A stretch of 30,240 nt of DNA from a virus: positions 1 through 30,240 of IMG/VR virus record IMGVR_UViG_3300030107_003570. The stretch is one strand, 5' to 3'. Shown piece by piece: positions 1 through 30,240 of the stretch (its first letter is position 1; the number at the start of each line of letters is the position of its first letter). A model generated the notes under the pieces. It was not told the DNA's origin and made no database searches. It saw only the letters and a list, made by a program, of their open reading frames with translations. The position numbers and the translations under genes are program-made.

Positions 1-29
1 TTGCTGTAAAGTCTAAGTACCCAAAATGA
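1..29 (+). CDS. C-terminal fragment of an upstream gene (partial)
   Basis: Frame 3 is open from the window edge and reads AVKSKYPK before a TGA at 27-29, just ahead of the next start at 31. The other two forward frames hit stops within 18 nt. Such tight spacing is normal for this genome, so this is probably the tail end of a late gene lying outside the window. Too little remains to say what it encodes. Confidence 0.45.
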
Positions 30-30
30 T

Positions 31-360
31 ATGGCTAATTCTTACAAATTTAAAGGAGTTGCATTAGCAACAGGTAGCGAAACTGCTTTATTAACAGCAG
101 GATCTGACGAAATAATTATAATTAAATCTATACTTGTTACAAATAATACATCAAACACTCCTACACTTTCTTTAGATGTTTTAGATAGTTCTGCTAGTGC
201 AGAATTTACCATATTAAAAACTCATACTTTAACAGCTAATACTTCTGGAGAAGTATTCACAGGATCTCCACTTGTATTAGAATCATCTGATGCTATTAAA
301 GCTACAATTAGCTCTTCCGATTCAATACATTTTGGTATAAGTTATCTTGTGATTACATGA
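31..360 (+). CDS. Small Ser/Thr-rich putative virion protein
   Basis: This 109-aa protein is rich in Ser, Thr, Ala and Leu, lacks Cys, and has alternating beta-type segments (for example IIIIKSILVTN near residues 28-38). It has no signal peptide or membrane helix. Its composition resembles small phage tail or capsid accessory proteins, and it sits in the late structural operon. Its stop overlaps the next start by 4 nt (ATGA at 357-360). A structural role is inferred from composition and context; no specific family is recognised. Confidence 0.6.
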   Translation: MANSYKFKGVALATGSETALLTAGSDEIIIIKSILVTNNTSNTPTLSLDVLDSSASAEFTILKTHTLTANTSGEVFTGSPLVLESSDAIKATISSSDSIHFGISYLVIT

Positions 361-791
361 TTAAACTTTATAACATACCTACTAAAAGTGTAGATGAAGT
401 ATGGGGGGTTGTTAAAAATGATATAGCAAATGCATTATCAAGATCTAATGGATATGCTTTATCAGATCACATTAAACAATGGATCAAAGAAACAAAAATG
501 CAGCTATGGATTCTATGGGATTCAGAAGCTGAAAAACAAAACAAGTATTACGGGGTCGTTGTGACTGAAGTAATACAAAGACCATTACAAAGATGTCTTA
601 ATATCAAAATTATGATTGGTAGACATCGTGAGAAATGGCAACATTTAATTAAACATATAGAAGACTTTGCGTGGCAACAAAATTGCGATTTACTCGAATT
701 AGTTGCTAGACCTGGGTGGAAGAAAGTTCTTAAACCCTTTGGTTACACAGAAAGTCATGTTCTATTAGAAAAGAAAAAGGAGAATAAATAA
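357..791 (+). CDS. GNAT-like acyltransferase-type protein of the virion operon
   Basis: This 144-aa protein has the order of a reduced GNAT fold: an N-terminal helical region, a central beta pair (YYGVVVTEV, then LNIKIMIG near residues 78-87), a basic GRHREKW turn where the acyl-CoA loop would lie, a long helix (HLIKHIEDFAWQQ), and a last strand with LELVARPGWKKVLKPFGY. The closing 'R.GW...L...GY' pattern is typical of GNAT proteins. Such genes commonly sit among structural genes of marine podovirus-like phages, where their substrate is unknown. Whether it is enzymatically active cannot be judged from the sequence. Confidence 0.6.
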   Translation: MIKLYNIPTKSVDEVWGVVKNDIANALSRSNGYALSDHIKQWIKETKMQLWILWDSEAEKQNKYYGVVVTEVIQRPLQRCLNIKIMIGRHREKWQHLIKHIEDFAWQQNCDLLELVARPGWKKVLKPFGYTESHVLLEKKKENK

Positions 792-792
792 T

Positions 793-1536
793 ATGTCATT
801 TGGAGGCGGAGGCGGAGGCAATCAAGGAAGCAGTACACAAACAAGTATTACGCAACCTTATGCTCCAGCAGAACCAGCATTAAATCAGATAATATCTGAA
901 GCTGGTACAATATATGGTCAAGGTCCAGCAGCAGCTGGATATGTTGCACCTACAACACAAACAATGCAAGGATTAGCTGCACAAGAAACAATGGCTAATG
1001 CTGCAAATCAACAAATATTAAATACAATCCAAGGTCAGTATAGCAATCCTTTTTTATCTCCTTTAATTAGCCAAGCTGCTACGGATGTATATTCAAATGT
1101 TGCTGGGCAGTTTAGTGGTGCAGGAAGAACACCAGGAAGTCCACTTTCTCAATCTGTAGTGGCAGGACAAGTAGCACAAAAAGCATTACCTTATGCATTT
1201 CAATCATATAATGCAGAAAGAAATAGACAATTACAAACAGCAAGAGCTGTACCAAGTTTAACAGCTGTAGGACAACAATTAGAAGATATTACAGCTGCAC
1301 AGAATTTAGCTCCACAAATGGCTTTAGATCAATACTCAGGAACAGTATTACCTATTGCTTCAGGTTGGGGAACTAATATGGGAACAGGAACACAAACAGC
1401 ACCAAGAGCTAATCCAATAGGAATGGCTGCTGGCGGAGCTATGTCAGGAGCTGCATTAGGTCAAATGCTTGGCGGTCATACAGGCATGGGAGCACTTATT
1501 GGTGGCGGTTTTGGATTATTAGGAGGATTATTATAA
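793..1536 (+). CDS. Gly/Ala/Gln-rich putative internal virion (DNA ejection) protein
   Basis: This 247-aa protein opens with a run of eight residues that are mostly Gly (SFGGGGGGN). A long Ala/Gln/Ser-rich central part follows, ending in a hydrophobic Gly-zipper-like tail (GGAMSGAALGQMLGG, then GMGALIGGGFGLLGG). Gly-zipper tails of this kind occur in membrane-inserting ejection proteins of podovirus-like phages. It heads a set of five consecutive genes (793-7647, with one tiny membrane protein inserted) that look like the ejection apparatus. The start is preceded by a GGAG-like sequence in the end of the upstream gene (AAAGGAG at 777-783). Confidence 0.6.
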   Translation: MSFGGGGGGNQGSSTQTSITQPYAPAEPALNQIISEAGTIYGQGPAAAGYVAPTTQTMQGLAAQETMANAANQQILNTIQGQYSNPFLSPLISQAATDVYSNVAGQFSGAGRTPGSPLSQSVVAGQVAQKALPYAFQSYNAERNRQLQTARAVPSLTAVGQQLEDITAAQNLAPQMALDQYSGTVLPIASGWGTNMGTGTQTAPRANPIGMAAGGAMSGAALGQMLGGHTGMGALIGGGFGLLGGLL

Positions 1537-1631
1537 TGAAACTTAAAGAACATATTCCACATTTTGTGGAAGAACATAAAAAAGCAATAGCAGTAGCTGT
1601 TGTTATTTTAGTTATAGCAATAATTATATAA
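1536..1631 (+). CDS. Tiny single-pass membrane protein (31 aa)
   Basis: The start overlaps the previous stop as TAATG (ATG at 1536-1538), and AGGAGG at 1521-1526 provides a good Shine-Dalgarno. The product has a short polar head with His and Lys (MKLKEHIPHFVEEHKK) followed by a continuous hydrophobic helix of about 15 residues made of Ala, Val and Ile, reaching the C-terminus. It could be a holin-like or ejection-associated membrane peptide. No function can be assigned. Its existence rests on the coupled start, the ribosome binding site and the membrane-helix composition. Confidence 0.6.
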   Translation: MKLKEHIPHFVEEHKKAIAVAVVILVIAIII

Positions 1632-1638
1632 AGTTAAC

Positions 1639-2601
1639 ATGAAAATTTACAATAAGATTGTCTTAGACAAGGATAATAATATTATCGAAGAAGACCATTT
1701 TGAATACAATGGCCCAATTACTTATTGTGGAGGTGGTGGTGGATCTAGTTCAGATAGTGCTGGAGATACAGGTCATCCAACAATGACTGGTGATTCTAAT
1801 CAAACTAATTGGAGTGAAACAGATGATTATGAATCTGATTTTTCAGATGTACAAAGTTCTGCACCCGACACTTATTCTGCACCATCATCAGATAGTTATT
1901 CTGGAATGGATAATGAACAACAAGCAGAACACGATAGACAACATTATCAATCTTGGAAACAAGAAACTCAATATCCTCAATATGATGGAACTGAAGATAA
2001 TGAAGAACAAGCAGAAATTGATAGAAAATTTGCTATTGATAAAGGTTTAATTACTGTTGATTCACAAGGCAATGTATCTGATGGACCAAATGTTAGAAAT
2101 TCTGAAGGCGTTATTGTTGATCGAAATGATCCAAGTGTACAACAACAAGATTTAACTTGGAAAGAACATTGGGCTAATAGACCTGATGCTATTAAATGGT
2201 CTCCAACATTAAGTTTTTTATATGCTACTGGTAAAAATATTGGTGAATGGACTGCGAAAAAAGGTTGGGGTAATACTGGAGCAAGAACAAATGATATGAC
2301 AACTCAAGAAATGAGTGGAGATAACGAATCTCAAATGATGAAAGATGTAGCTCCTTATGCACCTTATATTGTTTCAGGAACAACTAAACCAACTAATTCA
2401 CCTGCAGCTAATTGGTATCAAGGTTTAGGAGGATCTAGTACAAATCCTAATGCTTTTAATTTAGCTACAGAATTTGCAGCAGCAAAAAGTAAACAGTCTG
2501 TTATACTAGGAAATCCTAGTGCGGTAGGAATGTTAGCATCTAACCAAACACCTTACTTTGACTTTTTACAAAAACACAGTTTAACAAAAGGAATACTATA
2601 A
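1639..2601 (+). CDS. Putative virion protein with N-terminal 'DxDGP..CGGGGG'-type motif
   Basis: This 320-aa protein starts with a pattern often seen at the start of internal virion proteins of marine phages: a KIVLD strand, an acidic turn, FEYNGPI, then Cys and a run of Gly (CGGGGG near residues 30-35). Residues 36-150 are acidic and rich in Ser, Asp and Gln, so probably disordered. A more ordered C-terminal half contains Trp residues (TWKEHWANRPDAIKW). It lies between the Gly-zipper protein and the tape-measure-tailed protein. An ejection or core role is inferred; no enzyme motif is visible. Confidence 0.55.
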   Translation: MKIYNKIVLDKDNNIIEEDHFEYNGPITYCGGGGGSSSDSAGDTGHPTMTGDSNQTNWSETDDYESDFSDVQSSAPDTYSAPSSDSYSGMDNEQQAEHDRQHYQSWKQETQYPQYDGTEDNEEQAEIDRKFAIDKGLITVDSQGNVSDGPNVRNSEGVIVDRNDPSVQQQDLTWKEHWANRPDAIKWSPTLSFLYATGKNIGEWTAKKGWGNTGARTNDMTTQEMSGDNESQMMKDVAPYAPYIVSGTTKPTNSPAANWYQGLGGSSTNPNAFNLATEFAAAKSKQSVILGNPSAVGMLASNQTPYFDFLQKHSLTKGIL

Positions 2602-2602
2602 T

Positions 2603-3685
2603 ATGAGTGGTTTATTTGATATATTCAGTAATTGGGGTATGCAAGACCCTGACAAAAGAAAAAAATCTTTAGAAGAAATTGCTAGAGGTTCTCAATACGG
2701 AACAGGTTTACAAAACAAAACAAAAAGTGGTAGTTCATTAGATCCTAGAAGATATGGATATACAGGTCGTATACCAGGAAGAATGGATGCTAATAAAGGA
2801 GTAACTCCTAATCAAATTCAAGCACAAAATATTCAAAGAAAAACAGGTTTTGAAGGTTCACCTGAAACAAAAGTTGCAACACCACAGGATCCTAATTTTT
2901 GGCAAAGATTAGCTGGTATGGCTAAAGTAAATCCAGATGAAGCTATGGCACATTGGAAAGAAAAAGGTGGCTTTGAAGGTCTTATGGCTAACCCTGCCTT
3001 TACTATGGGATTAGCATTTATGCAAGCTGGAGCTGAAGGTAAAACTTTAGGTCAAGGTTCATTAGATAATGTTCTTAAAGCAGCAGGTATATCCTCACAT
3101 TATAAAAAGATTATAGAAGATAGAAAACTAGAACCTATACAAGCTACTGGCTCAGATATAGCTGAAGTTAAAGATATGTTAAAATCAATTAACATTGAAG
3201 AAGGTAACTGGTTTGAAAATTTATTAAGTGGACCAGGAGCAGGTGCTAGATATGAAGCAGCAGTAGAAGAAATAGCTATTCAGTTTCAAGTAGAAATTAG
3301 AAAAAAACAAAAACAACTTAAAGAAGATGGCAAATCTCAAATCATTAGACGAACAGATCAACTTAAAATTTTAGAAAGATTAGTTAACTCTAAAGAGATT
3401 AAAAAGAAAGGAAGTTTTTTAAGTGATTGGGGAATAACATCTAAAACACTTCAAAAGAAAATACCTGGTATGGCTAGAGGTGGTCCAGTTAGAGCTAACA
3501 AAGCCTACGTTGTAGGAGAAGAAGGACCAGAGATTATGATAGCTAAATCATCAGGTAAAGTATTATCTAACGATGATTCACAAATATTTGCTATGCTATT
3601 AGCAGCAAACCCATCATTACAAAAAGTATCTAAACCTAGAGCTGAGAAGATTCTCAGAAATAGATTCCCTGAATACTTTGAATAG
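2603..3685 (+). CDS. Putative ejection/virion protein with tape-measure-like C-terminus
   Basis: This 360-aa protein starts one base after the upstream stop. Residues 1-130 are polar and Gly/Arg-rich, with YTGRIPGRMD. The middle (about 180-280) is helical and charged. From about residue 289 it carries GMARGGPVRANKAYVVGEEG followed by PEIMI, the 'GGPV.....Y.VGE.GPE' motif that closes many siphovirus tape-measure proteins. No long tape-measure helix is present, so this is not a normal tape measure. The motif may be a general interaction or processing tag used in the ejection apparatus. The tag is directly visible; its role here is inference. Confidence 0.55.
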   Translation: MSGLFDIFSNWGMQDPDKRKKSLEEIARGSQYGTGLQNKTKSGSSLDPRRYGYTGRIPGRMDANKGVTPNQIQAQNIQRKTGFEGSPETKVATPQDPNFWQRLAGMAKVNPDEAMAHWKEKGGFEGLMANPAFTMGLAFMQAGAEGKTLGQGSLDNVLKAAGISSHYKKIIEDRKLEPIQATGSDIAEVKDMLKSINIEEGNWFENLLSGPGAGARYEAAVEEIAIQFQVEIRKKQKQLKEDGKSQIIRRTDQLKILERLVNSKEIKKKGSFLSDWGITSKTLQKKIPGMARGGPVRANKAYVVGEEGPEIMIAKSSGKVLSNDDSQIFAMLLAANPSLQKVSKPRAEKILRNRFPEYFE

Positions 3686-3693
3686 GATACATA

Positions 3694-4461
3694 ATGATTA
3701 AAACATTTATATTTAGAAATGTAGCACAAAAATTTACTAAAGCTCGTCAAAGATCTTTTGCAGAACCTATTGCTAAAAGAGATATGGCTGCTAAGATTGG
3801 TGCAAGAACTGAAGGTAGATATTTACAAACAGGTTTAAAAAGAGTTAGAGCTAGAGCTTTATCTATATTTGGTAGCAAAGGACATTATGAACCTATAGGT
3901 AATTATAAGCGTTTATCACCTAAAGGTAAACGAGCTAAAGCTGCATATACTAAAGCATCAATTAAAGTATCAAAAATAGCTAAAAGAAAAGGATTAGAAT
4001 CTTTTACAAAAGCTAGTAAAAAATTAGATGTTACTCCTAGTGGTATTAAAGACAGACCAGAAAAATATTATAGATTAAAAAAGCGTGGTCTACCTAAAGG
4101 TATGACAACTCAACAAATGGGATGGTCACCTGAAGATCCATTAAGTGCTGCACAAAAAGCCTTTTATGCAAAAGGTAAACCTATGCCTAAAATTAAAGCG
4201 TATAGAAAAACATTAGAGAAAGTATATAAAACAGAAAAATCTTGGAAAGATAGATCTAGAGTTATAAAAGAAACTAGACAAAAAATTGAAGCTCAAATTC
4301 CATTAGCTAGACTGGATAGACATGCTGATTTTTATAGAACAGCAGAAAAACAAGTTGGAATTAATCGTAAAACAGGAAGACCTATTTGGAAAAAAATTAG
4401 AACATACAATGTAGGTGATGTTACAAAATTTAATATTAGAGGACCTAAAAAAAGAAGATAA
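3694..4461 (+). CDS. Strongly basic putative virion protein
   Basis: This 255-aa protein has a very high Lys/Arg content throughout (for example the C-terminal GPKKRR and many KAxxKK patches). It has few acidic residues, no Cys and no membrane segment. It sits directly before the large virion protein, with no spacer (stop at 4461, next start at 4462). A DNA- or RNA-binding virion component that travels with the genome is a plausible reading of the charge and context. No domain is recognised. Confidence 0.55.
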   Translation: MIKTFIFRNVAQKFTKARQRSFAEPIAKRDMAAKIGARTEGRYLQTGLKRVRARALSIFGSKGHYEPIGNYKRLSPKGKRAKAAYTKASIKVSKIAKRKGLESFTKASKKLDVTPSGIKDRPEKYYRLKKRGLPKGMTTQQMGWSPEDPLSAAQKAFYAKGKPMPKIKAYRKTLEKVYKTEKSWKDRSRVIKETRQKIEAQIPLARLDRHADFYRTAEKQVGINRKTGRPIWKKIRTYNVGDVTKFNIRGPKKRR

Positions 4462-7400
4462 ATGGCTAATGACTTTAATGTTAATGAATTTAAATTAAAA
4501 GACCCAGTACGTAGTATACCCGATGGTTTAAAAGAACCAGTAAAGGATTCAACGCCTGGGTTTTTTCAGTCTCTACGTAATCCATATCACCTATGGTTAG
4601 AAGAGTCTTTACCAGCATCACTCTACCAATGGATGACTGGCAATACAAAAAAGAAACAAGCACAAGAAGCACTCAATTACATTCGTAATAATCCTCAGCA
4701 ACAAGGATCTAAAATCTATCAGGAAGCTGAAAGAAAACTACAAAGATTTGGTTATCTTTTAGATGATGGTCCTATGTCCATAGACATGAAGGAAGTTGGC
4801 AATATGATTAAAGCCAATCCTAAACTCTTTGGAGCTGAATTAGTTAATATGATTATGGCAGATCCTTGGTTATTATTTACGCCTCTTGGATGGCATAGAT
4901 TAGGTAGAGGAGTTGTTAATGGTATTAGATTAAAACGAGCTAAGAATCTTAGCATGACTACAGTAGCAGCTAAGAAAGCTGATAACATAGCCGATATTAA
5001 AGTTGGAGCTATGGCTACACTTGGAGTACCTTTTGCATTTTCAACTGCATGGCAATTAGGAGAAGATGCTACATTAGATCCTAAAAGAACTACAATAGAA
5101 ACTACTATAGGAGCTACAGCAGGAGCTTTAATCTCTGTAGGTTTTGCAGGCACAGGAGCTTTAGCTCAAAGATTAACTCAAGTTCCTAAAAATAAAGTTT
5201 TACAAATACAAAATCAAGTTTTAAATAAACACGGAATTAATCCTGAAAAACTTTTAGACTATAATAAGAATGGTATCTTTCGTTCTGTTGATGAACTTAT
5301 AGACGAAATACAAAAACAAACTAGAATTATTACAGATGATAAAAAGTTTCAAGTTATTAAAGCAGATATGACTGCTGCTTTAAGACAGCTTAATGAACAT
5401 GGAAGAGATATGTCTTTTAATGCTGCTCTTAAAAGAGGTGGTACTCTTGCAGCTATAGGTGCAACTGCACAATTCTTAACAGCTGAAGATGATAAATTAT
5501 TAGCAACAGCTAAAGGTGCAGGAGCTGGTGCAGCTATATATGCAGCTGGAAGATTTCTTTTAAGCAGAGCCAAACAAATGCCTAAAGATTTTGATGCCGC
5601 AGCATTATCAGCAGAAGCTACATTAGATGCAGCTAAAATGAGTACAGTTAAATTAAACTCTGCTGCATATGAATTAGCTAATAAGATTAAACAAAATATA
5701 CCTGACGCAATAGATTCTAGACGTAAGATATTTTATTACTTAACTAAAGCTAGAGTTGATAGAAAAAACTTTAGATATGATGGTAAATTAAAACCTATTG
5801 CTGATTCAGAATTATCTGCTAAAGAATTAGATGCAGCTAAAGCTATTAGAAAAACCTTTGATAGTTTAGAGCAATCTCTTGGTCAAGAAGGTAGTGGTTT
5901 ATTATTTAATAAAAGAGTTAACTATCTTCCTTTATTATGGGAACATTATAATCCTAAAATACAACCTTTTAGATTTGTTAAAGAATTTGATCAAACAGTA
6001 ACTGGTCCATCAGGCAAGTTTCAATTTGCTAAACGTGGTGTTTTTGGAGATATTAACGCAGGACTTCAAAAGAATTTTAAAATTAAACCAGGTTATGATG
6101 ATCCTACTGAACTTATTAAAATATATGCTCACGCAGCAGGTAAAGCATTATCTACTAGAGCTTTAATAACAAGTTTAGAAAAATCAAAAGTAGGTGGATC
6201 ACCTCTTTTAATTAGAAAAGGAAGACATCCTGTTCCTCAAGATTATACAGAATTTAAACATCCTTATTTTAAAGATGATATAAACTTTCCTTATATTCAT
6301 AAAGGAATGGAAAAATCATTAAGAATGGTTTTTGATGCTACTGATGAACAACCATTAATGTCAGCACTCTTTACAACTAACTTAATGATGAAAAGATTAG
6401 CGGTAGGTTTTTCATTCTTTCATGCAGGTGCATTAGTTGAATCAATGTGGTTTGCTGGATCTAAATGGAATTTTATTAAGAAAATATTAAACCCAAGATC
6501 TAAAGCTGAATTAGAAAATCTAATTAATAATCCTAGAACTTATGTTAATGAGTTTCCTCATGCAGTAAAACAATTAGAACAACATGGATTTAGAGATGTT
6601 ATTCAATTTTCTAGAGGATCAGGATTACAAATATCAACACCTGAAGATGTAGGATTTGATAGATTTTATTATAACTTAAGAGGAATTGACACCTTTTTAA
6701 AAAGACATTTTGGTATTTCATCTAGTGGTAAAGCTGAAAAAGTTTTTAAATGGTTTGATAGAATAACTTGGGACAGAGTATTTACTCATGCTAAACTTAA
6801 TACTTTTCTTACAGCATTAAATAAAGCTATACAGCCTGGAGATACTCAAGCACAAATTTATAGACACGCACAAAGAGCAGCACAGTTTTCTAATGATGCT
6901 TTTGGTGGACAAGACTGGGCTAAATTAGCTAATAGCATACAAGAACCTTTATTAAAAAGAATGATGCAAACTACATTTGCACCAGGCTCTAGAGGTTATA
7001 TGCAATTACTAATGTTTGCTCCTGATTGGACAATATCTAACATTAGAATTATAGCTAAGTCTTTACCTGGATTTGAAGCTGATCCACAGCTAAGAAGATT
7101 ATATCAATATTATTTTGCTAAAGCTGCACTTACTTATGCAGCAGCAGGATCTGCATTAAACTATGCATTTAGCGGACACTCTCTATTAGAGAATACAGAT
7201 CCAACAAGAATTGACTTAGGAAATGGTGAAGTACTTACCTTTTCAAAACAGTTAATGGAACCTTTCCATTGGATAACTGCTCCACAATCTACTGGTCTTA
7301 AAAAGATAGGAGCATTACCTAGAACTACAATAGAAGTATTAACTAATAAAAAATACTTGACAACTAAGTGGAGTCCAAACATTACTAAGAAAGATGATGA

Positions 7401-7647
7401 AGCTATTGAGAAAGGTTTAAAGATAGGTGGTCAGATTGGTAAAAGATTTTTACCTATTTGGTTACAAACAGCATCACAAAATATTGCTGAAGGTTTAGAA
7501 CGAGATGGGCTTAGTGCTGATCTTGCTTGGGACACAGCAGTTGATTTTGTACTAGGGCAAAGTGGTCATCCTAGATACCAAGGGCCACGATATACACAAT
7601 ATAAAACAAAAGGGTTAGTAAGGTCTCCTTACGAAACATTATTTTAA
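4462..7647 (+). CDS. Large internal virion / DNA ejection protein (1061 aa)
   Basis: This is the longest gene in the window. Early parts include an aromatic segment (NPYHLWLEESLPASLYQWM). Gly/Ala hydrophobic stretches near residues 178-198, 212-235 and 345-365 could insert in membranes. Long charged helical regions follow. A second hydrophobic patch lies near residue 650 (FFHAGALVESMWFAGS). Position at the end of the ejection cluster, length and mixed membrane/helix character fit the large core or ejection protein (gp16-like in role) of podovirus-like phages. No lytic transglycosylase motif is obvious in it. The homology is not proven; the call is by context and architecture. Confidence 0.6.
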   Translation: MANDFNVNEFKLKDPVRSIPDGLKEPVKDSTPGFFQSLRNPYHLWLEESLPASLYQWMTGNTKKKQAQEALNYIRNNPQQQGSKIYQEAERKLQRFGYLLDDGPMSIDMKEVGNMIKANPKLFGAELVNMIMADPWLLFTPLGWHRLGRGVVNGIRLKRAKNLSMTTVAAKKADNIADIKVGAMATLGVPFAFSTAWQLGEDATLDPKRTTIETTIGATAGALISVGFAGTGALAQRLTQVPKNKVLQIQNQVLNKHGINPEKLLDYNKNGIFRSVDELIDEIQKQTRIITDDKKFQVIKADMTAALRQLNEHGRDMSFNAALKRGGTLAAIGATAQFLTAEDDKLLATAKGAGAGAAIYAAGRFLLSRAKQMPKDFDAAALSAEATLDAAKMSTVKLNSAAYELANKIKQNIPDAIDSRRKIFYYLTKARVDRKNFRYDGKLKPIADSELSAKELDAAKAIRKTFDSLEQSLGQEGSGLLFNKRVNYLPLLWEHYNPKIQPFRFVKEFDQTVTGPSGKFQFAKRGVFGDINAGLQKNFKIKPGYDDPTELIKIYAHAAGKALSTRALITSLEKSKVGGSPLLIRKGRHPVPQDYTEFKHPYFKDDINFPYIHKGMEKSLRMVFDATDEQPLMSALFTTNLMMKRLAVGFSFFHAGALVESMWFAGSKWNFIKKILNPRSKAELENLINNPRTYVNEFPHAVKQLEQHGFRDVIQFSRGSGLQISTPEDVGFDRFYYNLRGIDTFLKRHFGISSSGKAEKVFKWFDRITWDRVFTHAKLNTFLTALNKAIQPGDTQAQIYRHAQRAAQFSNDAFGGQDWAKLANSIQEPLLKRMMQTTFAPGSRGYMQLLMFAPDWTISNIRIIAKSLPGFEADPQLRRLYQYYFAKAALTYAAAGSALNYAFSGHSLLENTDPTRIDLGNGEVLTFSKQLMEPFHWITAPQSTGLKKIGALPRTTIEVLTNKKYLTTKWSPNITKKDDEAIEKGLKIGGQIGKRFLPIWLQTASQNIAEGLERDGLSADLAWDTAVDFVLGQSGHPRYQGPRYTQYKTKGLVRSPYETLF

Positions 7648-7841
7648 TGAGCAGACATACAGAAAATAAAGAAGAAATATTAAAAATTCATGGTGAACTT
7701 AAAGTAATTAATACTAAATTAGATAACCATATTGTACATTTAACAGCTAGAGTAAATACAATTTATAAAATTATTTGGGTTGTTGGTGTTATGGCGTTGG
7801 GAAACCTTTTAGGGTTAGTTAAAACTTTATTAGTTTCATAA
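7647..7841 (+). CDS. Small coiled-coil plus single-TM protein (holin-like)
   Basis: This 64-aa protein overlaps the upstream stop (TAATG) and has the layout of XhlA-type phage lysis proteins. A charged heptad-like helix (EEILKIHGELKVINTKLDNHI) is followed by one membrane helix (about residues 41-63). The stop at 7841 overlaps the next start in the same way. It begins the lysis/envelope block. Holin or lysis-accessory function is inferred from architecture only; the two-TM protein at 9437 is the stronger holin candidate. Confidence 0.5.
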   Translation: MSRHTENKEEILKIHGELKVINTKLDNHIVHLTARVNTIYKIIWVVGVMALGNLLGLVKTLLVS

Positions 7842-8092
7842 TGAAGATAGCATTAGCAATTATTATGTGCTCCTATGTTTATAGTGAGTGCATGAAACCG
7901 TATACATTTCCAGAAAAATATAACAATCATTATGAATGTATGATAGCTGGCTATGAAAAATCCTTAGAAAAAATGAAGGAAATAGGCAGCAGAACTACTA
8001 ATAGAGAAGAATTATATTTTAAATTTGTCTGCTATCCTTTAAAACCAGAGGAAAAAATACCTATTAATTTTGTACCTTTGGCTCTAGACTAA
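7841..8092 (+). CDS. Putative exported Cys-containing small protein
   Basis: This 83-aa protein has a hydrophobic N-terminus (KIALAIIMCSYVYS) that resembles a signal peptide. Three further Cys residues follow (SEC, YEC and FVCY), possibly forming periplasmic disulphides. The rest is charged and ends with a Pro-rich C-terminus. It is translationally coupled to the upstream gene. It could be an envelope-acting lysis or superinfection protein, but no family is recognised. Confidence 0.55.
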   Translation: MKIALAIIMCSYVYSECMKPYTFPEKYNNHYECMIAGYEKSLEKMKEIGSRTTNREELYFKFVCYPLKPEEKIPINFVPLALD

Positions 8093-8120
8093 CACACTAT
8101 TTAGTTGTACAAGCAATTAT

Positions 8121-8825
8121 ATGCTTCGAAAATCAATACTTGTTATAGCAGATCAACATTCACCATATCACCACCCAGATACACTTGACTTTCTGGATGC
8201 AATTAGAAGAAAATATAAACCTGATTGCATAGTAAATATAGGCGATGAGCTTGATTGGCATAGCATTTCATTCCACGACAAGCATCCTGGCTTATACGCA
8301 GCAAGTGACGAACTTAAAACTGCAAGACAATTTTTTGTGAAACTTCATAAGATGTTTCCTAAAATGTATTTGCTAGACTCCAATCATGGTAGCTTAGTTT
8401 TTAGAAAAGCTACTAGACATGGTTTACCACACGAAGTCTTTAAGACTTATAACGAAATGTTAGGTGTTGGGCCAGGTTGGACGTGGCACGAAGATTTGAT
8501 TTTGAAAGCATCTAATGGTCAAAAAATATACTTCTGTCATGGTAAATACAAAGACGTGCTAAAAGTAGCACAACAATATGGTATGTGTACTGTACAAGGA
8601 CACTATCATACTGTTTTTAAAATCGATTACTGGAGTAATCCAAATGAATTACTTTGGGGAATGCAAACTGGATGTCTAATAGACATGAAAAGTTTAGCTT
8701 TTGAATATAATAAATTACAAAAGTCTAGACCAGTTATAGGATCCTCAGTAATTATAGATGGAATACCCAAGTTAATCCCAATGGTATTAAAAGACAATGG
8801 CAGATGGAACAAAAAAATTACCTAG
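8121..8825 (+). CDS. Calcineurin-like metallophosphoesterase
   Basis: This 234-aa protein carries the metal-binding signature of the metallophosphoesterase fold in order: DQH (Asp11, His13), GDELDWH (Asp42), SNH (Asn88, His89), CHG (His140) and GHYH (His161, His163). The family hydrolyses phosphomono- or diesters with two metal ions. The substrate cannot be told from sequence. No good ribosome binding site is visible before the ATG, but the protein begins in the expected place (SILVIADQH). Its end overlaps the lysin gene by 29 nt. Many marine phages carry such an enzyme near their lysis genes, and its role there is unknown. Confidence 0.8.
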   Translation: MLRKSILVIADQHSPYHHPDTLDFLDAIRRKYKPDCIVNIGDELDWHSISFHDKHPGLYAASDELKTARQFFVKLHKMFPKMYLLDSNHGSLVFRKATRHGLPHEVFKTYNEMLGVGPGWTWHEDLILKASNGQKIYFCHGKYKDVLKVAQQYGMCTVQGHYHTVFKIDYWSNPNELLWGMQTGCLIDMKSLAFEYNKLQKSRPVIGSSVIIDGIPKLIPMVLKDNGRWNKKIT

Positions 8826-9243
8826 AGGAATTAGAAATCACAATCCAGGCAATATCAAATTAGGTACTGACTGGGATGGTCTCGCTGATGAACAATCAGA
8901 CGAGGTTTTTTGTGTTTTTAAAGAACCTATATGGGGTATTCGTGCTTTAATGCGAATACTCTTAGTCTATCGTTTTTCACATAAGAAATATAATATAGAG
9001 GACATCATCGGAAGATGGGCTCCTCCTAGTGAAAACGATACTGACGCTTATATAAAGTTTGTTTGTGAAAGAATGAACTTTAACCCGATGGATAAACTAG
9101 ACAATAGTATAGAACACTATTTACCTTTAGTTAAATCCATTATTAAAATGGAGAATGGCGATCAACCATACTCTGATGAAATTTTAGTAGAAGGAATGTA
9201 TAAGGCATGGGATGGATTTCCGACAAATTCTTCGGCATCATAG
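8797..9243 (+). CDS. P5-like phage lysin (peptidoglycan-degrading endolysin)
   Basis: This 148-aa protein opens with RGIRNHNPGNIK near residues 10-21 and continues with WGIRALMRIL (46-55) and IIGRWAPPSEN then D.YI..V (70-89). This is the pattern of the 'structural protein P5/NPGNI' lysin family found as endolysins in many Gram-negative phages. There is no signal peptide, so it would need the holin. Fold and function are inferred from family recognition; catalytic residues are not certain. It overlaps the phosphoesterase gene before it and a small gene after it (9207). Confidence 0.75.
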   Translation: MADGTKKLPRGIRNHNPGNIKLGTDWDGLADEQSDEVFCVFKEPIWGIRALMRILLVYRFSHKKYNIEDIIGRWAPPSENDTDAYIKFVCERMNFNPMDKLDNSIEHYLPLVKSIIKMENGDQPYSDEILVEGMYKAWDGFPTNSSAS

Positions 9244-9383
9244 AAACCATAAGCAGCAAACTTAATGTTTGGGCGTGGAATAAAAGATGGAATAAAAGGC
9301 ATTACCTCCGATTTCAAGGTGGAGGAACAGGAAAGATATACACCGTCAAGAAATCCGATGGTTCAAGTGTTACAAAAAAGTAA
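9207..9383 (+). CDS. Small Trp-rich basic protein (58 aa)
   Basis: This frame starts inside the end of the lysin gene (ATG at 9207) and runs 58 codons to TAA at 9381-9383. It encodes GIIETISSKLNVWAWNKRW, then basic HYLRFQGG and YTVKKSDGSS. The Trp/Lys pattern and the amphipathic start look like real protein and resemble small proteins found beside lysins in other phages. The overlapping open frame at 9265-9450 has a less convincing first half. Function is unknown. The amphipathic Trp-rich segment could associate with membranes. Confidence 0.6.
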   Translation: MGWISDKFFGIIETISSKLNVWAWNKRWNKRHYLRFQGGGTGKIYTVKKSDGSSVTKK

Positions 9384-9450
9384 ACACAAAATACATAAAC
9401 CTAAAAAAGGCAAAGGAAGTTATAGGAGAATAAAACATGGCATGGTTTAG
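9358..9450 (+). CDS. Possible tiny basic protein (30 aa)
   Basis: An in-frame ATG at 9358 within a longer open frame (from 9265) would give a 30-aa Lys/His-rich peptide (KSKHKIHKPKKGKGSYRR). It overlaps the end of the 9207 gene and the start of the holin-like gene. Very small basic proteins are a feature of this phage (see 22636, 22767, 23461), which makes it possible. No Shine-Dalgarno supports the start, and it may be a shadow of its neighbours. Confidence 0.25.
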   Translation: MVQVLQKSKHKIHKPKKGKGSYRRIKHGMV

Positions 9451-9835
9451 TTTAGCAAAGATAGCATTACAAGCTGGTAGTAAGATATATTCTAATCGTC
9501 AAAAGACGAAGATGGCTATGTCTGACGCTCAGCTTATGCACGCAGAACGTATGGCTCGAGGTGAGGAAACTTACCAGGGCAAACTTTTAGAGGCACGACA
9601 AAATGATTATAAAGACGAATTTGTGCTGGTTATAATTTCGGCTCCGATTATAGTGCTTATGTGGGCAGTACTATCAGACGATCCGACAGCAATGGAGAAA
9701 GTAAAACTCTTTTTTGAGTATTTTCACTCTCTTCCAAAATGGTTTACTAATTTATGGATCCTTGTCGTGGCGAGTATTTTTGGTATAAAAGGTACTCAGA
9801 TCTTTAGAGGTAGTGGACCAACTTCTAAGAAGTAA
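9437..9835 (+). CDS. Putative holin with two membrane helices
   Basis: This 132-aa protein has an amphipathic, charged N-terminal half (residues 1-60). Two hydrophobic helices follow (about 62-79, FVLVIISAPIIVLMWAVL, and about 105-118), separated by an aromatic loop, with a short basic tail. The layout resembles the '3TM holin for gene-transfer-agent release' type found in alphaproteobacterial phages. AGGAG at 9424-9428 gives a good ribosome binding site. Next to the P5-like lysin it is the best holin candidate in the window. Its stop overlaps the next start (TAATG). Confidence 0.65.
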   Translation: MAWFSLAKIALQAGSKIYSNRQKTKMAMSDAQLMHAERMARGEETYQGKLLEARQNDYKDEFVLVIISAPIIVLMWAVLSDDPTAMEKVKLFFEYFHSLPKWFTNLWILVVASIFGIKGTQIFRGSGPTSKK

Positions 9836-10071
9836 TGGAAAAACCAGATTATCAAGAAATTATTAACGAATACAAAGAACAAGTACGTATGCTTAAAGAG
9901 CAAATAAACGAACTTGAAGATGCTTGTAAACTAAAAGACTCCTCTCTTAAACGAACTTTACAAAAGTTAGAGTTTGCAGCAGAGGATTTAAACAAAGCTA
10001 ATAATGAACTTGATGAACTCAAAAACAAAAAACAAAAGAAAATGCAAGTGGTGCAAGAAACCGATAATTAA
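9835..10071 (+). CDS. Small coiled-coil protein
   Basis: This 78-aa protein is almost wholly a charged heptad-type helix (EQVRMLKEQINELEDACKL, then LQKLEFAAEDLNKANNELDEL). It has one Cys and no membrane segment or signal peptide. It overlaps the holin-like gene stop by 1 nt (TAATG). It might bind one of the neighbouring lysis proteins through its coiled coil. No family is recognised. Confidence 0.55.
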   Translation: MEKPDYQEIINEYKEQVRMLKEQINELEDACKLKDSSLKRTLQKLEFAAEDLNKANNELDELKNKKQKKMQVVQETDN

Positions 10072-10168
10072 TAAACAAATTTATGTGGTCTTTCCAGATC
10101 ATAAACAATCATGTTTAAAATGTTATCATAATTCAGGTGCATCTTTGCCAATAATAAGAAATGCGTAA
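10013..10168 (+). CDS. Possible small zinc-ribbon protein (51 aa)
   Basis: In the +1 frame inside the end of the coiled-coil gene, ATG at 10013 opens 51 codons to TAA at 10166-10168. The product has two CxxC pairs, Cys11/Cys14 (CKWC) and Cys34/Cys37 (CLKC), 19 residues apart. This is a spacing that fits a four-Cys zinc ribbon. The frame fills an otherwise empty gap, and its stop overlaps the next small gene by 8 nt, as elsewhere in this genome. The exact start is uncertain because no clear ribosome binding site is seen. Confidence 0.5.
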   Translation: MNSKTKNKRKCKWCKKPIINKQIYVVFPDHKQSCLKCYHNSGASLPIIRNA

Positions 10169-10250
10169 CCACCCTTACGACATACAAATAATAGCAATGT
10201 TTACTTTTATAACACTCTATTTAACATTTAAGGTAATAAACTGGATATGA
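10161..10250 (+). CDS. Tiny membrane protein (29 aa)
   Basis: ATG at 10161 lies inside the stop region of the zinc-ribbon frame (ATGCGTAA). The TGA at 10248-10250 overlaps the next ATG at 10247 as ATGA. The product is a short polar head (MRNHPYDIQ) plus one hydrophobic helix (IIAMFTFITLYLTFKVI). Both ends being coupled to neighbours supports real translation. It may be a lysis accessory peptide. Function unknown. Confidence 0.5.
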   Translation: MRNHPYDIQIIAMFTFITLYLTFKVINWI

Positions 10251-10648
10251 AAATAAATGATTCAACAAATGTAGCAATGCCAATAAGGAATTTAATTTCC
10301 ATTATTGCAGCAGTTGCTATTGGTGTGTGGGCTTTTTTTGGAATACAAGAAACTCTTAATCGCCATGCTACACAATTAGAAATTATGGACAAAGATCTTA
10401 CTCTTAATACAGAATTTCGAATTGGTTGGCCTAGAGGTTTGTTAGGTTCATTACCAGCAGACTCTGAACAATTTATGCTTATTGAAGAACTGTATAAACA
10501 AACAGATAAATTACAAGACAGAGTAGATTCAATGTTACACAATGAAGTGAATATAACTGCATTAAGTAAAGCAGTTGAAAAACTACAATCAGATGTAGAA
10601 AAATTAAAAGATAAACAAAGGAGTTTTGCAAATGGAAACCATAACTAG
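10247..10648 (+). CDS. Membrane-anchored coiled-coil protein (possible inner-membrane spanin-like protein)
   Basis: This 133-aa protein has a short cytoplasmic start, one membrane helix (about residues 13-33, IRNLISIIAAVAIGVWAFFG), then a conserved-looking middle (EFRIGWPRGLLGSLPADSEQ) and a C-terminal heptad helix (about 75-130). One N-terminal helix plus a long periplasmic coiled coil is the shape of an i-spanin, and it sits in the lysis block. The WPRG-LG-LPADS segment is not typical of spanins, so another envelope role is possible. No lipoprotein gene is embedded in it. Confidence 0.5.
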   Translation: MKINDSTNVAMPIRNLISIIAAVAIGVWAFFGIQETLNRHATQLEIMDKDLTLNTEFRIGWPRGLLGSLPADSEQFMLIEELYKQTDKLQDRVDSMLHNEVNITALSKAVEKLQSDVEKLKDKQRSFANGNHN

Positions 10649-10886
10649 TGGAGTAATAGCACTTTGCATGTTTTATCAAGGTGGAGTTATAGAACATACT
10701 TACGTTAAAGATCAAAAGATGAGTACCTGCCTTAAAATGAAAAGGACAGTTGAGAGAAGTGTCAATCCTCAAAATGTTAGAATGGCTTGTGGTGAGATAG
10801 ACGCAGTTTTAGAAGTATATATGGGTTCAACTAAAATAGTTAAAATTGTAAAAGATAAATATGATACATCAGGATATACAAAATAA
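10632..10886 (+). CDS. Putative exported small protein with paired Cys
   Basis: The ATG at 10632 is chosen because AAAGGAG at 10616-10622 sits at a good distance; a TTG lies just upstream. The 84-aa product has a short hydrophobic start (TITSGVIALCMFY), then IEHTYVKDQK, STCLKMKR and RMACGEID, ending in short strands (VLEVYMGSTKIVKIV). Two later Cys residues (about 36 and 54) may form a disulphide. It is probably envelope-located. No known family can be named, and it is coupled on both sides. Confidence 0.55.
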   Translation: METITSGVIALCMFYQGGVIEHTYVKDQKMSTCLKMKRTVERSVNPQNVRMACGEIDAVLEVYMGSTKIVKIVKDKYDTSGYTK

Positions 10887-11080
10887 TGAATGAAAAAATT
10901 GTAGTAGCTTTACTTGGAATTTTATTAGCTTTAGGTGGTTGGAATTTATCTCAAACATTTTCTCTATCTAAAGATATGGTTTTAGTAAAAGAAAAGATTA
11001 GTCAAATTGAAGAAACATTGGATAAGAAAACACCTAATAAAAATAAGAAGAAAAAGAAAAATAAGAAAAAGAAGAATTAA
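10886..11080 (+). CDS. Small membrane protein with Lys-rich tail
   Basis: This 64-aa protein starts on the upstream stop (TAATG). It has one N-terminal membrane helix (about residues 5-18, VVALLGILLALGGW), a short heptad helix, then a tail that is nearly all Lys and Asn, encoded by an A/G tract at about 11035-11080. The layout (TM, coiled coil, basic tail) is similar to other small lysis or membrane-remodelling proteins. The next ATG follows immediately at 11081. Confidence 0.5.
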   Translation: MNEKIVVALLGILLALGGWNLSQTFSLSKDMVLVKEKISQIEETLDKKTPNKNKKKKKNKKKKN

Positions 11081-11398
11081 ATGAAACCTACTTTTATCAA
11101 GTATGGTAAAAGAAAGATTCGTCTTGAATATATTATTCTAAAAGATTGTTTTGGTCTATATGATCCAAACACTAAAATTTTACAAATAGATAAAAGGTTA
11201 AAAGGATTGGTATTATTTAACACTCTATTTCATGAATTATTTCATATAATTATGAATATGGAAAACATAGATGTTAATACTAAAGGGGAAGAACCTATTG
11301 CTAAAGCAGTTGGTGATGGTTATGAAAAGATATTTAAAGCTAACCCATACCTATTTAAATTTTTAACACGATGTTTAAAAAAAGCAAAGGCGGTGTAG
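11081..11398 (+). CDS. HExxH zinc metalloprotease-like protein
   Basis: This 105-aa protein contains FHELFHII, with His51-Glu52-Leu-Phe-His55 forming a zincin motif on a hydrophobic helix. Acidic residues Glu70/Glu71 downstream could give the third ligand, as in short ImmA/IrrE-type or SprT-like zincins. The N-terminal strands (RKIRLEYIIL, ILQIDKRL) precede the helix, as expected for that minimal fold. The target is unknown. A T-TTA-AAA heptamer near its end (11374-11380) is discussed in the findings. It precedes a lipoprotein gene. Confidence 0.65.
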   Translation: MKPTFIKYGKRKIRLEYIILKDCFGLYDPNTKILQIDKRLKGLVLFNTLFHELFHIIMNMENIDVNTKGEEPIAKAVGDGYEKIFKANPYLFKFLTRCLKKAKAV

Positions 11399-11406
11399 TA
11401 AAAACA

Positions 11407-11589
11407 ATGAAGTATTTAACAATATTTTTATTTCTAGGTTTATTACTTACAGCTTGTGAAAACACAAGACATTCTGTAGGTGTTAGTGGGAAACCTTTAG
11501 CATCAGGTAGTAAAATGGAAGATAGTATTAAATTTAATTATAAAATTATATTTGGAAAAGTTAGACCTAAAGAAGATGACGATGATTAA
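11407..11589 (+). CDS. Small lipoprotein
   Basis: From ATG at 11407 the 60-aa product has a Lys start, a hydrophobic core (YLTIFLFLGLLL) and a lipobox LTAC with Cys17, so it should be lipidated. The mature part is polar (SVGVSGKPLASGSK), ends in strands (FNYKIIFGKV) and then an Asp run. It is the last gene of the late operon in this window. An outer-membrane role such as o-spanin or exclusion lipoprotein is possible, but it lacks the Pro-rich stretch typical of o-spanins. Its stop overlaps the stop of the convergent gene (shared TTAA at 11586-11589). Confidence 0.7.
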   Translation: MKYLTIFLFLGLLLTACENTRHSVGVSGKPLASGSKMEDSIKFNYKIIFGKVRPKEDDDD

Positions 11590-12266
11590 ACAATTAATTT
11601 AGATTTTGGTTTATTCATTTCTCTAGGCTTACCAAAGACATTAAAACTAAAAGATCTACGTTCTCCTTTTGTTCTAAAAGGATATACCATATGATACATC
11701 CACCAAGGAAATAAATAATAATCTCCAACCTTTGGGCGGATTCTTACTGTGTTAGTTGAAAATAATTGGACTTGTCCATATTGCATTTCAATACCACCAG
11801 CAGTTGGATAGTGATCTTTATCCTCTCTATCCCATTCTTCTTGTATACCTTCAGGTAAAGATAAATACCCTACACAGGACATATGACAATTCGTATGATA
11901 ATGTAAGGGATTAAAATCACCTGCAAAAGTTCTTACATACCAACCCGATTTAAATACTATTTTCTGAAGTTCATGAGCATTATCAGGATGTGCTTCAATA
12001 TAAGCACTAACTAATTTTTGAAAATAAGGAGCCCATTTTTCAAATACTTCAGGGCTAATAATTAGTTCTTGTTTAACATTACCTACTAGATCATCAGAGA
12101 AATCATGCAGCTTACTTTTTTCTTTACTAGCAACAATGCTATTGCAATCTTTATTGAAATCATCAATAAGATCTTGAGGTAATTTACAATGACCTATTGA
12201 TGGACCAAAAGGCCTATATATTTTTAGTTCTTTATTCTCTTTGTTTAATCCACTAAAATGACCCAT
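11586..12266 (-). CDS. 2OG-Fe(II) oxygenase-like protein
   Basis: This 226-aa protein has the core of the double-stranded beta-helix oxygenases. HYH (His122, His124) with CHMSCVGYLSLP follows it, then GDYYLFPWWMYHMVYPF with the distal His192, and ERRSFSFNV where Arg203 or Arg204 would bind 2-oxoglutarate. The first metal motif reads His-x-His rather than the usual His-x-Asp; the FPxxxxH...R.S.SFN end fits the phage-type 'putative 2OG-Fe(II) oxygenase' family. Such enzymes hydroxylate protein or nucleotide substrates in phages, mostly unidentified. It is the last gene of the leftward block and ends against the lipoprotein gene. Confidence 0.7.
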   Translation of the reverse strand: MGHFSGLNKENKELKIYRPFGPSIGHCKLPQDLIDDFNKDCNSIVASKEKSKLHDFSDDLVGNVKQELIISPEVFEKWAPYFQKLVSAYIEAHPDNAHELQKIVFKSGWYVRTFAGDFNPLHYHTNCHMSCVGYLSLPEGIQEEWDREDKDHYPTAGGIEMQYGQVQLFSTNTVRIRPKVGDYYLFPWWMYHMVYPFRTKGERRSFSFNVFGKPREMNKPKSKLIV

Positions 12267-12504
12267 CGTTATAATCCCTTTCTATAATCATTTCTAAATA
12301 ATGCATTGCTTTTTCTATATCTTTACGCTTACCTTTTTTAGCATGTCTACAGATATATTTAATAGCATTACCTTCTGCAAACAATAATTCATTCTCATTA
12401 ATAAAATGAGCAGGTTGAATTTTAAAACTACGATAATGATCACCATCGACTTGTCTATTAAGTGAATCATAAGTAACATCTTTAAATATATTAGTATCTG
12501 TCAT
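12253..12504 (-). CDS. DUF3310-family protein
   Basis: This 83-aa protein has the DUF3310 pattern: QVDGDHYRSFKIQPAHFI near residues 18-35, then the helix FAEGNAIKYICRHAKKG, then KDIEKAMHYLEMIIE. DUF3310 proteins are common in phages of many hosts and are sometimes annotated as nucleotide kinases, but no P-loop is present here. The biochemical role is unknown. The start overlaps the upstream stop (ATGA) and the end overlaps the oxygenase gene by 14 nt. Confidence 0.8.
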   Translation of the reverse strand: MTDTNIFKDVTYDSLNRQVDGDHYRSFKIQPAHFINENELLFAEGNAIKYICRHAKKGKRKDIEKAMHYLEMIIERDYNDGSF

Positions 12505-12683
12505 ATTATTTTATAGGTTCCGTTATATACTAATTTTTGACAATAATTAGATTTCTTATTCTTATAATCTACTACATATCTTTTTTTAGGATCTAATTTT
12601 TTAATTAATTTATGAAAACTCATAGCTTGGATCTCTTCGTTTTTATCTGAACCTTCCTCTTTTACTAAATATTTATATCTCAT
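12501..12683 (-). CDS. Hypothetical small basic protein
   Basis: This 60-aa protein is rich in Lys and Tyr (MRYKYLVKEE, KKLDPKKRYVVDYKNKK). It has beta-type segments at both ends and one Cys. Its start overlaps the upstream stop (TAATG) and its stop overlaps the DUF3310 start (ATGA), which supports translation. No domain is recognised. Confidence 0.6.
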   Translation of the reverse strand: MRYKYLVKEEGSDKNEEIQAMSFHKLIKKLDPKKRYVVDYKNKKSNYCQKLVYNGTYKII

Positions 12684-13033
12684 TAAAAGCTCAACTTATA
12701 TCTTATATCAGTTTTTACTCTAGGTGTAAACTTCTTCTTAGTTAGAATAGCTAATTGAGTTTTATTAAGTTGATATTCTATAGAAGACAAGAGTTTACGA
12801 ACCTTTCTCGTAGCATAATCAAATTCGTAACCCGCATAATGAAACACCATTTTAAAATCATTTCCTTCGTTTTTCATCCATTGTATTGCTTCTCGTTTAT
12901 TATATAAAGGTTCTCTACGATTACCTGCATAAGCAGCATCTGTAAGAGCTTGCACTATAACAGCAAACCAAAGTTTAGACTCAGGTAAATCATGTTCACT
13001 TTGAGATGATGGTACTGTCTTTAGTAGTCTCAT
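12683..13033 (-). CDS. Hypothetical phage protein (LWFAVIVQALTDA-type)
   Basis: This 116-aa protein has an N-terminal helix ESKLWFAVIVQALTDAAYAG, then REAIQWM and DFKMVFHYAGYEFDYATRKV. The same order (aromatic-hydrophobic helix, 'EAI.W', 'DF..V...AG.E...') recurs in small proteins of many temperate and lytic phages whose function is unknown. The last 30 residues are Lys-rich. It overlaps its upstream neighbour by 38 nt. Confidence 0.65.
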   Translation of the reverse strand: MRLLKTVPSSQSEHDLPESKLWFAVIVQALTDAAYAGNRREPLYNKREAIQWMKNEGNDFKMVFHYAGYEFDYATRKVRKLLSSIEYQLNKTQLAILTKKKFTPRVKTDIRYKLSF

Positions 13034-13208
13034 CTATTTTAATTACTTCATAAGTTGTTCTATTATGTAACATTTGATCTCTCTTCCATTGAAAACTATT
13101 AAGATCTAAGGCTTTAAAAGTTCTAAGTGCTTCTTCATCAGTCAAAGCTGATAAATTTATTTCACAAATCATAGGTTTCCAAACCCAAATTTTAAACTTA
13201 TAAATCAA
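12996..13208 (-). CDS. Hypothetical small protein with TTG start
   Basis: This 70-aa product begins at TTG (13208-13206). The TTG overlaps the upstream lipoprotein stop as TTGA, an arrangement parallel to the ATGA couplings nearby. The sequence has strands IYKFKIWVWKP and ICEINLSAL, a helix DEEALRTFKAL, and a TTYEVIKID strand, so a small alpha/beta fold is likely. An internal ATG at residue 13 would shorten it. Function unknown. Confidence 0.55.
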   Translation of the reverse strand: MIYKFKIWVWKPMICEINLSALTDEEALRTFKALDLNSFQWKRDQMLHNRTTYEVIKIDETTKDSTIISK

Positions 13209-13360
13209 TTACAATTTTCCTTATCAAGATCAATTGGTTTTTCTTTATAAAACCATACATAAGATTTAATTTTAGTGCCATCCTGCGTATAAGTACATTT
13301 TTGTCCTACCGCACAAGCACTTAATAAAAATAATGTAGATACTATTATTATATATTTCAT
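13205..13360 (-). CDS. Early small lipoprotein (51 aa)
   Basis: ATG at 13360-13358 overlaps the upstream stop (ATGA), and the TGA at 13207-13205 overlaps the next start (TTGA). The product has a Lys start, hydrophobic core YIIIVSTLFL, and lipobox LSAC with Cys16. A 35-residue mature part follows with two more Cys (22 and 50). A lipoprotein in the non-virion block may act in the envelope, for example in superinfection exclusion. That role is inference; the lipobox is directly visible. Confidence 0.7.
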   Translation of the reverse strand: MKYIIIVSTLFLLSACAVGQKCTYTQDGTKIKSYVWFYKEKPIDLDKENCN

Positions 13361-13683
13361 ATATTATGTTTCCTTCTACTTGCTTCTAATGTTCTAAAGA
13401 GATCTATTATCATACCTTCTTTATCTCTTTTATTTTCAAGAGTACTCGCTTTTACTTCTGCATCATAAATTTCTTGAACAGCTTTTTCATAATCTTCTGA
13501 TGCGTAATACGCCTGCTCTTTAGCAGATATACTCTTAAGACTCTTTTCACCTGTAATGAATAAAGCCTTTCTTCTTTTAAGAAGTCTGTCTAGATATTTA
13601 ACATTAGCACTTGCTTCTGCACTCGTTTCGTCTGTTTGAGCTAGATAAGCTAATGCTTTTTCCAATCTGTCTTCCGTTATCAT
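13357..13683 (-). CDS. Hypothetical helical phage protein
   Basis: This 108-aa protein is helical and charged: RLEKALAYLAQTDE, then KYLDRLLKRRKALF, SISAKEQAYYASEDYEKAVQEIYDAEV. It resembles small helical proteins found in the replication regions of many siphoviruses and podoviruses ('...KAL.YLA.TDE..A'), without known function. CAGGAG at 13697-13692 on the minus strand lies upstream of the ATG at 13683, a usable ribosome binding site. Confidence 0.65.
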   Translation of the reverse strand: MITEDRLEKALAYLAQTDETSAEASANVKYLDRLLKRRKALFITGEKSLKSISAKEQAYYASEDYEKAVQEIYDAEVKASTLENKRDKEGMIIDLFRTLEASRRKHNI

Positions 13684-13798
13684 ATTTTATTTCTCCTGTT
13701 CTTTTGTAGTGAATAAATGCTTCACGTACCTTTTTATCTTTCTTCCAAGTCGTATAATGGAAAGACTCCAATTGTAACTTGAAAAGTTTATATTCCAT
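13604..13798 (-). CDS. Hypothetical small protein overlapping the next gene
   Basis: The first 42 residues look like protein (EYKLFKLQLESFHYTTWKKD, then VREAFIHYKRTGEIKYDNG), after which the frame runs 80 nt into the next gene. A rival reading from ATG at 13803 (ATGA-coupled, 38 aa, stop at 13687) has better gene-end positions but a less protein-like sequence. Both share the GGAG about 13809-13812. One of the two is likely real; I favour this one on amino-acid pattern. Confidence 0.45.
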   Translation of the reverse strand: MEYKLFKLQLESFHYTTWKKDKKVREAFIHYKRTGEIKYDNGRQIGKSISLSSSNRRNECRSKC

Positions 13799-13799
13799 T

Positions 13800-14033
13800 T
13801 CATTTTTTCTCCACAGGTTTACAATAAGTTAAATACACTCTGTATTCTTTATCGTCTATTTTATAAAAAATTCCTTCAAATCTTTGATCACCTGGCTTCA
13901 TGTAAATATTTTCTTTAACATATTTTTCACAACTTTGGTAATCAATAAATGTTTCCTTTAACACATATTTGATTCCTAACTTTTGTGGATTGATTTCGCT
14001 TGGTGCTATTAATAGCATTAGTAGTTCTATCAT
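13800..14033 (-). CDS. Putative exported small protein
   Basis: This 77-aa protein has a hydrophobic start (MIELLMLLIAP) that could be a signal or anchor. KYVLKETFIDYQSCEKYVKENI then follows, and strands IFYKIDDKEYRVYLTYCKP, with two Cys at about 34 and 71. It overlaps the zinc-ribbon gene by 92 nt and ends in ATGA with the downstream reading. Function unknown; location in the envelope is suggested only by the N-terminus. Confidence 0.55.
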   Translation of the reverse strand: MIELLMLLIAPSEINPQKLGIKYVLKETFIDYQSCEKYVKENIYMKPGDQRFEGIFYKIDDKEYRVYLTYCKPVEKK

Positions 14034-14130
14034 AAATACCTAATCTTTCACATAAACATTTTGCACAATAATATATTTGTTTTTCTTTTACCTCCGCTTT
14101 TCTTAAACATATATGACAAAGTGGGCTCAT
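13942..14130 (-). CDS. Small zinc-ribbon protein
   Basis: This 62-aa protein has two CxxC pairs: Cys5/Cys8 (CHIC) and Cys22/Cys25 (CAKC), a treble-clef or zinc-ribbon spacing. Its ATG overlaps the stop of the tiny gene before it (ATGA at 14127-14130). The C-terminal half overlaps the next gene in another frame and is low in complexity (NSTKRNQSTKVRN), so the functional part is probably the first 35 residues. It may bind nucleic acid or a host protein; the target is unknown. Confidence 0.55.
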   Translation of the reverse strand: MSPLCHICLRKAEVKEKQIYYCAKCLCERLGIYDRTTNAINSTKRNQSTKVRNQICVKGNIY

Positions 14131-14213
14131 TTATATTTATACATTTGTTCTATGTTGAACCCACTTGCCACGCTATACCTTAAGGGAGGTAATTCTTCAG
14201 TATAGCAATTCAT
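14127..14213 (-). CDS. Tiny protein (28 aa) between ssDNA-binding-like and zinc-ribbon genes
   Basis: ATG at 14213-14211 follows directly on the TAA of the upstream gene (14216-14214). The TGA at 14129-14127 overlaps the next ATG. The 28-aa product (TEELPPLRYSVASGFNIEQM in the middle) fills the gap exactly and has a protein-like composition. Coupling at both ends is the evidence. Function unknown. Confidence 0.55.
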   Translation of the reverse strand: MNCYTEELPPLRYSVASGFNIEQMYKYK

Positions 14214-14663
14214 TTAAAATTGATCTTCAAATTCATCATTTTTTGCTGATAGAATTTTTCTAACCATTTTATCTATTGCTTCGAAATCTACTTCTTTACC
14301 TGATGATAAAGATGCAGCTAACAAATTACTCATAGTCAATCTATATTTTTCTTCCCATTGACCAGATTTATTTGGTGCAGCTTGAACAGTATTTGGTACA
14401 CTTACAGTAGTAGCAACTTCGCCACCTAGTAACTCAACTGATTTTGCAGTTTGATACCATTTACCATTCTTGCTTTGTCTAGCAGGTAGTGCAGTTATTT
14501 TTAATCTTGCACCTTTCTGCCATCCTTCAGCACCTACTGCTTCACCATAAATAGTCATATCATTACCATCATCTTTGGTAACGTAAATACTGTATTTACC
14601 GCCACCATCTCTTGATGCGAATGATTTTTTATGTGAGCATTCAAATGTTTCTAAATTATCCAT
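14214..14663 (-). CDS. Putative single-stranded DNA-binding (OB-fold) protein
   Basis: ATG at 14663 is chosen because GGAG lies 6 nt upstream; the open frame extends further back without such a site. The 149-aa product has a beta-rich first half with alternating strands (KYSIYVTKDD, MTIYGEAVG, ARLKITALPARQSKNGKWYQ, KSVELLG), a Pro/Ala linker, then an acidic C-terminus (KNDEFEDQF). A beta barrel plus an acidic tip is the layout of phage ssDNA-binding proteins. It is next to the exonuclease gene. The family is inferred from layout, not proven. Confidence 0.5.
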   Translation of the reverse strand: MDNLETFECSHKKSFASRDGGGKYSIYVTKDDGNDMTIYGEAVGAEGWQKGARLKITALPARQSKNGKWYQTAKSVELLGGEVATTVSVPNTVQAAPNKSGQWEEKYRLTMSNLLAASLSSGKEVDFEAIDKMVRKILSAKNDEFEDQF

Positions 14664-14718
14664 TTTTCTCCTTATATTTAATTGTTTAACTATACTACCT
14701 ATTCGTTGCATTTATACC

Positions 14719-15510
14719 TCATTTCCAGGCATCATGCCATATCTTTCTTGCAAACGATTCAGCACCTGGGGTATATCTCCACCTCCAGTTGTCGAATGTC
14801 AAAGGAAACATTCGTACAACGTCTTCCTTTGTCTTTGCAATAGTCAAGATATGTTCTATCGATTTAAAGGCTTGTATTAATGTTTCAAGATGTCCTACAT
14901 GATCTCCTAAATCTGACGTATGATTATCCCAAGGAGATGCATATAATAGTAAGCATTCTTTATTGAATAACTCACGATATAAGAACTGCTGCCTTAAATG
15001 ATCGGGTTTAGGGTGATAGTTATGATTAATTTTTCCCTTTCTCCCTTGTTTTCTATCTGCTGCAGTCGGAGCATATCTCCAAACTTTAGCAGTAGCTTTA
15101 GTATCAACGATATAATCATTGAACTCAAAGTCTGTCTTTGCAACTATTGGTAGAGCCAGATCCTTAAATGGACCATTATATTCTCTCTGATAATGCAATA
15201 GTTTACCATATTGTTTTAACTCTTTAACAAATGTGTTTGCTATCCTAGCAGACCATTCACATTCATCATCATCTTCACTACCTTGACGCTTCATAACGTA
15301 TTGATGTTTTGCAAATTCTGATATATTGTTTTCATCAATGATTTGATTTGCTAATGCATCATGAGCTGTTTCTTCCGCAGCATGACCCATCTTCATTCTT
15401 GCATTCTCTTCCGTTTCAAATCCGTATATTTTTTCTATGATCCACATTTGCGGACAATCAATAAACGTATTACCAGCAGAAGCTGAATGATGTTCTATAA
15501 CTTTCAACAT
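14719..15510 (-). CDS. PD-(D/E)XK exonuclease of the RecB/Cas4-like type
   Basis: ATG at 15510 has GGAG 6 nt upstream. The 263-aa protein has the RecB-nuclease order: SASAGNTFIDCPQMW (about 9-23), GHAAEETAHDAL with His43/Glu46, KTDFEF (Asp127), YIVDTKAT (Asp136, Lys138), and HLRQQFLYRELF with Gln175/Tyr178. It should cut DNA using two metal ions, in phage recombination or host DNA breakdown. No Fe-S Cys cluster is present, unlike Cas4. With the ssDNA-binding-like neighbour it could make a recombination pair, although no annealase is seen in the window. Confidence 0.8.
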   Translation of the reverse strand: MLKVIEHHSASAGNTFIDCPQMWIIEKIYGFETEENARMKMGHAAEETAHDALANQIIDENNISEFAKHQYVMKRQGSEDDDECEWSARIANTFVKELKQYGKLLHYQREYNGPFKDLALPIVAKTDFEFNDYIVDTKATAKVWRYAPTAADRKQGRKGKINHNYHPKPDHLRQQFLYRELFNKECLLLYASPWDNHTSDLGDHVGHLETLIQAFKSIEHILTIAKTKEDVVRMFPLTFDNWRWRYTPGAESFARKIWHDAWK

Positions 15511-15560
15511 AATTTTCTCCATATGATTGTTAATATTCAAAAGTACTTATGTAGTACTTA
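15511..15560. promoter_or_regulatory. Divergent junction with palindromic operator-like site
   Basis: The exonuclease start (15510, leftward) and the DnaA-like start (15523, rightward) are only 12 nt apart. A perfect 7-bp inverted repeat, AAGTACT (15541-15547) and AGTACTT (15553-15559) with 5 nt between, lies just inside the rightward frame and about 31-49 nt upstream of the leftward start. This is a good position for a repressor on the leftward promoter. No clean -10/-35 pair could be assigned on either strand. Confidence 0.4.
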
Positions 15561-15816
15561 TAACATATCCCTTGATACTTTGAAGGGAAAAAAACCAATA
15601 AAAGATAAAGATGAGTATAATAAATATAACTTATCTATTATCTTATGTTGGCTATTGCTACCTACACAACGGTGGGGGAGCAAAAGCCTAATTGCTCGTT
15701 TTCATGGTTGCAAACATAAAAATAGAGTGTATCGTCTGATTCGTTTTTATCAATCTAATCAACGCTTTAAACACTATGTGAATAAAGCATTAAAGGAATA
15801 TAAATGCGAAAGTTAG
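15523..15816 (+). CDS. DnaA domain IV-like DNA-binding protein
   Basis: From ATG at 15523 the 97-aa product resembles the DNA-binding domain IV of DnaA without the AAA+ part. It has an initial helix MIVNIQKYLCSTYNISLDTL with the linker KGKKPIKDKDEY, a helix NLSIILCWLLL, then SLIARFHGCKHKNRVYRLIRF (about 55-75), matching the 'IG..FGGRDHSTV..A...I' signature helix-turn-helix in order and spacing. The asparagine/charged pattern differs from canonical DnaA. It could bind host oriC-type boxes or the phage origin. The start lacks a Shine-Dalgarno, so it may be leaderless or begin later. Confidence 0.5.
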   Translation: MIVNIQKYLCSTYNISLDTLKGKKPIKDKDEYNKYNLSIILCWLLLPTQRWGSKSLIARFHGCKHKNRVYRLIRFYQSNQRFKHYVNKALKEYKCES

Positions 15817-16289
15817 AAAAACCAGAACTTATAGAAACAATAATAGACAAAAAAAAAGTATGGTTAAACATACGTGAATCTCGTCTATTATATATGTTTC
15901 ATCGTAGATTAATATCATGGGAAGAATATGAAGCTGGTTCTAGATACCGATTAATGTGTGAACTGCAAGGCGGAGGAACGGGTAATGTTATTAAAGAACG
16001 TATTGATAATAATAATACTGATTTTATGTCTATGCAGATGGGTGCAGCTTTAGCTGTCGCAGAAGTTGATGAGGAATTAGGTGAACATCTTTCTCAAATT
16101 ATGAAGTTCTTTTGTCATTATAATTATGGTATTATTGAAATTGCAAACATACTAGGCACAACTGAACGTAAAATGTCTAACTATGTACATGAAGGTTTAT
16201 CTAGATTAGCAGTTTATTATGGGTACAAAAAAGTTAGACATACAATCAGAGGCCAAGGAACTAAGGTTAAAAGACAAAAAGTATCTTAA
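15804..16289 (+). CDS. Helix-turn-helix protein (DUF6456/antiterminator-like)
   Basis: This 161-aa protein has an N-terminal region with SWEEYEAGSRYRLMCELQ (about 38-55), then a helical middle. At residues 109-141 it has GIIEIANILGTTERKMSNYV, a helix-turn-helix of the sigma-region-4 kind used to read DNA. AAAGGA at 15793-15798 is the ribosome binding site. The 'Y.AG.RYR' element is like that of DUF6456 proteins of alphaproteobacterial phages, which have been compared with late-gene regulators. A role as transcription regulator is likely; antitermination is a guess. Confidence 0.5.
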   Translation: MRKLEKPELIETIIDKKKVWLNIRESRLLYMFHRRLISWEEYEAGSRYRLMCELQGGGTGNVIKERIDNNNTDFMSMQMGAALAVAEVDEELGEHLSQIMKFFCHYNYGIIEIANILGTTERKMSNYVHEGLSRLAVYYGYKKVRHTIRGQGTKVKRQKVS

Positions 16290-16644
16290 GTGGGTAGCAA
16301 GCCAGGCTTGCATACTTTGTCAAGATGTTCCCTGCCAAGCTCACCATATAACCTATGCTCAGCATAGAGGTATATCTCAAAAAGTAGGTGATCAATGGAC
16401 TATTCCTTTATGTTTTTTACACCATAGTTATTTACATACTTGCGGACTTTCTGAACGCAACTTCTGGTTAAAAATAGAGATAGACCCACTACATATAGCA
16501 GAGACTTTCTATAAACATAACAAAGATATGTGGAAAAACTCTGATTTCTTTTATGATGATTCATTATTGTGGGTGATGGTTTATAACAAAATTGTACCTC
16601 TTATTAAGAAACATATTGACTTTATCATGCAACCCAAACTATAA
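16219..16644 (+). CDS. HNH-type zinc nuclease-like protein
   Basis: This 141-aa protein has the pattern of DUF968/Ref-like HNH proteins: YLKWVASQACILC (Cys31, Cys34), then CQAHHITYA (His42, His43), KVGDQWTIPLC (Cys65) and HHSYLH (His68, His69, His73). The CxxC...HH...C..HH arrangement supports a zinc-bound beta-beta-alpha metal finger with nuclease potential. The start overlaps the previous gene by 71 nt and has no clear ribosome binding site, so the true start may be further downstream. A role in recombination or Holliday-junction processing is possible for this family. Confidence 0.65.
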   Translation: MGTKKLDIQSEAKELRLKDKKYLKWVASQACILCQDVPCQAHHITYAQHRGISQKVGDQWTIPLCFLHHSYLHTCGLSERNFWLKIEIDPLHIAETFYKHNKDMWKNSDFFYDDSLLWVMVYNKIVPLIKKHIDFIMQPKL

Positions 16645-16676
16645 AATACTTTATCCTCGCCAGAGGTATATCTAAT

Positions 16677-16958
16677 ATGGCTAAAATATTTAAATTTCCT
16701 AAAAGCAAAGAGTTATATTCTCAAAAATTTATTAAGAATATAAACCCTAATGCCATAGGAGATTTCATTCATAAACAACATCCTGATATATCTATAAGAG
16801 CTGCAGATGCAATGGCTTTAGCCATCATCTACAGTACCCATTTACAATTAGTTTTTGAAGAAGAAGGATCTGCAATTCCTATAGATGTTATGAATAAGTT
16901 TGAGGATAATGATCATGAAATGTTTTTGTGGGCTAAACCTAAGCATACTTTGCATTAA
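16677..16958 (+). CDS. Hypothetical small protein
   Basis: This 93-aa protein begins MAKIFKFPKSKELYSQKF. A helical region SIRAADAMALAIIYSTHLQLVF then follows, and an acidic stretch EDNDHEMF. CCAGAGG at 16660-16666 precedes the ATG at a workable distance. It is the last gene of the short rightward block. No domain is recognised. Confidence 0.55.
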   Translation: MAKIFKFPKSKELYSQKFIKNINPNAIGDFIHKQHPDISIRAADAMALAIIYSTHLQLVFEEEGSAIPIDVMNKFEDNDHEMFLWAKPKHTLH

Positions 16959-17143
16959 ATTTAAAAGGACACACCATTAAGGTAATTAGCCAACGTGGTC
17001 GAGACTTGAGTTCTTATACGACTTAACCATGGTCTAGTCTGACGTTGATGTGTCCATCTAAATTTAGCGAACCAGGCAGTCTCCCACCTGGCTCTATCTC
17101 AGTTAGGTCGTACGAATTAGTATGCTCCTGCTGAGAATTCTGT
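16959..17143. ncRNA. Structured intergenic region between convergent operons
   Basis: Between the ends of the rightward (16958) and leftward (17144) blocks there is no gene. Positions 16967-17055 can form three nested helices: GGACACA with TGTGTCC (7 bp), CAACGT with ACGTTG (6 bp), and AGACT with AGTCT (5 bp). A second hairpin CCAGG/CCTGG (17072-17076 with 17087-17091) and a TCTCAG/CTGAGA pair (17097-17102 with 17131-17136) follow. No tRNA T-loop and no U-run is present. It may be a bidirectional terminator or a structured RNA. Confidence 0.4.
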
Positions 17144-17476
17144 TCACTCATCGTGAATTTGATTAGAATCTTCTAATTCTTTATGTTCTTTAACAACATC
17201 CATAAGATCTACATCAGTTTTATGTACTGGATCTCCATCTAATGGATTAGTATAAACTTCTTCAACAGCTTGACCACCAATTTCTACTATTCTTTGTTTT
17301 GTAGCATTAATCTCAGCTTTAACATGATCTTTTGCATGTTCTAATACTTGAGTTAACTTCGGAAAATTTGTGGGATATATTCCGTATATAGTTAAATCAT
17401 TAATCGCTGTTGCTACTCTTTGAAGTCCTCTTTGACGTTTTTCTAGTCTCAGTACTTCGCTGTCTGGAGTTATCAT
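17144..17476 (-). CDS. Hypothetical helical early protein
   Basis: This 110-aa protein has an Arg-rich first helix (EVLRLEKRQRGLQRVATAI), YGIYPTNFPKL, then a long helix (EHAKDHVKAEINATKQRIVEI). An acidic tail follows. GGAGATG at 17485-17479 on the minus strand gives a ribosome binding site. It is the last gene of the long leftward block. No known family. Confidence 0.6.
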   Translation of the reverse strand: MITPDSEVLRLEKRQRGLQRVATAINDLTIYGIYPTNFPKLTQVLEHAKDHVKAEINATKQRIVEIGGQAVEEVYTNPLDGDPVHKTDVDLMDVVKEHKELEDSNQIHDE

Positions 17477-17570
17477 TTTCCATCTCCTTTATTTTACGTT
17501 TTAGTTTATCTATTTCTAACTGCTTAGTCGCAACCATTGCTCTAAGACTTCTTTCGTTTATATCGCTCAT
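17400..17570 (-). CDS. Small coiled-coil protein (56 aa)
   Basis: ATG at 17570 opens 56 codons to TAA at 17402-17400. The frame begins MSDINERSLRAMVATKQLEI and continues with a charged heptad helix (DKLKRKIKEMENDN), then a Ser/Thr/Lys tail that overlaps the next gene by 77 nt. It fills an otherwise empty gap and provides the sequence that holds the next gene's ribosome binding site. Function unknown. Confidence 0.5.
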   Translation of the reverse strand: MSDINERSLRAMVATKQLEIDKLKRKIKEMENDNSRQRSTETRKTSKRTSKSSNSD

Positions 17571-17769
17571 TTATTTGTCCTTCCAATATATGATCTAAAT
17601 ACTCAAATCGATCTTTATATTCTTTTAACCATTCCTGAATTATTAATGAATGCTTATCATATAAAAATCCACATTTTATAGCATTACTTAACACAGAAAT
17701 AGATTCTTTACAATCAGCTAATTCCTCTTTGGTTTTAGCCATTTCTTCAGCTGGATTAATTGTTATCAT
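17542..17769 (-). CDS. Hypothetical small charged helical protein
   Basis: The start at 17769 is chosen because the ATG overlaps the upstream stop (ATGA) and AGGAG lies 9 nt before it. The 75-aa product has EEMAKTKEELADCKESISVL, two Cys, then SLIIQEWLKEYKDRFEYLDHIL and a basic end. Helical, no membrane segment. Function unknown. Confidence 0.55.
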   Translation of the reverse strand: MITINPAEEMAKTKEELADCKESISVLSNAIKCGFLYDKHSLIIQEWLKEYKDRFEYLDHILEGQINERYKRKKS

Positions 17770-17867
17770 AATATTATTGCTCCTGCTGTAAATCCAATTG
17801 TAAACCATACAATTTCAGTTCTATTGTGTAAATGCCATATATGAAATCTAGTTATATATTTTTTCAT
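17766..17867 (-). CDS. Tiny membrane protein (33 aa)
   Basis: ATG at 17867-17865 overlaps the upstream TGA (17866-17864), and its own TGA at 17768-17766 overlaps the next ATG. The product is a polar, His/Arg-containing head (KKYITRFHIWHLHNRTE) and a short membrane helix (IVWFTIGFTAGAIIL). The ATGA couplings at both ends make it convincing in spite of its size. Function unknown. Confidence 0.6.
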   Translation of the reverse strand: MKKYITRFHIWHLHNRTEIVWFTIGFTAGAIIL

Positions 17868-18139
17868 ATTTCACCATTCTTTCTTAATTTATCAACTGTT
17901 TTATTAATGATTTCTTTTATCTTATCATTTTCTCTTAACAATTGATTATTTAGAACTCTAAGATCACCATTTGTTTGTGAGTGAGAATCATTAATGTTCA
18001 TTAGATCTGCTATTCTACGATCTTTATCCATTAATTCTATATTATGATTATCTTGTAAAAGACTTATTTGTTTTTTAAGATATTCTATTTCTTTACGTAG
18101 ATCTTCGATCTCTTTTAGATTTTTCATTCCTTCGTTCAT
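17864..18139 (-). CDS. Coiled-coil early protein
   Basis: The ATG at 18139 is preceded by AGGAGG at a 6-7 nt distance, so the longer open frame upstream is not needed. The 91-aa product is a heptad-type helix nearly throughout (KEIEDLRKEIEYLKKQISLL, then DLRVLNNQLLRENDKIKEII). There is no membrane segment. It overlaps both neighbours as ATGA. Function unknown. Confidence 0.6.
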   Translation of the reverse strand: MNEGMKNLKEIEDLRKEIEYLKKQISLLQDNHNIELMDKDRRIADLMNINDSHSQTNGDLRVLNNQLLRENDKIKEIINKTVDKLRKNGEI

Positions 18140-18531
18140 GCTGCCTCCTCTGATACTTTCTGTATAACACATACTTTACCTGCAATAAAATCATTTGGCA
18201 ATGTTTGTCTTCTAGGTAAAAATCTTTCAGTTTTGGAAACCCATTCAAGCCATGCTGCAGTTATCTTAGCATTAACAGTAGGCATCATTTTAAGTTTAGC
18301 TTCTTCATCCATAAAAATATCTACATAACCATCTTTTCTATTAGATAATTCTGGTATATATGCAGTAGACATTTCTATCATATTAGTTCCTATTTTCTTA
18401 TACATCAATTTGAAATCAGGTTTCTCATGATGCCAAGTAGTAAACTGCTTTCCATCTTCATGGAATGTCACTAATTTCCACTTTGGACTCTTACGTTCTT
18501 TATTCATTTGACTCATTGATTTATTTTTCAT
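18136..18531 (-). CDS. Hypothetical early protein
   Basis: This 131-aa protein is mixed alpha/beta: KWKLVTFHEDGKQFTTWHHE, then YKKIGTNMIEMSTAYIPEL, KITAAWLEWVSKTERFLPRR and a final KVCVIQKV strand. GGAGAATAA gives a ribosome binding site (AAAAGGAG just upstream), and its ATG overlaps the stop of the 52-aa gene before it (TAATG). No family is recognised. Confidence 0.6.
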   Translation of the reverse strand: MKNKSMSQMNKERKSPKWKLVTFHEDGKQFTTWHHEKPDFKLMYKKIGTNMIEMSTAYIPELSNRKDGYVDIFMDEEAKLKMMPTVNAKITAAWLEWVSKTERFLPRRQTLPNDFIAGKVCVIQKVSEEAA

Positions 18532-18689
18532 TAGTTTATTCTCCTTTTAATGTATTTAGCTACTAACTCGACCCATCTAAACCATTCGTTTATATAGTGT
18601 CTTCGTTTACCTTGACGTTCTTTCTCTACAACTTTCAAGGCTTTGTCAGTAGCTTTATTTAACACTCTTAATTGTTCATCGTTTTTCAT
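18531..18689 (-). CDS. Small basic helical protein (52 aa)
   Basis: ATG at 18689-18687 lies 1 nt after the upstream TAA (18693-18691). The frame runs 52 codons to TAA at 18533-18531, overlapping the next ATG. The product is helical and Lys/Arg-rich with aromatic residues (EQLRVLNKATDKALKVVEKE, then RRHYINEWFRWVELVAKYIK). It fills a 160-nt gap exactly. It might bind DNA or membrane through its amphipathic basic helix. Confidence 0.6.
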   Translation of the reverse strand: MKNDEQLRVLNKATDKALKVVEKERQGKRRHYINEWFRWVELVAKYIKRRIN

Positions 18690-18690
18690 A

Positions 18691-19305
18691 TTACCCTATT
18701 TCAAAGCCTCCACTATTTAAGCAAAAGTTAGCAAATTCTTTGACATTACTTGCTGCAAATGGATAATTAGGTGTATCAAATTGTAATCCACCTCCCATTT
18801 GAGCTAATGCATGCCATCGTTTATAATTTGCAGGATCATGTATTTTCATATCACCTGGACAAGTTATTTTACCATCTGATTTATCAACTATCTTATTATA
18901 TAAATAATTAGCTGCTACATCACAAAGTTCATTAAACTCTTTTTTAGGTGTGACATCTGCTTTATATTCTTTCTCTACCTTTTCAGCATGTTCCATATCC
19001 TTTAATAATACTTTACCAATTCTTTCTGCTTTAGTTGCAGAAATCTTATGGTAAGAATTTTCATGACCTAGATTGAAATCTTTCTCTGTAAGAACATCAG
19101 TCCTGTCATAAACATAATTCCATAGTGGTCTCCACCACCATACATTATTTCTAAAATAAGTACCTACATTTTCATCTTCGTATTTATTTTTAGCTTCAAA
19201 GTATTTATTTCTTTCTTCTTCAGTAGCTTTACCAAAATCTATTTCTTTCGGTTTAACACTACCTTCTTTTATCTTTGGATTTAATCCGTATACATCCATT
19301 CCCAT
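18691..19305 (-). CDS. MGMDVYG-type hypothetical phage protein
   Basis: This 204-aa protein begins MGMDVYGLNP and has GTYFRNNVWWWRPLWNYV near residues 48-65, a layout found in a family of conserved phage and bacterial proteins of unknown role ('GMDVYG..P....G.YFR...W.WRPLW'). A helical, charged middle follows, then GGGLQFDTPNYPFAASNVKEF near the C-terminus, which might form a binding surface. AAAGGATATAAA precedes the ATG. A conserved hairpin-like element (19331-19355) lies upstream. Confidence 0.7.
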   Translation of the reverse strand: MGMDVYGLNPKIKEGSVKPKEIDFGKATEEERNKYFEAKNKYEDENVGTYFRNNVWWWRPLWNYVYDRTDVLTEKDFNLGHENSYHKISATKAERIGKVLLKDMEHAEKVEKEYKADVTPKKEFNELCDVAANYLYNKIVDKSDGKITCPGDMKIHDPANYKRWHALAQMGGGLQFDTPNYPFAASNVKEFANFCLNSGGFEIG

Positions 19306-19330
19306 TTTATATCCTTTCAGTTTAAGGGCT

Positions 19331-19355
19331 TAAGCCCTACACTAGATAGGGCTTA
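19331..19355 (-). repeat. Hairpin element, copy 1
   Basis: TAAGCCCT (19331-19338) and AGGGCTTA (19348-19355) form a perfect 8-bp stem with a 9-nt loop. It lies between the stop of the 19367 gene and the start of the 18691 gene. The copy at 21338-21362 has the same stem length, loop length and flanks (minus-strand ATTGG before, GCC and TTTAAA-like after). No U-run follows, so it is not a standard terminator; it may be an attenuation, processing or stability element. Confidence 0.6.
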
Positions 19356-19366
19356 TGCCAATTTAT

Positions 19367-19654
19367 TTAAGCAACTTTAGTATTCTTTTCAAATTGAGAT
19401 AATTCTTCTAATCTCTTTGCAACTTGTTTTGCATCTCTATTCTTATCTAGAGCAGCGTTAGTTGCTATGAATACAGTAGCCAGCATTGAAGTTTGATTAA
19501 ATGGTGGTAACTGTTTATATCTTGGATCTTTACTACATGCTTCATACGTTTGATAATACTGTTCAATAAACCATTTTGTTAATGGCATTGTTTTATCAGC
19601 AACTCTATCTTTCATAGGAGCTTTAGATCCTGTTGTCTTTGATTGGTTTGACAT
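19367..19654 (-). CDS. Hypothetical early protein
   Basis: ATG at 19654 has GGAG 9 nt upstream. The 95-aa product begins polar (MSNQSKTTGSKAPMKDRVAD), then has helices PLTKWFIEQYYQTYEACS and QTSMLATVFIATNAALDK with KQVAKRLEELSQFEK. One Cys. It ends just before the hairpin element. Function unknown. Confidence 0.6.
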   Translation of the reverse strand: MSNQSKTTGSKAPMKDRVADKTMPLTKWFIEQYYQTYEACSKDPRYKQLPPFNQTSMLATVFIATNAALDKNRDAKQVAKRLEELSQFEKNTKVA

Positions 19655-19817
19655 CAATAACATCTCCTTTCTTGTCACTTTTCTTTTTAACTTCGTAAGG
19701 AAATTCTAATGTATCAGGCATATTCTTTTCAACTGCATTGACTATACCTACTACTATCCTTACTGGTAATGTTAATCCCTTAATTAACATATTACCGTAT
19801 TTTTCTACTCGCTTCAT
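19623..19817 (-). CDS. Hypothetical small protein
   Basis: This 64-aa protein has a Lys/Arg start, an amphipathic hydrophobic segment (MLIKGLTLPVRIVVGIVNAV, about 10-29) that may touch the membrane, then an acidic/basic tail. GGAGAATACG precedes the ATG. It resembles the 21376 protein (PAKAL and a hydrophobic start followed by charged helix) only loosely. It overlaps the next gene by 32 nt. Confidence 0.5.
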   Translation of the reverse strand: MKRVEKYGNMLIKGLTLPVRIVVGIVNAVEKNMPDTLEFPYEVKKKSDKKGDVIDVKPIKDNRI

Positions 19818-20001
19818 CGTATTCTCCTTTCTTTTTTCTTAATCGATTATACTTTTGTTTTGCTGCGTAGAACTCTTGATCAAACTCTTTTGTACCAGGA
19901 ATTGGATCAACATCAGCGGTGAGCCAATTCCAACCTTTCCTAACAGTCACAGCAGCAACGCTATAAGCAATAAATCGAACAAAATTAAAAATTCCATTCA
20001 T
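19792..20001 (-). CDS. Small membrane-associated hypothetical protein
   Basis: This 69-aa protein has a hydrophobic first segment (GIFNFVRFIAYSVAAVTV, about 3-20) that could insert in the membrane. It continues with RKGWNWLTADVDPIPGTKEF and a Lys/Arg-rich helical tail (AKQKYNRLRKKK). GAGG lies 6 nt before the ATG. It overlaps the next gene by 26 nt. Function unknown. Confidence 0.55.
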   Translation of the reverse strand: MNGIFNFVRFIAYSVAAVTVRKGWNWLTADVDPIPGTKEFDQEFYAAKQKYNRLRKKKGEYDEASRKIR

Positions 20002-20002
20002 T

Positions 20003-20413
20003 CTACTCCTCTCTATTCGTCATAACATTGTATAACTTTTCAGTTCTACGTTTATAATATTTATCAGCAGATATTTCAGCTTTCTTCCACATCTCTTTAA
20101 CCTGCTCATATTCTCGAGGTATAGCTCTATTATTTGGATAATCTCTTTGCATCCATTCATGTAACATTGCATCAGAATCTGCATACATCATAGTTATATC
20201 CCATTTATTCTTTTCACATATTCTTTGTAAATCTTCAGCATATATCCTATTTACACATTTCTCCATTTTCTGGTACTGCTGAAAAGAAACACCAATAATA
20301 TCACCCATTTGTGTTTGAGTTAATCTAGACCATATTCGATGTGCTATCAAATTCTTTGCTAGCCTTTTTGCTATGTCTAAATTTCTTTCGTCTCTCTTCG
20401 TTCTTTTGGACAT
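20003..20413 (-). CDS. XRE-type helix-turn-helix regulator
   Basis: The protein has a cI/Cro-type helix-turn-helix: RLTQTQMGDIIGVSFQQYQK followed by MEKCVNRIYAEDLQRICEKN, matching 'LTQ..LA..LGVS..QI.K.E.G..R....L..IA'. A start at 20413 (136 aa) uses AAAGGA about 8 nt upstream; ATG codons at 20419 and 20431 are alternatives. The C-terminal half is helical and basic (EQVKEMWKKAEISADKYYKR). It is probably the phage's regulator of the early or divergent promoters. No integrase accompanies it here, so lysogeny is not implied. Confidence 0.75.
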   Translation of the reverse strand: MSKRTKRDERNLDIAKRLAKNLIAHRIWSRLTQTQMGDIIGVSFQQYQKMEKCVNRIYAEDLQRICEKNKWDITMMYADSDAMLHEWMQRDYPNNRAIPREYEQVKEMWKKAEISADKYYKRRTEKLYNVMTNREE

Positions 20414-20714
20414 GTTCATTTTCCTTTCCATATAGTTGTTTTAATACAAGCAACTCTCGCCTGCCAGAGGTGCTTGGATTTGTTACTACTCTTACTGATG
20501 GTTTCCCATCACGCATTATCTTAACTAATGTTATCCATCCTTTCTTCGGATACAATATTTCAAGATAAATAAATTTAATTAAATAGTTTCTCCACCATTT
20601 AATATGTTCACTCTGAATAGATCCTGTAAATGGTTGATGATACATCAACTTTACAACTCTTCCGAGATTGATAGCTCTCTCTCTAAATCTATTCTTGAGT
20701 ATCACTCTATACAT
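20325..20714 (-). CDS. Hypothetical basic early protein
   Basis: ATG at 20714 is preceded by AGGG; the longer frame is not needed. The 129-aa product is basic with beta-type segments (YRVILKNRFRERAI, RNYLIKFIYLEILYP, GWITLVKIM, KPSVRVVTNP), then a Lys/Arg tail (KNEERRKKFRHSKKASKEFD) that overlaps the regulator gene by about 90 nt. A nucleic-acid-binding role is possible from charge only. Confidence 0.5.
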   Translation of the reverse strand: MYRVILKNRFRERAINLGRVVKLMYHQPFTGSIQSEHIKWWRNYLIKFIYLEILYPKKGWITLVKIMRDGKPSVRVVTNPSTSGRRELLVLKQLYGKENEHVQKNEERRKKFRHSKKASKEFDSTSNMV

Positions 20715-20715
20715 T

Positions 20716-20838
20716 CTATTCCCTTCTTGGTAATACTGCCCACACAACAAGGACACTAAATGCTATTATATATAGTTCCTTACTCTGTAATGTATTCCAT
20801 ATAGAATCTATTGCAAGTTGTATTATTGTAGGTTCCAT
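20716..20838 (-). CDS. Tiny membrane protein (40 aa)
   Basis: ATG at 20838-20836 has GGAG 4 nt upstream, and the TAG at 20718-20716 lies just before the next ATG (20714). The product begins EPTIIQLAIDSIWNTLQS and has a hydrophobic C-terminal half (ELYIIAFSVLVVWAVLP) ending in RRE. This fills the gap between two genes and has a good ribosome binding site. Function unknown. Confidence 0.6.
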   Translation of the reverse strand: MEPTIIQLAIDSIWNTLQSKELYIIAFSVLVVWAVLPRRE

Positions 20839-20845
20839 ATATCTC

Positions 20846-21097
20846 CTATATTTTATAATTTTTCTTTTTTTTGGGATCTGTTATCTCATCTCTTGAACCT
20901 TCCCAATATCCATCTATATATCCATCTTTTTCACCTAAATCATAACTAGATCTATGTGTTGCTCTTATTACTGCATAGAATCCTACTAGACTTATACTTA
21001 GTCCTAACCATACTTCACCTAAGTGAAACATAATTATTACACCTAGGAATGCTAGTACGAATCCTGCTAGTAATTGTATTAATATTAGTATTCTCAT
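20846..21097 (-). CDS. Small two-TM protein with acidic cytoplasmic tail
   Basis: ATG at 21097 follows the upstream TAA (TAATATG), with GGGAG 10 nt before. The 83-aa product has two hydrophobic helices (MRILILIQLLAGFVLAFLG, then about 28-46 WLGLSISLVGFYAVI) and a tail DLGEKDGYIDGYWEGSRDEI. Likely an inner-membrane protein. Function unknown. Confidence 0.6.
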   Translation of the reverse strand: MRILILIQLLAGFVLAFLGVIIMFHLGEVWLGLSISLVGFYAVIRATHRSSYDLGEKDGYIDGYWEGSRDEITDPKKKKNYKI

Positions 21098-21098
21098 A

Positions 21099-21299
21099 TT
21101 ATTTTTTCTCCCATACAAATAATTCAAGGTACTTCTGATATATTGTTCTTTTATCAATATAATTTTTACCTTCTTTTTGCTTTCTATCTTCACAAGATAT
21201 ACATCTATCGTAATTACCTTGTCCTACTATTTGTAGACAATCGCCACAATCTTCGCAATAACTTCTACGATTTTCTGGTACTAATCTAATTATGCTCAT
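21099..21299 (-). CDS. Small zinc-binding protein
   Basis: ATG at 21299 has an AGGG/AGAG purine run upstream. The 66-aa product has Cys pairs in CEDCGDC and CISC, about 15 residues apart, so a zinc ribbon or knuckle is likely. A Lys/Tyr helix (NYIDKRTIYQKYLELFVWE) follows. It may bind nucleic acid or a host protein. A hairpin element (21338-21362) lies upstream. Confidence 0.6.
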   Translation of the reverse strand: MSIIRLVPENRRSYCEDCGDCLQIVGQGNYDRCISCEDRKQKEGKNYIDKRTIYQKYLELFVWEKK

Positions 21300-21337
21300 A
21301 CTCTCTATTCCCTTCATTTTAATATTTTTTTAAAGGC

Positions 21338-21362
21338 TATGCCCTGCATAAGCTAGGGCATA
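21338..21362 (-). repeat. Hairpin element, copy 2
   Basis: TATGCCCT (21338-21345) and AGGGCATA (21355-21362) form a perfect 8-bp stem with a 9-nt loop, between the stop of the 21376 gene and the start of the 21099 gene. Compare 19331-19355: the same CCCT/AGGG core, the same dimensions, and similar flanks on the minus strand. The difference in the fourth-from-end base pair is compensated, which suggests that the stem itself is conserved. Confidence 0.6.
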
Positions 21363-21375
21363 ACCCAATATCTAT

Positions 21376-21567
21376 TTATTTAGATAATTTAGATAGAATT
21401 AAATCCATCTTCTTATCGTTAGCATCTAGTTTATCCATAACTTCTTGATGGTTTTTCAATGCTTTAGCTGGTAAAAATATACCTTCTTTAACATTCTCGG
21501 CATATGTCTTACCATTATTGTAGACTTTTTGAGATACAGATTTAACTGTATTAACTACATTAGTCAT
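21376..21567 (-). CDS. Hypothetical small helical protein
   Basis: ATG at 21567 has AAGG 6 nt upstream. The 63-aa product begins TNVVNTVKSVSQKVYNNGKT and ends with a charged helix (HQEVMDKLDANDKKMDLILS). No Cys or membrane segment. It overlaps the upstream gene by 8 nt and ends just before hairpin copy 2. Function unknown. Confidence 0.55.
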   Translation of the reverse strand: MTNVVNTVKSVSQKVYNNGKTYAENVKEGIFLPAKALKNHQEVMDKLDANDKKMDLILSKLSK

Positions 21568-21742
21568 TATTACCTTCCCTTCTATTATAAGTTGTTTTAC
21601 GCTTGCTACCAAACAACTTATATATTATCTTATTAAATTTCCTGTCGGTTAGCGGAACAGGTATCTCAGGTTGTATTACATCATCATTAAGATGGCGAAT
21701 ATAACGGTCAGATAGAATATATTGTGTACGATTGTCATACAT
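21560..21742 (-). CDS. Hypothetical small basic protein
   Basis: ATG at 21742 overlaps the upstream stop (TAATG), with AAGG 4 nt before it; the longer frame starts at a TTG. The 60-aa product has YDNRTQYILSDRYIRHLND, Pro-rich EIPVPLTDRKF, then a basic end (LFGSKRKTTYNRR). Function unknown. Confidence 0.55.
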   Translation of the reverse strand: MYDNRTQYILSDRYIRHLNDDVIQPEIPVPLTDRKFNKIIYKLFGSKRKTTYNRREGNND

Positions 21743-21876
21743 TATACCTTCCAATCTGATTTTTCTTTGGCTATTTCTTTGAAGAACTTATAACCTAAGA
21801 ATATACCTATTAACTGACATCCTATAAGAATAGTCAACCATACAGCTAATAGACTTAATACTATACTTGTTAACAT
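21742..21876 (-). CDS. Small membrane protein, first gene of the leftward early block
   Basis: ATG at 21876 has AAAGG 5 nt upstream (AAAGGTAAT). The 44-aa product is a long hydrophobic helix (LTSIVLSLLAVWLTILIGCQ, continuing LIGIFLGY) and a short charged tail (KEIAKEKSDW). The upstream extension of the open frame to 21966 lies in the divergent control region and is not favoured. The first position of an early operon suggests high expression. Function unknown. Confidence 0.55.
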   Translation of the reverse strand: MLTSIVLSLLAVWLTILIGCQLIGIFLGYKFFKEIAKEKSDWKV

Positions 21877-22246
21877 ATTACCTTTCCGAGCTGATTCTAT
21901 GCTAGAATATAGCTCTTTATGTGTATCTACTTGACAATCATCAATCAATAAGCTCAATGTTATCAAGGGTTATAGAGCGATTCGGCAATCAATATATCAA
22001 TGGATTTAGCCCAGAGTATATTGACTACCAAACCGCAATTTAAAACAACAATTATTTTATCGCTGTCACAAGCGACAGAGATAAAATTATTTAACAACAA
22101 CAATCGCGACAAGCGATTGAAAGACAATTCGCCTGAGCGAATTGACGGGTTTGAAATCTACCCTGATCACATCGAGATTGATCTCGATTGATCAAATAGG
22201 GGGGTTTTGTACAACAACAACACAACAAAGAAAGAAGGAGGAAACT
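21877..22246. promoter_or_regulatory. Divergent control region (370 nt) between early and late operons
   Basis: No gene is convincing here. It should hold the promoters of the leftward block (start 21876) and of the rightward late block (22247). TTGACA (21931-21936) on the plus strand is a -35-like hexamer but has no good -10 at normal spacing. The right half contains four consecutive hairpins (22050-22193), then a GGGGGG/TTTT step and an A/C-rich, unstructured leader (ACAACAACAA type, 22211-22226) with AAGGAGG before the first late gene. A 63-codon frame at 22000-22191 overlaps the hairpins. Confidence 0.6.
22050..22193 (+). repeat. Array of four consecutive hairpins
   Basis: SL1 (22050-22091): ATTTTATC and CTGTC pair with GACAG and GATAAAAT, with one G.A mismatch, and three more pairs outside a T.T mismatch. 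SL2 (22101-22119): CAATCGC with GCGATTG, loop GACAA. SL3 (22125-22144): CAATTCGC with GCGAATTG, loop CTGA. SL4 (22165-22193): ATCGAGAT with ATCTCGAT, flanked by GATC on both sides. All stems except SL1 are perfect and the array is compact. Possible roles: origin, packaging site, regulator sites or leader RNA structure. Confidence 0.6.
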
Positions 22247-22636
22247 ATGGCATTACCAATCGCAGCAGGAGCTGCAAGATTGCTATATTCAATGACTAAA
22301 GGTGCTTTACGAGCAACTAGACACCTTTCGCCTTTTAAAAGTAAATTACATCATAGTGGCAAAGGTTTAGCAGATAAGACAGGCAAGTTTAAAAAAACTA
22401 GCTTTACTATGAAAAAAGGTAAAGGTTTTATAAGTGCTGGTGCTAGAGGTGGCGAATTAAGACCTTGGGCAAAAAGTACGCTTTCAGGAATGAAAAAAGT
22501 AGGATTTTCTGAGGGAGCTAGAGCTAAAACTTTATATGGCTACCAACGTGGTTATAAGCATCTTAAAAAACACAAGAAACTATATGGTTCAGGTGTAGCA
22601 GGTGCGGCAGCTTGGGACATTTTAGATAATGACTAA
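22247..22636 (+). CDS. Basic Gly/Lys-rich putative virion-associated protein, first late gene
   Basis: ATG at 22247 is chosen for its strong AAGGAGG 5 nt upstream; the longer frame from 22142 runs through the hairpin region. The 129-aa product is very basic. It begins ALPIAAGAARLLYSMTKGAL, has many KxGK patches, and ends with an Ala/Gly segment (GSGVAGAAAWDIL). The Lys-rich body with hydrophobic Ala/Gly ends recurs in 23154 and 23560. A DNA-condensing or ejected role is inferred from charge and position. Confidence 0.6.
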   Translation: MALPIAAGAARLLYSMTKGALRATRHLSPFKSKLHHSGKGLADKTGKFKKTSFTMKKGKGFISAGARGGELRPWAKSTLSGMKKVGFSEGARAKTLYGYQRGYKHLKKHKKLYGSGVAGAAAWDILDND

Positions 22637-22770
22637 TGAGTAAAAAACTCCCGAAATGGGGAGTTAATGTTTACCATAAGCGAACACTTAAAAAACGACC
22701 AGGGCGACATGCGAAATCCTACTCGAAGAGGATTCCAAAGCGTTCCAAATACAGAGGACAAGGTAGATGA
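22636..22770 (+). CDS. Tiny Arg/Lys-rich protein (44 aa)
   Basis: ATG at 22636 overlaps the upstream stop (TAATG), and the TGA at 22768-22770 overlaps the next start. The 44-aa product is SKKLPKWGVNVYHKRTLKKR and RPGRHAKSYSKRIPKRSKYR-like, with no acidic residues. It is probably a nucleic-acid-binding peptide. The coupling at both ends and the composition support it. Confidence 0.65.
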   Translation: MSKKLPKWGVNVYHKRTLKKRPGRHAKSYSKRIPKRSKYRGQGR

Positions 22771-22925
22771 AAGCAATAAGAAGTTTACATAGCATACCAG
22801 GATGGTTTAAGAAAACGAGAGCGAAAGTCGCTAAACAGCGAACTGCGTTCCGAAAAGATCTTAAAGACCCAGGGTTTGTTAAAACAGCTAAGATAGGTAA
22901 ATATAGAAAGATGTTTCATGGCTAA
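22767..22925 (+). CDS. Small basic protein (52 aa)
   Basis: ATG at 22767 overlaps the previous stop (ATGA). The frame runs 52 codons to TAA at 22923-22925, and the next ATG lies within it (22918). The product begins KAIRSLHSIPGWFKKTRAKV and has RTAFRKDLKDPGFVKTAKIG. Basic with few acids. Function unknown, probably nucleic-acid binding. Confidence 0.6.
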   Translation: MKAIRSLHSIPGWFKKTRAKVAKQRTAFRKDLKDPGFVKTAKIGKYRKMFHG

Positions 22926-23157
22926 ACGATCACTAGAAAAACTAGCAGATAAAATTATTAGACTTTCACCAGAAGAATCGCAACAGCTGGGTTTGATTAT
23001 AAGAGCCAAGATGTTGCCTGAAATGGCGAAGAAACAAGCTGGATTATTAGAACAAGCAGCAAATAATCCTAAGATGGCACAAATGGGTCAAAGACCTGGA
23101 GGCAATATGCCTATGCCTAATTCTAGAGATGCTGCTATCAGAGGACTATTAAGATGA
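22918..23157 (+). CDS. Hypothetical small Met/Gln-rich protein
   Basis: This 79-aa protein has a helical first half (KLADKIIRLSPEESQQLGLI, then RAKMLPEMAKKQ) and a Met/Pro/Gly-rich C-terminus (KMAQMGQRPGGNMPMPNS). It overlaps the next start by 4 nt (ATGATAG). No family is recognised. Confidence 0.55.
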   Translation: MAKRSLEKLADKIIRLSPEESQQLGLIIRAKMLPEMAKKQAGLLEQAANNPKMAQMGQRPGGNMPMPNSRDAAIRGLLR

Positions 23158-23441
23158 TAGGAATAAAAGGAATGGCTTTTTTAGCAACTGTAGGAAAACC
23201 TGTAATAAAAGCAGGAAAATTTGTAGCTAAAAAAACACCTGAGTCAGTTAAAAAGTTTGGAAAAAAATCTAAGAAATTTGTAAAAGAAGAAATAAAATTT
23301 TACAAACAATTCCCAGAAATGACTGCTGGAGCAGCGGTTGTTGGAGGCGGTTTAGGTCTTGGAGCAAGTGCAGCTTATAAAGGTTTAACTAATGGGAAAA
23401 AAAAGAAAAACAAGCAAATAAATAGATATGTTGCTGGTTAG
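23154..23441 (+). CDS. Basic protein with hydrophobic Gly-rich segment
   Basis: This 95-aa protein has an amphipathic start (IGIKGMAFLATVGKPVIKAG), a Lys-rich helix (VKKFGKKSKKFVKEEIKFYK), a Gly/Ala hydrophobic segment (MTAGAAVVGGGLGLGASAAY, about 62-81) and a Lys-rich tail. The mix suggests a protein that both binds DNA and inserts in membranes, like parts of ejection complexes. Function inferred only. Confidence 0.55.
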   Translation: MIGIKGMAFLATVGKPVIKAGKFVAKKTPESVKKFGKKSKKFVKEEIKFYKQFPEMTAGAAVVGGGLGLGASAAYKGLTNGKKKKNKQINRYVAG

Positions 23442-23460
23442 GGAGATAGAAAGGTAAATA

Positions 23461-23559
23461 TGCCAAAAGTCGGTAAAAAGAAATTTAGCTACACGAAAAA
23501 AGGAAAAGCTGCAGCTAAACGATACGCAAAAAAGAAAAGAAAGAAAGTAAGATACTAAT
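23461..23559 (+). CDS. Tiny Lys-rich DNA-binding-like peptide (32 aa)
   Basis: ATG at 23461 opens 32 codons to TAA at 23557-23559, and the next ATG follows directly at 23560. The product (PKVGKKKFSYTKKGKAAAKR, then YAKKKRKKVRY) is about half Lys/Arg. Short peptides starting 'MPKVGKKKF.YT.KGK' occur in other phages, so it is a plausible conserved gene. AGGGAGATAGAAAGG lies upstream. Confidence 0.65.
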
Positions 23560-23895
23560 ATGGCAAATGTAAACGGAAATTGGAAAGGTGGCAAAGCAGT
23601 AGTTAAGTATTCCAGAACAAAAGCTCTTGGAACTAAAGCTAAATTTGCGGTTCAAAAAGGAGCTGGAAAAATTGCTAGAAACTACAAAAGATATGTAGGA
23701 CCTTCTGCTACGTTAGCAAGAGGTATAGGTAAACTTGGTTTAGGAGTTGGTAAAACATTATTAAGATTTCCAGGTACAGCTTTAATTGGTACTGGTTTAT
23801 ACTATGGAGGTAAAGCTCTAGGTAAAAAATATGGTAGAGGTTATCGTTATTCTGCTGTTAGACAATTTGATAAAAAAGGTAGAAAAAGAATATAA
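23560..23895 (+). CDS. Basic Gly-rich putative virion-associated protein
   Basis: This 111-aa protein is basic (WKGGKAVVKYSRTKALGTKA), then has ARGIGKLGLGVGKTLLRFPG followed by TALIGTGLYYGGKALGKKYG, a Gly-rich amphipathic or hydrophobic stretch, and a basic C-terminus. It lies immediately after the 32-aa gene without a gap and overlaps the small terminase gene (TAATG). Probably belongs with the basic small proteins above. Confidence 0.55.
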   Translation: MANVNGNWKGGKAVVKYSRTKALGTKAKFAVQKGAGKIARNYKRYVGPSATLARGIGKLGLGVGKTLLRFPGTALIGTGLYYGGKALGKKYGRGYRYSAVRQFDKKGRKRI

Positions 23896-24206
23896 TGGAA
23901 GAAAAACAGAAACTATATCCTATAAAATCTACAAAAGGTGGAAAACGTGAAGGAGCTGGAAGACCTTTAGGCTCTAAAAGCACTAAACCTAAGTGGAAAT
24001 CTATGGACGAAATGTCTGTGAAATATCAACATTCGCCTTTAGATTATATGTTATCTGTGTTAAACAATCCTATGAGCTCACCTGAGCGAAAGATGTATGC
24101 TGCTGAAAAATCAGCTCCATATATCCATCCTCGGTTAGCTTCTTCAACTTCAAGAATAGGATCAGATGAACCAATCGAAATCAAAGTCCAATGGCAAAAA
24201 GATTAA
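23895..24206 (+). CDS. Terminase small subunit
   Basis: This 103-aa protein begins with a basic loop GGKREGAGRPLGSKSTKPKW, a typical DNA-binding entry of small terminase subunits. SPLDYMLSVLNNP and MYAAEKSAPYIHPRLAS follow, the 'YML.V.......R...A...APY.H..L' helix pair of the same family. It overlaps the large terminase by 41 nt. It would recognise the packaging start, possibly the nearby hairpin array. Confidence 0.75.
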   Translation: MEEKQKLYPIKSTKGGKREGAGRPLGSKSTKPKWKSMDEMSVKYQHSPLDYMLSVLNNPMSSPERKMYAAEKSAPYIHPRLASSTSRIGSDEPIEIKVQWQKD

Positions 24207-25464
24207 GCGAATTGAAATTCCTTATAGGCCAAGACCTTATCAATTAGAAGTTCACGATAATAAAAAACGATTTAATGTATTAGTCTGTCACAGACGATTT
24301 GGTAAATCAGTATTATCCATTAACGAATTAATTAAAACGGCAGCAGCAAAACCTAGATCGCTCTGTGCGTTTATAGCTCCAACTTATAGACAAGGTAAGT
24401 CAATAGCTTGGGAGTATTTAAAATTTTACACGAAACCTCTAATGAATTTTGGAGGAGCTAGGAACGAGACTGAATTAAGAATAGATTTATTTAACGGAAG
24501 TCGTATTCAAATATTTGGTGCAGATAATCCAGACAGCATCCGTGGATTAGGATTTGACGGAGTTGTTATGGATGAATATGCAATTATGTCACCCAGAGTT
24601 TGGACAGAGATCGTAAGACCTGCTGTATCAGACAAACTGGGATGGGTAATGTTTATCGGAACCCCTATGGGACATAATCAATTCTGGGAAGTCTATGACT
24701 TTGCCCAACGTGGTCATAAAGACTGGATGGGTAAGATCTATAGAGCATCAGAAACCAAGGTGATTCCAGACGAGGAGCTGGTGCAGGCACGTTCCATAAT
24801 GACCGAAGAACAATACGAACAAGAGTTCGAATGTTCATTTACTGCAGCGGTCTCAGGAAGTTATTACGGAAGACTAATAACGAAAGCCGATAATGATGGA
24901 AGAGTTGGCTCCGTGCCTGTAGATTTAAATGTAGGTGTAGAAACGTGGTGGGATTTAGGTATAGGAGACTCGACAGCAATTTGGTTTGCACAGAGAGTGG
25001 GACGAGAAATACACCTCATTGACTATTACGAAACTTCAGGAGAATCTTTAGCACATTATGCAGATAAACTTGAAGAAAAAGGATATGCTTATTCTAATCA
25101 TATAGCTCCACACGATATAATGGCTAGAGAATTAGGAACAGGTAAATCAAGAATGGAAGTTGCTAACGAATTAGGTATTGATTTTGAAGTAGCTCCTAAG
25201 TTAGAAGTAGATCACGGAATTGAATCTGTGAGAAATATATTACCACATTGTTATTTTGATAGACAAAAATGCAAAATAGGATTAGATGCATTAAGACAAT
25301 ATCGAAAACAATGGGATGATAAAAACCAAGTATTTAAAAATAAACCTTTACACGATTGGTGTTCACACGCAGCTGACGCATTTAGATACGGAGCTGTTGC
25401 AGAACCAATTGATATGACAGAATGGAATAAACCAATTAAGGTAGATACCAAATACGTAGTATGA
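24166..25464 (+). CDS. Terminase large subunit (DNA packaging ATPase and nuclease)
   Basis: This 432-aa protein has both packaging domains. The ATPase shows CHRRFGKS (Walker A, residues 41-48), VVMDEY (Walker B, Asp136/Glu137) and FIGTP (coupling motif, about 163-167). The RNase H-like nuclease shows WWDLGIGDST (Asp263) and HDWCSHAADAFRYG (about 396-409) with catalytic acids. It pumps DNA into the prohead with the small subunit and portal. Its N-terminus overlaps the small subunit gene; its stop overlaps the portal start. Confidence 0.92.
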   Translation: MNQSKSKSNGKKIKRIEIPYRPRPYQLEVHDNKKRFNVLVCHRRFGKSVLSINELIKTAAAKPRSLCAFIAPTYRQGKSIAWEYLKFYTKPLMNFGGARNETELRIDLFNGSRIQIFGADNPDSIRGLGFDGVVMDEYAIMSPRVWTEIVRPAVSDKLGWVMFIGTPMGHNQFWEVYDFAQRGHKDWMGKIYRASETKVIPDEELVQARSIMTEEQYEQEFECSFTAAVSGSYYGRLITKADNDGRVGSVPVDLNVGVETWWDLGIGDSTAIWFAQRVGREIHLIDYYETSGESLAHYADKLEEKGYAYSNHIAPHDIMARELGTGKSRMEVANELGIDFEVAPKLEVDHGIESVRNILPHCYFDRQKCKIGLDALRQYRKQWDDKNQVFKNKPLHDWCSHAADAFRYGAVAEPIDMTEWNKPIKVDTKYVV

Positions 25465-27611
25465 AATCAGACAAAGAAATATTATCAATATTAGGAAAAG
25501 AATTACATAATGCCTCTGGATTTATTGGAGGCGAGTTAGTTGCTAGAAGGAAAAAATCCTTACAGTACTACCTAGGAATGCCATTAGGAAACGAACAAGA
25601 AGGTCGTTCCCAAGTGGTATCCAATGATGTATTAGACACAGTTGAAAGTCTCATGCCATCTTTAATGAGAATCTTTACAGCTGGAGATAATGTATTTAAT
25701 TGCGAAGGTGTTGGACCAGAAGACGATGAAATGGCACGTCAATGTTCTGATTATCTTAATTATGTTTTTTATAAAGAGAATGATGGATTCTTAGCTTTAT
25801 ATTCTGCATTTAAAGATGCATTAATTCAAAAGAATGGAATCTTAAAAGTTTATTGGGATGATTCTCAGAAAACTGAAAGAGAAGAATATACAAGATTAAC
25901 AGATGATGAGTTTAATGATCTTGTTGCAGATCCTCAAGTTAAAGTTAAAAATCATTCAGAATACGAAGAACCTATTACAGATGATCGTGGAAAAGAAATT
26001 GATAAAATTGCTTTACACGATGTTGTTATTCATAGAACAAGATTATACGGACAGGTTAAAATAGAACCAGTTCCTCCAGAAGAGTTTTTAATTGAACGAA
26101 GATGTAAATCTATTAATTCGTCAAATTTTGTATGTCATAGAACAACTAAAACAAGAACAGAACTTGTTGAAATGGGTTTTGATAAAGACCTTGTAGAAGG
26201 ATTACCTTCAGGTGATGCAGATTACTTTACAGAAGATAAATTTATTAGGCATCAAAATATTGATTTATCACATGGAGCATCAGATGGAGATAAAAGTACA
26301 ACAGATATTACAGTTCATGAATCTTATATTAAACTTGATGTTAATGAAGATGGAAAAGCAGAATTAGTTAAAATTATTACTGCAGGTAGTGGTACTGGAA
26401 AAATTCTAGATATAGAAGAAATTGATACAATACCATTTATATCAATGACTCCAGTTATTATGCCACACAGATTTCATGGTAGATCTGTATCTGAATTAGT
26501 AGAAGACATCCAATTAATTAAATCTACTGTTATGAGACAAATGTTAGACAACATGTATCTAACAAATAATAACAGAGTTGCAGTTCAAGATGGTCAAGTT
26601 GCAATGGATGATCTATTAACTAACAGACCTGGTGGAATTGTAAGAACAAAACAACCTCCACAAAATGTTATGATGCCTATTCAGGCACAACCAATTACAG
26701 AACAAGCTAGCGGAATGTTAGCTTATCTAGATTCTGTTAAAGAAACTAGAACAGGGGTTACAAGACAATCCCAAGGGCTAGATGCTGATACCTTAAATAA
26801 AACAGCAACTGGACAAAACCAAATTCTGACACAATCACAAATGAGAATGGAGTTAATTGCCAGAATCTTTGCTGAAACAGGTGTTAAGGATCTAGCTTTA
26901 AAAATATTTGAATTGGTATGTAAGTATCAACAAAAAGAAAAGATCGTAAGAATTAGAGGAAAATACATTCCTATGAGACCTTATGAATGGAAAGACAGAG
27001 TTAATGTTACTGTTCAAGTAGGTTTAGGTACAGGTTCTAAAGAACAACAACTAATTTTATTAAATGCAATCTTAGAAAGACAAATGCAGGCAATAAACTT
27101 ACAACAAAATGTCTTTGGACCTATGGTAAACCTTAGAAATGTATACAATAGTTTAAAAAAATTAATAGAAAATGCTGGACTAAACGGAATTGAGCCATAT
27201 TTCATGGATCCTGACGTTGGTGCAGCACAAATGCCTCAACTTCCACCTAAACCACCTACTGAATTTGAAAAAGTTACATTAGCTCAGGTTCAAGGTGAGA
27301 ATCAGCGTGAACAATTGAAAGCTGAAGTAAGATTAAAAGAAGTTGAAGGTAGAATGAGACAACAATTGCTTGATTTTGAGATAAAAATTAAAGAATTAGA
27401 GCTTAAATATGGTTCTAAAATAGATGAGCTTGAATTGAAACGTAGAAGTATGTTAGAACAAACTGATCTTCAGAAATCTGGAGATTTAATGAAAGAAATA
27501 GTAAAAGGACAACAACAATTCTTTAATGATGGACAAGCTAGAGACACAAATACGCCAGGGAAAGAGAGCCCAGGTTCTTCTAAACGATCCCCTGTTAAAA
27601 CAGGCGTTTGA
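25461..27611 (+). CDS. Portal protein
   Basis: This 716-aa protein follows the terminase and precedes the scaffold and capsid genes, the standard portal position. It has the early region of podovirus-type portals: RRKKSLQYYLGMPLGNEQEG, VVSNDVLDTVESLMPSLMRI and DYLNYVFYKENDGF. A Gln/Glu/Lys-rich coiled coil closes it (about 600-690). The N-terminal overlap with the terminase gene (ATGA) and length support it. It would form the dodecameric DNA channel at the capsid vertex. Confidence 0.88.
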   Translation: MKSDKEILSILGKELHNASGFIGGELVARRKKSLQYYLGMPLGNEQEGRSQVVSNDVLDTVESLMPSLMRIFTAGDNVFNCEGVGPEDDEMARQCSDYLNYVFYKENDGFLALYSAFKDALIQKNGILKVYWDDSQKTEREEYTRLTDDEFNDLVADPQVKVKNHSEYEEPITDDRGKEIDKIALHDVVIHRTRLYGQVKIEPVPPEEFLIERRCKSINSSNFVCHRTTKTRTELVEMGFDKDLVEGLPSGDADYFTEDKFIRHQNIDLSHGASDGDKSTTDITVHESYIKLDVNEDGKAELVKIITAGSGTGKILDIEEIDTIPFISMTPVIMPHRFHGRSVSELVEDIQLIKSTVMRQMLDNMYLTNNNRVAVQDGQVAMDDLLTNRPGGIVRTKQPPQNVMMPIQAQPITEQASGMLAYLDSVKETRTGVTRQSQGLDADTLNKTATGQNQILTQSQMRMELIARIFAETGVKDLALKIFELVCKYQQKEKIVRIRGKYIPMRPYEWKDRVNVTVQVGLGTGSKEQQLILLNAILERQMQAINLQQNVFGPMVNLRNVYNSLKKLIENAGLNGIEPYFMDPDVGAAQMPQLPPKPPTEFEKVTLAQVQGENQREQLKAEVRLKEVEGRMRQQLLDFEIKIKELELKYGSKIDELELKRRSMLEQTDLQKSGDLMKEIVKGQQQFFNDGQARDTNTPGKESPGSSKRSPVKTGV

Positions 27612-27789
27612 AGATCTTTTAGAAACATACAAGGAACAGATTTTTAATACGAATTTTGCTGACGATGAAAAACGTAGATCCCTTTGGATGGCATATAATA
27701 TGCTAGACAAAATTAGAGGGCATTTACAGACAATCATGGAAAGCGGAAAACTAGCTCAAAAAGATCTTGAGCTTTTAAATAAGAGCTAA
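27526..27789 (+). CDS. Small conserved head-region protein
   Basis: This 87-aa protein overlaps the end of the portal gene by 86 nt. It is helical: GKRAQVLLNDPLLKQAFEDL then LETYKEQIFNT, WMAYNMLDKIRGHLQTIM and ESGKLAQKDLEL. Small proteins with 'A..LLN.P....AF..L......' and a final '..GK.A...L' are often found next to portals in phages. Its job is unknown. Confidence 0.6.
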   Translation: MMDKLETQIRQGKRAQVLLNDPLLKQAFEDLLETYKEQIFNTNFADDEKRRSLWMAYNMLDKIRGHLQTIMESGKLAQKDLELLNKS

Positions 27790-27838
27790 CCTATTCTAGG
27801 AGCTCGTTACACGTCAACCAACAAGAAAGGAACGTTAC

Positions 27839-28834
27839 ATGGCACAAGAACAAACAGTTAAAGGTGCAGCTGAAAAAATTTCTGGACTACTGAATCCTAA
27901 AGAAGGACAATCAGAACCAGAAAATAAAAAAGCAGCTCCTTCAGAGCAACCTGAAAAGATCGAACAGGAAACTTCAAAAGAGAGTCAATCAAAGTCTGAA
28001 GAAACTCCTAAAGAAGCCGCTACTGAGAAACCCGAAATCGAAGAAGAAACGCAAACAGCTACAGAGGAACCCGAACTCCACCGAGTTAAAGTTAGTGGTC
28101 AAGAGTTAGAGGTTACCCTCGATGAGTTGAAAGCAGGTTATTCACGAGACTCGGATTATAGACAAAAGACTCACACTTTAGGCTTAGAGAAAAAAGATCT
28201 TGAAGCTCAAAAACAGAGTTTGCGTCAATCTTATGATACTCGTTTATCAGAACTAAACGAATTGATTGGAACTGCTGATGGATTCATCAGACAACAACAA
28301 GGTAGTAAGGATCTCCAGAAACTTTATGATGAAGATCCCACGTCTGCAGCAAGACTGGATTACCAGTTAAGAGAACAAAATAGGCAGATAGAGGACATGA
28401 AATCGAAAGCTAAAGAGGCTTATACTCAACAGTATAATGAATACCTTGAAACTCAAAAATCGTTAGCAGCAGCTAAAATTCCAGAATATAGCGATCCTAA
28501 TAAAGCGGATCAGTTCAGAACTAATATGCGTACAACATTACGTGGATATGGTTTTTCTGATGCTGAAATTGGGAATCTGGCAGATCACAGATTTTTAATG
28601 GTGATCAAAGATGCTATGGGATATAAATCTGTTAAAGATAAAAAACCTATAGCCCAGAAAAAGGTAGCACATGCTCCTAAAGTCGTAAAAGCTGGCGTAG
28701 CTAAATCAAGTCCAAGTTCAGGTAGAGAGGAAATAAGAAACAAAATCAGTCGCTTAAAGAAAACTGGGCATCTTCGTGAAGCTCAAGACGCAATAAGGGA
28801 TATGATTAATCTTAAATCTCAACAAAAAAGGTAA
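27839..28834 (+). CDS. Capsid scaffolding protein
   Basis: This 331-aa protein sits between the portal and the major capsid protein. Residues 1-80 are an acidic Glu/Lys/Ser-rich disordered part, then HRVKVSGQELEVTLDELKAG and a long charged coiled-coil helix (about 110-215). A basic C-terminus (REEIRNKISRLKKTGHLREA) should bind capsid protein. This layout matches phage scaffolds, which shape the prohead and leave or are digested before packaging. AAGGAACG precedes the ATG. Confidence 0.85.
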   Translation: MAQEQTVKGAAEKISGLLNPKEGQSEPENKKAAPSEQPEKIEQETSKESQSKSEETPKEAATEKPEIEEETQTATEEPELHRVKVSGQELEVTLDELKAGYSRDSDYRQKTHTLGLEKKDLEAQKQSLRQSYDTRLSELNELIGTADGFIRQQQGSKDLQKLYDEDPTSAARLDYQLREQNRQIEDMKSKAKEAYTQQYNEYLETQKSLAAAKIPEYSDPNKADQFRTNMRTTLRGYGFSDAEIGNLADHRFLMVIKDAMGYKSVKDKKPIAQKKVAHAPKVVKAGVAKSSPSSGREEIRNKISRLKKTGHLREAQDAIRDMINLKSQQKR

Positions 28835-28840
28835 AATACA

Positions 28841-29782
28841 ATGGCACAACCAACAAATACGTTTGATACGTATGATTCCATTGGAGAACGTGAAGATCTG
28901 TCAGATGTTATTTATAACATCTCGCCAACTGACACACCATTCCTTAGTTCTGCAGCTAAAGTAAAAGCTACAGCAGTTCTACACGAATGGCAAACTGACA
29001 GTTTGGCAGCAGCTTCTACATCCAATGCTGTAATCGAAGGTGACGAAGCAACTTTAGACGCTGTTACTGCAACAACTAGATTATCTAACTCTTGTCAAAT
29101 TATGGACAAAACAGTTGTAATCACAGGTACGCAGGAAGTAGTTGATAAAGCTGGAAGAGCTTCTGAACTAGCTTACCAAATCGCTAAAAAAGCTAAAGAG
29201 CTTAAAAGAGACTTGGAAGCACAACTTACAACAAACAACGCTGAAGTAACAGGTTCAGCAACAGCAGCAAGAGAAATGGGTTCATTAAGAGCATGGGTTG
29301 CTACTAATGACGTAATGGGAACTTCTGGTACATCTGGTTCTGTAGGTAATACTGCAGCAACTGATGGAACTCAAAGAGTTTTCACAGAATCTCTCTTGAA
29401 ATCTGTAATCAAATCAGTTTGGAATGAAGGCGGAAACCCTACTATGATAATGGTAGGCCCTTTCAACAAACAAAAATTATCAGGATTTACTGGTAATTCA
29501 ACTAGATTCGATGCAGGTGCTGATGCAACTTTATACACATCAGTAGATGTTTACGCTTCTGACTTCGGTCAACTTCAAGTAGTACCTAACAGATTCTCTA
29601 GAGATAGAGATGCTTGGGTATTAGACATGGATTACTGGGGAGTAGCTTTCTTAAGAGACTTCTCAATGCATGAATTGTCAAAAACTGGAGACTCAGAAAA
29701 AAGACAATTAATTCTAGAGGCAACTTTAGAATCAAGAAATGAAGCTGCAAGCGGCTGTGTAGCTGACTTAACAACTTCATAA
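28841..29782 (+). CDS. Major capsid protein (DUF5309-like)
   Basis: This 313-aa protein begins AQPTNTFDTYDSIGEREDLS and DVIYNISPTDTPFLSS, the start of DUF5309-type major head proteins (HK97 fold). Conserved later parts include SCQIMDKTVVITGTQEVVDK, the helix AKELKRDLEAQLTTNN, then MIMVGPFNKQKLSGF and WGVAFLRDF. Position after the scaffold confirms it. Its codons show slightly more C-ending forms than the neighbours, as expected for the most abundant protein. A strong hairpin follows (29794-29833). Confidence 0.92.
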   Translation: MAQPTNTFDTYDSIGEREDLSDVIYNISPTDTPFLSSAAKVKATAVLHEWQTDSLAAASTSNAVIEGDEATLDAVTATTRLSNSCQIMDKTVVITGTQEVVDKAGRASELAYQIAKKAKELKRDLEAQLTTNNAEVTGSATAAREMGSLRAWVATNDVMGTSGTSGSVGNTAATDGTQRVFTESLLKSVIKSVWNEGGNPTMIMVGPFNKQKLSGFTGNSTRFDAGADATLYTSVDVYASDFGQLQVVPNRFSRDRDAWVLDMDYWGVAFLRDFSMHELSKTGDSEKRQLILEATLESRNEAASGCVADLTTS

Positions 29783-29793
29783 TAATATAAAAA

Positions 29794-29833
29794 ATGCGTA
29801 GGCGGATAACCTCAAATTCTATCCGCCTTGCAT
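29794..29833 (+). terminator. Strong hairpin after the major capsid gene
   Basis: AGGCGGATA (29800-29808) pairs with TATCCGCCT (29820-29828) over an 11-nt loop. An outer ATGC/GCAT pair (29794-29797 with 29830-29833) extends it across a small internal loop. It is GC-rich against the AT-rich background. No U-run follows, so it may be a Rho-independent terminator only in a weak sense, or an RNase-resistant end that keeps capsid mRNA stable. Confidence 0.5.
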
Positions 29834-29889
29834 CCTAACTAACATTGAAGTCTTGAGAGGGGTTAAAGGCGGAACAATGAGGAAACAAA

Positions 29890-30237
29890 ATGAGAACATT
29901 AAACGACTACTTTTTAACATCTACAATAGCAGACATTAGTACAGCATCATCAACATTCGTGCCTGTACCTGATGGAGGCAAAGTAATAAAAATTATAACT
30001 GCTCTTCAAGGAGCAATTGGAACAGCTAATGGCGGAATTACTTTCGAAATTGGTGGTACAGCAATAACTGGTGGCGGAATTACAGTAACACAATCTGGAT
30101 CTGCAGCTGGAGACGTAGATACAGCAGAACCAACAGCAGCTAACGAAGTTGCTGAAGGTGGAACTATTGAAATGATAACTGATGGAGCTTCTAGTAATAC
30201 AATTAAACTTGTTGTTACATTCGTTATAAGAAGATAA
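29890..30237 (+). CDS. Beta-rich putative virion protein (head decoration-like)
   Basis: This 115-aa protein starts after GAGGAAAC (a good ribosome binding site) and follows the capsid gene. It is rich in Gly, Thr, Ala and Ile, with alternating strands (GKVIKIITALQGAIG, GITFEIGGTAITGGGITVTQ, TIEMITDGASSNTIKLVVTF) and no Cys. This fits a small beta-sandwich capsid accessory or decoration protein. Composition is like the 31-360 protein. The family is not identified. Confidence 0.65.
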   Translation: MRTLNDYFLTSTIADISTASSTFVPVPDGGKVIKIITALQGAIGTANGGITFEIGGTAITGGGITVTQSGSAAGDVDTAEPTAANEVAEGGTIEMITDGASSNTIKLVVTFVIRR

Positions 30238-30240
30238 TTT

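Follow-up and report, generated by a model that had tools for sequence, protein, structure and literature searches.

Hairpins Ahead of the Late Genes of an Aquatic Phage Are Part of a Larger, Strongly Conserved, and Probably RNA-Based Control Region

The analyzed window is a viral contig of 30,240 nt (positions 1–30,240 of the IMG/VR virus record IMGVR_UViG_3300030107_003570). Its terminase is about 50% identical to that of Pelagibacter phage HTVC106P; the nearest named relatives are Pelagibacter phages, and the identity to the terminases of other Pelagibacter phages and of a Methylophilales phage was somewhat lower. Genes for the portal, the major capsid protein, and the terminase small subunit (23895–24206; phrog_641, E-value = 3 × 10−7) were recognized on the plus strand downstream of an array of hairpins, and an XRE-like gene was found within the minus-strand operon to its left. 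The array is located, as originally predicted, between divergent operons and 1.7 kb before the terminase small subunit gene. The first gene of the late operon (22247–22636, plus strand) encodes a protein of 129 aa that belongs to no known family and is poorly conserved between relatives. It is preceded by an A/C-rich stretch (22214–22246, plus strand) ending in the ribosome-binding site AAGGAGG (22235–22241), which is unpaired in the predicted fold, in agreement with the unstructured run described earlier. No tRNA genes were found in the window.

A repeat search recovered the four inverted repeats of the original prediction at their places on the plus strand. The 5′-terminal hairpin SL1 (22050–22091) has arms 22050–22067 and 22074–22091, which are 89% complementary with two mismatches; it was supported by folding and occurs in relatives at the same place with compensatory changes. 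Repeats and folding also revealed the variable middle hairpin SL2 (22101–22119; arms 22101–22107 and 22113–22119). SL3 (22123–22146; arms 22125–22132 and 22137–22144), which was confirmed to be similar to SL2 in sequence, was identified by repeats and belongs to a GA-stem-loop-stem-AC, or "GAC-framed", kind enriched in leaders of the clade: such hairpins were present in 84 of 144 leaders at 1.72 per kb, compared with 6 in 1,135 kb elsewhere. The number of middle hairpins varies between leaders. SL4, with upper arms 22171–22178 and 22181–22188, turned out to be longer than first claimed, as TGATCA at 22164–22169 and TGATCA at 22189–22194 add a lower stem past a bulged C. As plus-strand RNA, the region 22040–22246 had a predicted folding energy of −58.5 kcal/mol (z = −7.9), which was equaled by none of 200 shuffles, and the minus strand had z = −6.1. 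The hairpin array is far beyond chance.

A palindromic operator (21984–22029) was identified between the divergent promoters from repeats, relatives, and covariation, with arms 21984–21996 (GGCAATCAATATA) and 22017–22029 (TATATTGACTACC). Of the suggestion that the hairpins are operators for the XRE or HTH protein, the part that stood is a conserved palindrome just upstream; it is not inside the array. The operator arms co-vary between phages (GGTAATCAGTTAA/TTAACTGACTACC-like, GGTAATCGATTAA/TTAATCGACTACC, and GGCAATCAATATA/TATATTGACTACC), and the XRE protein varies as well (29–94% identity), a sequence pattern that looks as if operator and repressor had coevolved. A putative −10 region or transcription start of the late operon was placed at 22030–22045 on the plus strand, by eye in relatives, where it reads CAATATATAATAACAAC, and from the alignment. 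Two other promoter candidates were rejected, namely, a T7-like promoter at TATAGGGGGG, the upstream bases of which are not conserved, and a sigma-70 promoter at TACAG, for which the −35 is not consistent.

Relatives were collected by IMG/VR terminase searches (80 loci each) and by pattern scans, which supplied additional loci. The leader was found in well over a hundred contigs, and the clade carrying it is a broad one of aquatic phages with terminases 72–100% identical. Upstream of terL these loci share one design, namely, a palindromic operator, an AT-rich −10-like stretch, a long SL1, hairpins in A/C-rich linkers, a core, and the first late gene. In loci that include terL, this gene is found 1.5–3.3 kb downstream of the leader in the same orientation, and any XRE gene present is upstream, on the opposite strand. 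No such leader was found upstream of the late operons of HTVC106P and HTVC024P, and a nucleotide search against named phages gave only short matches (E-value from 0.2 to 10). No Rfam 15 family reached the gathering threshold on the window, the best sub-threshold match scoring 21.4 bits against the 48.6 required, and a literature search returned no description of a late leader of this kind. Among genome contigs, scanning gave a single match, in a Thermaerobacter MAG.

The most conserved part of the region, which the original prediction had not mentioned, is a fixed-length core around SL4 extending from GGGTTT to GGGGGGTT. Its layout is GGGTTT-N7-ACCC-N34/35-AGGGGGGTT, closed by TACA and followed by the ribosome-binding site and the first late gene. 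In the window, its plus-strand parts are the 5′ block GGGTTT-N7-ACCC (22147–22163), in which a GGGT/ACCC hairpin is possible (pattern scans, alignment, and spacing); the 34-nt spacer with SL4 (22164–22197), supported by repeats and by stems in relatives; and the 3′ block AGGGGGGTT followed by TACA (22198–22213), whose G run may pair with ACCC instead of GGGT, according to alignment, pairing energies, and spacing. Counting from the first G of GGGTTT, the GGGGGG run began 52 or 53 nt away, and the A before the run lay 51 or 52 nt away, in 143 of the 147 terminase-carrying loci, part of which were found by the core pattern itself; among unique cores, this held in 87 of 90. The GGGTTT/G-run pair was present in every locus with more than 3.3 kb upstream. 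Seventeen loci came from the terminase search alone and extended 3.1 kb or more upstream; the gap was 34 in all 17. Without exception, loci carrying clade genes had 34 or 35 nt between ACCC and AGGGGGG, and pattern matches with gaps of 31, 32, 36, or 37 were located in loci without clade genes.

A Watson–Crick central stem of 5–8 pairs was present in 53 of 66 deduplicated core elements, with widely differing sequences (ATCGACA/TGTCGAT, ATCGAGA/TCTCGAT, GATAGT/ACTATC, and GATTGT/ACAATC). The two ACCC pairings differed by a median of 4.3 kcal/mol, the form with the G6 run being more stable in 62 of 66 elements. Sister clades have ACACC, GTACC, ACCTC, or ACCTT in place of ACCC, with a central hairpin that is weak or different, and yet keep the 52/53-nt spacing; the C tract is broken in L239, L244, L249, L250, L260, L271, and L287. 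Since sister clades lose ACCC and yet keep the spacing, neither ACCC pairing is essential. The alternative pairings suggested a switch, but the sister-clade sequences argue against a strict one. The invariant parts are GGGTTT, AGGGGG, and the distance between them, and TACA is well conserved. The T run after G6 can be as short as two, so the core is not an ordinary intrinsic terminator, and a terminator scan of the plus strand of the leader found none between the promoter and the first late gene. Further runs of G5–G7, mostly followed by TTTA, were observed within 120 nt past the core (leaders L038, L058, L114, L147, L239, and others). TTAGGGGGGTTTTG was also observed in HTVC106P (L219, reverse strand near 1875), immediately ahead of the start codon of terL and without the rest of the leader.

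RNAalifold analysis of 13 leaders predicted 38 pairs, 15 of which showed double changes. Taken over SL1, operator, and core hairpin, the covariation score was 0.269, compared with a shuffled mean of 0.090 (0.269 was reached in 0 of 500 shuffles). This value is biased in favor of the structure, which had been derived from the same 13-leader alignment; when the structure was slid along the alignment, the score was at most 0.078. The signal was carried by the operator, in whose helix three of four pairs had changes on both sides, and by SL1, not by the core helices. Compensatory stem changes exceeded those in the controls, as expected of a conserved structured RNA leader. Covarying base pairs, which the original prediction had proposed to look for, were thus found by RNAalifold but not in an R-scape-like ungapped test of all 34-gap elements, where shifting stem registers and the dominance of shared descent left no pair with an E-value below 1.

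Fold stability in 62 leaders was higher on the plus strand (mean z = −5.5 vs. −4.9 on the minus strand; Wilcoxon p = 0.005). The leader helices contained 911 Watson–Crick, 5 G–T, and 3 A–C pairs, and another count of G–U against A–C pairs gave 26 and 26. GAC-framed hairpins occurred only in perfect form, single-mismatch forms not being seen. Selected RNA stems usually show more G–U pairs. Since the stems here are nearly pure Watson–Crick, the strand test is compatible with both RNA and DNA; such stems are unusual for RNA, and a constraint at the DNA level or correction by template switching may apply. The near-absence of G–U pairs, together with a GC-skew minimum at the array, leaves room for DNA-level roles, a replication origin among them.

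The leader region is almost certainly a conserved functional element, and there is a good chance that this element acts as RNA. The hairpins are part of a larger, apparently undescribed, strongly conserved, and probably RNA-based control region that heads the late (virion) genes of a large family of aquatic phages. The original proposal of a structured leader heading the late operon was supported, in that relatives keep its place, its orientation, and its pairing. We tentatively read 22030–22246 as a leader at the 5′ end of the late-operon transcript, working as a cis-acting structured RNA, which we would put somewhat below an even chance. Transcription would start just before SL1, and the hairpins, separated by A/C-rich linkers, would fold one by one as the RNA exits RNA polymerase. 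The core GGGTTT-N7-ACCC-N34/35-AGGGGGGTT would then form a compact unit, in which the partner of ACCC in most members would be either the GGGT before it or the G run after it, and this unit might alter RNA polymerase, or its choice between proceeding and stopping, where the late operon of about 20 kb begins. That its target would be elongation or termination, and not stability or translation, is suggested with more hesitation. Control of late transcription by the leader RNA is most likely, its mechanism being proposed from position and analogy. A bolder version, to which we give perhaps a modest minority chance, is a new class of rigid-length nascent phage RNA, with GGGTTT and GGGGGGTT blocks separated by 52–53 nt, that would reprogram the polymerase directly for the late operon of a large aquatic phage clade or serve at once as a late leader and a transcript-primed replication origin.

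In kind, the proposed leader would be like that of phage HK022, in which nascent put RNA alone suppresses pausing and termination via the beta′ zinc-binding domain. The put RNA consists of two stem-loops that bind RNA polymerase (PMC9378689). The likeness would lie in a tightly constrained, structured cis-acting RNA of about 70 nt close to where a phage operon begins, and by this analogy the present element might act on the polymerase. However, put belongs to the early operons, and its two stem-loops have a sequence of their own, whereas the late leader core consists of G3/C3/G6 blocks with one hairpin and is placed after other hairpins. The likeness to the lambda pR′-tR′ late leader, which works with the antiterminator Q, is one of position, between the late promoter and the late genes, but here no Q family was among the matches listed, and there is no ordinary terminator with a T run. 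Attenuators form mutually exclusive hairpins, and here ACCC likewise has two possible partners, GGGT and GGGGGG; unlike in attenuators, the C tract is lost in sister clades, the T run is weak, and there is no conserved leader frame, and the mutually exclusive helices are possible in most members without being conserved in all. To our knowledge, late-gene activation in aquatic phages of this kind is undescribed. With its exact internal spacing and its occurrence in well over a hundred contigs, the leader is a defined, testable control element; if RNA alone is what acts on the polymerase, the leader would represent a second kind of put-like element, outside the lambdoid phages.

Protection of late mRNA or preparation of translation is an unlikely role, in which hairpins with CAA-rich linkers would stop decay from the 5′ end and leave the ribosome-binding site accessible. 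The 5′-terminal hairpin in the leaders inspected, the A/C-rich unstructured run up to AAGGAGG, the variable number of middle hairpins, and the under-representation of ATG in the leader (163 seen vs. 247 expected from base composition) would suit it, but the fixed 52/53-nt distance between GGGTTT and GGGGGG and the invariant blocks would be left unexplained. That distance would correspond to five helical turns in a DNA-level site, where GGGTTT and GGGGGGTT would be protein half-sites 52–53 bp apart on one helix face and the palindromes DNA features. We consider this distinctly improbable: spacing kept even where ACCC and the hairpin are lost, stems almost devoid of G–U, and palindromes found only in perfect form are consistent with it, but helical phasing should also permit about 42 or 63 bp, whereas the four exceptions are single or few loci, none near 63, and the stem sequences vary freely, unlike a protein site.

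The chance is about as slim that the array is a replication origin, perhaps primed by the leader transcript through an RNA–DNA hybrid started at the G runs. The GC-skew check proposed in the original prediction gave a result in its favor, with the cumulative minimum at 22105 (maximum at 11609), and sense GC3 skew hinted at the same, being about 0 in the four plus-strand genes on the left side of the array, compared with mostly +0.1 to +0.5 in the others (one-sided p = 0.004 for 4 vs. 14 genes, which are few and not independent). Runs of G5 or longer were also more frequent after the core (3.24 per kb vs. 0.167 per kb elsewhere). However, the skew turns where operons diverge and converge, its arms are unequal, and gene strand alone can produce skew, so that both the GC skew and the GC3 skew could follow from gene orientation and expression; the array contains no DnaA boxes, TTATNCACA occurring only at 15777 and 29531. 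A role in packaging, as a cos or pac site recognized by the terminase, was also among the original suggestions; it is very unlikely and found no support: the array lies 1.7 kb before the small subunit gene in the main intergenic region, but many contigs continue straight through it, and the structure comes after a promoter-like stretch and before a ribosome-binding site. Ordinary coding sequence with incidental hairpins has a practically negligible probability and was rejected, as was coding combined with structure: an open frame of 63 codons (22000–22191), with no in-frame stop in the window except its terminal one, exists mechanically, but it is not conserved, two stops precede its terminal stop in the close relative L176, and all three plus-strand frames are stopped over the compared stretch in 62 of 63 leaders, the window included.

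No phage RNA polymerase or antiterminator was recognized among the proteins scanned, which were part of the ORFs. A highly conserved protein of 161 aa (15804–16289), whose gene adjoins a DUF968 gene, was assessed as a potential Q-like antiterminator and had an AlphaFold2 model with a mean pLDDT of 72. Fold searches yielded only a sigma-region-4-like helix-turn-helix (Foldseek E-values > 0.3; VIA Z up to 8.1, a range that the tool calls common), and no Q was present among the matches listed; judged from this model, the protein is a candidate late regulator, no more.

Two further structured places were observed in the window. The noncoding gap between converging genes at 16957–17143, the DNA of which is 84–88% conserved over 110–146 nt in L199, L211, and L154, has neither an Rfam match nor a tRNA; on either strand, its predicted fold is better than that of shuffled sequences (z = −2.8 and −3.5), with a helix GGACACA/TGTGTCC, and the gap is possibly a second structured RNA. 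At 21888–21915, a hairpin lies in the 5′ leader of the divergent minus-strand operon, just before its ribosome-binding site, and relatives carry hairpins of other sequence at the same place.
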